This document shows positions 1 through 64,000 of a DNA stretch of 64,000 nt, one piece after another. The stretch comes from Spelaeicoccus albus (GTDB taxonomy: Bacteria > Actinomycetota > Actinomycetes > Actinomycetales > Brevibacteriaceae). Numbering within the stretch: position 1 is the first letter of the stretch; each line of letters opens with the position of its first letter. The position numbers were made by a program, and so were the translations under genes. The stretch spans positions 1,550,001 through 1,614,000 of the forward strand of contig NZ_JACBZP010000001.1 in the NCBI RefSeq assembly GCF_013409065.1, written 5' to 3'. The notes under the pieces are model-generated. The model was not told the origin of the DNA. It did no database searches and worked only from the letters and a program-made list of their open reading frames with translations.

Positions 1-333
1 GCACAATTCGACGAGTGGATGCAGATGCTGACCGAGCGGTATGACGAATGCCTGACGACGCTGCCGGCCGAACGCGCCGTTTTCGAAGCCACGTTCAAAC
101 ACACCGAAGCGGACGGATCCGTCTGGATGTACCACCTCAGCCTGATGGGCGAAAACGGTAGCGGGCTCGACACCGCCAACCCGGTCGATGCCGCGCACGA
201 CGCCTACGCCCGGCGGACGAAAGAGCGCGGCTGGGAAGAGTTGATGCCGGCATTCATGCTCACGCCCGAACATATTCGCAGCGCGATGGCTCAATGGGGT
301 TCGACGGGAGCTGCAGCGGAGGTCGGCCGGTGA
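1..333 (+). CDS. DUF6176-like protein, 5'-truncated by the window edge
   Basis: The frame is open from base 1, so the start lies upstream; at least 110 residues are visible, and the first ATG inside the window (19) is probably internal. Acidic stretches, a Trp-Met-Tyr-His segment near residue 46 and a C-terminal 'TPEHIRSAM' segment resemble the small uncharacterised DUF6176 family, which I recall as about 100-115 residues. No catalytic motif is visible and no function is claimed. The stop codon overlaps the GTG start of the acetyltransferase gene (GTGA), so the two are probably translationally coupled. The family call is from memory of related sequences, not a search. Confidence 0.6.
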   Translation, partial: AQFDEWMQMLTERYDECLTTLPAERAVFEATFKHTEADGSVWMYHLSLMGENGSGLDTANPVDAAHDAYARRTKERGWEELMPAFMLTPEHIRSAMAQWGSTGAAAEVGR

Positions 334-905
334 AACTTGTCGACCTGACCTGGCCCGCCTACACCGAACGTCTCGCCATTCGCCCGATTGACGCCGGTGA
401 CCTCGACGATCTGTGGGCGTATCGACGTCTCGAGCCGGTCAACCGATGGTTATCCGGCCGGTCGGTGGATCGAGACGATTTCGCGGCTAAGATTCTTACG
501 CCCGAACACCTCGACAAAACGCTGGTCGTTGAATTGGACGGCGTCGTGATCGGCGACCTCCAGCTCGATGTCGTCGATGCGTGGGCACAGGCTGAAGTTG
601 CCGACCAAGCGAAACGCACGCAGGGGCAACTCGGGTGGTGTTTCAACCCGGATCACACCGGACGCGGTTATGCCACCGAGGCCGTGCGGGAACTCATCCG
701 GATCGCCTTTGACGAACTCGGGCTGCGGCGTCTTGAGGCCGAATGTTTCGCGGTCAATGAGCCGTCCTGGCGATTGATGGAGCGGGTCGGCATGCGTCGC
801 GAGGCCTACACGGTCGGTGAATCGCTGCACCGATCCGGTGTGTGGCACGACGGGATGATGTACGCCCTGTTGGCAAACGAGCGCGAGACAGCGACGCGGC
901 ATTAG
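330..905 (+). CDS. GNAT family N-acetyltransferase (RimJ/RimL type)
   Basis: A 191-residue protein of the RimJ/RimL-like GNAT family, which transfers acetyl from acetyl-CoA to an amine. The acetyl-CoA loop is seen as '[11 protein letters not shown]' (about residues 108-118), followed by '[16 protein letters not shown]', the usual C-terminal GNAT helix. The frame is open from 294, but the GTG at 330 is preferred: GGAG lies about 9 bases upstream and it overlaps the preceding stop. The substrate cannot be told. A clear paralogue lies at 38595-39203, sharing both of these segments almost unchanged. Confidence 0.85.
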   Translation: MKLVDLTWPAYTERLAIRPIDAGDLDDLWAYRRLEPVNRWLSGRSVDRDDFAAKILTPEHLDKTLVVELDGVVIGDLQLDVVDAWAQAEVADQAKRTQGQLGWCFNPDHTGRGYATEAVRELIRIAFDELGLRRLEAECFAVNEPSWRLMERVGMRREAYTVGESLHRSGVWHDGMMYALLANERETATRH

Positions 906-937
906 CCCTCGGCGCCGGCGTGGCCGCTCGTAACGGT

Positions 938-2029
938 CTATCGCCGGCCGGCAACTCCGAGTACTGCGTTGCGCAGCGTGATTCCGGTACGCGAGGCGGG
1001 AATCAGTACGTGTGATGCCGGGGTTGCCGCCCGTTGCCCTCGGTCGGCTCGGACCCGTTGGACCCGTTCATACCGGCCCAATGCGGCTGTGACGTCGCGC
1101 GGCGAATCGTCGAGTGCCTCGGCCAGGGTCATAGCGCCGCTCATCGCCGAGCTGGATCCGTCGCCGAACAACGAAACGCAGGACGCCGCGTCGCCCAGCA
1201 GCGTGGTTCGGCCTCGCGACCACCGCGGAACACGAACGCGGCTGATGGCGTCGAAATACGTGTCGTCCGCGCCGCGAAAGGCGGCGAGAACTTCGGCCGT
1301 GCGCCAGCCGCCCGACGCATAGCGCTGCTCCAGCAGACTTGCCGCAGCAGGCTTGTCGCGCGGATCAACCCGCGCGCGCGAGCGAAACATCAAGGCCGCA
1401 ACCGGATTGCCGGTGCCCGGATGCAGTGCGATGGCGGTACCCGGCTCGTTGTACATCAGCACCGCGTCGCTTCGTTCCGGAGGCCCGGCCATTCGCACGG
1501 TCGCGATATACATGCCGAGGTGGCGGATGTAATCGCGATCCGGACCGTAGGCCATGCGCCGAACGTTCGAGTGCAGTCCGTCTGCGCCGATCACCAAGTC
1601 AAAACTCTCGCCGGGCGCACGGTCGAATGTCGCGTCGACGCCGTGGGTGCCGGACTCGAGGCCGGTGATCACATCGTCGAATCGGAAGTCGACGTCGTCG
1701 CGCGCCGCATCGATCAGGATGGAGCACAGATCGGTCCGCGGCACTTCCAACTCGCGGCCCGGAGTCTTTTGCGTGGCCAAGCCGGCGACCCGGCGTCCGA
1801 CCGAATTCACTATCGCGAGTTCACGTACGTGCGTGCTCGCCTCACGCAACTGCGACACGAGTCCGAGGCGCCGGGCGACGTCGTACGCACGGCCGCGCAC
1901 GTCGACTGGATTACCGCTCGAGCGCACGCCTTGATCGCGCTCGACGACTGTCACCCGATGGCCGATTCGGCCCAGCAGGGCGGCAGCCGTCGCGCCGGCG
2001 ATTCCCGCACCCGAGATGAGCACCTTCAT
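938..2029 (-). CDS. FAD-dependent monooxygenase (PHBH fold)
   Basis: A 363-residue flavoprotein of the aromatic hydroxylase (p-hydroxybenzoate hydroxylase) group. The N-terminal Rossmann motif 'GAGIAGATAA' (residues 7-16) binds FAD. The family's DG motif is seen in 'GADGLHSNVRR' near residue 150 and the GD motif in 'LLGDAASCVSLFGDG' near residue 280. ATG 2029 is chosen because it overlaps the stop of the TetR gene (ATGA) and begins directly at the Rossmann strand; an upstream in-frame ATG at 2050 would lie inside tetR. It is probably co-transcribed with that regulator. The substrate is unknown; enzymes of this type act on aromatic compounds, polyketides or antibiotics. Confidence 0.85.
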   Translation of the reverse strand: MKVLISGAGIAGATAAALLGRIGHRVTVVERDQGVRSSGNPVDVRGRAYDVARRLGLVSQLREASTHVRELAIVNSVGRRVAGLATQKTPGRELEVPRTDLCSILIDAARDDVDFRFDDVITGLESGTHGVDATFDRAPGESFDLVIGADGLHSNVRRMAYGPDRDYIRHLGMYIATVRMAGPPERSDAVLMYNEPGTAIALHPGTGNPVAALMFRSRARVDPRDKPAAASLLEQRYASGGWRTAEVLAAFRGADDTYFDAISRVRVPRWSRGRTTLLGDAASCVSLFGDGSSSAMSGAMTLAEALDDSPRDVTAALGRYERVQRVRADRGQRAATPASHVLIPASRTGITLRNAVLGVAGRR

Positions 2030-2763
2030 TCGACGGCCCTGTCGAGCCACTCGGTCATGAGCGTGCGCTCGGAATCGCTGAGTTTGGACAGCCGGGGCAC
2101 AAGCGTCCGGAACGTGACCGTGGCTGCTTGCACCTCGTCCCGAGCTTCCTTTTCTCTTGTATCGAACGCGCGAGCCTCGGTCAGCATAGCGTGCGACACG
2201 GCGTCATACATGGCATCCGCCAGCCCGGGATCGCGCTCACTGTCCGGCATCGCCAACAACGCCAGGACGGCGCCGGTGCCGGCAGCGTGAATGAGGTTGA
2301 CGGCCCGCTCTTCACTGACTCGAAGCCGCCCGGCCGACGCGACTCGGTGCACCCGCGAACGCAAGATCTCGATGCCGGACGTCGTTGCGGGTGACTGCCT
2401 GCCCCAACCGGGCACGTTGAGCAGCCTGAAGAGCGTCGGGTTCGCCAGTCCAAATTCGACGTGCAAGTTCCATCCGGCCCGAAGCTCTGCGATCGGGTCG
2501 CCCGCGACCTCGGATTCCGACTCGGCAGTCGCCGACTTCGACGCGACGTACGTGGCCATCACGTGCTCGGCCACGGCGTCCAGCAGGCCGTCCTTGTCAC
2601 CGAATAGCCGGTAGATCGCCGGCGCCTGGACTCCCGCCGCATGCGCGACACCGCGAGTGGTCAGCGCCGCCTCCCCGTGCTCGGCAAGCAACCGCGCAGC
2701 GACCTCGACGATAGTTGTCCGGGTGTCGCTTCGGGGTGGATCGCTCATTGCCGTCTCGCTCAT
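2026..2763 (-). CDS. TetR/AcrR family transcriptional regulator
   Basis: A 245-residue repressor-type protein. The N-terminal TetR helix-turn-helix is clear ('LTTRGVAHAAGVQAPAIYRL' about residues 35-54), followed by a large ligand-binding half. The start at 2763 is preferred over the far upstream ATG at 2850, which would run through the promoter and operator region and overlap the divergent gene. A perfect 9-bp inverted repeat lies immediately upstream. By the usual TetR pattern it would repress itself, the coupled monooxygenase and the divergent NmrA-type reductase, with release by an unknown small molecule. Confidence 0.88.
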   Translation of the reverse strand: MSETAMSDPPRSDTRTTIVEVAARLLAEHGEAALTTRGVAHAAGVQAPAIYRLFGDKDGLLDAVAEHVMATYVASKSATAESESEVAGDPIAELRAGWNLHVEFGLANPTLFRLLNVPGWGRQSPATTSGIEILRSRVHRVASAGRLRVSEERAVNLIHAAGTGAVLALLAMPDSERDPGLADAMYDAVSHAMLTEARAFDTREKEARDEVQAATVTFRTLVPRLSKLSDSERTLMTEWLDRAVE

Positions 2764-2767
2764 GTTC

Positions 2768-2806
2768 CAACGATAACGCAATAGTGCTATCGTTAAATTA
2801 TCGTTG
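2768..2806. promoter_or_regulatory. Probable TetR operator between divergent genes
   Basis: CAACGATAA (2768-2776) is repeated perfectly inverted as TTATCGTTG (2798-2806). A further inner TATCGTT at 2788-2794 pairs with AACGATA at 2769-2775. The element fills the gap between the tetR start (2763) and the reductase start (2849) and is AT-rich against a GC-rich background. Its position fits a shared operator for both directions; the binding protein is inferred. Confidence 0.7.
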
Positions 2807-2848
2807 ATATTCAAAATACGATTCCATTGATATCTAAAAGGGGAAGAC

Positions 2849-3724
2849 ATGATTGTTTTGACCGGAGCGACCGGGCAGCTCGGCTCACAGATCGTCGACC
2901 AATTGCTCGCTCGGATCCCTGCCGATCAGGTCGGCGTCAGTGTCCGCGATACGGCCAAGGCCGCCGAACTGGCGAAGCGAGGAGTACGGGTTCGCCGTGG
3001 CGACTATTCGGAACCCGACACGCTTTCCTATGCCTTTGAAGGCGCCGATCAGGTGTTCGTCGTGTCCTCGGGTGCTACCGGGTCCGAAGCCGTCGCCCAA
3101 CACACGAATGCGATCGACGCGGCGCGGGCGGCGGGTGCGGCACGGGTCGTTTACACAAGTCATCAAGCCGTTTCGAGCGATTCGCTGTTCCCGCCCATGC
3201 GTGATCACGCCGCCACCGAGCGGTATTTCGCCGAACAACACGGCGCGTTCACGTCGCTTCGTAATGGCTTCTACGCTGCTACGGTGCCATGGCTCATCGG
3301 CAACGCATTGGAGAGCGGCACCCTGAGTGCTCCGGATGACGGTCCGGTTTCGTGGACCACTCACGCGGACCTGGCCGAAGCGGCCGCCATCGCACTGGCT
3401 GACGGCGGCTCGGCTGACGGCGAGCTGAGTGGCCCGACGGCGCCGCTGACCGGGCCGGAAACCCTCGACCTGGAGGCCGTCGCCGGCATCCTGTCGGATC
3501 TCACCGGGCGGCGGATCTCCCGAGTGATCGTGGGCGACGATGAATGGAAGGCCGGTGCAATCGCGCACGGAATGCCGGACGGGGCGGCGGAGTTCACGCT
3601 CGGGATCTTCCGTGCGGCGCGCCGCGGTGAGTTTGCCGTGACCGACCCCGCCCTCGAACGGATCCTCGGCCGGCCGGCCGCGTCGCTGGCCTCGGTGCTC
3701 GAAAAACTGGTTGCCGGGCAGTAA
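2849..3724 (+). CDS. NAD(P)-binding NmrA-like oxidoreductase (QorB type)
   Basis: A 291-residue atypical short-chain dehydrogenase of the NmrA/QorB type. 'LTGATGQLGSQIV' at residues 4-16 is the GxxGxxG dinucleotide motif, and 'VVYTSHQA' near residue 100 is the conserved fourth strand of the fold. QorB-type members reduce quinones with NADPH, others are sensors, so the reaction is uncertain. The RBS AAGGGGAAGAC precedes the ATG. It is divergent from tetR and the FAD monooxygenase across a perfect inverted repeat, which suggests joint derepression by one compound. Confidence 0.82.
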   Translation: MIVLTGATGQLGSQIVDQLLARIPADQVGVSVRDTAKAAELAKRGVRVRRGDYSEPDTLSYAFEGADQVFVVSSGATGSEAVAQHTNAIDAARAAGAARVVYTSHQAVSSDSLFPPMRDHAATERYFAEQHGAFTSLRNGFYAATVPWLIGNALESGTLSAPDDGPVSWTTHADLAEAAAIALADGGSADGELSGPTAPLTGPETLDLEAVAGILSDLTGRRISRVIVGDDEWKAGAIAHGMPDGAAEFTLGIFRAARRGEFAVTDPALERILGRPAASLASVLEKLVAGQ

Positions 3725-3806
3725 GGACGCGGTGCTCGCGCGACGTCCGCGTACCGAGCCGTGATTCTGTACACTGGGCCGTACCCAACATCGCGGAGGG
3801 GCCGAC

Positions 3807-4334
3807 ATGTCAATCGATGGACAGAGTGAAACAGCGGACGGCACTGTTGAAAACGCCGGAGACGGCCGGAGTGTGATCAGCTTCTCAAGGCGCCTGCACC
3901 ACCCGGTCGAATCCGTCTGGGCAGCGCTGACCCAGGGGGATCAGCTGATCAATTGGTGGGGTCAGGCCGTGCTGGATGTCGAAGTCGGCGGTGAATTCAC
4001 CATGCGGTGGCTCAACACCGACAAGAATGGTGACTCGGTCACGATGCAAACGGTGATCACGCAGCTCGAGCCGGAGTCTCTGTTGGAAACCCGGGGCGAT
4101 CCGCACGGCGTCCTGCGTTGGGAACTGCGCGATGAGGGCGGCGAGGTCACCGGCCTGGCGTTCAGCAGCACGCTGGAATTGCCGGACGAGTACCGGGCAC
4201 CGACGCTTGCCGGCTGGCACTACCATCTCGATGCACTGGCCGGGCACCTTGCCGGCGAGCCCACCGATCTGGTCAACCTTCCCAACGATCGGTGGAACGG
4301 ACTCTACGAACTGTACGGGGAAAAACTCGCCTGA
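3807..4334 (+). CDS. SRPBCC/AHSA1 family protein
   Basis: A 175-residue START-like (SRPBCC) protein of the AHSA1 (activator of Hsp90 ATPase homologue) type. The pattern 'FSRRLHHPVESVWAALTQ' (about residues 31-48), then 'WWGQAV' and 'GGEFTMRW' are characteristic of this hydrophobic-cavity fold, and 'GWHYHLDALAGHL' is the usual C-terminal helix. GGAGGGGCCGAC gives a good RBS. Bacterial members are mostly uncharacterised small-molecule binders; no reaction is claimed. It stands alone, with 82 bases upstream and about 100 downstream. Confidence 0.85.
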   Translation: MSIDGQSETADGTVENAGDGRSVISFSRRLHHPVESVWAALTQGDQLINWWGQAVLDVEVGGEFTMRWLNTDKNGDSVTMQTVITQLEPESLLETRGDPHGVLRWELRDEGGEVTGLAFSSTLELPDEYRAPTLAGWHYHLDALAGHLAGEPTDLVNLPNDRWNGLYELYGEKLA

Positions 4335-4432
4335 CCGGTCCGCCGGCGCTTTTTCGATAGCCGTTGTCGGTGCCGTGGCGTAGCCTGTCTCATTATTCGC
4401 TCCGCCCAACCGATACTGCCTTGGGAGAGGTC

Positions 4433-4987
4433 ATGACAACGCTTGAACACCGGCCCAACTCCGCATTGCTCGTGGTCGACGTGCAACAAATGGTGGTTGC
4501 CGAAGCCCACAATCGAGATGCGGTGGTTGCCAATATCGCCGCTCTCGTCGACAAAGCGCGAGCTGCCGGAACCGACGTGATCTGGGTCCAAAACAACAGC
4601 GACGAACTCCCGCGCGGTAGCGACGGCTGGCAGCTCGTGCCCGAACTTTCCCGGCTCGACTCCGAGCCTCTCGTTGACAAACAGTACGCCGATGCGTTCG
4701 AGGCGACCGACCTCGAAGCCGTCCTCGCCGCGCGGGCGGTCGGAAGCTTGATCGTCGTTGGCGCGGAAACCGACCAGTGCATCCGGTCAACACTGCATGG
4801 CGGCTTCGCCCGCGGATACGACGCCGTGCTCGTCAGCGATGCTCACACCACGAACGACCTCAGCGACTTCGGCGCACCGCCGCCGGAACAAGTCATCGCG
4901 CACACCAACTTGTATTGGACGTATCAAGAGGCTCCCCGCAAGACCGGTGGAACCGTCGCGACCGACGAAGTCTCGTTCGCGGTGTAA
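4433..4987 (+). CDS. Isochorismatase family cysteine hydrolase
   Basis: A 184-residue protein of the isochorismatase-like fold. 'ALLVVDVQQMVV' (about residues 11-22) carries the catalytic Asp, 'GAETDQCIRSTL' near residue 108 carries the nucleophilic Cys, and the expected Lys is in 'LVDKQYADAF'. Members hydrolyse nicotinamide, N-carbamoyl compounds or isochorismate; which applies here cannot be seen. The frame opens at 4364, but ATG 4433 has GGGAGAG just upstream and starts next to the first strand. The stop is seven bases before the next gene, so they are likely one transcript. Confidence 0.88.
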   Translation: MTTLEHRPNSALLVVDVQQMVVAEAHNRDAVVANIAALVDKARAAGTDVIWVQNNSDELPRGSDGWQLVPELSRLDSEPLVDKQYADAFEATDLEAVLAARAVGSLIVVGAETDQCIRSTLHGGFARGYDAVLVSDAHTTNDLSDFGAPPPEQVIAHTNLYWTYQEAPRKTGGTVATDEVSFAV

Positions 4988-4993
4988 CCGGTC

Positions 4994-5882
4994 ATGGACG
5001 ACGTCGCCGGGTCGCGCTGGTTCGGATGGGCCGAAGAGATCCTTGGTGCCGGCCCCGTCGTCGACTGGCACGGCCTTCGCGAAGGCGGCGCGCCGTGGCT
5101 GCTGACAACGGCCGGCACGGCATCGACGCCGGGGCGCTCGGCTGTCCTGCGAATCGGCGAGAGCGACGATCCGGCCGCCACGGAGCTCGAGGCCGCGGCG
5201 CTCACTGCCGCCGGCGGGTGCGGAGTTCCCGTCCCCGAGGTGTACGGTTTCCGGCCGGACGGCGACCGCCCACTTCTCCTGATTAGCGCCGTCGAAGGTG
5301 CCAGCACGATTCCGCAGGCGCCTGACGTCAACCGGCTCCGAGCCTTGGGCCGGACGGCCGCACGAATTCACGCGGTTGCGGCTCCCGGGAAGCTTCCCAC
5401 TCGTACTCGCCCCATTGAGATTGTCGACTTCGCTGCACTCCGCCGAACGAGCGAACCCGAACCTCTGTTGCGCCGAGCGGAGGATGCCGTTGCCTCGTCC
5501 GCCACTCCCGCGCCGTCCGGCTTCGTGCACGGCGACCTCTGGCAGGGCAACGTGCTGTGGAACGACGGCGAACTCGCCGCCGTCATCGATTGGGATTGCG
5601 CGGGCATCGGCGACGCCGGCGTCGATCTCGGATCGCTGCGGTGCGACGCCGTGCTGTGTTACGGCGCTGCTGCCGCCGACGACGTGCTCGCCGGCTGGGA
5701 AGCCGAAGCGGGCCGTCACGCCGAAAACCTCGCTTATTGGGACGTCGTCGCCGCGCTTTCAACGCCTCCCGACCTCGGATGGTTCGTCACGGCCATAGGC
5801 GATCAAGGACGCTCGGATCTTTCCCAAGAAGTCTTGCGCGAACGCCGCGACGAGTTCCGAGGCCGCGCTTCTCGACCTCTGA
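4994..5882 (+). CDS. Phosphotransferase (APH/fructosamine kinase-like) with an apparent 3' frameshift
   Basis: An aminoglycoside-phosphotransferase-fold kinase. 'GFVHGDLWQGNVLW' (about residues 175-188) is the catalytic loop and 'AVIDWDCAGIGDAGVDLG' the metal-binding loop. Read literally, the frame runs to 6367, adding about 160 residues that overlap the next gene by 390 bases and look like an out-of-frame translation of it. A one-base shift at about 5855-5858 (TTCC, one surplus C) restores a plausible ending, E-A-A-L-L-D-L and TGA at 5880-5882. I therefore end it there. The extra base may be a sequencing error, a real mutation or rarely a recoding site. The substrate is unknown. Confidence 0.7.
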
Positions 5883-5978
5883 ACCGCTCCCACGGCAACG
5901 GGGCCAGCCGGGTAATGTGCATCCCAAGGCCACTGCCGAGCGCCGGCACTGGCGGGCGCCACGATCAAAGGGGTCACA

Positions 5979-7772
5979 TTGAGTTCCGATCACAACCGCG
6001 AATTGCGTTCGCGGTCATGGTTCAACGATCCGGCGAACCCCGGAATGACGGCGATTTACCTCGAGCGCTACCTCAACTACGGGATCACGATCGAGGAATT
6101 GCAGTCCGGCAAACCCATTATCGGCATTGCCCAAAGCGGATCGGACCTCTCGCCGTGCAACCGCCACCATTTGGAGCTGGCGAAACGAGTGCGCGACGGA
6201 ATTATCGCCTCCGGCGGTATTCCGCTCGAGTTCCCGGTCCACCCGATCCAAGAGACAGGCAAACGCCCCGGCGCCGCACTCGACCGGAATCTCGCCTACT
6301 TGGGTCTTGTCGAATTGCTGTACGGCTATCCGATCGACGGCGTCGTTCTCACCATCGGGTGCGATAAGACCACACCGTCCCAGCTGATGGCCGCCGCCAC
6401 CGTGAACATTCCCGCGATTGCTCTCTCGGTCGGCCCCATGCTCAACGGCTGGCATGACGGACAGCGCACCGGATCCGGCACCATCGTCTGGAAGGCCCGC
6501 GAACAACTGGCCACCGGCGACATCGACTACGACGAGTTTCTGGAGCTTGTCGCGTCGTCCACCAACTCGGTCGGTTTCTGTAACACCATGGGCACCGCGT
6601 CCACCATGAATTCGCTCGCCGAGGCCCTCGGCATGGAGCTGCCGGGCGGCGCCGCCATCCCGGCGCCTTACCGGCAACGCGCGCAAATGTCCTATCAGAC
6701 GGGTGCCCGGATCGTCGACCTCGTTCGGGACGACGTGAAGCCGTCCGACATTCTCACGCGCGATGCCTTCCTCAATGCCATCGCCGTCAACACGGCCATC
6801 GGCGGCTCGACTAACGCGCCCATCCATTTGCAGGCCATTGCCCGCCACATGGGAGTCGACCTGTCGTTGTCGGACTGGCAAACGCACGGCCACGACCTGC
6901 CGCTGCTGGTCAACCTGCAGCCGGCCGGCGAATATCTCGGCGAAGACTTCTACCGTGCCGGCGGCGTGCCTGCCGTCGTCAATCAGCTCATGGACGCCGG
7001 AGCCATCCGTGACGACGCCATGACCGTCAGCGGCCGGACGATAGGGCAGAACTGTCGCGGCGCCGTGATCGAGCAGCCCGAGGTCATCCGGCCCTATCGG
7101 GATCCGCTGATGCACAGTGCCGGCTTCGTCGTCATGACCGGCAACATCTTCGACGCCGCCATCATGAAGACCTCCGTCATCGACGACGAGTTCCGCCGCC
7201 GGTACCTGCAACAGCCCGGTGATCCGGACGCGTTCGAGGGGACCGCCATCGTGTTCGACGGCCCCGAGGACTACCACGCCCGGATCGAAACCGAGCCGGG
7301 CGTGGACGCCCGCAGCATCCTGTTCATGCGTGGCGCCGGACCGATCGGCTATCCGGGCGCTGCCGAGGTCGTCAACATGCAGCCGCCGGCCGCGCTGCTG
7401 CAAGCCGGGATCGGCGCGCTGCCCTGCATCGGCGACGGCCGCCAGTCGGGCACCTCCGGGTCGCCCTCCATCCTCAATGCCTCACCGGAGGCAGCGGCCG
7501 GCGGCAATCTGGCAGTCCTCCGGACGGGTGACCGGGTGCGCGTCGACTTGCGGAAAGCGCGCGTCGACATGCTCGTCGACGATGAGGAGATCGCCGCGCG
7601 GCGCACGAAGCTCGACTCGGCCGGCGGCTACCGCGGCCCTGCCTCGCAGACTCCGTGGCAGCAACTCCACAGGGACAGCGTCGGTCAAATGGACGCCGGC
7701 ATGGTGATGGAGGACGCCACCGGGTATCAGCGGATCGCGCAAACAAAGGGCCTGCCGCGGCACAGTCACTAA
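5979..7772 (+). CDS. IlvD/Edd family dehydratase, probably sugar-acid (xylonate/arabinonate type)
   Basis: A 597-residue iron-sulfur dehydratase. The three cluster cysteines are seen in '[11 protein letters not shown]' (about residue 56), '[12 protein letters not shown]' (about 129) and '[14 protein letters not shown]' (about 200), the arrangement of [2Fe-2S] pentonate dehydratases. The N-terminus '[20 protein letters not shown]' is typical of aldonate dehydratases rather than of dihydroxy-acid dehydratase of valine synthesis. The start is TTG with AAAGGGG six bases upstream. The family removes water from an aldonic acid to give a 2-keto-3-deoxy acid. A lactonase-like gene 1.3 kb downstream would fit upstream chemistry, but no aldolase is present here. 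Confidence 0.82.
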
Positions 7773-7779
7773 AACTAGT

Positions 7780-7795
7780 GTCAACTTAAGTTGAC
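7780..7795. promoter_or_regulatory. 16-bp perfect palindrome before an FAD monooxygenase gene
   Basis: GTCAACTTAAGTTGAC is a complete 16-bp palindrome lying 12 bases before the first ATG of the monooxygenase gene and 7 bases after the dehydratase stop. It has the size and symmetry of a MarR or TetR operator. No regulator gene adjoins it, so the binding protein would be encoded elsewhere. Confidence 0.6.
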
Positions 7796-7807
7796 GATCG
7801 CGGTTAC

Positions 7808-9031
7808 ATGCGCCACAATGACGCAATGACGAATGACGGCTCGAACCCGATCGACGTCGCAGTCGTCGGCGCCGGCCCCGTCGGGCTGCTGCTTGCCGGT
7901 GAGCTTGCCGCACGCGGCGTCGACGTCGTCGTCCTCGAGCGGGCGGACTCGCCGTCATCGACGCCGAAGGCGAACGGCATCGTCGGTCATTCGGCAGTCG
8001 AACTCGCCTCGCGCGGAGTCTTCAACGGCACGGAATTCGCAGTCATGTCGCCTCCCGTTTTTCAATTCGGCCCTCTCGCACTCGACCTCGGCAGCGGAAA
8101 CGATAACCCGCTGCACATCCTTCCCGTGCCGCAGCGCCGTCTTGAGGACCTCCTCGAGACACGAGCCGTTCGGCACGGCGCCCGGATTCACCGCGGACAC
8201 GAGGTCGCCGGCTTTACTCAGGACGGCGCCGGCGTCGGTATCGACGCGTGCGCAGGCGACGGCACCACCGAGATCCGCGTGCGCTTTCTGGTCGGGTGCG
8301 ACGGCGCGCGCAGCTTTGTCCGCAAACACGCCGACATCGGCTTCCCGGGCTTCACCGGCGACGAGATCTCGCGGATCGCGCGCGTGCGGATTTCCGCCGA
8401 TCGGATGGTGCGAACCGACGGCGGATTCGAGATTGCCGGCGTCGGCGAAGTCGCGGCAATGCGCATGAATCGGCTGGCCGGCGGCGGGCTCACGATTGCG
8501 CCCATGGACGTCCTCGACCGCAGTGCCCCCGACGACCTCTACCTGATCAGCACCCGCGAACCGCGCGGCGACGCCGAACCCGGCGACGCCCTGTCGGCCG
8601 ACGAACTTCGTGCAAGCCTGCGGCGAGTGACCGGCGCCGAAATTCCGTTCACGGATGCCACGGCGATTCGAAGCACAGTCGGTAACAGCCGCCTGGCTGA
8701 TGCCTATCGTCGCGACCGGGTCTTTTTGGCCGGCGACGCCGCGCACGTCTTCAATGCGGGCGGCTCCGCGTTGAACGTGGGCCTCGAAGACGCGTTCGAC
8801 CTCGCCCCCAGGCTCGCTGCGGCCGTCCGGGACGTGTCGCTCGTCGGTGAACTCGACGGCTACGAATCCGTACGGCGACTGGCCGGTGAACGCACGCTGC
8901 AGCATACTCGGGCACAGGCCGCTCTTGCCCGCGACGACGAGGAAAGCCGTGCCGTTTGCGAGGTCGTGGGCGGGCTCACCTCTGAGCGGGAGGTCTCCCG
9001 GTCGCTCGCCCGGCTGCTCGAGAGCGCTTGA
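7808..9031 (+). CDS. FAD-dependent monooxygenase (aromatic hydroxylase family)
   Basis: A 407-residue flavoprotein monooxygenase. FAD motifs are in order: 'VVGAGPVGLLLAGEL' (about residues 19-33), the DG motif 'VGCDGARSFVRK' near 165, and the GD motif 'FLAGDAAHVFNAGGSALNVG' near 315. Asn-Ala-Gly-Gly replaces the commoner Pro-x-Gly-Gly of the last motif. It is shorter than the usual 480-550 residues, lacking the C-terminal thioredoxin-like part of phenol hydroxylases. ATG 7826 is an alternative start; neither has a clear RBS. The palindrome just upstream suggests ligand-controlled expression. The substrate is unknown. Confidence 0.83.
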   Translation: MRHNDAMTNDGSNPIDVAVVGAGPVGLLLAGELAARGVDVVVLERADSPSSTPKANGIVGHSAVELASRGVFNGTEFAVMSPPVFQFGPLALDLGSGNDNPLHILPVPQRRLEDLLETRAVRHGARIHRGHEVAGFTQDGAGVGIDACAGDGTTEIRVRFLVGCDGARSFVRKHADIGFPGFTGDEISRIARVRISADRMVRTDGGFEIAGVGEVAAMRMNRLAGGGLTIAPMDVLDRSAPDDLYLISTREPRGDAEPGDALSADELRASLRRVTGAEIPFTDATAIRSTVGNSRLADAYRRDRVFLAGDAAHVFNAGGSALNVGLEDAFDLAPRLAAAVRDVSLVGELDGYESVRRLAGERTLQHTRAQAALARDDEESRAVCEVVGGLTSEREVSRSLARLLESA

Positions 9032-9047
9032 GGGCGAAGCCTTAAGC
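9026..9047. terminator. Possible bidirectional terminator hairpin
   Basis: GCTTGAGGGC (9026-9035) pairs with GCCTTAAGC (9039-9047) around a GAA loop, with one bulge. It spans the stop codons of two convergent genes (TGA at 9029-9031 and, on the other strand, TAA at 9042-9044). There is no T-run, so this is weak support for a terminator. Confidence 0.35.
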
Positions 9048-9929
9048 TGGGCGCGCGTTCGTCTGAATCGAGTACAGGCTGGTGGTGGCCGTGATGAACA
9101 GACGGCCGGATTCGCCGAAGCAAAGGTTCGCCACGGTTTCCGGAACCGGGATACTGCCGATCTGTGCGGCGTCCGGCGTGAAAATCTGCACCGAGTCGGC
9201 GCTCGACGTCCAAACGTTGCCGTTGGTGTCCACGCGGAGTCCGTCCGGGATGCCGGGGGAGATCTCGGCGAACTCTCTGCCGTTCTTGGCCCGCCGCCCG
9301 CCGACGATGTCGTACGCGTGAATCGAATGTCCCGCGCCCTCGAGCGGCTTCGCTGCCCGGTCGGGAGTAGCGGCGGAGGAATCGGCCACGTACAAAATCG
9401 ATTCGTCCGGCGAAAAAGCCAACCCGTTGGGCATGACAACATCGGTGACGACCGCCGACAGGTCACCCGTCGACGGATCGACCCGGAAAACGAACGCGTC
9501 GCCGTATTCCGGCGAGCCGACGTGCCCTTCCTCGGGACGTGAGATGCCGTACGTCGGATCGGTGAACCAAATAGTGCCGTCGGATTTCACCACGACGTCG
9601 TTCGGGGAATTCAGACTGTGGCCGTGCCAGCTGTCAACCAACACCTCGACATCGGTTCCGGTATCGCGGCACACGGCACGCAGCCCGTGCGAGCATTCGA
9701 TCACGACGCCGTCGCGGTCGAGAGTGCGTCCGTTCGTATACTCCGCGTTCCGGTTGTACTCCTCGAGCAGTCCGGTATCGACCAGGTATTCAAGGATCCG
9801 GTTATTGTGAATGTCGCTGAAGCGCACCGCTCGGCGTTCCGGCAGCCACACCGGCCCCTCGGCCCAGCGCGCGCCGGTCGCGACCCGCTCGAGTTGGGCG
9901 CCTTCCGGAATCAAGCCGGCGCCGGTCAA
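9042..9929 (-). CDS. SMP-30/gluconolactonase/LRE family protein
   Basis: A 295-residue six-bladed beta-propeller lactonase-like protein. Metal ligands are where expected: Glu in 'ARWAEGPVW' near residue 20, Asn in 'SLNSPNDVVVKSDG' near 107, and Asp in 'LAFSPDESILYVADSS' near 175. The family hydrolyses aldonolactones or related esters. The frame is open from 10004, but TTG 9929 overlaps the stop of the MFS gene (TTGA) and has AGGAAG seven bases upstream, so I choose it. Coupling to the MFS gene suggests the carrier imports the substrate or its precursor. Confidence 0.82.
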   Translation of the reverse strand: MTGAGLIPEGAQLERVATGARWAEGPVWLPERRAVRFSDIHNNRILEYLVDTGLLEEYNRNAEYTNGRTLDRDGVVIECSHGLRAVCRDTGTDVEVLVDSWHGHSLNSPNDVVVKSDGTIWFTDPTYGISRPEEGHVGSPEYGDAFVFRVDPSTGDLSAVVTDVVMPNGLAFSPDESILYVADSSAATPDRAAKPLEGAGHSIHAYDIVGGRRAKNGREFAEISPGIPDGLRVDTNGNVWTSSADSVQIFTPDAAQIGSIPVPETVANLCFGESGRLFITATTSLYSIQTNARPA

Positions 9930-11242
9930 CGGTAAGCTTCCTGCATCTTCTTGTCCTTCGTCGGGTCGGTGATGAACGAGATCGGAATCAAAGCCAGCAG
10001 GCACAACGCCGCCAGAAACAGGTAGTGCCAGACGAACCCCAGGTTACCCACGATCATGCCGGCGATGGGGCCGGCGACGACGCCGGATGCGCCGAGCCCG
10101 ACGCCGATCATCAGGCCGAGGCCGGACGACGCGCCCTCCGGGACTGCATCGATGATGGACGCGTACATCACCGGATACGGCGAATTGCGCACCAGGCCCC
10201 AGCACAACAGGATGATCCACGCCAGCGCCACCGAGTGGATGAACACCATGGCCGCGATGGTGATCGCCATGCCGACCGTGAGGATCTTTAGCGACGACTT
10301 CCGGCCGGTGTGATCGGACGCTGCACCCCACACGATCTGGCCAATCCACCCGGTGATGCCCGAGGCACCGGCAATGATGGCCGCCGTCGACAGCGGCACC
10401 CCGACGTCGCGCGTCAGCTGCAACGTCAGGAACGAAATGATCGACGTCTCGGTGAACAAGAAGATGAAGTTGAGGATGACCGCCAAGAACACATTACGAG
10501 TCTTCAGCGCCTCGGCCGCCGACCGGAACATGCCGCGGACGCGTTCGCCGACATGCAGCTTTTCCCGGCGTACCGTTTCAACCGACGGGGTCATGTCGTG
10601 GGCGCGGATCCACCGGTTCACTCGTTCGAGATTCTTCGGCCGGGCCAAAATGATTTGCAGGACGGCGATCGGGATCGCTATCAGCGGCAGGAACAAGAAG
10701 ACTTCGCGCCAGCTGGCGGCCGCGATGACGGCGCCGATCAGCACCGGGCCCAGGAATTGGCCGAACGGAAAACCGGTGTGGTGGGCTCCGACGGCGAATC
10801 CGCGATCTTCGCGTTGCCACCATTCGCCGACCATCGTCACGTTCACCGGTTCCATGCCGCCGGTGCCGATGCCCATCGTCACCCGTAGCACCCGCAGGGC
10901 GGCCAGCGACGACGTGAATGCCGTAATCACCGCTGAAATCGAGGCGACGAACACCGCCACCAGCCAGCCCCATGCCCGGCCCGGGCCCTTGCCGAACGCA
11001 TCGCCGAACATGCCAAGAAGCAGTCCGCCGACAACCGTTCCCGCATAGCTGAGGCCGATCAGGATTCCGCCTTGCGTGGTGGTGAGATGAAAATCGTCGA
11101 GGATGGCCGGCATGACCGTCGGCAGCAGCATCCGGTCAATGGCGATCATCAAGACGGCAAGCGTGGTGACGATCAACATCACCCACGACAGCGGGTGGGC
11201 GCGGGGGATATGCCGGGAAAACCCGGTCGGGCGCGATGACAT
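9926..11242 (-). CDS. MFS transporter (anion:cation symporter-like)
   Basis: A 438-residue carrier with about 12 predicted membrane segments. 'GGLLLGMFGDAFGKGPGR' after the second segment is a variant of the MFS loop 2-3 motif, and the arrangement recalls the ACS group that imports organic acids such as hexuronates. The frame extends to 11494, but ATG 11242 has GAAGGG upstream and starts about 18 residues before the first segment, whereas the longer version would add an Arg-rich leader across the promoter region. Its stop overlaps the SMP-30 start. A sugar-acid or lactone substrate is an inference from that neighbour. Confidence 0.83.
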   Translation of the reverse strand: MSSRPTGFSRHIPRAHPLSWVMLIVTTLAVLMIAIDRMLLPTVMPAILDDFHLTTTQGGILIGLSYAGTVVGGLLLGMFGDAFGKGPGRAWGWLVAVFVASISAVITAFTSSLAALRVLRVTMGIGTGGMEPVNVTMVGEWWQREDRGFAVGAHHTGFPFGQFLGPVLIGAVIAAASWREVFLFLPLIAIPIAVLQIILARPKNLERVNRWIRAHDMTPSVETVRREKLHVGERVRGMFRSAAEALKTRNVFLAVILNFIFLFTETSIISFLTLQLTRDVGVPLSTAAIIAGASGITGWIGQIVWGAASDHTGRKSSLKILTVGMAITIAAMVFIHSVALAWIILLCWGLVRNSPYPVMYASIIDAVPEGASSGLGLMIGVGLGASGVVAGPIAGMIVGNLGFVWHYLFLAALCLLALIPISFITDPTKDKKMQEAYR

Positions 11243-11293
11243 GTGATGCCCTTCGTGGCGACAATCGTCAAACAACGGGATTTCCGTAGATGC

Positions 11294-11324
11294 TATACGA
11301 TGCATGAGATTATGCAAGGGTATA
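11294..11324. promoter_or_regulatory. Nested inverted repeats between divergent transporter genes
   Basis: TATAC (11294-11298) and GTATA (11320-11324) enclose a second pair, TGCAT (11301-11305) and ATGCA (11312-11316), all sharing one centre. This AT-rich symmetric block sits in the 122-bp gap between two divergent carrier genes. FadR/GntR-type proteins often bind sites with a GTATAC or TGCAT-like half, but the assignment here is inference. Confidence 0.5.
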
Positions 11325-11364
11325 AAGGAAGTTCCGCGTAGTTGACCGGCAGAGAGGCACGGCA

Positions 11365-12675
11365 ATGTCCGAGGCAATAAACCCCGAACCGCACACGATC
11401 GACACCAAGCAACTCCGTCGAGTTTCCGCCGGCTCGCTGATCGGCACCGCAATCGAGTGGTACGACTATTTCGTTTACGGACTGCTTGCCGCACTGGTCC
11501 TCGGTAAGTTGTTCTTCCCGTCGTCCGACCCGGCCGTCAGCACAATTGCCGCGTTCTTGTCGTTCGCCATCGGATTCGCGGCACGGCCCGTCGGGTCGAT
11601 AATCTTCGGCCACCTGGGCGACCGGATCGGGCGGCGCAACACGCTCATCACGACGGTCCTCGTGATGGGGATCAGTTCCGGCGCCATCGGCTTGCTGCCG
11701 ACCTACCAGACGATCGGCGTCTGGGCTCCCATTCTGCTTGTCACGATGCGCATCGTCGAAGGGCTGTCGGTCGGCGGCGAATGGGGCGGCGCCGTGCTGA
11801 TGGCCGTCGAACACGCGCCGGCCAAGAAGCGCGCGTTCTACGGGGCGATGCCGCAGTACGGGTCGCCGGTCGGCAACTTGGGGTCCAGCGGCATCGTCGC
11901 GCTGGTCACGCTGTTGCCGCGCGATCAGTTCGAAGCCTGGGGATGGCGAATTCCGTTCCTGATCTCGTTCGTGCTGATGGGTATCGCCCTGTACATCCGC
12001 TACCGGGTGGACGAGACGCCGGAATTCAAGAAACTCCTCGCCACCGGTCGTGAAGTCAAGGTTCCGCTGTTCGACGTCATACGTACGAGCTGGCGGCGGT
12101 TGCTCGTCGGGGTGTGCGCCAGCCTGGTGGGCAGCGCCCCGTTCTATCTGCTCACGACCTTCATCGTCAGCTACGGCACCAACTCATTGCACCTGGCGGC
12201 GGACATCATGCTCACGGGCACAATGCTCGGCGCCGTACTGGAGGGCATCGCGATCTTCATCGGCGGGCAACTCGGCGACAAGTTCACGCCCTGGGCGGCC
12301 GTCGCATTCACCGGGCTGCTCTCGGTCGTGCTGGCATTTCCGCTCATGCTCATGGTCGGCACCGGTTCGCCGGTACTCGTCATCATCGCCGTAGGCGTCG
12401 GGATCGGCCTGCTCGGGCTGCCGTACGGCGCGCTGGGGTCGATGATGGCCCAGATGTTCAGCGACAGGTCGCGGTACACGGCCGTGGCTCTTTCCTACAA
12501 CGTGTCCGGAGCCATCGGCGGATTCGCCCCGTCGGTGGCGCTGGCCGCGGTGTCGGCGTTCGGCGGCACGTTGTGGGCAACTGCAACGCTGTTGGCGTTC
12601 AGTATGCTGGTCACCGCAGTTGGAGGATTCATGGCCGGGCGGGCAGCCGGAAACGATTCCACCCGCCGGGCCTGA
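11365..12675 (+). CDS. MHS family MFS transporter
   Basis: A 436-residue carrier of the metabolite:H+ symporter group (ProP, ShiA, KgtP relatives). The first segment contains 'GTAIEWYDYFVYG', the group's hallmark; 'GHLGDRIGRRNTL' is the loop 2-3 motif; 'RIVEGLSVGGEWGGAVLM' near residue 135 is also typical. About 12 membrane segments are visible. GAGAGG about 8 bases before the ATG serves as RBS. Substrates of the group are organic acids, betaines or aromatic acids; none can be chosen here. It is divergent from the MFS/SMP-30 pair. Confidence 0.88.
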   Translation: MSEAINPEPHTIDTKQLRRVSAGSLIGTAIEWYDYFVYGLLAALVLGKLFFPSSDPAVSTIAAFLSFAIGFAARPVGSIIFGHLGDRIGRRNTLITTVLVMGISSGAIGLLPTYQTIGVWAPILLVTMRIVEGLSVGGEWGGAVLMAVEHAPAKKRAFYGAMPQYGSPVGNLGSSGIVALVTLLPRDQFEAWGWRIPFLISFVLMGIALYIRYRVDETPEFKKLLATGREVKVPLFDVIRTSWRRLLVGVCASLVGSAPFYLLTTFIVSYGTNSLHLAADIMLTGTMLGAVLEGIAIFIGGQLGDKFTPWAAVAFTGLLSVVLAFPLMLMVGTGSPVLVIIAVGVGIGLLGLPYGALGSMMAQMFSDRSRYTAVALSYNVSGAIGGFAPSVALAAVSAFGGTLWATATLLAFSMLVTAVGGFMAGRAAGNDSTRRA

Positions 12676-12727
12676 ACCGCAAAACGCGGTGCGGGGTCGG
12701 GGACGTCAACGGGGGCCGAACCGCCGC

Positions 12728-14245
12728 TTACTTCAGTGCATCTTGGCGGTCCCGGCCGCTACGCGTTGAGTCCTTCAAGCGGTTGAACAGCTTCCTGATC
12801 AGCGGGCCGGCGACCACCAGGATCGCGACCGCGAAGATCGCCAGCGCTATCGGATGCGTCAAGAAGATCCCGAAGTTTCCGCCGCTGATCTGCGAGGTCT
12901 GCACCAGGTTCTTCTCCATCAACGGGCCGAGGATCACACCGAGAAGGAGCGGCACGGTCGGCCAGTCGTAACGCTTCATGAAGTAGCCGATCAGACCGAA
13001 CGCCATGGCGACCCACACATTGAACATGCGGTTTTCCAGCGCATAGGCGCCGATCAGCGACAACGCGATGATCATCGGGTACAAGAACGAATACCGAACC
13101 CGCAAGATCGACGCAAAGAACGGCGCCAGCGGCAGGTTGAGCAGGATCAGCAGAATGTTGCCGATGTAGAACGACGCCATCAGCCCCCACGCGATGTCCG
13201 GCTGTTCGGTGAGCAGCAGCGGGCCGGGCTGCAGTCCATACAGCAAGAACGCGCCGAGCAGTACCGCCGTCGTCCCCGAACCGGGGATGCCGAGGGTCAG
13301 TGTCGGCACGAACGAGCCGTTGGTGGCGGCATTGTTGGCGGCCTCCGGCGCCGCCACGCCTTCGATCGCCCCCTTGCCGAACTGGTGACCGTTCTTCGAC
13401 GTCCGCCGTTCCACGTCGTAGGCGAAGAACGACGCGAGAGTGGCTCCCGCGCCGGGCAGGATGCCGAGGAAGAACCCGAGCACGCCGCCGCGAGCAATCG
13501 GCTTCGGCAGTCGGCGCAAATCGTCCTTGCGTAGGATCATGTCGCGCACACGGGTGTGAATCGGCTTGTGCGAGCCGGCGCCGACCTGCGTCAGTACCTC
13601 GGCGATGGCGAACAGGCCGATCACGATCGGCAGGAAGCCGATTCCGTTGATCATGTTGACGTTGCCGAACGTGAATCGGGCGACTCCGGACTGCGGGTCG
13701 AGACCGACGGTGCCGATCACGACGCCGAACGCGGCCATGGCCAGGCCCTTGGCCTGCGACGACCCGGTGAACCCGATCACCCCGGCCAGGCCCAATATCA
13801 TCAATGCGAAGAGTTCCGGCGGCCCGAACGTGAGCGCGACGTGCGCGAATGCCGGCGCCAACAGCATCAGCGGGACGATCGTGATGGTGCCGGCTACGAA
13901 CGAGGCAATGGCCGATGCCGCCAGCGCCTGTCCGCCGCGACCTTGCATGGCCATCGGATGGCCATCCAGCACGACGACGACGCTAGCCGAGTCGCCGGGG
14001 GTGGCGATCAAGGTGGAGGCGATCGACGATCCGTACTGGCACCCGTAGTAGATGCCGGCCAGCATGATCAGACCGGTGACCGGTTCGAAGTTCACCGTCA
14101 AGGGCAGCAGCAGTGCCACTCCGGTGGCCGACCCGAGGCCCGGCAACAATCCCACGATCGTGCCAATGATGACCCCGATCAGGCACCAGAGCAGATTTTC
14201 CGGCGAGAGGGCGACGGAGAAGCCGAGAATGACGTCATGAAACAT
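12728..14245 (-). CDS. tctA: Tripartite tricarboxylate transporter permease, large subunit (TctA)
   Basis: A 505-residue membrane protein, the usual TctA length, with about 12 segments. 'GTIVGLLPGLGSATGVALLL' near residue 30 and 'YGCQYGSSIASTLIATPGDS' near 68 are the two conserved TctA regions, and 'GILPGAGATLASFFAYDVER' repeats the motif in the second half. With TctB and the periplasmic-type TctC it forms a secondary importer of carboxylates. The ATG directly follows the tctB stop. It is the last gene of the GntR-pdxA-tctC-tctB-tctA operon. The substrate is not necessarily citrate. Confidence 0.93.
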   Translation of the reverse strand: MFHDVILGFSVALSPENLLWCLIGVIIGTIVGLLPGLGSATGVALLLPLTVNFEPVTGLIMLAGIYYGCQYGSSIASTLIATPGDSASVVVVLDGHPMAMQGRGGQALAASAIASFVAGTITIVPLMLLAPAFAHVALTFGPPELFALMILGLAGVIGFTGSSQAKGLAMAAFGVVIGTVGLDPQSGVARFTFGNVNMINGIGFLPIVIGLFAIAEVLTQVGAGSHKPIHTRVRDMILRKDDLRRLPKPIARGGVLGFFLGILPGAGATLASFFAYDVERRTSKNGHQFGKGAIEGVAAPEAANNAATNGSFVPTLTLGIPGSGTTAVLLGAFLLYGLQPGPLLLTEQPDIAWGLMASFYIGNILLILLNLPLAPFFASILRVRYSFLYPMIIALSLIGAYALENRMFNVWVAMAFGLIGYFMKRYDWPTVPLLLGVILGPLMEKNLVQTSQISGGNFGIFLTHPIALAIFAVAILVVAGPLIRKLFNRLKDSTRSGRDRQDALK

Positions 14246-14848
14246 TTAAAATCCCCACGGTCCAATCGGGATCGGGATCTTCAAGAAATCGGCGAACAGC
14301 AGGTAGAGCAGAATCATCACGCCGGCGCTGACGATGATCGAGAGCCACCAGCGCTCCCGGTCGATGAAACACAGCATGGCGACGGCTGCCAGTCCGAAAG
14401 CGACGGCGATGCCCAGCACCGGGGTGAGCGCGACGGCCGCGAGTGCAACGATGAACACGATGCCGGCCTTGCGCCATGTCGGGGCAGTGCTTTCCTCGGC
14501 ATCGCCGCCGATGCGGACGCCGTCCGCATCGGCGGCCGAAGCCTCCCTGATTTCGGAAGCCGCCCCGCCGTCCGGAGCCTCGACGACAGCGCCGGACGAC
14601 GCACGCTCCGCCGCCGCGGGGCGGTCGGCCATCGCTTCTCGGCGCGCCCGAATGACCGCACCGACCACCGCGGCGATGCCAAAGACCGCCATCGCCACTC
14701 CGAACGCGAACGGCACGAACCCGGGTCCGATGACCTGGCCGGTGCGCAGTCCGTACGTCGGTGACCACGCTGCTACGAACGCGCCGATCGCGATCGTGAT
14801 GCATGCACCGATCAAATCGGGCTTCGAGACGGACGTGAGATAGCGCAT
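14246..14848 (-). CDS. tctB: Tripartite tricarboxylate transporter small subunit (TctB)
   Basis: A 200-residue protein with four hydrophobic segments in two pairs, separated by an Ala/Glu-rich hydrophilic stretch (about residues 68-125) that is longer than in most TctB proteins. The final segments 'VFIVALAAVALTPVLG' and 'VMILLYLLFADFLKIPIPIG' are typical of the family; the FLxIPLPxG-like end is a good mark. It lies between tctC and tctA with no intergenic gap on the tctA side. Confidence 0.88.
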   Translation of the reverse strand: MRYLTSVSKPDLIGACITIAIGAFVAAWSPTYGLRTGQVIGPGFVPFAFGVAMAVFGIAAVVGAVIRARREAMADRPAAAERASSGAVVEAPDGGAASEIREASAADADGVRIGGDAEESTAPTWRKAGIVFIVALAAVALTPVLGIAVAFGLAAVAMLCFIDRERWWLSIIVSAGVMILLYLLFADFLKIPIPIGPWGF

Positions 14849-14852
14849 TCGA

Positions 14853-15848
14853 CTACGAGCCGCTCGGGAGCGCTTGTTTCACCTGGTCGGCGTAGCTGCT
14901 CAGGTATTTCTTGAACGCCGCGGGTTCCTTGACGTCGGAGACGAGATCGTTTTGCTTCACGTACTTCTTGTAATCAGCCGACTCCGAGTACTTTTTCAGC
15001 ACGCCCGTCCAATATTTGATCTGGGCGTCAGTCATATCCGGCGGCCCGAAGATTCCGCGCCACTGACCAAAGGACACGTCGATTCCCTGCTCTTTCGCCG
15101 TGGGGATGTCCGACAGCGATCCCTTCAAGCGCTCGTCGGAAAAGACGCCGATCGCCCGCAGCTTGCCGGCCTTGATCTGCTCGCCCGCCTCTCCGGGATT
15201 CAAGATGCCGCCGTCGAGGCTGCCTCCGAGGAGCTGCGTGACCATTTCACCACCGGATTGCACGACTACCTTGCGGAACTTCACCTTCGACTCGTCTTGG
15301 AAAAGATTCGCCACCAGCGCATCGGGGCTCGACGTGCCGGAGACGCCCATGCGGAATTTGCCCTTCTTGGCGAGGGCAACGACGTCTTTCAGGTTTTTCA
15401 GTTTCGAATCGGCCGGCACCATGAGCAGATTGTTGTCATTGGCGAGCTGCATGAGCGGCGTGAACGACTTCCACGTGTAGCCGAGCTTGGTCGTCATCGG
15501 CAACGCGATCAGCGACGTCTCCGCGGCAAGGAGATATTGCCCGTTCCCCTTCTTGGACCGGATGAACGAGTAGCCGACCGCTCCGGACCCGCCTTCGTGG
15601 TTTTCCGTCGTGACCTTGGCCGAGGAGTTGTCCTGGATGCCGCTTGCGACCGCGCGGCCGAAGATGTCGCTGCCTCCGCCCGGCGAGAAGGGCACGACCA
15701 TGTGCACTTGCCCGCTGGGTTTCCACGTATCGGCCTTGTCGCCGGAGGAGCTGGTCTTCGTCGAGCAGCCGGCGACGGTGAGTGCGAGCACCAGCGCTGT
15801 GCCGGCGGCGCCGACGATGCGCAGGTGCCTGAATTTCTGCGTGGACAT
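14853..15848 (-). CDS. tctC: Tripartite tricarboxylate transporter substrate-binding lipoprotein (TctC/Bug)
   Basis: A 331-residue extracytoplasmic solute receptor. A signal peptide ends in the lipobox 'LTVAGCS', so it should be anchored to the outer face of the membrane through the Cys near residue 28. 'VHMVVPFSPGGGSDIFGRAV' is the Bug family's N-terminal signature, where the backbone usually coordinates a carboxylate, and 'YSFIRSKKGNGQYLL' follows. ATG 15848 has AAAGG eight bases upstream; a GTG at 15857 is an alternative. It captures the ligand for TctAB. The nearby CoA-transferase and dehydrogenase genes suggest a hydroxy- or dicarboxylic acid. Confidence 0.9.
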   Translation of the reverse strand: MSTQKFRHLRIVGAAGTALVLALTVAGCSTKTSSSGDKADTWKPSGQVHMVVPFSPGGGSDIFGRAVASGIQDNSSAKVTTENHEGGSGAVGYSFIRSKKGNGQYLLAAETSLIALPMTTKLGYTWKSFTPLMQLANDNNLLMVPADSKLKNLKDVVALAKKGKFRMGVSGTSSPDALVANLFQDESKVKFRKVVVQSGGEMVTQLLGGSLDGGILNPGEAGEQIKAGKLRAIGVFSDERLKGSLSDIPTAKEQGIDVSFGQWRGIFGPPDMTDAQIKYWTGVLKKYSESADYKKYVKQNDLVSDVKEPAAFKKYLSSYADQVKQALPSGS

Positions 15849-15864
15849 TCCGTTCACCTTTCCT

Positions 15865-16866
15865 TTATTTGTGCGCTGATTGCGTCATGCGGCGGGCCGC
15901 CATCGTGGCGGCGAGCCTGAAGGCATTGAAAGTTGCTTGGGGGTTTGCTTTTCCGGTTCCCGCAATGTCGAACGCCGAGCCGTGTGCCGGCGTGGCAATG
16001 GGAATGGGCAGCCCGCCTTGGACGGTGACGCCCTTGTCGAAACCCATCATTTTCATGGCGATCTGCCCCTGGTCGTGGTACATGGTGACGACGCCGTCGA
16101 ACGCGCCGGCGCGAGCCTTGAGGAATACCGTGTCCGACGGGAAAGGCCCGGCGACGTCGATGCCCGACTCGCGCGCGGCACGCACGCCCGGTTCGATCTC
16201 GTCGATTTCCTGCCGGCCGAAACTGCCGTTCTCGCCGGCATGCGGATTGAGCGCGGCCACGCCGATCCGAGGATGCTCGATGTCGGCGTCCCGCAGAGAT
16301 TCGTCAAGCATGGTGACGGTGGCGGCTACGGCGTCGGCCGTGATTTTGTCCGGTACGTCGGCCAACGCGATATGCGATGTGACCCGGGCAGTCCAAAGCT
16401 TGTCAAGCACGTTCAATTCGGATGTCACTCCGGTGAACTCCAGTTGGCGGGCGAACCAGCGAAGCTCGTCGTGCTCGCGCATTCCGGCCAAATGCAGCGA
16501 CGTCTTATTCAGCGGAGTGAAGCAGATTCCGTCGGCCTCGCCGGCCCGCACCAGCTTCAGCGCATGCCGCAATCCGTCGAGGGCCCAGCGGCCGGTGTCC
16601 TCGCCCACTCGTCCAAGGACGTCGGGCAGCGGATCCCGTCGGCCCGGATCGGCTAGGACGGGCCGGCCGGCACCAATCCGGTCGGCGAACTCGGGGGAGA
16701 CGTTCGCGTGCCGAGAAGCACGATCAACCTCATCGGCGGAAGCGACGGCAAGTACGTCGGTACCGGCGTAAACCTCCGGCGATGCCAATAGCGTTGCGGC
16801 GAGTTCGCCCCCGACGCCGGCCGGGTCGCCAAACGTGAGCGCGATGCGCGGCTGCCGGGGGGTCAT
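15865..16866 (-). CDS. PdxA family dehydrogenase (PdxA2-like)
   Basis: A 333-residue metal- and NAD-dependent dehydrogenase of the PdxA family. 'TFGDPAGVGGELAATLL' is the N-terminal motif, 'NPHAGENGSFGRQEIDEI' near residue 195 contains a metal-ligand His, 'MYHDQGQIAMKMMGFDKGV' near 265 another, and 'HGSAFDIAGTGKANPQA' closes the site. The context (regulator, Tct importer, no pdxJ) argues for a catabolic role, as in PdxA2 enzymes of threonate/erythronate use or TphB of terephthalate use, rather than vitamin B6 synthesis. The frame opens upstream at 17487, but ATG 16866 overlaps the gntR stop (ATGA). Confidence 0.87.
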   Translation of the reverse strand: MTPRQPRIALTFGDPAGVGGELAATLLASPEVYAGTDVLAVASADEVDRASRHANVSPEFADRIGAGRPVLADPGRRDPLPDVLGRVGEDTGRWALDGLRHALKLVRAGEADGICFTPLNKTSLHLAGMREHDELRWFARQLEFTGVTSELNVLDKLWTARVTSHIALADVPDKITADAVAATVTMLDESLRDADIEHPRIGVAALNPHAGENGSFGRQEIDEIEPGVRAARESGIDVAGPFPSDTVFLKARAGAFDGVVTMYHDQGQIAMKMMGFDKGVTVQGGLPIPIATPAHGSAFDIAGTGKANPQATFNAFRLAATMAARRMTQSAHK

Positions 16867-17630
16867 GAGCGCGCTCCCGAATCGGACGCGGCATGGGCCC
16901 GCAATCGCTCGAGCCACGCTGCCGATTCGTCGCTGGCGCCGTCGAGCTGATCGACGACGTCGATCAGGAATGTCTCGGATCCGTGATGATCGAGTGCGTC
17001 CGTAATCTCGGCGCAATCGCCCCGCTCGATGACGGCGAGGAGGGTCCGATGCCGTTCGACGTTCCCGGTCAGATCTTCCAGTCGCCGGCGAGCCCGGTTG
17101 TTCATGGCCATGCAGAGCTCGAGTTGCAAAGCCATCGACCGGTAGGCGGTTTCCAGTCGGTGATGCCCGGCCAGCCCGACAACCGAGATGTGGAATTCGA
17201 AGCCGGCCCGGGTCATGGCAGCCTCGTTGTCGGTGGGCACTATCTCGTCCATGGCCTCCAGAGCGGAATAGCACCGGGCGAGACGGTCGGAGTTGAGGTT
17301 GGGAAGCGCCAGTTGCATCGCCAATCTCTCCAAGTCGCGGCGCATTGTGACGATCTCGAATACGTCGTGCTGCGTCAACGGCGTCACAATCGCCCCGCGA
17401 CGCGGGATCTGGACGATCAGCCCCGCATACTCGAGCGATTTCAGCGCCTCGCGCAGCGGAGGGCGCGAAATGCCCAGTTGTTCGCACAATCGTTCTTCCA
17501 CCAGGCGATCTCCGGGCAGGAAGTCGCCGGACAAGATGATGTCCGTCAACGACTGAGTCGCCAGCGCGGCGAGACTCGGGGGCGACTTGATCTTCGACGC
17601 CGCGGCGGCTGATTGATGTGAACCGTGCAC
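16863..17630 (-). CDS. GntR family regulator (FadR/FCD type)
   Basis: A 255-residue regulator. The winged helix is seen in 'FLPGDRLVEERLCEQLGISR' with 'PPLREALKSLEYAGLI' following (about residues 38-75), then the all-helical FCD ligand domain with 'EFHISVVGLAGH' carrying the family's metal His. The start is GTG 17630, preceded by a strong GGGAGGAG; the ATG at 17666 is less likely. It is the first gene of the pdxA-tct operon and divergent from the CoA-transferase gene. The GTATAC-centred site 46 bases upstream is a likely own operator. Confidence 0.88.
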   Translation of the reverse strand: MHGSHQSAAAASKIKSPPSLAALATQSLTDIILSGDFLPGDRLVEERLCEQLGISRPPLREALKSLEYAGLIVQIPRRGAIVTPLTQHDVFEIVTMRRDLERLAMQLALPNLNSDRLARCYSALEAMDEIVPTDNEAAMTRAGFEFHISVVGLAGHHRLETAYRSMALQLELCMAMNNRARRRLEDLTGNVERHRTLLAVIERGDCAEITDALDHHGSETFLIDVVDQLDGASDESAAWLERLRAHAASDSGARS

Positions 17631-17675
17631 CTTTGCTCCTCCCGACGCCTGTCGACGACGTTGCAATTACCGACT

Positions 17676-17687
17676 ACTGTATACAAT
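17676..17687. promoter_or_regulatory. Probable GntR operator (GTATAC core)
   Basis: ACTGTATACAAT has a perfect GTATAC core with near-symmetric flanks, the shape of sites bound by FadR/VanR-type GntR proteins. It lies in the 143-bp gap between gntR (start 17630) and the CoA-transferase gene (start 17774), so one bound protein could control both directions. Binding is inferred. Confidence 0.6.
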
Positions 17688-17773
17688 ATTGGAAGGAAAT
17701 GTAACCCATCTCACATTGCGCCGCAACTGCGATGGCATGGGAAGCTCATCAGTGAAAGGCACGGGGATCGGAA

Positions 17774-18970
17774 ATGACGGAGCAATCACACGCACCATTG
17801 GCGGGGATCACGGTCCTGGAAGTCGGTGTGTTCATGGCCGCGCCGTTTGCGGGCATGCAACTGGCCGATCTCGGGGCGCGAGTGATCAAGATCGAGAATC
17901 CGGACGGCGGGGAGCCGACTCGGCTTTCCGGGCCGTTCATTGACGGACAAAGCTCACCATTCATGCGCTTGAACCGGAACAAGGAATCGCTGGCGCTGAA
18001 CTTGAAGTCCGACTCCGGCAAGGCTGCCTTCAAGCAGCTTGCCGCTCGTGCCGACGTCGTGATCGAGAACTTCAGGCCCGGGGCGATGCGCCGACTCGGC
18101 CTGGGGTACGAGGATCTGCGAGCGGACAATCCGTCCCTCATTTACGCCTCCGGATCCGGGTGGGGCCAGACCGGACCGATGGCGACGCTGCCGGGCCTGG
18201 ACATCATGGCGCAAGCCCGCTCGGGCTTGATGAGTATCACGGGCTTCCCGGACATGCCGCCGGCCAAGGTCGGCGTGCCGATCTGCGATCTGACGACGGC
18301 GCTCTATCTGTCGCTGGCGGTCACTGCGGCAATTCACGAACGCGGGACGTCGGGTGAGGGACAGTACATCGATGTGTCGCTTTTCGAATCCGGAGTGTCC
18401 TACGCCGTGTGGGAGGCCGGAGCATATTTCGCCGAAGGCACAGTGGGCGGGCCGAACGGATCGGCTCACCAGAATCAGGCTCCGTACCAAGCGGTGAAGA
18501 GCAAAGACGGGTACGTGACGATTGGGGCGAACACGCCGCGGAACTGGGAGTCGTTCTGCCGCGCACTGGATCTCACCGAGCTTCCGGACGACGAACGCTT
18601 TGCGACCGGGCCCGACAGATTGCGCAATCGACAGCAGCTGGCGGACATCATTGAACAACGCACCGAAACGCTCACGACGTCCGAAGTCGTCGACCTGCTC
18701 ACGGAGACCGGCGTGCCGTGCGCACCGATCTCCGGATACGGCGAGGTATTCACCGACGACACCCTCGAGGCACGGGAGTTCTTTTGGGACGGCGACCACG
18801 CCACTGTCGGTGCAGTGCGGCAGATCGGCTCGCCCATGCGGTTTTCGCGCACGCCTGCGGTACGCCGCGCGGCCGGGCCGATGCTTGGGGCGGATAACCG
18901 GACAATTCTCGGCGAGCTCGGATACGAGGGAGAAGAGCTCGACGAACTCTGCAACACGGTGAAAGGGTGA
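17774..18970 (+). CDS. CaiB/BaiF family CoA-transferase (class III)
   Basis: A 398-residue class III CoA-transferase. 'VLEVGVFMAAPFAGMQLADLG' runs from about residue 14; 'KIENPDGGEPTR' and 'LNRNKESLALNLKS' are signature segments. The catalytic Asp is in 'LPGLDIMAQARSGLMS' near residue 145. The enzyme moves CoA from an acyl-CoA donor to a carboxylic acid through an aspartyl thioester. It overlaps the start region of the enoyl-CoA hydratase gene, so activation followed by hydration or lyase chemistry is the likely sequence. It is divergent from the gntR-pdxA-tct operon, which would import the acid. Confidence 0.9.
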   Translation: MTEQSHAPLAGITVLEVGVFMAAPFAGMQLADLGARVIKIENPDGGEPTRLSGPFIDGQSSPFMRLNRNKESLALNLKSDSGKAAFKQLAARADVVIENFRPGAMRRLGLGYEDLRADNPSLIYASGSGWGQTGPMATLPGLDIMAQARSGLMSITGFPDMPPAKVGVPICDLTTALYLSLAVTAAIHERGTSGEGQYIDVSLFESGVSYAVWEAGAYFAEGTVGGPNGSAHQNQAPYQAVKSKDGYVTIGANTPRNWESFCRALDLTELPDDERFATGPDRLRNRQQLADIIEQRTETLTTSEVVDLLTETGVPCAPISGYGEVFTDDTLEAREFFWDGDHATVGAVRQIGSPMRFSRTPAVRRAAGPMLGADNRTILGELGYEGEELDELCNTVKG

Positions 18971-18975
18971 CGAGT

Positions 18976-19755
18976 ATGAGCCACGACGAAGCGACGGACG
19001 ACCTGATCACGAGCGTCGACGGCGGCGTCTTGCAGGTGACGTTCAACCGTCCCAAGCAGCGCAACGCCATGACGTGGCAGATGTATCAAGGGTTGTATGA
19101 CGCGTGCGAGAGGGCCGACCAGGACGAATCGATCCGTGTCATGGTGCTGCGCGGTGCCGGCGGCGATGCTTTTGTGGCCGGCACGGACATAGGCCAGTTT
19201 CGGGAGTTCACGGGCGAGGACGGGGTCGAATACGAAGGGCGGATCAGCCGGATCCTCGGCCGGCTTTTCGCCGTGAACATCCCGGTGGTCGCCGTGATCG
19301 ACGGGTTCTGCATCGGCGGCGGACTCGGGATTGCGGCAGCGGCCGACATTCGTATCTGCCGCGAGTCGGCCCGTTTCGGCGTGCCCATTGCGCGCACACT
19401 CGGCAATTGCCTGTCCACGAGCACACTCGGTGCGCTTGTCCGCTTGATCGGACAGTCGTTGACCACGGACTTGCTGCTCACCGCACGGCTGATGGACGCC
19501 GCAGAAGCACTTCGATCGGGGTTCGTCACGGCAGTAGCCGACGACCTCGATGCGGAGGCCGAGCGGTTGACCGGACGGTTGCTCGGCAACGCGCCGTTGA
19601 CGATGTGGGCCACCAAGGAGAGCCTGCGCCGGTTGAACGCCGCCGATTCGGTCGATGATGACGATATCGTCTCCCGGATCTACGGAAGCAATGACTTTGC
19701 CGGTGCCGTCGACGCGTTCTTGTCCAAGGCCAAACCGGAGTGGCACGGCCGGTGA
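18976..19755 (+). CDS. Enoyl-CoA hydratase/isomerase family protein
   Basis: A 259-residue crotonase-fold protein. The oxyanion-hole segments are 'GDAFVAGTDIGQF' (about residues 60-72) and 'FCIGGGLGIAAAADIRI' (about 111-127). The usual catalytic Glu pair is not obvious: 'RICRESARFGVPIARTLGNC' stands where hydratases carry Glu, so hydratase, isomerase and lyase roles all remain open. ATG 18976 has AAAGGG eight bases before it; a GTG at 18967 overlapping the preceding stop is possible but too close to its RBS. It forms a two-gene unit with the CoA-transferase. Confidence 0.86.
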   Translation: MSHDEATDDLITSVDGGVLQVTFNRPKQRNAMTWQMYQGLYDACERADQDESIRVMVLRGAGGDAFVAGTDIGQFREFTGEDGVEYEGRISRILGRLFAVNIPVVAVIDGFCIGGGLGIAAAADIRICRESARFGVPIARTLGNCLSTSTLGALVRLIGQSLTTDLLLTARLMDAAEALRSGFVTAVADDLDAEAERLTGRLLGNAPLTMWATKESLRRLNAADSVDDDDIVSRIYGSNDFAGAVDAFLSKAKPEWHGR

Positions 19756-19761
19756 AGTGCC

Positions 19762-19781
19762 CGGCCGGAATGGTCCGGCCG
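19762..19781. terminator. GC-rich hairpin after the CoA-transferase/hydratase pair
   Basis: CGGCCGG (19762-19768) and CCGGCCG (19775-19781) form a seven-base-pair stem with a six-base loop, seven bases after the stop. No T-run follows, so this may be a weak or factor-aided terminator separating the pair from the aldo/keto reductase gene. Confidence 0.4.
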
Positions 19782-19817
19782 TAAGATCATGAGCGGAACT
19801 CGAGCTTTGGAGGAACT

Positions 19818-20693
19818 ATGGGTGCAGTCCCACGATTGACATTCAACGACGGACACACGATCCCGCAGCTCGGCTACGGCGTGTGGCAAGTGGACGACGA
19901 CGTCGCATCGGACGTGGTCGGTCAGGCTCTGCGGGCCGGGTACCGCCACATCGACACGGCGCAAGGTTACGGCAATGAAGGCGGAGTCGGCCGCGCACTC
20001 GCGGCGGCAGCCGACGCCGGCATCGCGCAGGATGATGTGTTCGTGACAACCAAACTGTGGAACGCCGACCAGGGATACGACGCCACAATGCGGGCTTTTG
20101 ACGCGTCGATGGAGCGACTCGGCATCGAAACCCTCGATCTTTTTCTGATTCACTGGCCGACTCCGGCACGGGATCTGTACGTTGACACGTTCCGCGCATT
20201 CATCGAGCTGCGCGAACAGGGCCGCATCAAATCGATCGGCGTATCGAACTTCACCATCGACCATCTGACCCGGCTGATCGACGAGACCGGTGTCACGCCG
20301 GCGATCAACCAAATCGAGCTGCACCCGCGATTCAATCAGCCGGAATTGCGGGCATTCCACGCCGAGCACGGCATCCTCACCGAGGCCTGGTCGCCGCTCG
20401 GGCAAAACCACGCGATTTGGCAGCACGACCTCGCCGACGTGCCGGCGCTCGAGGATCCGGTGATCTCCGATATCGCCGCTCGGCACGACGCCAGCCCGGC
20501 ACAGGTGATCATCGCCTGGCATTTGGCGTTGGGCAACGTGGTCATTCCGAAGTCGGTCACGCCGGCGCGAATAGTCGAGAATTTCGCGGCGTCCGGCATT
20601 TCGTTGAGCGAGTCCGATATTGCAGCCGTGACCGGATTGCATACCGGCGAACGTATCGGCCGGGATCCGGCTACTGCCGAACACGGTTACTGA
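19818..20693 (+). CDS. Aldo/keto reductase
   Basis: A 291-residue NADPH-dependent aldo/keto reductase (2,5-diketo-gluconate reductase-like group). The tetrad is complete: Asp in 'YRHIDTAQGYGNEGGVGRAL' (about residue 49), Tyr in the same segment (about 54), Lys in 'FVTTKLWN' (about 77) and His in 'FLIHWPTP' (about 112). 'IPKSVTPARIVEN' is the C-terminal cofactor-binding signature. GGAGG precedes the ATG. It reduces an aldehyde or ketone to an alcohol; the substrate is open. Its last seven bases overlap the convergent protease gene. Confidence 0.93.
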   Translation: MGAVPRLTFNDGHTIPQLGYGVWQVDDDVASDVVGQALRAGYRHIDTAQGYGNEGGVGRALAAAADAGIAQDDVFVTTKLWNADQGYDATMRAFDASMERLGIETLDLFLIHWPTPARDLYVDTFRAFIELREQGRIKSIGVSNFTIDHLTRLIDETGVTPAINQIELHPRFNQPELRAFHAEHGILTEAWSPLGQNHAIWQHDLADVPALEDPVISDIAARHDASPAQVIIAWHLALGNVVIPKSVTPARIVENFAASGISLSESDIAAVTGLHTGERIGRDPATAEHGY

Positions 20694-21454
20694 ACGACCG
20701 GCCGCGTCCGGAGCGTGGTGCGCGCAAGTCTCGGCTCGGCGTCAACATCCCCGCCCAGCGTGCCGCTGCGGACAAGACGGATGATGAGTGCCAGTGCCGC
20801 AAGGGCGATCAGCGTCCAGAGACCGATCCATACGGTTGCCGGTGCATAAGCGGTCAGGGTGAACATCAGGGCGTCGACCGCTGCATGCGCGGCAATTGCG
20901 GCAACTATCCACTTGCGACCCCGCCGGTAGGCGAGCACGACCATGACGGCAAAGATGATGTGGCAGAGCATCGCGGGAATTCTGTCGGCTCCGGTCCCGA
21001 TGAAGAGTAGCGGATTGGCATGCCGGAAGGCGGCGACGGCCGCCGGCGGGTAGGCGCCCGGCGACACGGTCATCATGACGGCACCCAGCAAATACGGGAC
21101 GGCCATGGTGATGGATTCCATTCCGCCGTGGCCGATTCCTGCGGCAAGAGCCCCGCCCATGTCGCGCCGGCGCCGCAGCGGCCCGACCCGGAAGCTGAAG
21201 TACCGGGCCGTTTCTTCAAACACTCCGTAGATCAGTGCGGACAAGAGAATCATTACTTCGCCGTGGCCCAGCGCGCCCGGCAGCAGCCATTTCGTGAGAA
21301 ATGAGTTGAGGATGAGCTGGGCCAAGAAGAAGCCGGCGGCAATGAAGGGAATGCCGGCGGGCACTCTCCAGCGCCGGCACACCACCAACGAGGCGGCGAC
21401 GGGCAGCCCGATCATGAGCAGCATTTCGATGGTGATTCCCAACGTCGTGAACAC
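20687..21454 (-). CDS. YhfC-type intramembrane metalloprotease-like protein
   Basis: A 255-residue protein with about seven membrane segments. 'FEETARYFSFR' near residue 80 (the EExxR pattern), 'GIGHGGMES' near 107, 'HIIFAVMVV' near 165 and 'HAAVDALMF' near 190 are the conserved Glu/His positions of the YhfC group, related to CPBP and PrsW-like intramembrane proteases. The start is GTG with AAGGAGGACGCC in front. It is divergent from a small membrane protein and winged-helix regulator across a 12-bp inverted repeat, hinting that the protease and that module are co-regulated. Proteolytic activity is inferred from family only. Confidence 0.78.
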   Translation of the reverse strand: MFTTLGITIEMLLMIGLPVAASLVVCRRWRVPAGIPFIAAGFFLAQLILNSFLTKWLLPGALGHGEVMILLSALIYGVFEETARYFSFRVGPLRRRRDMGGALAAGIGHGGMESITMAVPYLLGAVMMTVSPGAYPPAAVAAFRHANPLLFIGTGADRIPAMLCHIIFAVMVVLAYRRGRKWIVAAIAAHAAVDALMFTLTAYAPATVWIGLWTLIALAALALIIRLVRSGTLGGDVDAEPRLARTTLRTRPVVQ

Positions 21455-21494
21455 GGCGTCCTCCTTATCGGATCGTTTGGTGGATCAAACATAG

Positions 21495-21523
21495 CAAGTA
21501 GTTTCCGATCTGGAAAGTACTTG
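21495..21523. promoter_or_regulatory. Large inverted repeat, probable operator of the membrane protein/regulator module
   Basis: CAAGTAGTTTCC (21495-21506) and GGAAAGTACTTG (21512-21523) are inverted copies matching at 11 of 12 positions with a five-base spacer (GATCT). The element lies between the divergent protease gene (start 21454) and the membrane protein gene (start 21557). The small winged-helix protein encoded at 22024 is the natural candidate to bind it. Confidence 0.6.
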
Positions 21524-21556
21524 TCGATAAGAATATTATTTGCTACCTTTGCAGGC

Positions 21557-22027
21557 ATGAACGAAGAACAAGCTGCGGCACGCAACTCCGTCGATCAGGG
21601 CGGCGACGAGACACCGGTGGATCCTCAGGCGGCGCTCGGAATCGTGAACAGCGTGCAAGAGCGCAGTCGACGCGCAACGAGTTGGCTCGGAACCTTTTTT
21701 CTGCTTTACGGCATCGGAATCGCCCTGGTGGGGATCTCGATCGGCGCCTCGGGCGGCCGATTCACCACGGCCGCCATGGTCTTGTGGGTTGTCTTTGTCG
21801 TCGTCACGGTGATGTGGGCGAATTTGAAGCGGGCGGTCATCAAGGGCATGGGATCGCTGATGGCAATCTGGGCGATTTGCTTTTGCGCGACCTGGGTGCC
21901 GACCGTCACGATCGGGGCCACCGTGTTTCCGCACCGGGTGAGCTGGTGGATCTGGTGTGGCATCGGAACGATCATCGTGCATCTGGTGCTGGCCGTCTGG
22001 GTGTGGCGGAAGTCGGCACGGCGATGA
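21557..22027 (+). CDS. Small membrane protein of a membrane protein/winged-helix module
   Basis: A 156-residue protein of unknown function. A hydrophilic N-terminus (about 45 residues, ending 'VQERSRRATSWLG') precedes four hydrophobic segments. The frame is open from 21521, but ATG 21557 starts at the acidic leader and follows the AT-rich promoter-like stretch. Its stop overlaps the start of the regulator gene (ATGA). The layout repeats at 39296-40921, where membrane proteins also precede a regulator of the same kind. Transmembrane sensing or export coupled to the regulator is conjecture. Confidence 0.7.
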   Translation: MNEEQAAARNSVDQGGDETPVDPQAALGIVNSVQERSRRATSWLGTFFLLYGIGIALVGISIGASGGRFTTAAMVLWVVFVVVTVMWANLKRAVIKGMGSLMAIWAICFCATWVPTVTIGATVFPHRVSWWIWCGIGTIIVHLVLAVWVWRKSARR

Positions 22028-22326
22028 CGGCGACCCATCCTCGGCACGGTCTCGACTCGGCGCTGCAAGCTCCCGTACGGTTGTCGATCGTGGCAATGCT
22101 CGCCGGTATGGACAAGGCGGAATTCTCGCTCGTCCGCGACACCATCGAGGTGTCCGACTCCGTGCTGTCCAAGCAGTCTCAAAATCTCGAGGACGCCGGG
22201 TATGTCGCGATTACCAAGGGATTCGTCGGTAAACGACCCCGTACCTGGTTTTCCTTGACGGACGACGGGCGAGTGGCGTTTGAGCGGCATATCGCCGCAT
22301 TGCGACAGATCGCCGGGGCCGACTGA
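22024..22326 (+). CDS. Small winged-helix transcriptional regulator
   Basis: A 100-residue protein that is essentially one winged-helix domain (MarR/ArsR-like, HTH_34 type). 'LQAPVRLSIVAMLAG' is helix 1, 'VLSKQSQNLEDAGYV' the recognition helix, and 'KRPRTWFSLTDDGRVAF' the wing. It has no ligand domain, so any sensing must be by the coupled membrane protein or through dimer contacts. It starts by ATGA overlap with the membrane protein gene. A paralogue of the same size and plan is at 40598-40921. Confidence 0.85.
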   Translation: MTATHPRHGLDSALQAPVRLSIVAMLAGMDKAEFSLVRDTIEVSDSVLSKQSQNLEDAGYVAITKGFVGKRPRTWFSLTDDGRVAFERHIAALRQIAGAD

Positions 22327-22356
22327 CGAGCGCGAGCCGCACGTTAGCGCTCCGTC
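22325..22356. terminator. Possible bidirectional terminator
   Basis: GAGCGC (22328-22333) pairs with GCGCTC (22347-22352), and flanking GAC/GTC extend the stem across one bulged base. It lies between the stop of the regulator gene and the convergent SRPBCC gene. There is no strong T-run on either side. Confidence 0.35.
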
Positions 22357-22814
22357 GCCGCCCTTTCCAGGCAGGCCAATGAGGCCTCCAGGTGATCGAC
22401 CGGGAACGGCGGGAACGAGATGTACTCGCGAAGAGCATCGGGCACTGCCGACCAGTCGTACGTCAACACCGTGCGGGTCCCCTCGACGGACGGGGCCAGG
22501 TCATAGCGCCAGGTCCACCCTCCGGTGCGCAGTGTCCCGTCGTCGTTGAATTCTTGGCCGGTCTGCCACGCGATGGCGCGCGGCATGTCGAAAATGGTCA
22601 CCTCGTTGTACGTCGTGTAGTGCCCGCCGGCATTGTCGTTGAACATATTCATGCCGAAGACCTGGCCGACCTTGGTGATCGGCTGCGGGTCTATCGCGTC
22701 GCGGACCCAGTCGGTCGGCTCGGTGAACTGATGCTTTGTCGGGTCGCAGAGCACCGCGAAGATGGCGTTCGGGCCGACGTTCATGGTGCGGGTGGCAATG
22801 AGTTTCTCGTCCAT
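22344..22814 (-). CDS. SRPBCC family protein
   Basis: A 156-residue START-like protein: 'MNVGPNAIFAVLCDPTKH' (about residues 11-28) is the helix-grip N-terminus and 'WTWRYDLAPSVEGTRTVLTY' the central strands. It is a polyketide-cyclase/dehydrase-like lipid or small-molecule binder with no visible catalytic residue. ATG 22814 is chosen; the frame extends to 22892 and a GTG at 22823 with GGAG nearby is an alternative. It is divergent from the marR gene at 22920, with about 105 bases between. Confidence 0.78.
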   Translation of the reverse strand: MDEKLIATRTMNVGPNAIFAVLCDPTKHQFTEPTDWVRDAIDPQPITKVGQVFGMNMFNDNAGGHYTTYNEVTIFDMPRAIAWQTGQEFNDDGTLRTGGWTWRYDLAPSVEGTRTVLTYDWSAVPDALREYISFPPFPVDHLEASLACLERAATER

Positions 22815-22919
22815 CGAATTCACACTACTCCACGTTTCGGTACGAGCGCGGCGAGCCGAGGTCGCTTGCGGTACGGCGCCGTGTGGAGACATATAGCATC
22901 ACTATGATATAACAGCATT

Positions 22920-23396
22920 ATGCAATTTTCGGAAGCCGCGGACGACGACGTGTCGTACCGTTTCGGCCTCGTGGTCGAGCGCCTTGTCCGGTGGTTGCGG
23001 TCGGCGTCGTCCAAGGGGAGCGGCGCGGTATCGTCGTCCACCGCGACCGCCCTCGGCAGGCTGCAGCAAGAAGGCCCGATGCGAATCACGGAGCTGGCTC
23101 AAGTCGAAGGCATCTCGCAGCCGGCAATGACCCAGCTCGTCGACCGAATCGTGAAGGCAGGGCTCGCTCGGCGCACGACGTCCGGCGATGACCGGCGTTG
23201 CGTCCTCGTGGAGATCACGCAAGCGGGCGTCGACACCGTCGACGAACGTCGTCGCCGGCGCTCCGGGCATCTCCACGCTTTGCTGCAAGACCTCGCTGAC
23301 GACGAGCGAGCAGCGATCGTGGCCGCCCTGCCGGCTCTCGAGCGGCTCAGCGATTCGGCAATGGCCACGCCCGCGACTTCCGTCACCGCAAACTAA
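22920..23396 (+). CDS. MarR family transcriptional regulator
   Basis: A 158-residue MarR protein. 'MRITELAQVEGISQPAMTQL' (about residues 54-73) is the helix-turn-helix and 'RTTSGDDRRCVLVEITQAG' the wing with the conserved DxR. AT-rich sequence before the ATG (22890-22919) contains imperfect symmetry, 'TATAGCATCACTATGATATA', a likely own operator. The efflux-type MFS gene follows after 27 bases, so it is probably the repressor of that carrier and responds to a drug-like or aromatic ligand. Confidence 0.88.
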   Translation: MQFSEAADDDVSYRFGLVVERLVRWLRSASSKGSGAVSSSTATALGRLQQEGPMRITELAQVEGISQPAMTQLVDRIVKAGLARRTTSGDDRRCVLVEITQAGVDTVDERRRRRSGHLHALLQDLADDERAAIVAALPALERLSDSAMATPATSVTAN

Positions 23397-23423
23397 ATTC
23401 CGAAGGAAAGAGGACTTCAACAC

Positions 23424-25136
23424 ATGAGTGCCACCAGCACACAGCAAGGGCACGGCTCCAGCCCGAGCCTATTCAAGCAACCCGGCGCCGTTTGGGCAGT
23501 TGCCTTCGCCTGTGTCATTTCTTTCATGGGAATCGGGCTGGTCGACCCGATCCTTCCGGCGCTCGCCTCGCAACTGCACGCCACACCGGCACAGGTCTCG
23601 CTCCTCTTCACCAGCTACCTCGTCGTCACTGCGATCGCGATGATCGGCGTCGGCTGGCTTTCGAGCCGGATCGGTTCGAAGAACACGCTCATCCTCGGGC
23701 TCAGCCTGATCGTCGTCTTTGCGGGGTTGGCCGGTACCTCCGACACGATCGCCGGCATCGTCGGATTCCGTGCCGGTTGGGGCCTCGGCAACGCGATGTT
23801 CATCGCCACGAGCCTCGCCGTCATCGTGGCCTCCGCATCGGGCGGGTTCTCCGGCGCCATCATCCTCTATGAAGCAGCCCTCGGCATCGGCATCGCGGCC
23901 GGCCCGCTCCTCGGCGGGTTCCTTGGCGACATCAGCTGGCGCGGGCCGTTCTACGGCGTCGCCGTGCTGATGGCTATCGCATTGGTCGCCACGCTGCTTT
24001 TCGTGCAAAAAACGCCAAAGCCGGTCGAAAAGTCCTCGCTCGTCGCGCCCATCAAAGCGCTGCGTCATCGCGGCCTGCTCACCATGGGCATCATGGCCCT
24101 GCTCTACAACTGGGGCTTCTTCACGATGCTCGGCTACGCGCCGTACCCCATGCACCTTGAGGCCATGCAGCTCGGCCTCGTCTTCACCGGATGGGGCATC
24201 CTGGTCGCCATCTTCGCGGTCTTCCTGGCTCCCCGACTGCAGCGTCGGTTCGGCACCGCCCCCACGCTGTACGCGAATTTGGTGGGCCTCGGCATCGTCA
24301 TGTCGGTGATCGCGCTGGGCATCCACAATCCAACCGTGATCATCATTGCCGTGATCGTCAGCGGCGCTTTCATCGGCATCAACAACACGCTCACCACTCA
24401 AGCCGTCATGCTTGTCGCACCAGTCGATCGCCCGATTGCGTCATCGGCTTACGGCTTCGTGCGCTTCATCGGTGGCGGGCTCGCGCCGTTCGTCGCCGGC
24501 AAGATCGCCGAAGCCACCGATCAAAGCGTCGCGTTCTACGTCGGGGCGGCCGCCTTCATCATCGCCATACCGGTGCTCGCCTCCGGACACCGGCTGGTCA
24601 CCGCTGCCGAAAAGGGCCAGCAGGAACCCGATGAGCCCGGCGCCTCGGTGGAGCTCGTCGTGGGATCGGCCGAGACGGAGTCGGCCGGGCCGGACCGTCC
24701 GGTGATCGTCGCGGTCAATGCGGGCCCCGCCGCCGACCAGGTCGTCGACGCCGCCGCCGAGCTTGCCGCTCGCGAGCACGCGCCGCTCGACGTCGTCCAC
24801 GTGCGTGAGACCGAGATCGTCGAAGAACTCGCCGTCAGCCCCGAAACTCCCGACGAAGCCATGGATGCCGTGCGGTCGCAGCTCGCGCGGGTCAGCGACT
24901 TCGGCGTTCCGGTGCGCGGGCTGCTCTTGCACAGCGTGGGTGACCATATCGACACCGGACGGGCGCTTGCCGAGCACGCGGACGCCGTCGGCGCTCGCTC
25001 CGTCGTCCTGGGGCGGTCGGCCCGCGGCACCATCGCCAAACTGGTCGAGCGTCATCTCGCCGAAGCCGAAACCGACAAGGACTCCGGACGTCGGGAGGTC
25101 GTCCTGGTCGATCCGGCCGGCAGTACCGTGGAGTAA
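23424..25136 (+). CDS. MFS drug-efflux-type transporter fused to a UspA-like domain
   Basis: A 570-residue protein. Residues about 20-400 form a 12-segment MFS carrier of the drug:H+ antiporter type, with 'GWLSSRIGSKNTLILG' as loop 2-3 motif and 'GPLLGGFLG' in segment 5. A Glu/Pro-rich linker follows, then residues about 433-565 read as a universal-stress-protein-like Rossmann domain ('PVIVAVNAGPAADQVVDAA', then 'GARSVVLGRSARGTIAKLVE'). The ATP-loop glycines are only partly kept. It is the second gene after marR. The fusion suggests regulation of transport by nucleotide or stress state; this is inference. Confidence 0.83.
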   Translation: MSATSTQQGHGSSPSLFKQPGAVWAVAFACVISFMGIGLVDPILPALASQLHATPAQVSLLFTSYLVVTAIAMIGVGWLSSRIGSKNTLILGLSLIVVFAGLAGTSDTIAGIVGFRAGWGLGNAMFIATSLAVIVASASGGFSGAIILYEAALGIGIAAGPLLGGFLGDISWRGPFYGVAVLMAIALVATLLFVQKTPKPVEKSSLVAPIKALRHRGLLTMGIMALLYNWGFFTMLGYAPYPMHLEAMQLGLVFTGWGILVAIFAVFLAPRLQRRFGTAPTLYANLVGLGIVMSVIALGIHNPTVIIIAVIVSGAFIGINNTLTTQAVMLVAPVDRPIASSAYGFVRFIGGGLAPFVAGKIAEATDQSVAFYVGAAAFIIAIPVLASGHRLVTAAEKGQQEPDEPGASVELVVGSAETESAGPDRPVIVAVNAGPAADQVVDAAAELAAREHAPLDVVHVRETEIVEELAVSPETPDEAMDAVRSQLARVSDFGVPVRGLLLHSVGDHIDTGRALAEHADAVGARSVVLGRSARGTIAKLVERHLAEAETDKDSGRREVVLVDPAGSTVE

Positions 25137-25169
25137 CGACCCGGCCGGCCTGCTCGTGAGGTGCGGTAG

Positions 25170-26189
25170 TCAGATGCGAACCGGCCGGCCGGTCTCGAGC
25201 GATTCCTGAGCGGCGTCCGCAACCCGGCTGGCCACTATCGACTCGGCCGGCGTGCACGGATTCTCGATCTCGCCGCGGATGAGCCGGCAGAACGCGACAA
25301 GCTCGGCCCGGTATGCCGCAGCGAATCGTTGCTGGAACACCGTAGGAGGCGCGCCGGTCGGGAAGGTTGCTCCCGGCTCGGCGGACTTCAGGGCCGCCGA
25401 ATCGTCGAGCCCGACCGCGAGGGTCTGCTTCGACCCGCGCACCTCGAGACGGGTGTCGTGCCCGGCGCCGTTAAAGCGGGTCGCCGTAGCCGTGGCAAGA
25501 GTGCCGTCCGCCAGCGTCATCAGTGCAATCGCGGTATCGACATCACCGGCCTCCTTGATGGCGGGGTCGCCGTTGTTGCTGCCGCGCGCGAATACCTCGA
25601 CGATGCGCCGGCCGGTAAGCCAGGCGATGATATCGAAATCGTGCACGCTGCAGTCGCGGAACAGTCCGCCGGACGTTTTGATGAAGTCGATCGATGGCGG
25701 CAGCTGGTCGGCCGTAACGGCGTCGAGCGAGTGGATCCACCCGAGCTCACCGGCGTCGAACGCTGCTTTCGCGGCCAAATAGCCGGCGTCGAACCTGCGT
25801 TGGTGGCCGATCTGGACGACCCCCGACATTCGTTCGATGTCCTCCAGCAGTTCCATGCTCTGTGCGGACGTCGGGGTGAGGGGCTTTTCGCAAAACACGG
25901 GCAGTCCGGCGCGCAATGACGAGAGAATGAGTTCGGCGTGCGCGCCGGTCGGCCCGGCGATGACCACGCCGTCGATCCCGCGGGCCAGTAAATCGTCAAC
26001 GTCCGCGGCTACCGTGACGCCGAAGTCACGGCCCGCTGCTTCGGCGGACGGCCGGTAGGCGTCGGCCACGACAACTTCGACGGACGAGCCGCCGAGATGA
26101 CCGCTGCCGAGATGATCGCCGCCGAGAGCGAGCGCATTCTCCACGTGCATGCGCCCGATGCGCCCCGTTCCGATGATTCCCAAGCGCAT
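25170..26189 (-). CDS. iolG: Gfo/Idh/MocA oxidoreductase, inositol 2-dehydrogenase-like
   Basis: A 339-residue NAD-dependent dehydrogenase. 'GIIGTGRIGRMHVENAL' is the Rossmann motif, 'FCEKPLTPT' near residue 98 carries the catalytic Lys, and 'GGLFRDCSVHDFDIIAWL' near 175 has the His-Asp pair of inositol dehydrogenases. 'QIGHQRRFDAGY' is another mark of that group. The enzyme would oxidise myo-inositol (or a related cyclitol or sugar) to the 2-keto form. ATG 26189 is taken over 26207. It follows the sugar porter gene by 18 bases, in one operon under the LacI-type operator at 27704-27715. Confidence 0.82.
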   Translation of the reverse strand: MRLGIIGTGRIGRMHVENALALGGDHLGSGHLGGSSVEVVVADAYRPSAEAAGRDFGVTVAADVDDLLARGIDGVVIAGPTGAHAELILSSLRAGLPVFCEKPLTPTSAQSMELLEDIERMSGVVQIGHQRRFDAGYLAAKAAFDAGELGWIHSLDAVTADQLPPSIDFIKTSGGLFRDCSVHDFDIIAWLTGRRIVEVFARGSNNGDPAIKEAGDVDTAIALMTLADGTLATATATRFNGAGHDTRLEVRGSKQTLAVGLDDSAALKSAEPGATFPTGAPPTVFQQRFAAAYRAELVAFCRLIRGEIENPCTPAESIVASRVADAAQESLETGRPVRI

Positions 26190-26207
26190 ATCCGGTGATC
26201 CCCTCAC

Positions 26208-27671
26208 TTATTTGGCGGAGTGTCCGGCGTGGTCCGAGATCGTGTAGATCGCGCCGGTCGTGACGTCCTCTTCAAGCTCTTCCAGAGTCCGGCCGCGGGT
26301 CTCGGGTACTTGGGTGATGACAAAGATGAGCGCTATCACGCCGACGCCGGCAAAGAGGAAGAATGTGCCGGTGATTCCGACAGCGTCGACCAGGGGGAGG
26401 AAATACAGCGACAGGAACCCGTTCGTGATCCACAGCATCAGCACCGAAATGCCAATGCCCAGTCCGCGCATATGCAGCGGGAAAACCTCGGAGAGATAAA
26501 CCCAGACCGCCACGTTGAGAAATGTCTGCATCGAGCCGACGAAGGCAACCACCAGAAACAAGATCACGTACGGCCGGACCGGGTTGCCGGCCGGCAGTAT
26601 GATCGACGACAGGCCGATGAGCAGATGGCACGCGGTCGTCAGGCTGAGCCCGATGATGAATGTCTTGCGTCGATCGAGACGATCCATCAGTTTCAGGGCA
26701 ATGATGCCGCCGATCACGGCGATAATGCCCGGTGCGATATTGGCGATGAGCGCTGCGCTTTGATCGAAGCCGGATTCGATGAGCACCGTCTGTCCGAAAT
26801 ACATGATCGAATTGATGCCCGTGAGCTGCTGGGCGATACCCAAGCCGATGGCGATGAGCAGGATGCGCCGGAGCCATTTGTTGGCAAAAACCGCTCGGAG
26901 TCCGATCTGGTGCTGGTGTTCTTCTTCTTTCTTGACGTTCTGGACGTCGGCAACCTCGGCAACGGCTCGGTCATCGGTCCGCACTGTCTTCAAGACCGTG
27001 AGCGCGTCATCGGTGCGCCCCTTTTCAACAAGCCATCGCGGCGACTCGGGCATCCGTAGCATCCCCACGAACAAGCAAATCGCCGGTATCGCGCAAATGG
27101 CGAACATGATGCGCCAGACACCTTCGACGTGCCCCAGCGTCGTCCCGATGATCGCGTTGAGCACGTAGGCGGCAAGTTGGCCGGAAACGATCGCCAGTTC
27201 ATTGCGTCCCGCGATGGAGCCGCGAATCTCGTACGGCGCAAGTTCGCCGAGATAGACCGGCACCACGGTGGATGCCCCGCCGACGGCGAGGCCGATCAGG
27301 ATTCGGCCGGTGACCAGCAGCTCGAGATTCGGGGTGGTGACTACGAAAACCGTGCCGGCAAAGAACAGGACAGACAGCAGGATGATGGCTTTGCGCCGTC
27401 CCCAGAGGTCCGACAACTGTCCAGCGAGGAGAGCCCCCAATGCTGCGGCAAAGACCAGCGCGCTGGTGGCGACGCCTTCCGTGAACGGGGTGAGTCCGAG
27501 GTCGGCGGACATCGGGCGGAGGGCGCCGTTGATGACTCCGGTGTCGTAGCCGAAAAGCAGTCCGCCGAAACAGGCGATCACGGAGATCAAGCCGAGTCTC
27601 TTACGGTAGGCGCCCGCCACCAGCGGGGGGAGAGCGGACTTGCCTTGTCGTGAAGGTTGATCTGTGGACAT
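26208..27671 (-). CDS. Sugar porter family MFS transporter (inositol/sugar:H+ symporter)
   Basis: A 487-residue carrier with 12 membrane segments. Sugar porter signatures: 'GGLLFGYDTGVINGAL' (segment 1), 'GQLSDLWGRRKAI' (loop 2-3), 'VPVYLGELAPYEIRG' (after segment 4), 'QQLTGINSIMYF' (segment 7) and 'PETRGRTLEELEE' (C-terminus). ATG 27671 with GAGGAAG upstream is preferred over 27722. With the adjoining iolG-like gene it probably imports myo-inositol or a related polyol. A promoter and a 12-bp palindrome lie directly upstream. Confidence 0.9.
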   Translation of the reverse strand: MSTDQPSRQGKSALPPLVAGAYRKRLGLISVIACFGGLLFGYDTGVINGALRPMSADLGLTPFTEGVATSALVFAAALGALLAGQLSDLWGRRKAIILLSVLFFAGTVFVVTTPNLELLVTGRILIGLAVGGASTVVPVYLGELAPYEIRGSIAGRNELAIVSGQLAAYVLNAIIGTTLGHVEGVWRIMFAICAIPAICLFVGMLRMPESPRWLVEKGRTDDALTVLKTVRTDDRAVAEVADVQNVKKEEEHQHQIGLRAVFANKWLRRILLIAIGLGIAQQLTGINSIMYFGQTVLIESGFDQSAALIANIAPGIIAVIGGIIALKLMDRLDRRKTFIIGLSLTTACHLLIGLSSIILPAGNPVRPYVILFLVVAFVGSMQTFLNVAVWVYLSEVFPLHMRGLGIGISVLMLWITNGFLSLYFLPLVDAVGITGTFFLFAGVGVIALIFVITQVPETRGRTLEELEEDVTTGAIYTISDHAGHSAK

Positions 27672-27703
27672 GTGACTTCCTCGTCTCTTGCTGCCAATGG
27701 CTT

Positions 27704-27715
27704 TGGAGCGCTCCA
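27704..27715. promoter_or_regulatory. LacI-type operator, copy 1
   Basis: TGGAGCGCTCCA, a perfect 12-bp palindrome with the central CG of LacI-family sites. The identical sequence occurs at 33822-33833 beside the lacI gene. It is placed just after the -10 of the minus-strand promoter at 27721-27750, where binding would block transcription of the sugar porter/iolG operon. Confidence 0.75.
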
Positions 27716-27720
27716 GATTC

Positions 27721-27750
27721 ACGGTATGACGTGCATCACTACTATGTCAA
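27721..27750 (-). promoter_or_regulatory. Putative promoter of the sugar porter/iolG operon
   Basis: On the minus strand TTGACA (27750-27745) and TACCGT (27726-27721) are separated by 18 bases, and the 12-bp operator follows five bases after the -10. A second TTGACA lies at 27763-27758. The start point is inferred from consensus only. Confidence 0.5.
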
Positions 27751-27907
27751 GACATACTGTCAAATAATTCTCGTTGTCGGTCGGCGTCGCGATCGCCGGC
27801 AGTCAGGCCAATTCTTCCTTGTGATAGCGTTCCCGGATACCCCAGGGCCCGCTGCAATGCACGGGCCGCTTTTTCCGGACCTTTTCGACTCATCGAGGAG
27901 ATCGAAC

Positions 27908-29236
27908 GTGCTCAAAGCAATCCCCTTGTTCTTCGACCGTCTGGTGCGTAGGTTCCTGCCGGATGCACTGCTCTTTGCGATCATCTTGACCTTGATCGTG
28001 TACGTCCTCGGCTTCGCGTTGACGGACCATACGCCGATCGATCTCGTGCAGTACTGGGGAGACGGGTTCTGGGCGTTGCTCGAATTCGCCATGCAGATGA
28101 CGCTCATCGTCGTGACGGGCTACATCCTTGCCAGCACGCCGGCCATTGACAAGCTGCTGAAGAAGATCGCCGGCATTGCCCGAACGCCCGGGCAGGCCAT
28201 CATCCTCGAAACTGTCATTTCGGTATTGGCATGCCTTGTCAATTACGGGTTCGGCCTGGTCATCGCCGCGCTCTTTGCCGTCATACTCGTCAAACGGGTG
28301 CCGAAGGTCAACTACCGGCTGCTCGTGGCAAGCGGTTACAGCGGATTCCTGGTATGGCACGGCGGATTCTCCGGATCGGTCCCGTTGAGTATCGCGACGA
28401 AGGGGCATCCGCTCGAGGACACGATCGGCGTCATACCGATTACCGAAACACTGTTCAGTGCCACGAACATCTTCATCGTCTTGGTATTGCTGGTCACCCT
28501 GCCGGTGATGAACCGGCTGCTGCTCAGGGCGGCCGAGTCGCAAAAAGATACGTTTGACGCGCTCCAGATCGAAGACGATCCCGCGCCGCCGGCGAAGCCG
28601 GACAAGTCCACGATGACGCCGTCCGAGCGCATGGAGAACAGTTGGGTGCTGTCAATGCTGATCGGCGCGCTGGGTCTGGCGTACACCGTCTACTTCTTTG
28701 TCGACAGCGGATTCGATCTCAACATCAACATGGTGAACTTCATCTTCCTGTTTGCCGGCATCATCCTGCACGGGACGCCGCGCAGGTTCCTCGACACGAT
28801 CAGCGACGGCGTAAAGAACGCCGGCGGCATCATCATCCAGTTCCCCCTGTACGCGGGAATCATGGGCATGATGGTCTCGTCGGGATTGTCCGAGCAACTG
28901 GCGCACTGGTTCGTCGACATCTCCACCGAAACCACCCTGCCGTTCTTCACGTTCCTGGCGGCCGGCATCTTGAACGTCTTCATCCCGTCCGGCGGCGGTC
29001 AGTGGGCGGTGCAGGGGCCGATCATGATGCCGGCCGCACTCGATCTGCACGCCTCGACTGCCAAGACCGCGATGGCCGTGGCCTGGGGCGATGCGTGGAC
29101 CAACATGATTCAGCCGTTCTGGGCGTTGCCGTTGCTGGCAATTGCCAAGCTGAAGATCCGCGACATCATGGGCTTTTGCGTGATGGCCCTGTTCTTGGGA
29201 TTCGTGGTGATCTCGATCGGGTTCCTGTTGATCTGA
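27908..29236 (+). CDS. atoE: Short-chain fatty acid transporter (AtoE family)
   Basis: A 442-residue membrane protein with about 12 segments, the length of E. coli AtoE. 'FLPDALLFAIILTLIVYVLG' starts the first segment region; 'NYGFGLVIAALFA', 'WHGGFSGSVPLSIAT' and 'FIPSGGGQWAVQGPIMMPAA' are typical of the family. GTG 27908 has GAGGAG eight bases upstream; the frame is open from 27650, but that part overlaps the divergent promoter and operator. It probably takes up butyrate or another short-chain acid. No acetoacetate or CoA-transferase gene adjoins it. Confidence 0.87.
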   Translation: MLKAIPLFFDRLVRRFLPDALLFAIILTLIVYVLGFALTDHTPIDLVQYWGDGFWALLEFAMQMTLIVVTGYILASTPAIDKLLKKIAGIARTPGQAIILETVISVLACLVNYGFGLVIAALFAVILVKRVPKVNYRLLVASGYSGFLVWHGGFSGSVPLSIATKGHPLEDTIGVIPITETLFSATNIFIVLVLLVTLPVMNRLLLRAAESQKDTFDALQIEDDPAPPAKPDKSTMTPSERMENSWVLSMLIGALGLAYTVYFFVDSGFDLNINMVNFIFLFAGIILHGTPRRFLDTISDGVKNAGGIIIQFPLYAGIMGMMVSSGLSEQLAHWFVDISTETTLPFFTFLAAGILNVFIPSGGGQWAVQGPIMMPAALDLHASTAKTAMAVAWGDAWTNMIQPFWALPLLAIAKLKIRDIMGFCVMALFLGFVVISIGFLLI

Positions 29237-29270
29237 TCGTGGCCACCTTGCCGCGCACGCGGAGCGCTGC

Positions 29271-30608
29271 CTATTCGCTGAAGTCGAGCTCCGGCGGTCG
29301 GCGGCGGAACAAGCGGGTCAGACCGAGCAAATAAATGAATCCGAGGACGACCCAGCTGATACCGACGACGAACGTGATGCCGGCCAGCGACGTCCAGAGC
29401 CACAGGCATAGTAGGACGCCGATGGCCGGGAGGATCACGTATTTCACCACGGCCGACGTGCCGCGCCGGCGTTTGTCGATCATGTAGTGCTTGATGACGG
29501 CGAGGTTCACCATGGTGAACGCGATGAGCGCGCCGAAGCTGATCATCGACGAGGCGATATCGAGGCTGATCGGGATCGCCAGCAGCGAGATGACGCCCAC
29601 GATGAGAGTCGAGAGATACGGCGTCCGGAACCGTGCGTGGAGCGCGCCGAACACGCGTGTGGGCAGGACGCCGTCGCGGCCCATGGCGTACAGAATCCGC
29701 GACACGCTGACTTGCGAGGCCATGGCCGACGCTATGCAGCCTGCCACGTACGCGGCAGTGAAGAACGAGGACAAAAACGCGCCGCCGGCGACCTTCATCA
29801 CGTCGAGCGCCGCCGAGTCGGGATCACCGAACGACTGCCAGTCCGGGAACACGAGATGGCCGACATAGGAGACCAGGATGAAGATGCCGCCCCCGGCCAG
29901 CGTGCAGATGATGATGGCCCGCGGGATCGTCTTCCGAGCGTCCTTCGCTTCCTCGGACAGCGTCGACACGGCGTCGAAGCCGAGAAACGACAGGCACAGG
30001 ATGGCGCTGCCGGCGACCACGTTCGACAGGCTCATATCCGAGCTGATGAACGGTGCCAGCAGGCTCGGCGACGCCGACGACGACACGACGTGGCGGATCG
30101 ACAGCGCGATGAACACGACGATGAAGACCACCTGCACCGCGATCAGGATGAAGTTCATCTTTGCGACGAGGGTGATGCCGAGGATGTTGAGCACCGTGAC
30201 GAGGATGATGGACGCCACAATCCATACCCATGCCGGCACGGCCGGGAACTGTGCGGCCATGTAGATGCCGATGACCATGTAGTTGATCATCGGCAAGAAC
30301 AGATAATCGAGCAGCAGCGACCAGCCCGTCATGAACCCGAGATGCGGGCCGAAGCTCTTTTGCGTGTACGTGTACGCCGAACCGGCCTGCGGATACGCCC
30401 GCACCATACTGGCGTAGCTGTAGGCGGTGAACAGCATGGCAGCCAGAGTGATGACGTAGGCGGCCGGTAGATGCCCCTTCGTCTCGGTCGTCACGATGCC
30501 GTAGGTCGTGAAGACCGTGAGCGGCACCATATAGGCCAACCCGAACAACACGAGCGATGGCAGGCCGAGGGCGCGTTTTAAAGTCGTTGCCCCAGTTGTT
30601 GTTGGCAT
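29271..30608 (-). CDS. APC family amino acid/amine permease
   Basis: A 445-residue carrier with 12 segments of the amino acid-polyamine-organocation superfamily. 'YASMVRAYPQAGSAYTYTQK' (segment 2 to 3, about residue 66) and 'FLGFDAVSTLSEEAKDARKT' (after segment 6, about residue 208) are the family signatures. AAAGGACACA precedes the ATG. It follows the amidohydrolase gene by 18 bases in the same direction, so it may import the amide, amine or amino acid handled by that enzyme. Confidence 0.9.
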   Translation of the reverse strand: MPTTTGATTLKRALGLPSLVLFGLAYMVPLTVFTTYGIVTTETKGHLPAAYVITLAAMLFTAYSYASMVRAYPQAGSAYTYTQKSFGPHLGFMTGWSLLLDYLFLPMINYMVIGIYMAAQFPAVPAWVWIVASIILVTVLNILGITLVAKMNFILIAVQVVFIVVFIALSIRHVVSSSASPSLLAPFISSDMSLSNVVAGSAILCLSFLGFDAVSTLSEEAKDARKTIPRAIIICTLAGGGIFILVSYVGHLVFPDWQSFGDPDSAALDVMKVAGGAFLSSFFTAAYVAGCIASAMASQVSVSRILYAMGRDGVLPTRVFGALHARFRTPYLSTLIVGVISLLAIPISLDIASSMISFGALIAFTMVNLAVIKHYMIDKRRRGTSAVVKYVILPAIGVLLCLWLWTSLAGITFVVGISWVVLGFIYLLGLTRLFRRRPPELDFSE

Positions 30609-30626
30609 TGTGTCCGTCCTTTGCCT

Positions 30627-32252
30627 CTACACGCCGTCGCGGTGCACGATCTGTCCGTCCGTCATGGTGAGCTGCACCGGCAAATCGATGAGCTCGTCGG
30701 CCTCGGTGGTGACCGGGTCGCCGGCGAACAGGGTGAGATCGGCGCGGGCACCCGGGGTGAGGGTGCCGATGTCCGACCTGCCGAGCGCGGAAGCGGCCCA
30801 GCGGGTATAGCCGAGCAACGCCTCCTCGCCGGACAATCGCTCAGCGGGTTCGAAGACCGGCGCGTCCGGGTCGCCCGGGGTGCGCCGGAGCCTGGCCCAC
30901 GCCATGCCGACCCGCGGGTCGAACGACGCCACCGGCCAGTCGGATCCCAGTGCGGTGCGTCCGCCGGCGGTAAGAATGTCCCGGATCCGAAATCCGTGCG
31001 CGGCCCTGTCCGGCCCCAGGCGATCCGCCCACGAATCGGACTCGTCGCCCTCGCGCCATTGCATGTGCAGCGGCTGCATTGACGCGATCACGCCGGACGC
31101 CGCGATCCGCCGCACTTCGTCGTCGGTCAGAGTCTCCAAATGTTCGATGCGGTGCGGAGCGCCGGATGACGCGCGGGCACCGTGCATCTCGTACGCGTCG
31201 AGAGCGGCTGCGACGCCTTGGTCGCCGCAGGCATGCGTGGCAATTTGGAACCCCGCCTCGGTGTAACGGCGGACGACGTCTCGATACCTGTCGATCGATG
31301 GCCAGAACGAGTGCCGGCCCTGACCGCAGGTGTCCGGCTCGTGCAGCCACGCCGTGCCGGTGTCGATGACTCCGTCGATGAACATCTTGATCATTGAGCA
31401 CGACCACCGCCGGCCCGCGGCACCGAGCCTGGCGATATTCCCGTCCACTTCGGCATCGTCGGAGTCGGGACGGTGCCACAACGCGACTGCCAACCGCAGC
31501 GGCAGCTCACCGCCGGATTCGATGGTGTCGAGCAATGCCAGCGTCTCGGCTGTGCCGTCCATGATGGCCGCGCCCGTGAGCCCGCAGCGGTTCATTTGAC
31601 CGAAGATCTGCATGCTGCGCGAGCGCCGCTTTTCCGGAGTCAACGGTGGGGCGGCGTCCAGCAGCAGGTTGTAGGCCGGCGGTTCGCGCAGCTCGCCGGT
31701 CGGGGCGCCGTCGCAATCGACAACGACTTGTGAGGTGTCGGCGAATTCCCGGGCGCCGGTCAGCCCGGCAGCCCGCATGGCGGCCCGCGTGCCAACGGCC
31801 GTGTGCAGGTCGTAGAAGAGCAACGCCGTCGGACGGCCCGACACGGCTTCCTCGAGCACTGACCCGGAGACGGGGGCGGCGCCGAAGACCTTGTAATCGA
31901 GATTCCAGCCGCGGACCCACGCGTCGTCCGGCAACCGCCCGGCTTCGGCGCGCAGGGCGGCAAGTGCCCCGGCACGATCCAGCCCGCCCAGATCGACGCC
32001 GACGGTCAAGTCGGCGCCCCAGGTGGGGTGTGCATGCGAATCGATCAGGCCGGGCGTGAGCGTGGCTCCGGCGGCATCGATGACATCGGCTCCCGGCGAC
32101 ACTGCTCGGCGGGCCTCCGTCTCGGTGCCGATTGCCGCGATTCGGCCGTGCGCGACGGCGACAGCGCTCGCGGCGGCGCCGGTATCGGTGTCCGCGCGCA
32201 TCGTACGCACGCGGGCATTGACAATTACCGTTTCGGCAGGCAGCGGCCTCAT
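30627..32252 (-). CDS. Amidohydrolase family protein (YtcJ-like)
   Basis: A 541-residue metal-dependent hydrolase of the Amidohydrolase_3 group. Ligands appear in order: 'GLIDSHAHPTW' (about residue 70), Lys in 'MIKMFIDGVIDTGT' near 288, His in 'ATHACGDQGVAAALDAYE' near 342, His in 'HRIEHLETL' near 370 and the terminal Asp in 'ALGSDWPVAS' near 445. Relatives hydrolyse N-substituted formamides, imides or are unassigned. The ATG is kept though the RBS is weak. It is probably co-transcribed with the APC permease gene. The substrate is unknown. Confidence 0.85.
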   Translation of the reverse strand: MRPLPAETVIVNARVRTMRADTDTGAAASAVAVAHGRIAAIGTETEARRAVSPGADVIDAAGATLTPGLIDSHAHPTWGADLTVGVDLGGLDRAGALAALRAEAGRLPDDAWVRGWNLDYKVFGAAPVSGSVLEEAVSGRPTALLFYDLHTAVGTRAAMRAAGLTGAREFADTSQVVVDCDGAPTGELREPPAYNLLLDAAPPLTPEKRRSRSMQIFGQMNRCGLTGAAIMDGTAETLALLDTIESGGELPLRLAVALWHRPDSDDAEVDGNIARLGAAGRRWSCSMIKMFIDGVIDTGTAWLHEPDTCGQGRHSFWPSIDRYRDVVRRYTEAGFQIATHACGDQGVAAALDAYEMHGARASSGAPHRIEHLETLTDDEVRRIAASGVIASMQPLHMQWREGDESDSWADRLGPDRAAHGFRIRDILTAGGRTALGSDWPVASFDPRVGMAWARLRRTPGDPDAPVFEPAERLSGEEALLGYTRWAASALGRSDIGTLTPGARADLTLFAGDPVTTEADELIDLPVQLTMTDGQIVHRDGV

Positions 32253-32292
32253 GGATGTACTTTACGACCTCAACCGTCTCGGCGGCGCGATC

Positions 32293-32679
32293 TCAGATCC
32301 GGTCGCCCGCGATGTCGGCGGTCGCGCTGCGCAGCACACAGAACTCGTTTCCCTCGGGATCGTGCATGACGACCCACCCGGTGCCGTCGGCGTTTCGCCG
32401 GTCGTCGTACACGACGGCGCCGAGCTCGAGCAGCCGGGAGACGTCCGAGTCCCGGTTGCAGTCGGGCTCAAGGCACAGGTGCAGCCGATTCTTGATCGTC
32501 TTCGACTCCGGCACCTTCAAGAAGAGCAGCGTCTGGCCCGGGCCGATGTCGAAGCCCGTTTCGTCGTCGTCCGGCGAGTCCTCCGGGTCCATCGGGAGGC
32601 CCAGGACCCGGCTCCAAAAGAGGGCAAGAGAATACGGGTCGGAACAATCGATGCAGGTATTCCTGATGCGTGCGCTCAT
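32293..32679 (-). CDS. VOC family (glyoxalase-like) protein
   Basis: A 128-residue protein of the vicinal-oxygen-chelate fold. 'CSDPYSLALFWSRVLGLPMD' runs from about residue 11, 'RLHLCLEP' carries a metal-type His, and 'WVVMHDPEGNEFCVLR' is the usual C-terminal strand with Glu. Such proteins range from lyases to antibiotic-binding proteins; no reaction is assigned. ATG 32679 is preferred over 32742, which would overlap lacI. It lies 59 bases after the lacI gene on the same strand. Confidence 0.85.
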   Translation of the reverse strand: MSARIRNTCIDCSDPYSLALFWSRVLGLPMDPEDSPDDDETGFDIGPGQTLLFLKVPESKTIKNRLHLCLEPDCNRDSDVSRLLELGAVVYDDRRNADGTGWVVMHDPEGNEFCVLRSATADIAGDRI

Positions 32680-32738
32680 GTCCGACAGTCTGTAGGACCC
32701 GGCGGCGGCAGGCAAGCAAATTTGCCTGCCGCCACCGT

Positions 32739-33755
32739 TCACCCGCGCCGAACGTGCAACGATGCCGTCGTTTTGCGAAGAACCAGTCGCGGTTCGACGA
32801 GCGCAACCCCCGGCGGCCGTTCGGCGTCGTGCAGACGGTCCACGAGTGACAGGCCGGCTGCCCGTCCGACGTCGATGCTCCGGGCATCGACTGTCGTCAG
32901 CTGTAGCAGGTGGCTGGCCGCCAAGGAGGAGTTGTCATATCCGATCACCGAGAGATCGGCCGGTACCCGGAGCCCGGCGTCGCGGGCGGCAGCGAGCACG
33001 CCGAGCGCGGCCGTGTCGTTCGAGGCAAAAAGAGCCGTCGTGTCGGGATGAGCGGCAAGATACGCGCGAGTGGCGTGATATGCGGCGTCCTCGGTCGGCA
33101 CATCGGTCGCGGCGGTCTGGGCCGGAAGGCGTGCCGCGGTCATGGCGTCGTCGTAGCCGGCCTCCCGGTCGATTGCCGCCCCGCCGGTCGTCGTGATGTG
33201 GCCGATGTGCCGATGCCCCAGGTCGAGCAGATGCCGCGTGGCCAATCGCCCGCCGGCCCGATCGTTGTTGGCGGCCACATCGGAGCCGGGGATGCGGCGA
33301 GTATGCGTCCCGACCATGACGACGGGAACGTCGTGGACGTTCATCATGTCCGCCGTCGGGTCGGTGGCCACGACGATGCCCTCGGCACGCATGGAAAGAA
33401 AGCCGTCGAGCGGGTTCTTGTCGAGTCGCGAGTTCTGCTGCAGGTCGCTGACCGCAATGCGATAGCCGGCCTCGTTCAGGCTTTCCTGCAGCCCATCGAG
33501 AAGGTCGGTGAACCACACGTTCCGATAGTCTTCGACGACGACGCCGACCGTCCGCGTCCGATTGCCGGCCAAGGCCGCTGCCGCCGAACTGCGCCGGTAG
33601 CCCAATGTCTCGATCGACTCGAGAACCGCCAGTCGCCGGGTCTCGCTGACTTTCGGCGAGCCCTGTAGGACGAGCGACACGAGCGATTTCGACACGCGTG
33701 CGTGCTCGGCGACGTCGTAGATCGTCGGCTGACGATCCGGGCGCAGGGAAGTCAT
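32739..33755 (-). CDS. LacI family transcriptional regulator
   Basis: A 338-residue LacI repressor. The HTH 'TIYDVAEHARVSKSLVSLVL' is at about residues 11-30, the hinge 'SSAAAALAGNRTRTVGVV' near 57-74 keeps the intercalating Leu-Ala pair, and a periplasmic-binding-protein-like sugar domain fills the rest ('FASNDTAALGVLAAARDAGL'). ATG 33755 is chosen; 33785 is possible. A 12-bp palindrome lies between it and the divergent dehydrogenase gene, with an identical copy before the sugar porter operon 6 kb away, so it probably controls both and itself. Confidence 0.9.
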   Translation of the reverse strand: MTSLRPDRQPTIYDVAEHARVSKSLVSLVLQGSPKVSETRRLAVLESIETLGYRRSSAAAALAGNRTRTVGVVVEDYRNVWFTDLLDGLQESLNEAGYRIAVSDLQQNSRLDKNPLDGFLSMRAEGIVVATDPTADMMNVHDVPVVMVGTHTRRIPGSDVAANNDRAGGRLATRHLLDLGHRHIGHITTTGGAAIDREAGYDDAMTAARLPAQTAATDVPTEDAAYHATRAYLAAHPDTTALFASNDTAALGVLAAARDAGLRVPADLSVIGYDNSSLAASHLLQLTTVDARSIDVGRAAGLSLVDRLHDAERPPGVALVEPRLVLRKTTASLHVRRG

Positions 33756-33784
33756 AGGCGTCGGTGCCTTCCGGTGAAGAACCA

Positions 33785-33813
33785 TTGACAGGTCATAACG
33801 ACAATAATACTGT
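33785..33813 (+). promoter_or_regulatory. Putative promoter of the Gfo/Idh/MocA-isomerase operon
   Basis: TTGACA (33785-33790) and TACTGT (33808-33813) are separated by 17 bases. The LacI-type palindrome at 33822-33833 would cover the transcription start. This is the same promoter-operator geometry as at 27704-27750. Confidence 0.55.
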
Positions 33814-33821
33814 TTTCAAAA

Positions 33822-33833
33822 TGGAGCGCTCCA
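33822..33833. promoter_or_regulatory. LacI-type operator, copy 2
   Basis: TGGAGCGCTCCA, identical to 27704-27715, in the gap between lacI (start 33755) and the divergent dehydrogenase gene (start 33867). The shared sequence is direct evidence for one regulon; the assignment to this LacI protein rests on adjacency. Confidence 0.8.
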
Positions 33834-33866
33834 ATACGCGCCATCCTCATGTCAAAGGAGAACTTC

Positions 33867-35045
33867 ATGGCCGACAGCCTCGGAATCGCCGTCATCGGCG
33901 CAGGAATGGCCGGGCGCGCGCACGCAGCCGCGTACCGGACGGCGTCCACGGTTTACGAATCGGTGCTGCCGCCGATCCGGCTCGTCTCGATCGGCGACGT
34001 CAATGCCGATTTCGGGCGTGCCGCGGCCGACCGGTTCGGATATGCGCGCACCGATTCGTCGTGGCAGGCGATCGCCGAAGCCGACGACATCGACGTCGTC
34101 AGCGTCGTCATCGCCAATTCTCTGCACCGTGACGTCGTCACCGGGCTGCTGGAAGCCGGCAAACATGTCTTGTGCGAGAAGCCGCTCAGCGATTCGCTGG
34201 CAAACGCCCGAGCCATGGCTGACGCCGCCCGCACGGCGCCGGGCGCGGCGCGGGTCGGGTTCACCTTCCGCCGGACGCCGGGAATCGCGTTCATTCGCGA
34301 TCTGATCCGGGACGGCACGCTCGGATCGGTTCGCCACTTCAGCGGCCGATACTGGACCGACTATGCAACGAGCTCGCGCGCTCCGATGAGTTGGCGCTAT
34401 CAGGGCGGGCCGGGCACCGGTGCTCTCGGCGATGTCGGCAGCCACCTGACCTATATTGCCGAATTCCTCTGCGGCGAAATGAAATCCGTCAGCGGTGGGC
34501 AATTCAGCACCGTCATCACGGAGAGGCCGGAACCGCTCGGCGCCGTGACCGGGCACGATCACGTGGCCGTCAGCGACAGCTACGTGTCCGTCGAAAACGA
34601 CGACGTCGCTTCCTATGCAGCGGAATTCGCCACCGGTATCGGCACCCTCGAAGTCTCCCGGGTGGCGCCGGGCCACCCGAACGGCTTGATGTTCGAAGTA
34701 TTCTGCGAAAACGGCAGCGCCGTCTTCGACCAGCGCAGGCCGGGGGAGATCCAATTGTTCATCGACGACGACCGCCCCGGCACCAACGGATTCCGTCAGG
34801 TCATCCTCGGCCCCGAGCACCCGTATCTCGGCGGCGGCCTGGCCATGGACGCGCCCGGTACCGGATTCGGCCAAAACGAGGCATTCGTCTACCAAGCCCG
34901 CTCCTTCCTCGAAGAAGTCGCCGGGATCGACGAGGCCGACTCGCTACCGCGCTGCGCCTCGTTCGACGAAGGCGTGCACAATATGGAAATCCTGGCGGCG
35001 GTCGCCGATTCCGCTCAGGCCAACGGAAAGAAGGTGCAACTGTGA
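33867..35045 (+). CDS. Gfo/Idh/MocA family oxidoreductase
   Basis: A 392-residue NAD(P)-dependent sugar or cyclitol dehydrogenase. 'IAVIGAGMAGRAHAAAYRT' is the Rossmann motif, 'HVLCEKPLSDSLANA' near residue 100 carries the catalytic Lys, and 'GALGDVGSHLTYIAEFLCGE' near 195 has the Asp-x-x-x-His pattern. ATG 33867 has AAAGGAG upstream; the ATG at 33849 lies before that RBS. Its stop overlaps the isomerase start (GTGA). Under the LacI-type operator it would act on the same inositol or sugar pathway as the iolG-like gene at 25170. Confidence 0.87.
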   Translation: MADSLGIAVIGAGMAGRAHAAAYRTASTVYESVLPPIRLVSIGDVNADFGRAAADRFGYARTDSSWQAIAEADDIDVVSVVIANSLHRDVVTGLLEAGKHVLCEKPLSDSLANARAMADAARTAPGAARVGFTFRRTPGIAFIRDLIRDGTLGSVRHFSGRYWTDYATSSRAPMSWRYQGGPGTGALGDVGSHLTYIAEFLCGEMKSVSGGQFSTVITERPEPLGAVTGHDHVAVSDSYVSVENDDVASYAAEFATGIGTLEVSRVAPGHPNGLMFEVFCENGSAVFDQRRPGEIQLFIDDDRPGTNGFRQVILGPEHPYLGGGLAMDAPGTGFGQNEAFVYQARSFLEEVAGIDEADSLPRCASFDEGVHNMEILAAVADSAQANGKKVQL

Positions 35046-36043
35046 AACTCGGAATCTATACCGCGATCCTGCACGACCGGCCACTGCCGGAGGCGCTCGA
35101 CGTGATCGCATCGCTCGGGCTGAACGCGGCGGAGATCAACGCCGGCGGATTCTTGCCGCCCGTGCACCTTCCCATCGACGACATCCTGGTAAGCCGGGCC
35201 GCACGGGACGACTACCTCGGACTGTTCGACGAAAAGGGGATCGAGCTGGCCGGGCTGAACGTCAACGGCAACCCCTTGCACCCGAACCCGTCCATCGGCC
35301 CCGTACACGCCGACGACCTGCGCCGCACCATTCGCGCGGCCGGCGTGCTTGGACAGACCCGGGTCGTGACGATGTCCGGCCTGCCGGGCGGCGAGCCCGG
35401 CGCGAGCGTGCCCAACTGGGTCGTCAACGCGTGGAATTCCGGATCGCTCGACGTGCTCGACTACCAATGGGACGAAGTAGCGGTGCCGTTTTGGAAGGAG
35501 ATCGACGCGCTCGCCGCCGATAACGGCGTCAAGGTCGCCATCGAGATGCACCCGCAAAACCTCGTGTTCAACCCGCCAACGTTGAAGCGGCTCGTCGAGC
35601 GGACCGGTGGGCTGAACATTGGAGCCGAAATGGACCCGAGCCACCTCTTCTGGCAGGGGATGGATCCCGTCGCCGCCGTGCGCTACCTCGGCCCACTGCT
35701 CTTCCATGCGGCGGCCAAGGACGTGCGGATCAACGACAATGCCGCAATCTATGGCGTGTTGGACGAGAGGTTCCGCAGGCTTGGCCCGGACGAGGAACGC
35801 ACAAATCTGGGCGGCGACGAATATGCCAACGCGTGGCCGGAGGATTCGGCTTGGGACTTCGTGGCGCTTGGCCGCGGGCACGACACGTCATTTTGGGCGG
35901 ACTTCTTGGCAGCGCTTGCCGAAATCGACCCGGACATCGCCGTCAACATCGAGCATGAGGACGTCTCACTCGGCCGCATCGAGGGATTGGAAGCGGCTGC
36001 CACCGTATTGAAGGACGCCGTGAAATCATTGCCCGTTGCGTGA
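35042..36043 (+). CDS. Sugar phosphate isomerase/epimerase (xylose isomerase-like TIM barrel)
   Basis: A 333-residue AP-endonuclease-2/xylose-isomerase-like barrel protein. 'KLGIYTAILHDRPLPEALDV' opens the first strand; 'VKVAIEMHPQNLVFNPPTL' near residue 160, 'GAEMDPSHLFWQGMDP' near 195 and 'AVNIEHEDVSLG' near 305 supply the Glu/His/Asp metal ligands. The start is GTG overlapping the preceding stop. Relatives in inositol pathways include IolE (dehydratase) and IolH/IolI-like isomerases; which of these reactions applies cannot be settled. It is the second gene of the LacI-controlled unit. Confidence 0.87.
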   Translation: MKLGIYTAILHDRPLPEALDVIASLGLNAAEINAGGFLPPVHLPIDDILVSRAARDDYLGLFDEKGIELAGLNVNGNPLHPNPSIGPVHADDLRRTIRAAGVLGQTRVVTMSGLPGGEPGASVPNWVVNAWNSGSLDVLDYQWDEVAVPFWKEIDALAADNGVKVAIEMHPQNLVFNPPTLKRLVERTGGLNIGAEMDPSHLFWQGMDPVAAVRYLGPLLFHAAAKDVRINDNAAIYGVLDERFRRLGPDEERTNLGGDEYANAWPEDSAWDFVALGRGHDTSFWADFLAALAEIDPDIAVNIEHEDVSLGRIEGLEAAATVLKDAVKSLPVA

Positions 36044-36059
36044 TATCTTGAACGCGTCC

Positions 36060-36079
36060 GGTACCCGTTGACGGGTGCC
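36060..36079. other. Hairpin between the isomerase gene and the ThDP enzyme gene
   Basis: GGTACCCG (36060-36067) pairs with CGGGTGCC (36072-36079) across a four-base loop, with one G-T pair. It lies in the 116-bp gap after the isomerase stop. It could be a partial terminator or a processing site that lowers expression of the next gene; there is no T-run. Confidence 0.35.
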
Positions 36080-36159
36080 GTTGCTCGGAAAAGGGGCGAT
36101 AGGCGCGACGCGTCAGACATATACGGCCATCACCGTTTTGTCACGCAAGGAATCATTCC

Positions 36160-37824
36160 ATGTCCCAGTCCATTCGCCCGTCCGATCGCACCGTCTCCAG
36201 CGAAGTAGCCCGCGCGCTGGCCGCCCACGTCACCGACTGTTTCGGACTGATGGGCAATGGCAACGCCTACCTGCTCGATGCGCTGCTGAGTGACCCCGCT
36301 CACGCGGTGCGCTTCACCGCCGTCCGGCACGAGGCCGGTGCCGTCGTGGCCGCCGACGCGTACTACCGGGCAAGCGGACGGCTCGCCGTGGCGACTGCAA
36401 CCTACGGGGCCGGTTTCACCAACACGATCACGGCACTGACCGAAGCCGTGCAAGCACGCACGCCGCTGTTACTCGTGGTCGGAGACGCGCCGACGTCCGG
36501 CCCGCGGCCGTGGGACGTCGACCAGACCGGCATGGCCGCCGCAGCCGGAGCCGCGACCTTCACGCTCTCGGCCACGGATCCGGCGACGACCGCCCTCACC
36601 GCCATCGAACATGCCCTGACAAACCGTACCGCCGCGGTGCTGGCGATTCCGTATGATCTGGCCGCCGCGCCCGCAGTCGGGACGGGCGAGCTTCCGGCGG
36701 TGTCCCTACCGGAACCGCCGACGTGCGACGACGCCGCGCTGGACGCCGTCGCCGAACTGCTTGCCGGTGCTCGGCGCCCGTTCCTCCTGGCCGGGCACGG
36801 CGCATGGCTGTCCGGGGCGAGCGACGAACTGGGCCGGCTTGCCGAAGCGACCGGAGCCGTCACGGCGTCGAGCGCGCTGGGCCGCGGAAGCTTCCCGGAC
36901 TCGCGCTACGACCTCGGGGTGGCCGGCGGGTTCGGGCAGGAAAAAGCCATGGCGCTCGTGCACGGTGCCGACGTCGCCGTCGTCCTGGGCGCGTCGTTGA
37001 ACCAGTTCACCACCCGATTCGGCTCGCTTTTCGCGCCGGGCACGCGCGTCGTCCAGATCGATATCGGCGACCGGGCGACGAACGACCGCGTGACCGACTT
37101 CGTGCGTTCCGACGCCAAATCGGCCGCCGCCGGCCTCGCGGCACGGCTCGACGGGACGCCGTCGTCCGGCTGGCGCGAGAGCATTGACTTCGCTCCGTTG
37201 CGCGAGCGGGACCGCGGCGACGACGTCGCGCCGGACGGACGCCTCGATCCGCGCAACGTGGCCCACCGGATCGGCGAACTCCTTCCCGACGACCGGGTCG
37301 TCGTCTCCGACGGAGGACATTTCATCGGGTGGGCCAATATGTATTGGCCGGTCGCGTCGCCGGACCGGATGATGATGGTCGGCACGGCCTTCCAGTCGAT
37401 CGGGCTCGGCCTTGCCAGTGTGCCCGGAGCTGCAGCCGCGCACCCGGAATCGACAATCGTGCTCACCACGGGGGACGGCGGCGGACTGATGGCGCTGGCC
37501 GATCTGGAAACCGCGGTCCGCACGGCCGGCGGACGCGGAATGGCCGTCGTTTGGAATGACACCGCCTACGGCGCCGAAGTGAACCTCTACGGGCTCAAAG
37601 GTCTCGCCGAAGAGCCCATGCGGATTCCGCAGGTGGACTTTGCCGCGGTTGCGCGCGGATTCGGTGCCGACGGCGTGGCGGTTGGGGCGCTCGACGACCT
37701 GAGCGCCCTCGCGGATTGGGCGGCGCGTCCGGCGTCCGAACGGCAGTTCCTGCTTCTCGATTGCCGCGTCTCGCCGCACGTGATCGCCCCGTACCAGCAC
37801 GAGATCATCGCGGTGAACAGCTGA
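36160..37824 (+). CDS. Thiamine diphosphate-dependent enzyme (acetolactate synthase/IolD-like superfamily)
   Basis: A 554-residue ThDP enzyme with the usual three domains. Catalytic Glu is in 'AVRHEAGAVVAADAYYRASG' near residue 58, and the cofactor motif GDG...N appears as 'GDGGGLMALADLE' ending with 'VVWNDTAYGAE' (about residues 443-475). It is shorter than IolD (about 640), which hydrolyses the inositol-derived trione, and resembles acetolactate synthase or benzoylformate decarboxylase in size. Position after the LacI-controlled dehydrogenase and isomerase suggests a C-C bond-cleaving step of that pathway, but the reaction is unassigned. Confidence 0.8.
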   Translation: MSQSIRPSDRTVSSEVARALAAHVTDCFGLMGNGNAYLLDALLSDPAHAVRFTAVRHEAGAVVAADAYYRASGRLAVATATYGAGFTNTITALTEAVQARTPLLLVVGDAPTSGPRPWDVDQTGMAAAAGAATFTLSATDPATTALTAIEHALTNRTAAVLAIPYDLAAAPAVGTGELPAVSLPEPPTCDDAALDAVAELLAGARRPFLLAGHGAWLSGASDELGRLAEATGAVTASSALGRGSFPDSRYDLGVAGGFGQEKAMALVHGADVAVVLGASLNQFTTRFGSLFAPGTRVVQIDIGDRATNDRVTDFVRSDAKSAAAGLAARLDGTPSSGWRESIDFAPLRERDRGDDVAPDGRLDPRNVAHRIGELLPDDRVVVSDGGHFIGWANMYWPVASPDRMMMVGTAFQSIGLGLASVPGAAAAHPESTIVLTTGDGGGLMALADLETAVRTAGGRGMAVVWNDTAYGAEVNLYGLKGLAEEPMRIPQVDFAAVARGFGADGVAVGALDDLSALADWAARPASERQFLLLDCRVSPHVIAPYQHEIIAVNS

Positions 37825-37890
37825 CGGAGCGGTACGCAGCCGGCGGAGGCTGTGCGCGGCCGAGGGGGTTCACTCGACCTCTGAGCCGTC

Positions 37891-37953
37891 CGCCGAGTGG
37901 TGGCGAATGGCTGCGAAATCGCCGATTTCGCAGCCACTCGCCACCACTCGGCG
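37891..37953. repeat. 31-bp near-perfect inverted repeat (dispersed repeat, locus 1)
   Basis: The arm 37891-37921 begins CGCCGAGTGGTGGCGAATGG and ends CTGCGAAATCG. The arm 37923-37953 is its inverted copy with a single mismatch, and only one base separates them. Transcribed, it would fold into a very long hairpin. It sits between two convergent genes (stops at 37824 and 38011). Related sequence recurs at 40947 and 63448-63603, so it belongs to a repeat family and is not just a terminator. Confidence 0.85.
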
Positions 37954-37965
37954 CGGGGCCGTTGA

Positions 37966-37985
37966 CCGTTCGCCACCACTCGGCG
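37966..37985. repeat. Extra half-copy of the dispersed repeat
   Basis: CCGTTCGCCACCACTCGGCG repeats the outer half of the neighbouring inverted repeat in the same orientation as its right arm, 12 bases further on. The same CCGTTCGCCACCACTCG string is the core of the tandem array at 63487-63603. Confidence 0.8.
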
Positions 37986-38010
37986 GGGGCCGGGGCGATC
38001 GGCTGCGCGG

Positions 38011-38523
38011 TTAGACGCCCGTTTTGCCGTCGATGCGTTCACGCAACAGGTCGGCATGGCCGTTGTGCCGGGCGTATTCCTCGAGCATGTGGGCGTAAAT
38101 CCAGCGGAGGTTGACCTCTTGGCCCATCAAGGTGCCCGTGTCGGTCAGCGAGTGCGCCGCGCAAACCTGGCGGGCGCTCTCCACCTCGGCCCGCCACGTG
38201 TCGAGCGCGCCGCCCAGGGTAGCGTCGGCGGCCAGGTCGAACCCGCCGTCCGAACTGTTCGGGTCGGCCTGCGGATCGTAAATCGGCGGAGCGGATGCAC
38301 CGGCGAAGACCCGCTGAAACCAGTTCCGCTCGACTTCGGCCAGGTGTTGGACCAGGCCGGTCAGAGTGAAGCCGGACGGCGGCACCGCGACCGTCGCGGC
38401 CTGCTCGTCGTCCAAGCCTTCGCACTTGATGGCGAGAGTGGCCCGGTGAAAATCGAGCCAACCTTCAAGCGTTATGCGTTCGTCGGCGTTCAGCGGGGGC
38501 ATGGGGCGTTCAATGGCTGTCAT
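38011..38523 (-). CDS. DinB family protein (DUF664)
   Basis: A 170-residue four-helix-bundle protein of the DinB/DUF664 type. Metal-ligand histidines appear in '[17 protein letters not shown]' (about residue 60) and '[20 protein letters not shown]' (about residues 145-164), the classic DinB pattern. Some family members are mycothiol- or bacillithiol-dependent S-transferases, fitting an actinobacterium, but activity is not demonstrable here. It is divergent from the GNAT gene at 38595 with 71 bases between. Confidence 0.9.
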
Positions 38524-38594
38524 ACGTCCATCATGGCAAGCCGGTCCGACATTAATCGGATGAAGTGCCGGTTGCCGGATGAAACACTGAAGCC

Positions 38595-39203
38595 ATGACC
38601 GAACGAGACAGACCTCGGCAGCCTGTGCGCGGAATGGATCTTGCCGATCTCGACTGGCCGGTGAGTACCGACCGGTTGACCATCAGGCCGGCCACCGCGT
38701 CCGATGCGGATGCGACGTGGGGGTACCACCGGCTCGAAGCCGTCTGCCGCTGGATGACGTATTTATCCTCGAGTGCGGACGAACACCGAGTGCGCTTCAC
38801 CGATCCGCTCCGGCTTGGCCGAACCCTCGTCATCGAGCATGGCGGAACGGTGATCGGCGACGGCAAGATCGATATTGAGGATCCTTGGGCGCAAAACGAG
38901 GTCGTCGAGCAAGCGCGTCGGACTCAGGCCGAACTCGGCTGGTGTCTGGATCCGGGCTATACCGGCCGGGGCTACGCGACCGAAGCAGTTGCCGAAATGA
39001 TCCGCATTTGTTTCGAGGAGCTCGGTTTGCGCCGGGTGACGGCCCTGTGTTTTGCCGATAACGAGCCCTCGTGGCGGCTGATGGAACGGGTCGGAATGCG
39101 GCGCGAAGCGCACTACGTGGCCGATTCGCTACACCGGAGCAAAGGATGGGTCGACGGATTCGAGTACGCGCTGCTCGCCGGCGAATGGCGTGCCCGGCGC
39201 TGA
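38595..39203 (+). CDS. GNAT family N-acetyltransferase (RimJ/RimL type), paralogue
   Basis: A 202-residue acetyltransferase, paralogous to that at 330-905. Both share '[10 protein letters not shown]' (acetyl-CoA loop, about residues 118-127 here) and '[17 protein letters not shown]' (about 155-171). This copy has a longer N-terminus ('[20 protein letters not shown]'). The ATG is about 70 bases from the divergent dinB-like gene. The substrate is unknown; paralogy suggests a similar target in both. Confidence 0.88.
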
Positions 39204-39242
39204 AACCCGCAGAAACTGGTAGTCATTCGCTTGCCCATTTTA

Positions 39243-39283
39243 AGTTTGTGGTGCAAACTTAACTCAAGTTTGCACCACAAACT
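39243..39283. promoter_or_regulatory. 18-bp perfect inverted repeat, probable double operator
   Basis: AGTTTGTGGTGCAAACTT (39243-39260) is repeated perfectly inverted at 39266-39283, with five bases between. Each arm is itself nearly symmetric (AGTTTG-TGGTG-CAAACT), giving four half-sites. It ends 12 bases before the TTG start of the membrane protein gene, so a bound protein would block transcription or translation start. The winged-helix protein at 40598 is the likely ligand. Confidence 0.75.
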
Positions 39284-39295
39284 ACGGGGGAAGCC

Positions 39296-39949
39296 TTGAA
39301 CAAGTCAGCAGCTGCCATGGCAAACATTCAGCCGTCCGCTTCGATGACGGCCCGTCCGGAGCAGACCCGCCAAGATGCGCGGCCGGCGAGCCGACCCGAT
39401 CTCCTCGTCGGCAAGGCACACGGCAAAGACGTCGCCGCCAACGGCATGGTGATGGGAATCGCCGCAATCGCGTGGTTCGGCTGGGCACACCAAGCCGAAA
39501 TGGCCGCATTGCAGGTCCCGCTCGCCTTCGGCATGGCTGCCGGCCTGGCGCTCGGAATCGTGTGCTTCACGGCCCGCCGCCGATTGGGCGGACAAAGCGT
39601 CCACGAAACGAACACCAAACGCGCAAACACCGTGTATTACGCCGCAGTGGGGTTCGAGGTCGTCTTCGCCTTCGGCGGCGCAATCACGCTCGGCAAGCTC
39701 GAACATCCCGAATACATCATCGCCTGGATCATGGCGGTCATGGGTATCCACTTCCTGCCCCTGGCACGCCTCTACCGGATCCGGGAGCTCACGTTGACCG
39801 GCGCCCTGTGCATCGTCGCCGGTGCGGTCGGCGCGATCACCGGCCTCACCGGCTTTCTGGCACCGGCGGTCATTGCCGGAGTCGGCGGAGGAGCGGTCCT
39901 CTTGGCCACCGGCATCGTCTGCGCCGCGCGCCTGCGCCGGGCTTGGTGA
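39296..39949 (+). CDS. Membrane protein of unknown function (membrane/winged-helix module 2)
   Basis: A 217-residue protein with a hydrophilic N-terminus of about 45 residues and roughly six hydrophobic segments. The start is TTG with GGGGGAAG four bases upstream. Segments such as 'WIMAVMGIHFLPLARLYRI' and 'LTGALCIVAGAVGAITGLTG' are seen, but I recognise no transporter or enzyme signature. Its stop overlaps the GTG start of the next membrane protein gene. A large perfect inverted repeat lies right upstream. Confidence 0.75.
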   Translation: MNKSAAAMANIQPSASMTARPEQTRQDARPASRPDLLVGKAHGKDVAANGMVMGIAAIAWFGWAHQAEMAALQVPLAFGMAAGLALGIVCFTARRRLGGQSVHETNTKRANTVYYAAVGFEVVFAFGGAITLGKLEHPEYIIAWIMAVMGIHFLPLARLYRIRELTLTGALCIVAGAVGAITGLTGFLAPAVIAGVGGGAVLLATGIVCAARLRRAW

Positions 39950-40608
39950 ACGAGATGACAGGCAACGGAGAATCGCCGAGCGGCCGGACGTCGTCCGAGG
40001 CGTCTTTCGATGCGGCGAGCGCCGCTCGCCTGGTGGAGTCGGCCCAGAAAACCATGGGGCAGGCGCTCGACGTCCGGCCCGCAGCGCAATATTTGGCCTG
40101 GGGGTTGGCCTGGCTGATCGGGCTTGGAACGATGTGGCTGACGGTTGTCGCCCGTGACCCCTATGTCGGCCCGGCGGGCTGGACGACGGGATTCCTGATC
40201 GTCCTGCTTGTCGCAGCACTCGCAGTGACAAGCGTGTCGACAGCACGCGCTACCGAGGGTCTCGGCGGCGTCAACGCCTATCGCGGCCGCGTGTTCGGCG
40301 CGGCCTGGGGCGTTGGATTCGCCGGTTTGTGGCTCGGCATCTTCGCAGTGGGCATGCACGGCGCGCCGCCGTTGACGATGGGGCTTTTGACCGGTGCCGG
40401 ATCGATCGGGTTGACCGGGCTCATCTATTTGCTCGGATCGGCGCTCTGGGTCGACAAGTTGATGACGTGCCTTGGCGGCTGGCTTGTCGCAGTCGCCGTT
40501 GGCGGCGCGTTCGCCGGACCGGTCTGGCTGCTCGCTCTCGGTGCGTTCGCCGGCGGAGGCGGATTCATCGTTGCGGCCGCGCTGGCATGGAGACGTCGTG
40601 GCCGCTGA
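39946..40608 (+). CDS. Membrane protein of unknown function (membrane/winged-helix module 2)
   Basis: A 220-residue protein: a polar N-terminus ('ASFDAASAARLVESAQKTMG' about residues 21-40) and then about six hydrophobic segments. GTG 39946 overlaps the preceding stop; ATG 39955 is an alternative. The N-terminal 'VESAQKT' stretch before the first segment resembles the 'VNSVQERSRRA' stretch of the membrane protein at 21557, which supports a shared origin of the two modules. Its end overlaps the regulator gene by 11 bases. Confidence 0.75.
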   Translation: MNEMTGNGESPSGRTSSEASFDAASAARLVESAQKTMGQALDVRPAAQYLAWGLAWLIGLGTMWLTVVARDPYVGPAGWTTGFLIVLLVAALAVTSVSTARATEGLGGVNAYRGRVFGAAWGVGFAGLWLGIFAVGMHGAPPLTMGLLTGAGSIGLTGLIYLLGSALWVDKLMTCLGGWLVAVAVGGAFAGPVWLLALGAFAGGGGFIVAAALAWRRRGR

Positions 40609-40921
40609 TTCCGAAGTCCCGGCCGCCGGTGCCGACGCCCCGGCCGCCTTGGACCCCGTCATTCACGCGCCGGCCCGTTTACGCATCATGGCGAGCTTGG
40701 CCGGTCTGGCCGACGGCGACACCATCAAGTTCCCGCGCCTGCAAAAGGTGCTGGGCATGACCGGCGGAAACTTGATCACACACATCCGCAAACTCGAAGG
40801 CGCCGGATACGTTCGATCCGAGAAGGCCGGACGCACGACAACTTTGTCGCTCACCGACTCGGGAAGAGCGGCGTTCCACGCATACCGGCAATCCTTACGG
40901 GACCTGCTGGGCAGCGACTAA
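40598..40921 (+). CDS. Small winged-helix transcriptional regulator, paralogue
   Basis: A 107-residue single winged-helix domain. 'IHAPARLRIMASLAGLADGD' is helix 1, 'MTGGNLITHIRKLEGAGYVR' the recognition helix, and 'GRTTTLSLTDSGRAAF' the wing. GTG 40598 has GGAGA five bases upstream; the frame opens earlier at 40472 inside the preceding gene. It matches the 22024 protein in size, fold and position after membrane protein genes. It probably binds the inverted repeat at 39243-39283. Confidence 0.83.
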   Translation: MAADSEVPAAGADAPAALDPVIHAPARLRIMASLAGLADGDTIKFPRLQKVLGMTGGNLITHIRKLEGAGYVRSEKAGRTTTLSLTDSGRAAFHAYRQSLRDLLGSD

Positions 40922-40946
40922 TTGCCTTGCTCGTGTCTCTCCTCCC

Positions 40947-40968
40947 CGCCGAGTGGTGACGAATGGCT
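40947..40968. repeat. Dispersed repeat, locus 2 (single half-copy)
   Basis: CGCCGAGTGGTGACGAATGG, then CT, matches the first 22 bases of the locus 1 left arm with a single difference (A for G at position 13). Like the other two loci it lies between convergent genes (stops at 40921 and 40982). No partner arm is visible here. Confidence 0.75.
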
Positions 40969-40981
40969 CTCTCCCTGCGGG

Positions 40982-42234
40982 TCAATTGCCCAGCCAAGCC
41001 AGCGCTGCCACCGTCAACGCGGCAGTTCCGGTGTCGAGCGTCGGCTGAATGACAGGGGCGAACTGAGCCGAGTGGTTGACGGGGATGTCTTGGGAAATCC
41101 TTCCGGACTTTTCGGCTTGCTCGTACTTTTCCGGATCCGTGCCGCCGACGCCCCAGTACGTGTATGGAATGCCAAGGGCGTTCGGGACGTCGCTGAAGTC
41201 CTCGCTCGCCGTCTGCCGGGGGAGTGTCGATGCCCTGTCGCCGAAATAGTCCGAAAACGCTGCAGCCACCCGGTCGGTGACGCCGGAGTCATTGTCGGTG
41301 ACGGGGAACTGGCCGAACAGCTCGAACTCGGGTTCCTTCGGAGATCCGGACGCCTGGCATTCGGCCGTCACGATGCGCTTGATGGCAGTCAAAATCGTCT
41401 CGCGTGACGCCGGGCTGTAATCCCGGATGTTCAACTCGATCACGGCATGGTCGGCAATGACGTTGCTCTTGGTGCCGGCGCGCACGCTGCCGACCGTGAC
41501 GACAGCGAACTCACCTGGAGGAAGCTCGCGGGAGACGATCATCTGCAACCGGATCACGATCATCGACGCCAACACGACAGGGTCGACGGCGGCCTGCGGC
41601 ATCGAGCCGTGCGCGCCGCGCCCGTACACGGTGATCTTCATGCTGTCGGCCGACGACAAGAACGGACCGGGCCGGGTGCCCAGCCGTCCGGACGGGAACG
41701 CGAGCACGTGCTGGGCCAGCGCGGCGTCCGGCGTTCCCGTCGCGTGGGCGAGGCCGTCGTCTACCATCGCCTGAGCGCCGTCGCCAAGCTCCTCGGCGGG
41801 CTGGAACAGCGCGACGACCGTGCCCGACCAGCTGTCCCGGCTCTCGGCCAGTAGCTGCGCCGCCCCGAGAAGACTCGTGACGTGGACGTCGTGACCGCAC
41901 GCATGCATCACCGGCACGTCGTTACCGCCGGCATCTTTTGCGGTCGCCGTGCTGGCATAGGGCAGACCCGTCGCCTCGGCAACCGGCAGCGCGTCCATGT
42001 CCGCCCGCATCAGCACGCGCGGACCCTCGCCGTTCGCCAGGACGCCCCGACCACGCCGGTGCCTCCGATCCCGCTCGTCACCTCAAAGCCGAAATCGCTC
42101 AAGCGTTTCCGAACGATCTCGGCAGTCCGGTGCTCTTGATGGGACAACTCGGGATGGGAATGGAGATCCTTGTAGAGGTCTTCTTGCCAGCCGCGTATCG
42201 AATCCAACTTTGCCAGTACATCGTGAGTCGTCAT
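40982..42234 (-). pseudogene. M20 family amidohydrolase, frameshifted
   Basis: Two frames together make one M20D peptidase (IAA-amino acid hydrolase/hippurate hydrolase type). The N-terminal part (42234-42010) has 'DLHSHPELSHQEHRTAEIV'. The main part (from 42016) has 'LMRADMDALPVAEATGLPYA', 'VMHACGHDVHVTSLLGAAQ', 'QPAEELGDGAQAM' and the terminal His in 'HSAQFAP'. The break lies at a C4 run (42045-42048, G4 on the coding strand), where one extra G would restore the frame. The RBS AGGAGG and ATG 42234 are intact, so the lesion is recent or a base-calling error. Confidence 0.85.
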
Positions 42235-42336
42235 CGTCCAACCTCCTCGTGTTGGGTCTGCGCGCAGCCAGAATACGCCGCCGGCGCGTTCGGGATGGGA
42301 TAGTGGTGCGAGACGACCCCCGGAGAAGGAGACCTC

Positions 42337-42816
42337 ATGCCGGCAGCATCGGATCCAACGTCGTTCCTCGCCCCCGAGGACCGCCGTTTACTCGACCTTG
42401 CGATCGAACAAGCCGAACTTGGGTGGGACGAAGGCGGGGTGCCGATCGGCGCGGTCTTGGCCCGCGGCGGCGAGGTGCTCAGCGTCGGACGCAATCGCCG
42501 AGTCCAACAAGGCAGCGCCATCCTGCACGGCGAGACCGACGCACTCGAGCGGGCCGGCCGTCAGCCGGCGACTGTGTACAAGGAGTGCACCTTGTACACG
42601 ACGCTTTCGCCGTGCTTCATGTGTGCCGGCTGCGCCCTGCTGTACAAGATTCCGCGCATTGTGATCGGTGAGAACCGAAATTTCTCGGTATCCGAAGCCC
42701 TGCTGGCCGAGCACGGAGTCGAGCTTGTCGTGGCCGACGATGAGCGGTGCGTCGATTTGATGGATCGCATGATGACCGAGCGCGGCGAGATCTGGAACGA
42801 GGACATCGGGGAGTGA
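42337..42816 (+). CDS. Yeast-type (FCY1-like) cytosine deaminase family protein
   Basis: A 159-residue zinc deaminase. 'ILHGETDALERAGR' (about residue 62) holds the zinc His and catalytic Glu, 'TLYTTLSPCFMCAGC' (about 86-100) the zinc cysteines. The end 'DDERCVDLMDRMMTERGEIW' plus 'NEDIGE' closely follows yeast cytosine deaminase as I recall it. It would convert cytosine to uracil and ammonia. Its place beside creatininase and an NCS1 permease leaves open a related cyclic amidine or imide substrate. GGAGAAGGAGACCTC precedes the ATG. It is divergent from the broken M20 gene. Confidence 0.85.
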   Translation: MPAASDPTSFLAPEDRRLLDLAIEQAELGWDEGGVPIGAVLARGGEVLSVGRNRRVQQGSAILHGETDALERAGRQPATVYKECTLYTTLSPCFMCAGCALLYKIPRIVIGENRNFSVSEALLAEHGVELVVADDERCVDLMDRMMTERGEIWNEDIGE

Positions 42817-42856
42817 GCCCGCTCAAGCGACGGTGACGCTCATTCGGCGGGCGCGT

Positions 42857-43489
42857 TCAAGCGGATGCGGCCTGATGGCGGGCATGGAGAAGCGTGTCAA
42901 TAGCGACGGCCCCGTCCTCCGGCGGACCTTCGGGGTCGGCGCGGGTATCTCGCTCGATGCGTTCGGCTGTGACGATGCGTAGACCGCTTGCGGCGTCGCG
43001 GAGCAGCTCGGGCGTGTAGAGGATGGCCGGATCCTGCGGCCCGCCGGCGCCGCGGGTCAGGTTTTCGCGGTCGTGACCGATCACTATCAGCGTTCCGCCG
43101 TCCGCCAGCCACGAAGCAGCGCGTCGGACGGCGTCCTGAATCTCGGGCTCGCTCACGTGCAGGTAAGTCATGGTGATCAGGTCGAAATCGCGAGTCGGTG
43201 ACCACGTCGTCACGTCGCCGCGCTGCCAATCCACGTCGACGCTGCGAGAGACGGCGTGGCCGCGCGCCAGATCGAGGCCTTCGGTCGAAAAGTCGACACC
43301 GGTCACGTGCCATCCGCGGCCGGCGAGCCAAATCGCGTTGCGGCCGTCCCCCGAGGCAAGATCGAGAGCAGTGCCCGGCGGCAGCTCGTCGGCGATTTGT
43401 CGAAGCCGCGAATGCGGAACCGCCGACCACAGCGATCCGCTGTCGGCACGCGCCGTCCGGTACCGCTCGTCCCAGCCATGTGCGTCCAC
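42857..43489 (-). CDS. Class I SAM-dependent methyltransferase
   Basis: A 210-residue methyltransferase of the TehB-like kind. 'ALDLASGDGRNAIWLAGRGW' (about residues 43-62) is SAM motif I, 'VTGVDFSTEGLDLA' motif II and 'DFDLITMTYLHVSEPE' motif IV. GTG 43489 is chosen since GGAGG lies six bases upstream; the frame otherwise runs into the creatininase gene. It follows creatininase by 37 bases on the same strand. A methylated nitrogen compound pathway makes a methyl acceptor such as guanidinoacetate imaginable, but nothing in the sequence shows it. Confidence 0.85.
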   Translation of the reverse strand: MDAHGWDERYRTARADSGSLWSAVPHSRLRQIADELPPGTALDLASGDGRNAIWLAGRGWHVTGVDFSTEGLDLARGHAVSRSVDVDWQRGDVTTWSPTRDFDLITMTYLHVSEPEIQDAVRRAASWLADGGTLIVIGHDRENLTRGAGGPQDPAILYTPELLRDAASGLRIVTAERIERDTRADPEGPPEDGAVAIDTLLHARHQAASA

Positions 43490-43526
43490 GTCGAACCTCC
43501 GAAACGCAGTGTACAACTGCGAGCGG

Positions 43527-44309
43527 TCAGGTGCCGGAGTCGGTGAGATCGAACTCGGCAGCGATTGCGCCCGCCATAGCGGACGTCGCACGGTCGAGCA
43601 AAAGCTTACCCTTCTCGGCGCTCGCGTTTGCGCCGGACGACAAGCAGCCCGACGCGGGCGTGAGCTCGGGGCGCACCGGCAGTACATCATAATTCGGCAA
43701 TTCGGCCGGCGGCACGTCGTCGACTTGCGTCATGTCGACTCGTTCGGGAAACAGATGCAACATCAACGACGTTTCGAGGACCCCGCCGTGCTCCAAGTCC
43801 CAGCCGGTGAACCCGTCGGGGTAGAGCTCGTCGATTGTGCGGTCATCGACGAAGTCCCAGTAGGACAAGAGCATGACCGTGACATCTTCCGTGCCGCCGT
43901 GCCGAAGCTCGCGGAGGGCAAGATCCACTCCTTCGTACAAAAACTGATAGTTCTCGAAATGCCCGTTGATGATGCCGATCTTGCCGGCTCCATGTCGCGC
44001 GAACTCCAGAACGAGCGCTTTTGCAATGGCAATGACCGTCTCAGCGTCCAAGCTAGTCGTGCCGGTCAGGTGGTTTCCGCCTCCGGACCGCTGCTGAGAC
44101 TTGTATCCGTAGACTATCGGCGGGGCAACGATGGCGCCGATCTGTTTGGCCGTTCTGCCCGCCATGGCTCGTGAGAGCAGGACGTCGACGTTCAACGGCA
44201 TGTGCCTGCCGTGTTGCTCGATCGACCCGGCCGGAATAAGCACGGGGGCACCGGCTGCGATCTTCTCGCGGTAGCTGAACGCATCCAACTCGTCCATGTA
44301 CTCGGTCAT
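43527..44309 (-). CDS. crnA: Creatininase (creatinine amidohydrolase)
   Basis: A 260-residue enzyme that opens creatinine to creatine. 'PAGSIEQHGRHMPLNVDVLL' (about residues 21-40) provides the Glu, His and Asp metal ligands, 'YGYKSQQRSGGGNHLTGTTS' (about 70-89) and 'INGHFEN' (about 118-124) further active-site residues, and 'SYWDFV' and 'GWDLEHGGVLETSLML' keep the Trp residues known to close over creatinine in the Pseudomonas enzyme. Agreement extends over the whole length as I recall that sequence. AGAGGA precedes the ATG. It lies in a minus-strand unit: NCS1 permease, UspA, creatininase, methyltransferase. Confidence 0.93.
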   Translation of the reverse strand: MTEYMDELDAFSYREKIAAGAPVLIPAGSIEQHGRHMPLNVDVLLSRAMAGRTAKQIGAIVAPPIVYGYKSQQRSGGGNHLTGTTSLDAETVIAIAKALVLEFARHGAGKIGIINGHFENYQFLYEGVDLALRELRHGGTEDVTVMLLSYWDFVDDRTIDELYPDGFTGWDLEHGGVLETSLMLHLFPERVDMTQVDDVPPAELPNYDVLPVRPELTPASGCLSSGANASAEKGKLLLDRATSAMAGAIAAEFDLTDSGT

Positions 44310-44363
44310 GGCTCGTCCTCTCGTCTGTCGAAGCCGGTCGTCTGTCGAAGCCGCTCCAGGCCG

Positions 44364-44762
44364 TCAGGCGGCTTTGACCGCCAGCACCGGGCACTCGGCG
44401 TCCAGCAATACCGCTTGCGCCGTACTGCCGAAGATCATCTTGCCAACCGGGGAGCGTTTGCGCAGGCCGATCACGATGAGAGAAGCCCCGAGATCGGTAG
44501 CGGTCTGTACGATCTCTCCGGCGGGATCCTGGCCCCGCAGCGGCTGCCGAATGTCGTAATCCACGCCCGCAAAATCAAGCTGCCTGCGAATTTGAGCCAG
44601 CTTCTCCGGAGCGGCGATGGACTTATCGCCTTCCAACGGGTCGCTGCGGGAGGCGTTGACCACTATCAGCTTTTGGCCGCCGTCGCGCCGCGCTTCGATT
44701 ATCGCTCTGTCGAGAGCTGCGTTTCCCTGGCTCGTCGGAACATATCCAACAACTATTGTCAT
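44364..44762 (-). CDS. Universal stress protein (UspA family)
   Basis: A 132-residue single-domain universal stress protein. 'TIVVGYVPTSQGNAALDRAI' is strand 1 and helix 1, and 'VIGLRKRSPVGKMIFGSTAQ' (about residues 97-116) is the ATP-binding loop G-2x-G-9x-G-S type, with small deviations. The frame is open upstream, but ATG 44762 starts exactly at the first strand. It sits between the NCS1 permease and creatininase genes in one direction. Its role in the unit is unknown. Confidence 0.9.
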   Translation of the reverse strand: MTIVVGYVPTSQGNAALDRAIIEARRDGGQKLIVVNASRSDPLEGDKSIAAPEKLAQIRRQLDFAGVDYDIRQPLRGQDPAGEIVQTATDLGASLIVIGLRKRSPVGKMIFGSTAQAVLLDAECPVLAVKAA

Positions 44763-44796
44763 GAATTTTCCGTTTCTCGTGTGATGGAACCGGCCC

Positions 44797-46263
44797 TTAT
44801 TTTGACTCGAGCTTGGCGGCGTAGCGGAAATGGGTGCGGGGGCCGAAGATCGCGTAGATGCCCGCGCTGACGACGAGGCCGGCGAGCCATGACAGATCCA
44901 ATCCACCCATGGCCGTGACGAGCGGACTCTGCAGTGACTTGAACGCCTGTGCCATGAAGAGCCAGGTCGCGAAGATCCCGCCAAGTAACGCCGCCACGCC
45001 CGCCCAATTGATGTCGGGCAGTCGCTTCGTGCCGACCGGATCGAACAACCGGTCGGGCGCAATGGGGCGGACGCGGTTCAGCCAGTAATAATGCACAAGC
45101 ATTAACCCGCCCCAGGAGGCGACCCAGGCGACCAGCGAACTGAGGAAGCTGTCCAATACCGCGGCCAAGTCCTCTTGGTAAATGAAGAAGATGACGGCGA
45201 TGAACGAGAAGACTCCGACGAACAGGTTGAGGATATTCCGCTTGATCCGAATATCGAGTGCTTGCGTAGCCACCGAGAACGTGTAGATGTTCAAGATATT
45301 GGTGGCGATCGGGCCGTGGATCACCAGAAGCAGCACCGGGATGGCGAGTGCGCCGAAGTTTTGAACGACCAACTGTCCGGGATCGACGGTTTGAGATTTC
45401 GTTGCCAAGCTCGCGCCGAGCACGCCGAGCCACACGACCGGAAGGAACTGGCCGAAGGTCGATGCCAAATATAGCTTGCGGCGCGGCACCCGATGGCTGA
45501 CGAACCTGGAATAGTCGGCAGCGTAGGTGAACCAGGTGATGCCCCAGCCGATGCCGATCACCGTCATCACCGAACTCATGACGGCGAGACGTTCGGTTCC
45601 GTGGAGAATGTGTCCGGGTGGGCCGGCGTATCCCCAGTCGATATGCAGTCCGAACCAGGCGAACAAGGACATGGCGATCAGGATGAGGATTGTCGGCGGC
45701 ACGGTCCACCGCTCGAAGGCGGCAATGGCGCGGTAGCCGAACCAGGCGATAGTCACCTGCGCGGCCATCAAGAAGGCGGCAGTGCCGATCTTCCACCCGT
45801 AGTTGTTCTGGGCAGGATCCAGCCAGTGAAGTTTGCCGAACAACGCGAGCACGAGGTCGAGGATGACGTAGGTGTTGATTGCACACCAGCCGATGGTCAC
45901 GAGCGCTTGAATGGCGGCTGGCAGATAGTCGCCGCGACGGCCGAACGCGGCGCGGGCCAGCACCATGCCGGTAGCCCCGGTCTTTTGCCCGAGCAGTACG
46001 AAGAACCCGAAGATCGACATGCCGATCAAATTGCCGATCACGATGACGATGATCGTGTCTCGGAAGCCGAGTCCTAGATTGATGCCCAAGGCGCCGAGCA
46101 CCCAGTTGATCGGGGCGAGATTCGCTCCGGCCCAGATCCAGAACTGACCTCCCACGCGTGTGGTGCGCGACTTTTCCGGAACTGCCTGAAGTTGATCTTC
46201 GACGTCGTGGGACGGACTCGAATCCGGCGCTCCGGTGGATGAGTCGGAAAATTGCACGGTCAT
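44797..46263 (-). CDS. NCS1 family permease (cytosine/purine/allantoin type)
   Basis: A 488-residue carrier with 12 membrane segments of the nucleobase:cation symporter-1 family. 'FWIWAGANLAPINWVLGALG' (segment 1, about residues 41-60) is the family's entry signature, 'GATGMVLARAAFGRRGDYLP' follows in loop 2-3, and 'WGITWFTYAADYSRFV' and 'NILNIYTFSV' are seen later. The family imports cytosine, purines, hydantoins or thiamine. Being the first gene of the creatininase unit, creatinine is the natural candidate. The protein starts with a 35-residue Ser/Glu-rich cytosolic tail. Confidence 0.9.
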   Translation of the reverse strand: MTVQFSDSSTGAPDSSPSHDVEDQLQAVPEKSRTTRVGGQFWIWAGANLAPINWVLGALGINLGLGFRDTIIVIVIGNLIGMSIFGFFVLLGQKTGATGMVLARAAFGRRGDYLPAAIQALVTIGWCAINTYVILDLVLALFGKLHWLDPAQNNYGWKIGTAAFLMAAQVTIAWFGYRAIAAFERWTVPPTILILIAMSLFAWFGLHIDWGYAGPPGHILHGTERLAVMSSVMTVIGIGWGITWFTYAADYSRFVSHRVPRRKLYLASTFGQFLPVVWLGVLGASLATKSQTVDPGQLVVQNFGALAIPVLLLVIHGPIATNILNIYTFSVATQALDIRIKRNILNLFVGVFSFIAVIFFIYQEDLAAVLDSFLSSLVAWVASWGGLMLVHYYWLNRVRPIAPDRLFDPVGTKRLPDINWAGVAALLGGIFATWLFMAQAFKSLQSPLVTAMGGLDLSWLAGLVVSAGIYAIFGPRTHFRYAAKLESK

Positions 46264-46295
46264 CGAAACCTCCGTTGGTCGATTTGTGCCAGCCT

Positions 46296-46313
46296 ATGTG
46301 TGGTCGGTCACAT
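46296..46313. promoter_or_regulatory. Short symmetric element in the permease/pucR divergent gap
   Basis: ATGTG (46296-46300) and CACAT (46309-46313) are inverted around eight bases in the 108-bp gap between the NCS1 permease gene (start 46263) and pucR (start 46372). It is a candidate control site for either promoter; the short arms make it weak. Confidence 0.3.
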
Positions 46314-46371
46314 CGACAACGGCTAATCTGTCAAGCAAGTTGTGCAATGTGGTTGACGGAGTGTCGCGTAG

Positions 46372-47877
46372 GTGAATTTACAAGAAGTATTGGAGCATGA
46401 ATCACTGCGTCCTGCCGATCCGATAGTTCGCGCCGGAGCGAATTCCTTGGCCGGCAGGCCGGTGCGGTGGGTTCATTCGAGCGAAGTGCTCGACATTGCA
46501 TCGCTTTTGCGCGGCGGCGAACTGCTGCTGTCCGGTGGCACGGCGTTATCCGCGGCTACCAGCGCACGCCGGCATCGCTATATTCGCGAGCTTGCCGCGA
46601 ACCACGTTACGGCGCTCGGCGTCGAGACCGGGCCCGACCTGCCGGAACTGCCGGCCGATCTTATCCGCGCGGCCGTCGAGGTCGATTTGCCGCTGATCGA
46701 ACTGCGGCGCGTCGTTCCGTTCGTGGAGGTGGCCGAATCGATCAACAGCGTGCTGGTAAGCGATTCGGTTTCCATGCTGCAGCGCGCGGACGACGTCTCC
46801 CACGCCGTTGCCGTCGAGCTGGCGAACGGGGCGGGGCTTCGTCAGCTGCTCGAAGTGATTGCGTCGGAGCTCGCGGTGTCGGTATCGCTGTTGGTGCCGG
46901 GAACGCTGTCCACCGAGCTGCTCGGGGTCGCGGGTAAAGCTGCCGACCCCGGTGCCCCGGTGCAGACTATCGACGTCGGGATTCCGCTTCGGGGAATCAT
47001 TGCCGCGACGTTGCGGATGGACGTGGTCGTGCCGAAGCAAGTCTCCCTGGCCCGAGTGGTCGGAGAACGTGTAGTCGATGTGCTGGCTCTTGCGCTCTTG
47101 CAGCAGCGACCGCCGTCGCTCGGTGATATCGCCGGTGTCGAACTCATTCGCGCGGTTGCGGCCGATGAGCGCGAATCGGCGCTCGTGGACATGTGTGGGC
47201 CTGCCGGCTTCAGGCCGGACGCACCGGTCGTCATGCTCTCGGCCCGGGCAAACGATACGAACAGGCTGCGAAGCCTTGTCGGTCGCGTCCTGTTACGCAC
47301 TGCCGAACGCGCAGTGCCCTACGCGAATCCCGGTGAGGTAATTGCCGTCGTAGCGCTGTCCAATGCGGGCGGGCATCGCTCGAGAGCCGCGTTGGTCGCC
47401 GACTTGCGCAACGGCATCGGCGAATTGAACGCGGCAATTTGCATCGGACCGATGGTCGAGAGCATCCGAGGTGCCGCGTATTCGCTGGCGCAGGCCCGGC
47501 TGACGTTGGAGCTCGCTGCTGCGAGCGCGAGTAGGGCTGAGGTATTTGACTCGGACGGGTTCGTCGTCGACCGCATGATCGCCGAGAATTTGTCTTCGAA
47601 TTCGAAGTCCCGGTTGGTCGGAGAATTGCTTGGCGAGTTGCTCGCCCACGATGCGCGGCGCGGCACCAGGCTTGGGGAAACTCTTGAGGCGTGGTTGCGG
47701 TCCGGTTGCAATACGGCCGAAACCGCTCGGACGCTGTACCTGGAACGACAATCACTGCACAACCGGCTCCAACGGATATTTGCACTGATCGGCGGAGACC
47801 CGCGAAACACCGGGCGAATCGCCGGTCTGGTCGTCGCGCTGCGCGTTGCGCGACAAATTCCCAGCAAGTACCACTGA
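46372..47877 (+). CDS. PucR family transcriptional regulator
   Basis: A 501-residue regulator. The N-terminal PucR domain is seen in 'LAGRPVRWVHSSEVLDIASL' (about residues 27-46) and 'LGVETGPDLPELPADLI'. A GGDEF-like/CdaR middle follows, and the C-terminal HTH_30 is in 'LEAWLRSGCNTAETARTLYL' with 'HRNxL'-like 'LHNRLQRIFALIG' (about 455-490). The start is GTG. PucR proteins activate purine, allantoin or other nitrogen-source genes, which fits a divergent NCS1-creatininase unit. The inducer is probably creatinine or a product, by inference. Confidence 0.88.
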   Translation: MNLQEVLEHESLRPADPIVRAGANSLAGRPVRWVHSSEVLDIASLLRGGELLLSGGTALSAATSARRHRYIRELAANHVTALGVETGPDLPELPADLIRAAVEVDLPLIELRRVVPFVEVAESINSVLVSDSVSMLQRADDVSHAVAVELANGAGLRQLLEVIASELAVSVSLLVPGTLSTELLGVAGKAADPGAPVQTIDVGIPLRGIIAATLRMDVVVPKQVSLARVVGERVVDVLALALLQQRPPSLGDIAGVELIRAVAADERESALVDMCGPAGFRPDAPVVMLSARANDTNRLRSLVGRVLLRTAERAVPYANPGEVIAVVALSNAGGHRSRAALVADLRNGIGELNAAICIGPMVESIRGAAYSLAQARLTLELAAASASRAEVFDSDGFVVDRMIAENLSSNSKSRLVGELLGELLAHDARRGTRLGETLEAWLRSGCNTAETARTLYLERQSLHNRLQRIFALIGGDPRNTGRIAGLVVALRVARQIPSKYH

Positions 47878-47928
47878 CGCATAAATTTTGCTGCGGCGCT
47901 TGACGGTGGGGCACGTCACACTTAACGT

Positions 47929-47960
47929 TTGAATGCAACACAGTTGTGTTGAATGCAACA
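47929..47960. promoter_or_regulatory. Direct and inverted repeats before the MHS carrier/creatinase genes
   Basis: TTGAATGCAACA occurs twice (47929-47940 and 47949-47960). Between and overlapping them, CAACACA-GT-TGTGTTG (47936-47951) is a 16-base inverted repeat with perfect 7-bp arms. The block ends 20 bases before the carrier's start codon, a typical operator position. IclR (50737) or GntR (51984) are the nearest candidates. Confidence 0.6.
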
Positions 47961-47980
47961 TTTCGACGAATGGACCAGTC

Positions 47981-49369
47981 ATGCGCAAGGTCACGAAGTC
48001 CCCGCCGCCACACGACGAAATGCTGCAGCCCTCGTTGCACGGCAACGGAGCAGCCGCCAGCGGACACGAGGCTTCCCAATCGGAGGCCGCCGACGGGCAG
48101 AGGAACATTCTGCGACGCGTGGTAGCTGCCAGCTTCATCGGCAATTTTGTCGAATGGTTTGACTACGCGGTCTACGGGTATCTGGCGATCACGATTTCCG
48201 CAGTCTTCTTCCCGGAGTCCGTCGGGAGCGCGGCGTTACTCGGCACGTTCGCAGTCTTCGCAGTGTCGTTCATTGTCCGGCCGCTCGGCGGGTTCATCTG
48301 GGGACATATCGGCGATAAATTCGGCCGGCGCACGTCTTTATCGATCTCAATCATCATCATGTCCTTCGCAACGTTCGCCGTCGGCCTGTTGCCGAGCTTC
48401 GACATGGTCGGGTATTTTGCGCCCGTCTTGCTGCTAGTGGTGCGGCTCGTTCAGGGGTTTTCCGCCGCCGGCGAATATGCCGGCGCCTCGGCCTTCTTGG
48501 TGGAATACGCGCCCCCGCGTCGCCGTGGACTATTTGCGGCAGTCGTTCCGGCCAGCACCGCAACGGGCCTGCTTCTCGGGTCGCTGATAGCCGCGCTCCT
48601 TTTCGGCATCTTGAGCACCGGCCAAATGGAGAGCTGGGGCTGGAGACTGCCGTTCTTCCTGGCGGCACCAATGGGGCTCATCGGCCGGTACATCCGCACG
48701 AAGCTCGAAGACACCCCGGCGTTCCGCGAATTGGCACAGGACGACGACGTCGTCAAGGCACCGGTGCTTTCGATGTTCCGAGACTACTGGCGCCCGTTGG
48801 TGATTGCGATGTGCGCAGTGCTGCTGAATGCCGTCGGATTTTATGTCGTGCTGAGCTATATGCCGACATATCTCACCACGGAACTGGGCTTCGGCGAGAC
48901 CGAATCGTTTATTGCCACCACAATCGCCTTGCTGACGTACGTTGGCTTCATCTTCATCACCGGGCTTGCATCCGATCTGATCGGACGCAAGCGGATGTTG
49001 ATCGCTGCAGCGGTAGTTTTCATCCTGTTCACAGTGCCCGCCTTCATGCTTCTGGGAGTCGGCAACTTCGCCGTCGTCGTGATCATTGAAGTGCTGTTGG
49101 GGGCAATGCTCACTCTTAACGACGGCACGCTGCCCAGCTTTTTGGCCGAAATGTTCCCGACCAAGATTCGTTACAGCGGCTTCGCAGTCAGCTTCAATAT
49201 GTCGAACGCGCTTTTTGGCGGCACCGCTCCGTTCATGGCGACCCTATTGATCGGTGTCACGCATTCACGACTTGCGCCGGGCTGGTACCTGATGCTGGCC
49301 GCAGTCGTGTGTCTGGCTGCGGTTCTCTGCGCCAAGGAAACCTCGCACGAGCCGTTGCGAGAGACCTGA
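47981..49369 (+). CDS. MHS family MFS transporter, candidate creatine carrier
   Basis: A 462-residue carrier of the metabolite:H+ symporter group. 'NFVEWFDYAVYGYLAITIS' (segment 1), 'GHIGDKFGRRTSLSIS' (loop 2-3) and 'RLVQGFSAAGEYAGASAFLV' (segment 4) are the ProP-like signatures. ATG 47981 is preferred because the ATG at 47933 lies within the operator-like repeats. A polar N-terminus of about 45 residues precedes the first segment. It stands 45 bases before the creatinase gene, so creatine is the best guess; betaine-like substrates are usual for ProP relatives. Confidence 0.87.
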   Translation: MRKVTKSPPPHDEMLQPSLHGNGAAASGHEASQSEAADGQRNILRRVVAASFIGNFVEWFDYAVYGYLAITISAVFFPESVGSAALLGTFAVFAVSFIVRPLGGFIWGHIGDKFGRRTSLSISIIIMSFATFAVGLLPSFDMVGYFAPVLLLVVRLVQGFSAAGEYAGASAFLVEYAPPRRRGLFAAVVPASTATGLLLGSLIAALLFGILSTGQMESWGWRLPFFLAAPMGLIGRYIRTKLEDTPAFRELAQDDDVVKAPVLSMFRDYWRPLVIAMCAVLLNAVGFYVVLSYMPTYLTTELGFGETESFIATTIALLTYVGFIFITGLASDLIGRKRMLIAAAVVFILFTVPAFMLLGVGNFAVVVIIEVLLGAMLTLNDGTLPSFLAEMFPTKIRYSGFAVSFNMSNALFGGTAPFMATLLIGVTHSRLAPGWYLMLAAVVCLAAVLCAKETSHEPLRET

Positions 49370-49414
49370 GAATTTTCCCGACAAATCAACTCACTACAAC
49401 ACGAAGGAGAAATC

Positions 49415-50665
49415 ATGACTGTCAACACTTCGGCCACCAACGTCGGAGAACTCGAACGTTTGAAGGTTCTGCATAACGGGTCAAAGACGAAGCTGACGTT
49501 TTCGGACGCCGAGATGGAGCGCCGCTTGGCCGGACTGCGCAGGATTATCGCCGACAAGGACTTGGACGCCGTCATCCTGACGTCGTATCACAACATCAAG
49601 TACTACTCGGACTTTCTCTTCACCTACTTCGGGCGCTCGTACGCCATGGTTGTCACGCCCGACGACACCGTGACGATCACGGCCAATATCGATGCCGGCA
49701 TGCCGTGGCGGACCAGTTATGGCGAGAACATCGTCTACACCGACTGGCGACGCGACAACTACCTCTATGCCATCCAGGAAGGTCTGCGGCAGCGCGGCGT
49801 CAACCCGCGGCGCCTCGGAGTGGAAGACGATAATCTGCCTCTGGCGGGTCGCAATAAAATCCAGGCAGCGTTCGAAGGCGCCGAACTCGTCGACATCGCG
49901 CAGGCGGCAATGCGCCAGCGCATGATCAAGTCGGCCGAAGAAATCGAGGTCATAAAGCACAGTGCGCGTATCGGTGATCTTGGCGGGGAAGCCATCAAGG
50001 CGGCCATCACCGAGGGCATCACCGAATACGAAGTCGCACTCATCGGTACCGAAGCCATGGTGCACGAAATCGCCAAGACGTTTCCGGAGCAAGAGGTTCG
50101 GGATACGTGGGTGTGGTTCCAATCGGGCATCAACACCGACGGCGCTCACAACTGGGCCACCACGAAGAAGGTGCACAAGGGCGACATCCTGAGCCTCAAT
50201 TGTTTCCCGATGCCGTCCGGCTACTACACGGCACTCGAGCGGACGTTATTTTACGGCCAGCCCGACGAGCGATCGCTCGAACTCTGGAACGTCAATGTCG
50301 AAGTGCACAAGCGCGGCCTGGAGTTGATCAAGCCGGGCGCCGTCTGCAAGGACATCGCCGCCGAGCTGAACGAGATTTACATCGACCACGGTCTGCTGGC
50401 CAACCGGACCTTCGGTTACGGTCACTCCTTTGGCGTGCTCAGCCACTATTACGGACGCGAGGCGGGTTTGGAGCTGCGCGAAGACATCGACACGGTGCTC
50501 GAACCCGGCATGGTCGTCTCCATGGAACCGATGATCACGGTGCTCGACGGCCAGCCGGGCGCCGGAGGCTATCGCGAGCACGACATCTGTGTCGTGGGCG
50601 AGGACGGTTCGGAGGACATCACGAAGTTCCCGTTCGGCCCGGACCACAACATCATCCCGGCCTAG
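49415..50665 (+). CDS. Creatinase (creatine amidinohydrolase)
   Basis: A 416-residue M24-fold enzyme that hydrolyses creatine to sarcosine and urea. Segments such as 'TSYHNIKYYSDFLFTYFGR', 'IVYTDWRRDNYLYAIQ', 'FQSGINTDGAHNWATTKKV', 'GYGHSFGVLSHYYGREAGLE' and 'GMVVSMEPMI' agree almost residue for residue with the Pseudomonas creatinase as I recall it. The catalytic His is in 'TDGAHN' (about residue 245). Unlike true M24 peptidases, it is metal-free. AAGGAGAAATC precedes the ATG. It is the middle step of the creatinine route in this block. Confidence 0.94.
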   Translation: MTVNTSATNVGELERLKVLHNGSKTKLTFSDAEMERRLAGLRRIIADKDLDAVILTSYHNIKYYSDFLFTYFGRSYAMVVTPDDTVTITANIDAGMPWRTSYGENIVYTDWRRDNYLYAIQEGLRQRGVNPRRLGVEDDNLPLAGRNKIQAAFEGAELVDIAQAAMRQRMIKSAEEIEVIKHSARIGDLGGEAIKAAITEGITEYEVALIGTEAMVHEIAKTFPEQEVRDTWVWFQSGINTDGAHNWATTKKVHKGDILSLNCFPMPSGYYTALERTLFYGQPDERSLELWNVNVEVHKRGLELIKPGAVCKDIAAELNEIYIDHGLLANRTFGYGHSFGVLSHYYGREAGLELREDIDTVLEPGMVVSMEPMITVLDGQPGAGGYREHDICVVGEDGSEDITKFPFGPDHNIIPA

Positions 50666-50736
50666 GTACGGTTGGCGGGCGTTCGGACACGGATGGGGCG
50701 CCCGCCGACTCCGGTCGAACGGAATAGGATCGACGC

Positions 50737-51516
50737 ATGCCTCGACGAAGTACGACAACCGACAGTGCCGGCCGTGGCCCCTCGGTGATCGAGAATACGG
50801 TAGCGATTCTCCGTTGCTTCGCGCCCGACCGGCAAGAGCTCGGAGTTTCCGAGATTGCTCCAAAAGTCGGACTGCATAAGAGCACCGTCTCGAGAATCCT
50901 CGCTTCGCTTGAGCGGGAGGGGATCGTCGAGCAGGGGGCGAGCCGCCGGTACCGGTTGGGGCTCGGCATCATCGCCATCGCCGGGCCGCTGTTGGCCGAC
51001 CTCGACGTGCGCCGAGCCGGCTATTCGATCTTGCAGGACTTGACCGAAGCCACCGGTGAGACAAGTGCCCTCATGGTGTGGAACGGCAGTGAATCAATCA
51101 CCGTTGAGCAGATTCCCAGCTCCCATCAGGTCAAGCACACGTCCAGCCTGGGGTCGCGGTATCAGACGGCGCTCAGTGCGTCGGTACAGGTCTTCTTGTC
51201 GGGGGAGGATGCCGACCGCACGCGCGAGTTGATTGATGGCGGCATCGTCCGGGGGCTGGGCGACGCTCCAGCGGCGGACGACTATTTACACAGGCTTGCC
51301 GAGGTCGCCAAGCGTGGTTACGCGGTCAATTATGCCGAAACCTCGCCCGAGGAAGTTGGCGTCGCGGCGCCGATCTGCGATCATCGCGGCGCGATAGTGG
51401 CTGCCGTGCTCATCCCTGCGCCGCGATTCCGGGTGGACGAAGACTGCGTCGTCAGCCTTGGCGAAAGCTGTATGAAAGCCGCCCACCACGTGACACTCCG
51501 CCTTGGCGGGCACTGA
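50737..51516 (+). CDS. IclR family transcriptional regulator
   Basis: A 259-residue IclR protein. The winged helix is at about residues 17-75 ('LGVSEIAPKVGLHKSTVSRI', 'LEREGIVEQGASRRYRLGLG') and the GAF-like effector domain follows, with 'YAVNYAETSPEEVGVAAPI' as the family signature near residue 190. It lies 71 bases after creatinase and 50 before a cupin gene on the same strand. It is a likely local regulator of the carrier and creatinase genes. Confidence 0.9.
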   Translation: MPRRSTTTDSAGRGPSVIENTVAILRCFAPDRQELGVSEIAPKVGLHKSTVSRILASLEREGIVEQGASRRYRLGLGIIAIAGPLLADLDVRRAGYSILQDLTEATGETSALMVWNGSESITVEQIPSSHQVKHTSSLGSRYQTALSASVQVFLSGEDADRTRELIDGGIVRGLGDAPAADDYLHRLAEVAKRGYAVNYAETSPEEVGVAAPICDHRGAIVAAVLIPAPRFRVDEDCVVSLGESCMKAAHHVTLRLGGH

Positions 51517-51566
51517 CGAGCCGGCCGCCGTCGATTGAGCTCGTCGATACCAAAGGAGGAGGGCCC

Positions 51567-51971
51567 ATGCTTGAACGTGCAGGTGAATACTCATTCGACC
51601 ACGCGCTGCATGGCGGCAGTGGATCGATGAATGTGCAATGGCATTTCTTCGACGAAAGCCGGCTGCCCGTGGCCGTCCAGACCTGGACGCTGCCGCCCGG
51701 CGCCAGCGAGGGTTTGCATTCGCACGATCCGGACACCGAACCGCTCGACGAGCTGTATCTCGTGATTACCGGGAGTGGACGCATGCACGTCGCCGACGGC
51801 GTGTATGACATCGGCCCGGGCGATTCCGTTCTCACGCCGGCCGGGATCTCCCACGATCTGGTGAACACGGGCGACGACGAGCTACGGGTGGTCGTTGTCT
51901 GGGGCAAACCGGGGGAGGCCGACTGGACGCGGTTCGGCACCGCCCGGAAGGCGCGGGCCGCTCGGGGCTGA
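51567..51971 (+). CDS. Cupin domain protein
   Basis: A 134-residue single cupin barrel. Motif 1 is 'EGLHSHDPDTEPLDELYLVI' (about residues 47-66) with His-x-His and Glu, and motif 2 is 'GDSVLTPAGISHDLVNTG' (about 88-105) with the last His, so a metal site appears complete. AAAGGAGGAGGGCCC is a strong RBS. No substrate can be given. Its position between the creatinase and sarcosine oxidase genes suggests a link to the same pathway. Confidence 0.85.
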   Translation: MLERAGEYSFDHALHGGSGSMNVQWHFFDESRLPVAVQTWTLPPGASEGLHSHDPDTEPLDELYLVITGSGRMHVADGVYDIGPGDSVLTPAGISHDLVNTGDDELRVVVVWGKPGEADWTRFGTARKARAARG

Positions 51972-51983
51972 TGATCCCGGAGG

Positions 51984-52652
51984 CTAGAGAACGGTGCGAA
52001 TAGCGTGCTGGAAATCCGCGACGTGCGATGTCGTGAGATCGACGGCCAGATCGGCGTCGCCGTCCGCAATGGCACGAAGCAGCTCGGTGTGTCCGCGCAC
52101 ATGCCCGGATACCGGCGGCATCTTGTCCAAGACCAGGAACCAGATCCGCACCGCCAAATTGTCGTAGCGGATCAGCACATCTTCCAAATGGCCGTTGCCT
52201 GTCGCAGCGTACACGGCCCGGTGGACGTCGATATCGAATCGCATGATGTCGCTTGCGCTCATTGAATCCATGTCGAGAGCGGCGATCCGGTCCGCCAGTT
52301 GCCGCAGCCCGGTACGAGCGGTCTCGGAAGCAGAGTCGGCCGCGCGGCGAGCGGCCAGCGGTTCGAGTGCCAGTCGGATCTCCGAAATATTGCTGAGCTC
52401 GGTGATATCGACGATTGTCGCGAAGGTGCCGCGCCGCGGGTACGTCTGCACCAAGTGATCGTGTTCCAGTCGTTTGAGCGCTTCGCGCAGTGGTGTGCGT
52501 CCGACCTCGAGCTCCGTCGCGAGAATTCCCTCGTTGATCGGCTCGCCCGGGCGGATTTCGAGGGTGATCAGCATGTCGCGTACGCGTCGGTAGGCGGACT
52601 CGGCGAGCGACAGCTCGTTGTGCGTGGTGGCCGCTGAGGTGGAAATCCCCAT
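51984..52652 (-). CDS. GntR family regulator (FadR/FCD type)
   Basis: A 222-residue regulator. The winged helix is in 'LAESAYRRVRDMLITLEIRP' and 'LATELEVGRTPLREALKRLE' (about residues 15-65), followed by an FCD domain with 'FDIDVHRAVYAATGN' holding the metal His. ATG 52652 has AGGAAGGA upstream; ATG 52694 is an alternative. It is divergent from the sarcosine oxidase operon, with an AT-rich symmetric site between, and is therefore the probable regulator of that operon. Confidence 0.88.
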   Translation of the reverse strand: MGISTSAATTHNELSLAESAYRRVRDMLITLEIRPGEPINEGILATELEVGRTPLREALKRLEHDHLVQTYPRRGTFATIVDITELSNISEIRLALEPLAARRAADSASETARTGLRQLADRIAALDMDSMSASDIMRFDIDVHRAVYAATGNGHLEDVLIRYDNLAVRIWFLVLDKMPPVSGHVRGHTELLRAIADGDADLAVDLTTSHVADFQHAIRTVL

Positions 52653-52705
52653 TCGCCGTCCTTCCTGCTCTTGACTTGTTGTGGTGTCGATCATATCGTC
52701 GTAAC

Positions 52706-52715
52706 TGATATATCA
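52706..52715. promoter_or_regulatory. Probable GntR operator before the sarcosine oxidase operon
   Basis: TGATATATCA is a perfect 10-bp palindrome in the AT-rich gap between gntR and the sox genes, followed by CAATTGTATG. It lies 31 bases before the short leader frame that opens the sox transcript. Binding by the divergent GntR protein is inferred from position. Confidence 0.55.
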
Positions 52716-52746
52716 ATTGTATGTCACTCGTTGTTCAGGAGGAATC

Positions 52747-52830
52747 GTGACGGTCAGCTCTGAAACCACGGCACGTGAGGTCGAATTGCACTGCCGGCAA
52801 AACACGCAGCCGAACGGACGGAACTCATGA
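52747..52830 (+). CDS. Short leader ORF (27 codons) coupled to soxB
   Basis: GTG 52747 is preceded by a near-ideal RBS, AGGAGGAATC, and opens a 27-codon frame whose TGA (52828-52830) overlaps the ATG of soxB (ATGA). The peptide starts M-T-V-S-S-E-T-T-A and has no membrane segment or recognisable motif. The strong RBS here, set against a weaker one for soxB, suggests soxB translation depends on this frame. It may be a leader peptide or a decayed remnant of a larger first gene of the operon. Confidence 0.5.
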
Positions 52831-54053
52831 GTGCAATCGCCGAAGAACTACCGGAACAGCCGGACTTCCTTTGGCACAACCCGAGCCCGAAGAAGTCGTA
52901 CGACGTCGTCATCATCGGCGGCGGCGGGCACGGACTGGCTACCGCGTACTACCTGGCCAAGAACCACGGCATCACGAACATTGCCATCCTGGAACGCGGT
53001 TGGCTGGCCGGCGGCAACATGGCACGGAACACGACGATTATTCGATCGAACTATCTGTGGGACGAAAGCGCCGCCATCTACGAGTACTCGATGAAACTCT
53101 GGGAAGGGCTGCAAGAAGAACTCGACTACGACTTCCTCTTCAGCCAGCGTGGCGTCATGAACCTGGCGCACACCCTGCAAGAAGTGCGTGACAGCCAGCG
53201 CCGTGTGTTTGCCAACCAGCTCAACGGTATCGATGCCTCGTGGATCGAGCCCGATGAGATCAAGGAGCTGTGCCCGCCGTTGAACACTTCCGACGACATC
53301 CGGTACCCCATCATGGGTGCCACGTGGCAGCCGCGCGGAGGAATCGCCAAACACGATCACGTCGCTTGGGCTTTTGCCCGCGCCTGCGACAGGATGGGCG
53401 TCGACATCATCCAGGGATGCGAAGTCACGGGCATCGTCAAAGACGCCGGTCGGGTGACGGGCGTCGAAACGACCCAGGGACGGATCAATGCCGGGTCGGT
53501 CGGAATGGCAGCTGCCGGACGTAGTTCCTTGCTGGCCGAAATGGCAGGGTTTCGACTGCCGATCCAGTCACATCCGCTACAGGCTCTTGTATCCGAATTG
53601 CACGAGCCGGTGCACCCGACGGTCGTCATGTCCAACCACGTGCACGTTTACGTTTCGCAAGCGCATAAGGGTGAGCTGGTGATGGGCGCAGGTGTCGACT
53701 CCTACAACGGATACGGCAACCGTGGATCGTTCCACATCATCGAAGAGCAGATGGCCGCCGCCGTCGAACTCTTCCCGATCTTCGCCCGTGCGCACGTGTT
53801 GCGCACTTGGGGCGGTATCGTCGACGTCACTCTCGATGCGTCGCCGATCGTGAGCCGGACTCCGTTCGACAACCTGTACGTCAATTGCGGTTGGGGCACC
53901 GGCGGATTCAAGGGCCTGCCGGCCGCTGGGTACACATTCGCCCACACCATCGCCACCGGCGAGGCCCATCCGCTCAATGCCCCGTATTCACTTGACCGAT
54001 TCACCACCGGTGCACTCATCGACGAGCACGGCGCTGCCGCCGTTGCTCACTAA
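52827..54053 (+). CDS. soxB: Sarcosine oxidase subunit beta
   Basis: A 408-residue flavoprotein, the catalytic subunit of heterotetrameric sarcosine oxidase. '[20 protein letters not shown]' (about residues 25-44) binds FAD, '[20 protein letters not shown]' (about 171-190) includes the His expected to hold FMN covalently, and '[20 protein letters not shown]' is the C-terminal FAD-site signature. It oxidises sarcosine to glycine with release of H2O2. It heads soxB-D-A-G-purU, each joined by overlap or a few bases. Confidence 0.95.
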
Positions 54054-54068
54054 CGAGGAAATGACGAC

Positions 54069-54359
54069 ATGCTGCTCATCGACTGCCCGTACTGCGGGCC
54101 GCGCAATGAAAACGAATTCACCTACGGCGGCCAGGCCCACGTGCCCTATCCGGAGGACCCGTACGATCTCACCGACGAGGCCTGGGGCCAGTACCTGTTC
54201 TACCGCGACAACCAGCAGGGCGAATACGCCGAACGTTGGGCACATGCGGCCGGATGTCGCCGCTGGTTCAATGCCATCCGCGATACGCGCACCTATAAAT
54301 TCCTGGCTGTCTACCCGATGGGTGCCGGCCGTCCCGAACTCGCAGGAGGCACCCGATGA
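54069..54359 (+). CDS. soxD: Sarcosine oxidase subunit delta
   Basis: A 96-residue zinc subunit. '[20 protein letters not shown]' (residues 4-23) and '[20 protein letters not shown]' (about 55-74) carry the Cys/His zinc ligands and are diagnostic of SoxD. It has no catalytic role of its own but stabilises the heterotetramer. Its last bases overlap the soxA start (ATGA). Confidence 0.95.
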
Positions 54360-57283
54360 GCGTCCCGACTCCCGAAATCCGCGCCGTCTCCCGGCGCTTG
54401 CCCGACGGCGGGCGGATCGATCGGACCGTCACGTATGAGTTGACCGTCGACGGCGTTGCGGTCACGGCGCATCCCGGCGACACGGTGGCATCCGCGCTAC
54501 TGGCCTCGGGGCGCACCTGCGTCGGCACGTCGCTCTATCGACACCGCCCACGCGGAATCGTCACGGCCGGTATCGAAGAGCCGAATGCGTTGATCCGGAT
54601 CCGTACCGCCGGAAGCGTCGCGGAATCGATGCTTCCGGCCACCGTCGTGCCGGCCGCCGATGGCCTCGAAGTAGAAACTCTTACCGGCCGCGGCCGACTC
54701 GACCCGGACCCCGACTCGGACTTGTATGACAAGAAATTCGTGCACACCGACGTCTTGGTCATCGGCGGGGGGCCGGCCGGGCTGGCTGCCGCGGCCGAGG
54801 CAGCGGCCACGGACGCCCGCGTCATCCTGCTCGACGAGCAAGCCGAACTCGGCGGGTCCTTGTTGTCCGGCGGCGATAGCATCGACGGTCTCCCGGCGGC
54901 CGATTGGGTGGACGGCGTCCGCCGCGACTTGTCGTCACACCCGGAGACGACGGTACTGCCCCGCACGACCGCGTTCGGCAGCTACGACGGCAATTTCGTC
55001 CTCGCCTTGGAGGATCGCAGCGCCGAAGCGGACAGACACGGTGCCCGTGCCGCCGGCGTCTCGCGGCAGCGGGTGTGGCACATCCGCGCCCAGCAGATCG
55101 TCATCGCCACCGGCGCACACGAACGGCCGCTGGTGTTTGCAAACAACGATCGGCCCGGCGTCATGTTGGCTTCGGCCGCGCGTAGCTATGTCGGCCGGTA
55201 CGGAGTAGCGGTTGGCGATCGCGTCGTCGTGGCCACCACCAACGATTCGGCGTACGCGACGGTGTCGGTATTACGCGACGCCGGCATTGACGTGGCAGCC
55301 GTCGCGGACTCTCGCGAGACGCTTTCCGATGCGGCCGCGGCCGCCCAAGACGCCGATGTTCGAGTGCTCACCGGAACCGCAGTGGTCGATACCGTGGCCG
55401 CGCCGGACGGAACCGGCCGCGTGGCCGGAGCCGTCCTCGGCTCCCTGAGCCTCGACGAGCCCGGCGAGACGGAAGCGGTCGATTGCGACACGGTGGCAGT
55501 CTCCGGCGGGTGGAGCCCCGTCGTTCATTTGCACAGCCAGCGGCAAGGCGCACTGACGTGGAACGACCGGCTTTGCTCGTTCGTGCCGGACACGGCGGTC
55601 GACGACCAACAGGTCATCGGTGCGGCTCGCGGCGACTACCGGTTTGCAGACATCCTGGGCTCGGCGCGCGCTGCCGGAGCCGCTGCGGCAGCGCGCGCAG
55701 GCTGGGGCGACGCTGCCGAACCGACGCTCGGTGCGCCGCGCGGGGACGGCGTCACCCGGCCGCTGTGGCTGGTGGCGAACCCGGCGGATCCGAATCAGTG
55801 GGACAACCACTTCATCGACTTGCAACGTGATTCGACGGTGTCCGACGTGTTGCGTGCAACCGGTGCCGGTTTGCGGAGCGTCGAGTTGGTCAAGCGGTAC
55901 ACGACGCTCAGTACGGCCAGCGACCAGGGCAAAACCTCGGCGGTCAACGCGATAGGCGTCATCGCCGGCATCTTAGCCGGAGGCGAAGGGGCCGACGTGG
56001 GCATGGGCGATGTCGGCACTACCACCTTCCGCGCCCCCTACGCCCCCGTCGCCTTCGCTGCGCTGGCAGGGCGCGAACGCGGAGAGCTGTTCGATCCGGC
56101 CCGGCTGACGTCGATCCATGAATGGCACGTTGAACACGGCGCCGTCTTTGAAGACGTCGGCCAATGGAAGCGCCCCCGCTACTACCCGCAGGACGGCGAA
56201 GACATGGACGCGGCAGTGAATCGTGAATGCCTCGCCGCACGGAACAATGTCGCGTTTCAGGACGTGACGACACTCGGAAAGATCGAGATCTGGGGCAAGG
56301 ACGCAGCCGAATTCTTAGGCCGCATTTACACCAACGGCTTCAAGAAGCTGGTGCCCGGAAAAGGCCGTTACGGAATCATGTGTACGGCCGACGGGATGAT
56401 ATTCGACGACGGTGTCAGTTTGCGCATTGCGGATGACCGCTACTTCATGACGACGACGACCGGGGGAGCGGCACGCGTGCTCGACTGGCTCGAAGAATGG
56501 TTGCAGACCGAGTGGCCCGAGTTGGACGTGCACTGTACGTCGGTCACCGAGCAATGGACCGCGATAGCCGTCGTCGGACCGCGTTCACGGGAGGTCGTCG
56601 CCAAAGTCGCGCCCGAGCTGGACGTGTCGCAGGATGCGTTCAAATTCATGGAATTCAGGACGACGACACTGGCTTCCGGTGTGCCGGCACGCATTTGCCG
56701 TATCTCGTTCAATGGCGAACTCTCGTTCGAGATCAACGTGGCCGGTTGGTACGGGCGCAGCGTGTGGGAAGACGTCGCCGAGGCCGGAGCAGAATTCGAC
56801 ATCACGCCATACGGTACCGAGTCCATGCACGTGATGCGCGCCGAAAAGGGACTCATCATCGCCGGCCAGGATACCGATGGAACGGTGACGCCGTACGACG
56901 CCGGGATGGGCTGGATCGTGTCCAAGCTGAAGGACTTCGTCGGCAAGCGATCTTTCAGTCGGGCCGATCAAGAGCGTACGGGACGCAAACAACTCGTCGG
57001 CCTATTTCCGGCGGACAAGTCGTTCCGCCTTCCCGAGGGGGCGCAACTGGTGGAAAGGGGCACGCCGATCACGCCGGAGGAAGGTCCGGTGCCGATGATC
57101 GGCCACGTGACCTCGAGCTACTTCAGCTCCAACTTGGGCCGGTCGTTCGCGTTGGCGTTGATCAAGGACGGCCACCACCGTCTCGGCGACATCGTGACGG
57201 CACCGGTGAACGGGGTCCTGATGGATGTCGAAATCACCGACAGCGTCTTTTACGACAAGGAAGGAACGAAGCGAGATGGCTAG
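54356..57283 (+). CDS. soxA: Sarcosine oxidase subunit alpha
   Basis: A 975-residue subunit. Residues about 25-95 form a ferredoxin-like Fer2_4 domain without the cluster cysteines. Then comes a dinucleotide-binding domain ('[19 protein letters not shown]' near 137, '[20 protein letters not shown]' near 247) for NAD. The C-terminal 400 residues are a glycine-cleavage T-protein-like domain ('[20 protein letters not shown]' near 640) that captures formaldehyde on tetrahydrofolate as 5,10-methylene-THF. Length is normal. It overlaps soxD by four bases and soxG by eight. Confidence 0.95.
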
Positions 57284-57944
57284 TACCACTTTCGAACAGG
57301 CACCGGAAGAAGCTGCGCCGAAGGTCGCAGGTGGCCCCGCCGAATTGCGCCACAGTCCGGCCGAGCACCTGGCCGAACAGTTCGCGCGCTACTCGTCGAC
57401 AGGGCCGGACGGCGTGAGCTTGCGGGAGATTCCGTTCGTCACGATGATCGCGGTGCGCGTCGACCCGGGCGGAGCCGCAGCAAGCTCAATGGCCGATGTC
57501 CTCGGCGCGCGGCTGCCGGTTCGCGGCGGTCTGGCGGCGGCGGGCGAGAAATACTCGGTGTTGCCGCAGGGGCCCGACGAGTTCATCGTCGTCGAGAACT
57601 GCTCCGCCGACGCCGACGAGGCGATGGACCCCGTCGATCCGCTTGATGCGCTGACCGCGGCGCGGGATGGTGGGCCCGGTCTTGTCGCAGACGTCTCGGC
57701 GAACAGGACAACCTTCGAACTGTCCGGACCGTCGGCCCGTGCCGTGCTGGAAAAGAGTTGCGCCATCGACTTGCACCCTCGTGCATTTGGCGACGGCGCC
57801 GTGGCTTCGACGATGCTCGGTAAAACGCCGGTGCTGCTGTGGCGCGTCGGAGATGCGTTTCATGTGATGCCGCGGTCGTCGTTCGCCGATTACCTGGGCC
57901 GCTGGCTGCTCGATGGCATGGCCGAATTCGCCGAGGCAGCCTGA
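57276..57944 (+). CDS. soxG: Sarcosine oxidase subunit gamma
   Basis: A 222-residue subunit related to the T-protein fold, completing the heterotetramer. '[20 protein letters not shown]' (about residues 50-69), '[20 protein letters not shown]' near 143 and '[10 protein letters not shown]' near 165 are typical of SoxG. ATG 57276 lies inside the end of soxA; the frame is open from 57225. The soxG stop is one base before the purU start. Confidence 0.93.
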
Positions 57945-57945
57945 T

Positions 57946-58842
57946 ATGACGCTCACGACCACCGATGCCGCGCATACGGCAGCCCGGCAGGCAGCCGAAC
58001 ACGTCCTGACTCTGGACTGCGAGGAAAGCCCGGGAATCGTCAGCGCCGTCTCGGGATTCCTGGCCGGGCACGGCTGCGACATCATCGAGAACAAGCAGTT
58101 CGACGACTGGCGCGCGCGGCACTTCTTCATGCGCGTCCACGTGGCCTCGGAAGGAGGTTCGTCGGATATCGACACGCTGCGAAAGGCGTTCGAACCGATC
58201 GGCGAGAAGTTCGAAATGCGCTGGAAGCTTGAACGCCGCGACACCAAGCCGCGCATCGTGATCATGGTCTCGAAGTCCGGGCACTGCTTGGCTGATCTGC
58301 TTTATCGGTCCCGGATCGGCGAGCTGTCCGCCGAGATTGTGGCAGTAGTGTCGAACCACCGGAACCAGCAGGAACTGACCGAGTGGCACGGTGTCCCGTT
58401 CCACCACATTCCGGTCACCAAGGACACGAAACCCGAGGCCGAGGCCCGCCTTGAATCGCTGCTGGACGATCTGGATGTCGAACTCGTCGTCCTGGCCCGG
58501 TACATGCAAGTGCTCAGCGATGAGCTCAGCGCTCGGCTGTCCGGCAAATGCATTAACATCCACCATTCGTTCCTGCCGGCGTTCAAGGGCGCCAAGCCCT
58601 ATCACCAAGCCTATGAGCGCGGCGTGAAAATGGTCGGAGCGACGGCGCACTACATCACTGCCGACCTGGACGAAGGTCCGATCATTGCTCAGCAGGTCAT
58701 CGACGTCGACCACACGTACGGGCCCGAGGACCTCGTCGCCATCGGCAGGGACGCCGAGGTCGCTGCACTGACCAGAGCGGTCCGGTGGCACTGCGACGGC
58801 CGTGTGTTCGCCGCCGGCAGTCGCACGGTAGTCCTGCGGTAG
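57946..58842 (+). CDS. purU: Formyltetrahydrofolate deformylase
   Basis: A 298-residue enzyme that hydrolyses 10-formyl-THF to formate and THF. The N-terminal ACT domain is 'LTLDCEESPGIVSAVSGFLA' (about residues 21-40), and the hydrolase domain carries the Asn-His-Asp triad in 'CINIHHSFLPAFKGAKPYHQ' (about 203-222) and 'ITADLDEGPIIAQQV' near 243. As last gene of the sox operon it returns free THF to subunit alpha's acceptor pool, as in other sarcosine and betaine loci. ATG 57946 is one base after the soxG stop. Confidence 0.95.
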   Translation: MTLTTTDAAHTAARQAAEHVLTLDCEESPGIVSAVSGFLAGHGCDIIENKQFDDWRARHFFMRVHVASEGGSSDIDTLRKAFEPIGEKFEMRWKLERRDTKPRIVIMVSKSGHCLADLLYRSRIGELSAEIVAVVSNHRNQQELTEWHGVPFHHIPVTKDTKPEAEARLESLLDDLDVELVVLARYMQVLSDELSARLSGKCINIHHSFLPAFKGAKPYHQAYERGVKMVGATAHYITADLDEGPIIAQQVIDVDHTYGPEDLVAIGRDAEVAALTRAVRWHCDGRVFAAGSRTVVLR

Positions 58843-58875
58843 CGCCCATCGGCTACGCTCGGCCGCGCAGCTGCG

Positions 58876-59658
58876 TTACCACACGGAATCGCCGCGCGTG
58901 ACGGCGTCGTAGCCGCCGTCCACAAAGACGACTTGCCCGCAAAGATGGGAGTTGTCCTCGCCGAGGAGCCAGGACAGCAGCCGCGCCGCCACGACGGGAT
59001 CCATCGGGCCGTTCAACGGCATCGGCACCTGCTCGGTGAGCCCGGCGCGCCCTTCGGGGGTCGCCACAAGTTCGGCGGTCATCGGAGTGAGCACGACTGC
59101 CGGCGCAATGGCATTCACGGGGATGCCGGCCCCGGCCCATGCCTCGGTCGGTGCAGTGCGCCGGATCCAGCGCGCCAGCGCACGCTTGCTCGACGAGTAG
59201 ATGTGGTACGCTTCGGAGCCGCCGCGTTCTTGCAACGCATCGGCTCGCCGCAGGCTGGCAGGTTCGTCGCCGGCCAGCATCGAGTCGACAAGGGCGTCAT
59301 CGGCCGATTGGATCGAGGCCATCGAGGCGACGGCCGCTGCTCGCGGCGCTGCGGACTTCAACAGGAGCGGGCGCAGACCTTCGAGCGTGGCGATCGTGCC
59401 GAAGTAGTTGACGGCGGCGGTCGCGGCGATCGGTGCGTTCAAGCCGGCGATGGCCGCCACGCCGTCGACGACGCCGCCGGAGAGCTCGCCGACTTCTCGG
59501 CCCATGCGCTCGCGGTCGTCGGGCTTGGTCAAATCAACTGTGACGTCGGCGTCCTTCAGGTCCACGCCGATGGTGCGGTGCCCGGCTTCGCCGAGCAATT
59601 CGGCTGTCGCCTTGCCGATGCCGGAAGCGGCGCCGGTGATGACGTAGGTACGTGTCAT
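58876..59658 (-). CDS. Short-chain dehydrogenase/reductase
   Basis: A 260-residue classical SDR. 'VITGAASGIGKATAELLGEA' (residues 6-25) is the cofactor motif, Ser is in 'AVASMASIQSADDA' near 113, and Tyr/Lys in 'AYHIYSSSKRALARW' near 155. 'GQVVFVDGGYDAV' is the usual C-terminus. Asp at the end of strand 2 ('IGVDLKDADV') suggests NAD(H). The short central region resembles 3-alpha-hydroxysteroid dehydrogenase/carbonyl reductase types. It follows the MarR gene in the same direction by 10 bases. Confidence 0.87.
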   Translation of the reverse strand: MTRTYVITGAASGIGKATAELLGEAGHRTIGVDLKDADVTVDLTKPDDRERMGREVGELSGGVVDGVAAIAGLNAPIAATAAVNYFGTIATLEGLRPLLLKSAAPRAAAVASMASIQSADDALVDSMLAGDEPASLRRADALQERGGSEAYHIYSSSKRALARWIRRTAPTEAWAGAGIPVNAIAPAVVLTPMTAELVATPEGRAGLTEQVPMPLNGPMDPVVAARLLSWLLGEDNSHLCGQVVFVDGGYDAVTRGDSVW

Positions 59659-59668
59659 GCGTGTGTCC

Positions 59669-60166
59669 TTACCGTGAGATGTCGGGATTGAGTGCTTTGG
59701 CGTAGGCAGCGGCGTCGCGCTCGAAATCGGCGAGTAGCCGGCCGAGTTCGCGGCGGTCGGTATCGGTCCAACCGCCGAGTATTTCGTTCATCATCGCGTC
59801 GCCCCGGCGGACGAGGTCGGCCATGAATTCCCTGCCCGTGGCGGTCAAGTCCAACAAGGATGCGCGACTGTCGTGTGGATCGGCGGACTTCGCGATCAAG
59901 TCACGGGTTGCCAAATGCGAGCTGATCTTGCTGATATTCGATGCGCCGACACGTAACCGCGCGGCCAACGCCGAGGGTCGCATCGGGCCGCCCCGAGCCA
60001 ATACGGTGATGGCAACGACACTTGTCGGTTCGAGGTCGTGCCCGGCCGAGTGCGACAGGGCGCCGATGAACCCGTCGGACCCCCACATGGCGAATACGTC
60101 GAGCAGGGCCGCCAGCGGCTGCGACCGGTACGGAAGCGGCGACATCGAGTTCGTGTCATCCGGCAT
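59669..60166 (-). CDS. MarR family transcriptional regulator
   Basis: A 165-residue MarR-type protein. 'MRPSALAARLRVGASNISKI' (about residues 62-81) is the helix-turn-helix, and 'SADPHDSRASLLDLTATGRE' the wing. ATG 60166 overlaps the end of the upstream SDR gene by 11 bases and has GGGGG eight bases before it. It lies between two SDR genes in one operon. The perfect palindrome at 60924-60942 before the first gene is its likely site. Confidence 0.86.
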   Translation of the reverse strand: MPDDTNSMSPLPYRSQPLAALLDVFAMWGSDGFIGALSHSAGHDLEPTSVVAITVLARGGPMRPSALAARLRVGASNISKISSHLATRDLIAKSADPHDSRASLLDLTATGREFMADLVRRGDAMMNEILGGWTDTDRRELGRLLADFERDAAAYAKALNPDISR

Positions 60167-60905
60167 GGATCGTGCCCCCATCGACCGGGATGGTGACTCC
60201 GGTGATGAACGACGCCTCGTCCGAGAGCAGCCACGCTACCGCGTCAGCGATTTCTTTCGGCTTCCCCAGCCGCCTCATCGGGACTTTTGCGGAGTAGCCG
60301 GCCTTGTCTTCGTCCGGCAATGATGCCAGCGCGGCCGTTTCGATTGCTCCCGGAGCGACGGCGTTGATGCGAATTGCCTCGGTCGCGTATTCAATAGCAG
60401 CCGACTGCGTCAGCGAGACGACGCCGTGCTTGCTGGCGCCGTACGGAGTGAGATTCGGTGTCGAGTCCAATCCGGCGATCGACGCGACGTTGACGATGTT
60501 GCCGCCCGTTGAGGCGATGAAGCTGCCGAGTTCGGCCCGCATGGACAACCAGGTGCCGCGTAACGTGACGGCCATTGCACGATCCCATTCCTCGACGGTG
60601 ACCTTGTTCAAGCGTTTCGGCATGGCTCCGACCCCAGCATTGTTCACGGCCAAGTCCAGTCCGCCGAATGTGTCAATCGCGAATTCGATGAGTGCCGCTA
60701 CGTCATGCTCGTCGGCAACGTTCGCGTGACGATAGGCGGCCTTCCCGCCGGCCGCGATTATTTCGTCGACGACTGCGTGCCCCGCTTCGTCGTTGACGTC
60801 GGAGACGACCACTGCTGCGCCGTCGCCGGCCAATCGCGCTGCTATTGCGGCGCCGATCCCCGCGCCGGACGCCGTGACCAACGCCGTTTTGCCATCAAAT
60901 CTCAT
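60156..60905 (-). CDS. Short-chain dehydrogenase/reductase (FabG-like)
   Basis: A 249-residue classical SDR. 'LVTASGAGIGAAIAARLAGD' (residues 9-28) binds the cofactor, 'LAVNNAGVGAMP' near 84 is the NNAG motif, Ser is in 'NVASIAGLDSTPNL' near 140 and Tyr/Lys in 'YGASKHGVVSLTQS' near 153. 'GVTIPVDGGTIHAG' ends it. It is the first gene of an SDR-MarR-SDR unit with a 19-bp palindrome upstream. Substrate unknown; the two SDRs may act on one alcohol or hydroxy-acyl compound. Confidence 0.9.
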   Translation of the reverse strand: MRFDGKTALVTASGAGIGAAIAARLAGDGAAVVVSDVNDEAGHAVVDEIIAAGGKAAYRHANVADEHDVAALIEFAIDTFGGLDLAVNNAGVGAMPKRLNKVTVEEWDRAMAVTLRGTWLSMRAELGSFIASTGGNIVNVASIAGLDSTPNLTPYGASKHGVVSLTQSAAIEYATEAIRINAVAPGAIETAALASLPDEDKAGYSAKVPMRRLGKPKEIADAVAWLLSDEASFITGVTIPVDGGTIHAG

Positions 60906-60923
60906 TAGAGCCCCTTCAGAATT

Positions 60924-60942
60924 TACTGTCGTAACGACAGTA
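60924..60942. promoter_or_regulatory. 19-bp perfect palindrome, probable MarR operator
   Basis: TACTGTCGT and ACGACAGTA are perfect inverted 9-bp arms around a single A, ending 19 bases before the SDR start codon. The sequence is followed by TATATTCCTAAT, a possible promoter stretch on the other side. The MarR protein of the same operon is the natural ligand. Confidence 0.7.
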
Positions 60943-61000
60943 TATTCCTAATGGGCTCGGGTGACGACTCAGCGGTCGGACACGGCTTCGAGTCGGCCGC

Positions 61001-62521
61001 CTACCGCGGCCGAACCGAATCATCCCCGTAGCCGGGAACGCCTGCTTCGGCCAACCGCGTACGGGTGTGCCCGAGGATCTCGACGGCTGCCGCGCCCGCC
61101 ACCAGGTCGCCGTCCCGGACGAATCCCTCCTCACGCCCGGTCAGATCGCCGATCAACCGGCTGCGCCACAGGTCGCGAAGTTCGGCGTGCTCCGGGTCGT
61201 CTGCCAGGTTCCGCAACTCACCCGGGTCGGAATCCAGATCGAACAATTCGTCGGTTCCCCATCCCGACGCCCACAGATATTTCACGTGCCCATCCGTCAC
61301 CCACTGCAGCGACTGGCCGAACAATGTGTGCTCGCCGTGCAACCAATCGCGCCAATCGTGCACCTGGTCGCCGCGTAAGAACGGCACGAGAGACCGGCCA
61401 TCGCAGCTCTCCGGCACCTCGAGTCCGGCCAGGTCGAGCAGCGTCGGCGCGATATCGCGTAGTTCGACGACGTCGTCGACCACCTGATTTTTGCCGACGC
61501 CGTCATCGTTCGGGGCGCCGGCCACGATGAACGGCACATGTGCCGAGCCCTCGAACCCGACTCCCTTCCGGTACATGTCGTGGTCGCCCATCATCTCGCC
61601 GTGATCACTCGTGAACGCGATGACCGTGTTGTCGTAGACGCCGAATTCCATCAACGTCTCCACCAGCCGATTGATCTGCAGATCGACATGCGCCATCGAG
61701 CCGTAATAGCCGGCCCTCGCGCGGTGGCGCACGCCCGGCGCGAGAGTTCCGACGAACGTCGTATGATCGTCGTCCGAACGCACCGAATCGTAATGGTGCT
61801 CCCAATTGCCGACCGGGTGCTCCCGCTCGGGAAGATCCATGTACGTGTCGAACGCCCACTGCGGCGGATCATACGGCGGGTGCGGCCGGTGGAATGACAA
61901 ATACAAGAAGAACGGCTTCGTCGGATCGCGGCGGTACAGCCAATCGACAACCTGGCCGCCCGCCCAACTCGTCGGGTGCAGCCGCTCAGACTTGTCCCAC
62001 GGCCGGGCGACAACGGAATTGCAGCAGACGCCGTGATCGAAATAGTCCTCATCCGGACTGACGCCCGGCTGGCGACGGAGCCACGGCACGTAGTCGTCGA
62101 AGTAGGGAAAGTTGCGGCCGTGCGCTCGGCGCGCAAAATGCAAAAACCCATCGTGCAGAACGACGTCGTCAAATCCGGAACGGGACCGTTCGGGGAACAC
62201 GTGCATCTTGCCGATCGCTTGCGTGTGATAGCCGGCCTTGCGGAACTCGCCCTGGAGCGTGACCGGATGTGCCACATCGAATGGCACGCCGTCCGTGTAC
62301 CCCACTCGTCCGTGCCGTTCTTGAGACTGCCCGGTGAACAGTGCGACCCGGGCCGGCACGCACGTCGGTGTCGCCGAATAGCCGTTGGCAAATCGGGTGC
62401 CCCGGCGCGCCAGGTCGTCGAGATGCGGCGTCTGCACGTGCGGGTGTCCGGCCGCGGAGAGACAATCGCCGCGCCATTCGTCGACGCAGACCAGTATGAC
62501 GTTCGGCCGGGTGTCGGGCAT
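61001..62521 (-). CDS. Sulfatase family hydrolase (Cys-type formylglycine)
   Basis: A 506-residue alkaline-phosphatase-fold sulfatase. 'NVILVCVDEWRGDCLSAAGH' (about residues 7-26) supplies calcium-binding Asp. 'SATPTCVPARVALFTGQ' near 50 is the C-x-P-x-R signature whose Cys is converted to formylglycine. 'IAFTSDHGEMMGDHDMYRKG' near 300 gives further metal ligands. No signal peptide is visible, so it is probably cytosolic and acts on an imported sulfate ester or choline-sulfate-like compound. ATG 62521 starts at the fold; the frame opens at 62638. No formylglycine-generating enzyme is seen in the window. Confidence 0.88.
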   Translation of the reverse strand: MPDTRPNVILVCVDEWRGDCLSAAGHPHVQTPHLDDLARRGTRFANGYSATPTCVPARVALFTGQSQERHGRVGYTDGVPFDVAHPVTLQGEFRKAGYHTQAIGKMHVFPERSRSGFDDVVLHDGFLHFARRAHGRNFPYFDDYVPWLRRQPGVSPDEDYFDHGVCCNSVVARPWDKSERLHPTSWAGGQVVDWLYRRDPTKPFFLYLSFHRPHPPYDPPQWAFDTYMDLPEREHPVGNWEHHYDSVRSDDDHTTFVGTLAPGVRHRARAGYYGSMAHVDLQINRLVETLMEFGVYDNTVIAFTSDHGEMMGDHDMYRKGVGFEGSAHVPFIVAGAPNDDGVGKNQVVDDVVELRDIAPTLLDLAGLEVPESCDGRSLVPFLRGDQVHDWRDWLHGEHTLFGQSLQWVTDGHVKYLWASGWGTDELFDLDSDPGELRNLADDPEHAELRDLWRSRLIGDLTGREEGFVRDGDLVAGAAAVEILGHTRTRLAEAGVPGYGDDSVRPR

Positions 62522-62621
62522 CGGAACAAACTCCTCGCATGTGGGATCGTCGGCGGTGGCGCCATCTTGCGACGACCCTACCGCGTGCCGGGCTCGCCGC
62601 GGGCGCCCGTAATCTGGCGTA

Positions 62622-63413
62622 GTGACTTCCGCACCCACCAGCTACTTCTCCCACCTGGACTCGACGACGTATCGTCCCACCACGCTCACCGGCGGCGCGT
62701 GGACGCCGACCGAGCAGCACATCAGTCCAATGGGCGGGCTCATCGCGCACGCTGTTGAAAAGTTCGTTGCGGCCCGCGGTGACGACGGACGGCAAATCTC
62801 GCGCCTGAGCATCGACATCCTCGGTGTGCTCACCCTCGACGACTTCGACGTGAGCGTGGACGTCGTCCGGCCCGGCAAGACGGTTGAGCTGCTCGAGGTG
62901 ACTGTGACGTCGAATGGCCGCGCCGCCGTCCGCGCGCGGGTATGGCGGCTCGCGTCGGCCGACACGTCGAGTGTTGCCGGCGGAGAACCGGACAGGCTGC
63001 CGGCGCCGGAGACCATCGAACCCTGGCCGCTGACATCGGTGTGGCCCGGCGAATACATCCAGTCGCTCGAGCTGCGCGCCGTCCGCGACCCCGAGCCGGG
63101 GCGCGCCACGGCGTGGATCGCCAGCAGGGCGAAATTGGTGGACAACGAGAGAGTCAGCCCACTGGCCGAGTACCTCGCCTTGATCGACACGACGAACGGT
63201 ATTGCCGTGCGCCAATCGCCGGACGAATGGCTATTTCCGAATTTGGACCTGACCATCCACTTGCATCGGACGCCGTCCGGCCCCTGGGTGGGACTGGACA
63301 CGTCGGTCGTGTTCGGCCCGGAAGGGGTCGGGCTGACGTCGACGGTGTTGCACGACGTCGACGGCCCGGTCGGGCGCGCCGAGCAGTCGCTCACGCTGCG
63401 CCCGCGGACCTGA
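62622..63413 (+). CDS. Acyl-CoA thioesterase-like (hotdog, TesB/acyl-CoA thioesterase II-type) protein
   Basis: A 263-residue protein with two hotdog-like halves: 'PTEQHISPMGGLIAHAVEKF' near residue 28 recalls the N-terminal half of TesB-like thioesterases, and 'LDLTIHLHRTPSGPWVGLDT' near 206 the second half, followed by 'GLTSTVLHDVDGPVGRAEQS'. The catalytic Asp/Gln/Thr set is not plain, so some doubt remains. The start is GTG 62622, 100 bases from the divergent sulfatase start. It would hydrolyse an acyl-CoA; no substrate is suggested by the context. Confidence 0.75.
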   Translation: MTSAPTSYFSHLDSTTYRPTTLTGGAWTPTEQHISPMGGLIAHAVEKFVAARGDDGRQISRLSIDILGVLTLDDFDVSVDVVRPGKTVELLEVTVTSNGRAAVRARVWRLASADTSSVAGGEPDRLPAPETIEPWPLTSVWPGEYIQSLELRAVRDPEPGRATAWIASRAKLVDNERVSPLAEYLALIDTTNGIAVRQSPDEWLFPNLDLTIHLHRTPSGPWVGLDTSVVFGPEGVGLTSTVLHDVDGPVGRAEQSLTLRPRT

Positions 63414-63447
63414 CCCTTCGCGTCGAGCACGGGCGCCTGCCCCGCCG

Positions 63448-63460
63448 CGCCGAGTGGTGG
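63448..63460. repeat. Dispersed repeat, locus 3, left-arm remnant
   Basis: CGCCGAGTGGTGG is the outer end of the locus 1 left arm; the following bases (CCAGTGG) diverge. It faces the tandem array 18 bases further on, which carries the opposite arm, so locus 3 keeps the inverted plan of locus 1 in a degraded form. Confidence 0.65.
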
Positions 63461-63477
63461 CCAGTGGTCGTCTGAAG

Positions 63478-63603
63478 GCGGATTTCGCAGCCGTTCGCCA
63501 CCACTCGATTTGGGCGGGCAGCCGTTCGCCACCACTCGATTTGGGCGGGCAGCCGTTCGCCACCACTCGATTTGGGCAGGCAGCCGTTCGCCACCACTCG
63601 ATG
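63478..63603. repeat. 31-bp tandem repeat array (dispersed repeat, locus 3)
   Basis: Three full 31-bp units start at 63487, 63518 and 63549, and a partial fourth at 63580. Each begins GCAGCCGTTCGCCACCACTC and ends ATTTGGGCGG (GGGCAGG in the third). The array is preceded by GGCGGATTTC (63478), which matches the inner part of the locus 1 right arm. It lies between convergent genes (stops at 63413 and 63632). The repeats have no unique spacers, so this is not CRISPR. Confidence 0.9.
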
Positions 63604-63631
63604 TCCCGCCGACGCCGCAGAAAACAGCCGA

Positions 63632-64000
63632 TTACGTTGCGTCCGCGGGGCTTGTCTCCAGGTCGGGGTCGGGATCGTTCTTCGGCACTGCCAGGAAATA
63701 CGACATCACGAACGCCGCCCCGTAGAGCACAACGAACGCCCACACGGTGCCGACGCCGCCGCCCCACGGCCGCACGATCGCCACAACCGCGGAGCCCAGG
63801 AACGCCGCGCCCCCGGCAGCAGTCGTGTACATGGCCATTGCCGCACCCTTGTGCTCGGGAGTTTGCGCCGGCATGATCGCGCCCATTGGCACGAATCCGG
63901 CCAGCAAGACGCCGAACGAGATGCCGCCGACCAAGGAAAGATAATAGCCCCAGTCCGATCCGGCCGGCACGAGATGCGGCACGTACCACCAAGCAAGCAG
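63632..64000 (-). CDS. MFS transporter, C-terminal part (cut by the window edge)
   Basis: The frame is open to base 64000, so the gene's start lies outside; 122 residues are visible. They contain four hydrophobic segments, including 'LVGGISFGVLLAGFVPMGAI' and 'VWAFVVLYGAAFVMSYFLAV', with the inter-segment 'PEHKGAAMAMYTTAAGGAAF', as in the last third of MFS carriers, and a short Asp/Pro-rich tail. No substrate can be given. It converges on the thioesterase-like gene across the tandem repeat array. Confidence 0.75.
   Translation of the reverse strand: MLAWWYVPHLVPAGSDWGYYLSLVGGISFGVLLAGFVPMGAIMPAQTPEHKGAAMAMYTTAAGGAAFLGSAVVAIVRPWGGGVGTVWAFVVLYGAAFVMSYFLAVPKNDPDPDLETSPADAT

Follow-up and report, generated by a model that had tools for sequence, protein, structure and literature searches.

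The locus raises the question of what a pair of exact palindromes does in front of an operon that encodes two membrane proteins and a small winged-helix protein. It lies in a stretch of 64,000 nucleotides (the window), which spans positions 1550001-1614000 of a 4.03-Mb genome present as one contig and has a G+C content of 61 to 67% across 4-kb blocks. An interpretation made earlier from the letters alone (the sequence-only reading) had described an 18-bp perfect inverted repeat with four half-sites in 41 bases. We confirm this feature at 39243-39283: the arms, 39243-39260 and 39266-39283, are 18 nt each, 100% complementary and separated by a gap of 5 nt. The perfect repeat with its 5-base loop arises because two 17-bp palindromes have mutually complementary cores, TGGTG and CACCA. 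The overlapping operon proposed downstream, with two membrane proteins and a 107-residue winged-helix protein, is likewise present as three overlapping ORFs, the last matching HTH_34. The next long ORF after the regulator, 40982-42016, lies on the opposite strand, so the operon probably ends at the regulator. Upstream, the ORF ending at 39203 is presumably GNAT-like. The features are as follows.

39243-39259, + strand: operator I, AGTTTGTGGTGCAAACT, an exact AGTTTG-N5-CAAACT of 17 bp, conserved upstream of orthologues
39267-39283, + strand: operator II, AGTTTGCACCACAAACT, an exact AGTTTG-N5-CAAACT with its centre 24 bp from that of operator I
39296-39949, + strand: 217-aa membrane protein with a TTG start codon, resembling DUF7010 at a score below cut-off; the gene is not a conserved part of the module
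39946-40608, + strand: 220-aa membrane protein, conserved partner of the regulator, with helix 23-40 and six long helices read as transmembrane
40598-40921, + strand: 107-aa HTH_34 winged-helix regulator, recognition helix GGNLITHIRKLE

Allowing up to 2 mismatches, AGTTTG-N5-CAAACT has no window matches beyond operators I and II. Shuffled versions of the window gave a mean of 0.51 matches at this threshold and reached two matches in 10 of 100 shuffles; the real copies are both exact. In the 4.03-Mb genome, exact matches are again confined to operators I and II, and 2-mismatch versions occur at 37 other places, versus 28 for the backwards control.

The regulator is a member of HTH_34 (PF13601), scoring 52.8 bits against the Pfam cut-off of 27 (E 4.5e-14). 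A second HTH_34 regulator (92.9 bits, E 1.4e-26) is encoded near 22 kb of the window. The two are 37% identical over 94 columns, which upholds the paralogy suggested for them by the sequence-only reading. Their best solved sequence relative is 1ub9 (PH1061; E 7.1e-6 and 2.4e-5), which we take to be from Pyrococcus horikoshii; its entry name is hypothetical protein, and the likeness is one of sequence. The 22-kb module consists of three features.

21496-21522, + strand: operator, AAGTAGTTTCCGATCTGGAAAGTACTT, sole genome match at up to 3 mismatches
21557-22027, + strand: 156-aa membrane protein with a helix from residue 23 and about four transmembrane helices, in a low-confidence model (pLDDT 74.1, pTM 0.44)
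22024-22326, + strand: 100-aa HTH_34 regulator, recognition helix SDSVLSKQSQNLE

Relatives of 40598-40921 are present in 56 of 149 related genomes (E ≤1e-6), a count that takes in the window's genome. Apart from the regulator itself, the best-scoring 22 matches are 54-63% identical and come from several families of the order. A scan of public genomes yielded at least 64 loci, and 30 loci of related genomes were fetched from a longer list of matches. We compared 93 regulator loci beyond the window's, of which 92 could be oriented, one (L042) giving no tblastn match; several genomes are probably represented twice among the loci, through two collections or searches (for example L021/L085, L023/L082, L024/L089, L041/L141 and L043/L130), so that locus counts are not independent.

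The palindrome is a recurrent feature of these loci. TTTG-N5-CAAA is found within 1700 bases upstream of the regulator in 64 of 92 sampled loci, at a distance of about 590-870 bases from the regulator match. L068 departs from this, its operator being ~1.4 kb away because an extra gene intervenes. For 57 of these 64 loci, phmmer identifies the neighbouring membrane ORF as a relative of 39946-40608 (E <1e-5). A partner relative was not recovered in the other seven (L017, L046, L053, L055, L075, L092, L097), for some of which the script had picked the wrong frame. Counted over all loci, the membrane gene next to the regulator is a relative of 39946-40608 in 64 cases (E 3e-31 to 3e-6); 57 of these have the operator and 7 lack it. 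The sequence-only reading had proposed a search for more regulator-plus-membrane operons, and these occur in many bacteria. In 90 of 92 loci, all but L046 and L091, the end of a hydrophobic ORF is no more than 60 bases from the regulator match.

We also scored a fixed region 250-1000 bases upstream of regulators of both module types. TTTG-N5-CAAA occurs there in 63 of 123 loci; the controls gave 1 locus for the downstream region, 0 for the reversed pattern, 1 for exchanged half-sites, 0 for a spacing of 4 and 1 for a spacing of 6. In most columns the aligned sites follow R-S-TTTG-Y-R-N-Y-R-CAAA-S-Y, and a further back-to-back half-site flanks many of them on each side. Paired full sites 21-29 bp apart were seen in 10 of the 123 loci. 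While the inverted repeat of the sequence-only reading is real, the conserved operator unit is the 17-bp palindrome, and most loci carry a single one. Like the window, L078 and L080 have two operators whose cores are complementary (CAGTT/AACTG), located ~740-760 bases ahead of the regulator; the complementarity may reflect chance or inverted duplication. Another arrangement occurs at G198:C1:3770012-3770362 (L170, L200), where the operator lies ~100 bases before the HTH_34 gene, too close for an intervening membrane gene, and the module order is therefore different.

The two operators in the window differ, which had been taken to suggest specific, separate circuits. This agrees with our data: each site is unique in the genome, and the operator type tracks the recognition helix. 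The counts come from loci related by descent and are not independent events. Regulators with a GNLxxH helix account for 73 of 123 loci, with TTTG-N5-CAAA in 63 and the TTTCC type in 0. Regulators with [ST][DK]SxLS[KR], the 22-kb paralogue included, account for 46, with the TTTCC type in 43 and TTTG-N5-CAAA in 0. The TTTCC type is defined as exact TTTCC-N5-GGAAA or as ACTTTCC-N5-GGAAAGT with up to 2 mismatches in 14. The remaining 4 regulators have another helix and neither operator. The expected operator is absent from the fixed region in 10 of the 73 GNLxxH loci (9 if L068 is counted) and in 3 of the 46 loci of the other type. The window itself holds one module of each helix/operator type.

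An even sample of the phylum gave 16 loci, in 12 of which a helix pattern was found. Eight of these 12 readable loci have a site within 1300 bases, and all eight fit the helix-operator rule. No site was detected within 1300 bases in L158, L161 and L168; L172 is the window's own regulator, with its site just beyond the 1300-base stretch. Single loci from Chloroflexota (L097) and KSB1 (L092) fit the rule as well. In the regulator tree, from which four loci were left out by name, the five TTTCC-type rows used form one group (support 99/92). The 22-kb operator type was also observed upstream of relatives in Sphingomonas (L094, L096, L100), a Caulobacteraceae genome (L098) and Microbispora (L099, L102-L104).

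The operator is rare away from its module. The refined consensus RSTTTGYRNYRCAAASY has 21 occurrences across 19 genomes, which were chosen for carrying the operator at the module; every occurrence lies at the module, against 0 for the backwards control. Among the 149 relatives, the consensus is found in 20 genomes and the control in 8; the site of G012 lies away from its HTH_34 gene. In the phylum sample the consensus is present in 9 of 149 genomes versus 4 for the control. Seven of the nine have an HTH_34 gene within ~1 kb downstream of the site, and such a gene (E ≤1e-8) is present in 5 of the other 140 genomes (Fisher p 1e-7; 9e-7 without the window's genome). Near the sites of the other two consensus genomes, G166 and G199, no GNLxxH-type helix was seen. 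The window's own genome has the consensus at operators I and II only, at the module's own promoter and nowhere else. This uniqueness and the conservation of the palindromes strongly support autorepression, and the regulator appears to repress its own operon only.

The position of the operators is compatible with such a role. Two candidate promoter elements can be placed relative to the 17-mer.

39231-39236, + strand: candidate -35, TTGCCC, its TTG exactly 12 bases ahead of the operator 17-mer
39254-39259, + strand: candidate -10, the right half-site of operator I, 17 bp after the candidate -35

Across the 63 operator loci, 16 have TTG[AC] at -12 relative to the 17-mer, 12 have it at -29 or -30, and 35 at neither of these two fixed offsets; -36 or -37 contributes a further 10 counts. 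Combined with a 17- or 18-base spacer, TTG[AC] at -12 or at -29/-30 would put a CAAACT-like half-site at the -10 position, so that a bound dimer would block RNA polymerase. The operon promoter (TTGCCC / CAAACT) is weak by consensus. The predicted transcription start falls at about 39266, bordering operator II, which would thus be next to or over it. In 11 of the 16 loci with the -12 offset, the start codon chosen by the script follows the 17-mer by 7 bases, which suggests a leaderless mRNA at these loci.

The inverted repeat could also act as RNA, as the hairpin of an attenuator or riboregulator in the 5' leader, and the 117-nt region does fold with the full 18-bp stem (-48.5 kcal/mol, z -5.5). 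However, at most orthologous loci there is just one 17-bp palindrome and no long stem, and the candidate -10 lies inside the left arm, so that the main transcript would be without this arm. No Rfam match at gathering scores was obtained in 38500-41500. The repeat is not followed by a T run either, and the type of site correlates with the regulator's recognition helix. We rejected an RNA element as the main reading and regard it as very unlikely. As a separate observation, if transcription of the upstream gene continued through 39243-39283, the RNA would bear a very stable 18-bp hairpin there, without a T run.

The membrane protein 39946-40608 is the conserved companion of the regulator. Its model (pLDDT 89.5, pTM 0.80) has a helix at residues 23-40 followed by six long helices. 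Direct BLASTP detected no similarity between this partner and the 22-kb membrane protein. A profile comparison of 38 partner proteins with 11 proteins of the 22-kb type gave an hhalign probability of 92.7 over 109 columns, starting from the N-terminal segment. This segment is kept in both module types, while the membrane parts diverge. The similar N-terminal stretches noted in the sequence-only reading can thus be retained for 39946-40608; for the first membrane protein, 39296-39949, no relation was detected.

In the trees, the window's partner groups with paired-operator loci (support 100/99), as does its regulator (86/52). Long branches are flagged for the window's proteins in both trees, the paired-operator locus L018 falls elsewhere in both, L075 forms a very long, ill-placed row, and 12 identifiers were left out of the partner tree by name.

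Structure comparison of the partner was not specific. A PDB fold search returned no match with E below 0.5, and a second comparison reached Z of at most 8.9 (TMEM45A, SatP, designed bundles), in a range below about Z 13 where matches between helical bundles are not telling. In the absence of a functional fold match, the fold does not distinguish a sensor from a transporter, and we draw no function from it. The window's membrane proteins match no Pfam family above cut-off and no NCBIfam model at E ≤0.1, and family scans of the 38 and 11 membrane relatives gave scattered weak matches only. 

The operon's first gene behaves differently. No homology was detected between 39296-39949 and the partner family, and DUF7010 was rejected as an assignment (16.3 bits versus a cut-off of 27). 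Of 149 genomes, 45 contain relatives of the protein, the window's included. We fetched 20 loci and read the neighbours in 9; in the flanks of the 19 non-window loci, tblastn with both regulators (E 0.01) found no HTH_34 gene. The module unit of the sequence-only reading is accordingly narrowed to 39946-40608 with the regulator, and 39296-39949 seems, from its distribution, to be a lineage-specific later addition to the operon. In L068, three operator copies and the partner gene flank a gene at about 1573-2252, which we take to encode an ICMT-like membrane methyltransferase. It occupies the place of the window's 217-aa gene, and the first operon position therefore seems to take variable cargo.

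On balance, we favor a dedicated, self-contained circuit in which an HTH_34 autorepressor shares its operon with a membrane partner that probably serves as a sensor by way of the shared N-terminal helix. The genes, the operators with their conservation and genomic uniqueness, the agreement of operator with recognition helix and the homology of the partners are observed; dimer binding, repression, cooperativity, sensing and a contact between helix and repressor are inferred. The HTH_34 protein would bind as dimers to both AGTTTG-N5-CAAACT palindromes, which overlap the promoter and the presumed start, and would repress its own operon and no other; the two sites, 24 bp apart, could make repression cooperative. 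The partner would respond either to the condition of the membrane or to some membrane-soluble compound, and the short helix before its first transmembrane span would sequester or release the repressor, inducing the operon when needed. The first membrane protein would be extra cargo under operator control. That the partner gates repression via its N-terminal helix is most likely given the genetic linkage, the shared segment, the small regulator and the analogy to HAAS-PadR pairs discussed below. Envelope stress as the signal is a guess by analogy.

It is also conceivable that the regulator is an ordinary ligand-responsive repressor in the style of MarR or PadR, with the membrane proteins as its output, for example as a ligand exporter or permease, and without any signaling to the repressor. 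Both HTH_34 proteins do give weak matches to MarR, ArsR or PadR models, the L068 gene, as read from its sequence, could place an enzyme at the first operon position, and the SatP/AceTr succinate-acetate permease is among the top structural matches of the six-helix partner (Z 8.6, rmsd 5.1, 156 aligned). This last match is tied with TMEM45A and designed bundles, however, and falls below the level at which helical bundles are telling. The regulator, at ~100 residues, is barely more than a winged helix and has no separate ligand domain, and the N-terminal segment of the partner is kept despite the diverged membrane parts. We therefore regard a ligand-responsive repressor as rather unlikely. A small, apparently autoregulated DNA-binding protein adjoining a membrane protein would also recall a toxin-antitoxin-like or phage-defence pair. 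Yet the DNA-binding gene is the last one, the partner is large and has six helices, and several families of the order contain regulators 54-63% identical to this one, which makes such a pair extremely improbable.

In outline, an autoregulated small winged-helix protein with a membrane partner is of a known kind. Dyads of HAAS proteins and PadR-like wHTH regulators were proposed as an alternative to two-component systems and include uncharacterised 6TM and 4TM types (PMC11237479). They have in common with the window pair a stand-alone small winged-helix regulator and a multi-TM protein with an N-terminal helical segment, through which the HAAS-PadR dyads are proposed to signal. As described there, HAAS comprises three helices with a GxP motif, whereas the model of the window partner has one N-terminal helix. 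HAAS-type families (DUF1700, DUF1129, DUF1048) gave no match in the 38 and 11 membrane proteins at E ≤1 with HMMER filters on. For PadR, no match is listed for 40598-40921, and the paralogue scores 21.1 bits, below the cut-off of 27. As the defining features are not found, we consider the module to work like a HAAS-PadR dyad without being a member.

A second comparison is provided by Listeria LltR, where three operon genes are up 107- to 151-fold in the lltR mutant (PMC6624303). LltR with lmo0600/lmo0601 is, like the window regulator, a small repressor of its own operon encoding trans-membrane proteins, repression being inferred for the window. As described there, LltR belongs to the PadR family and has DUF1700 and DUF4097 partners, whereas the window regulator is HTH_34; by gene numbering its regulator gene comes first, whereas in the window it comes last. 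No account of the HTH_34 pairing, its operators or the match between helix and operator was present among the matches listed in the open-access literature.

It is possible, though we would stop short of calling it probable, that HTH_34 regulators with helix-TM partners constitute a distinct, widespread class of signaling pairs, each of one membrane protein and one repressor, that resemble HAAS-PadR dyads by analogy only. The repressor would be titrated by the partner's N-terminal helix, and a short recognition-helix code of GNLxxH/TTTG-N5-CAAA and SDSxLSK/TTTCC-N5-GGAAA would insulate paralogous circuits within one genome. If it is true that the membrane protein signals to the repressor, the module would represent a minimal alternative to two-component systems. 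In many bacteria, an unannotated membrane family gains a defined regulator, operator and promoter layout. The module is also a clean single-target system, where protein-DNA specificity is testable by swaps of a few residues.

Two departures from the common pattern are possible natural changes of specificity, as far as their sequences indicate. GNLGAH-type regulators at L024, L032, L034, L089 and L090 occur without TTTG-N5-CAAA, and L036, which has a GNLSVH helix, carries the variant palindrome ACTTTATGATATAAAGT ~772 bases before its regulator.
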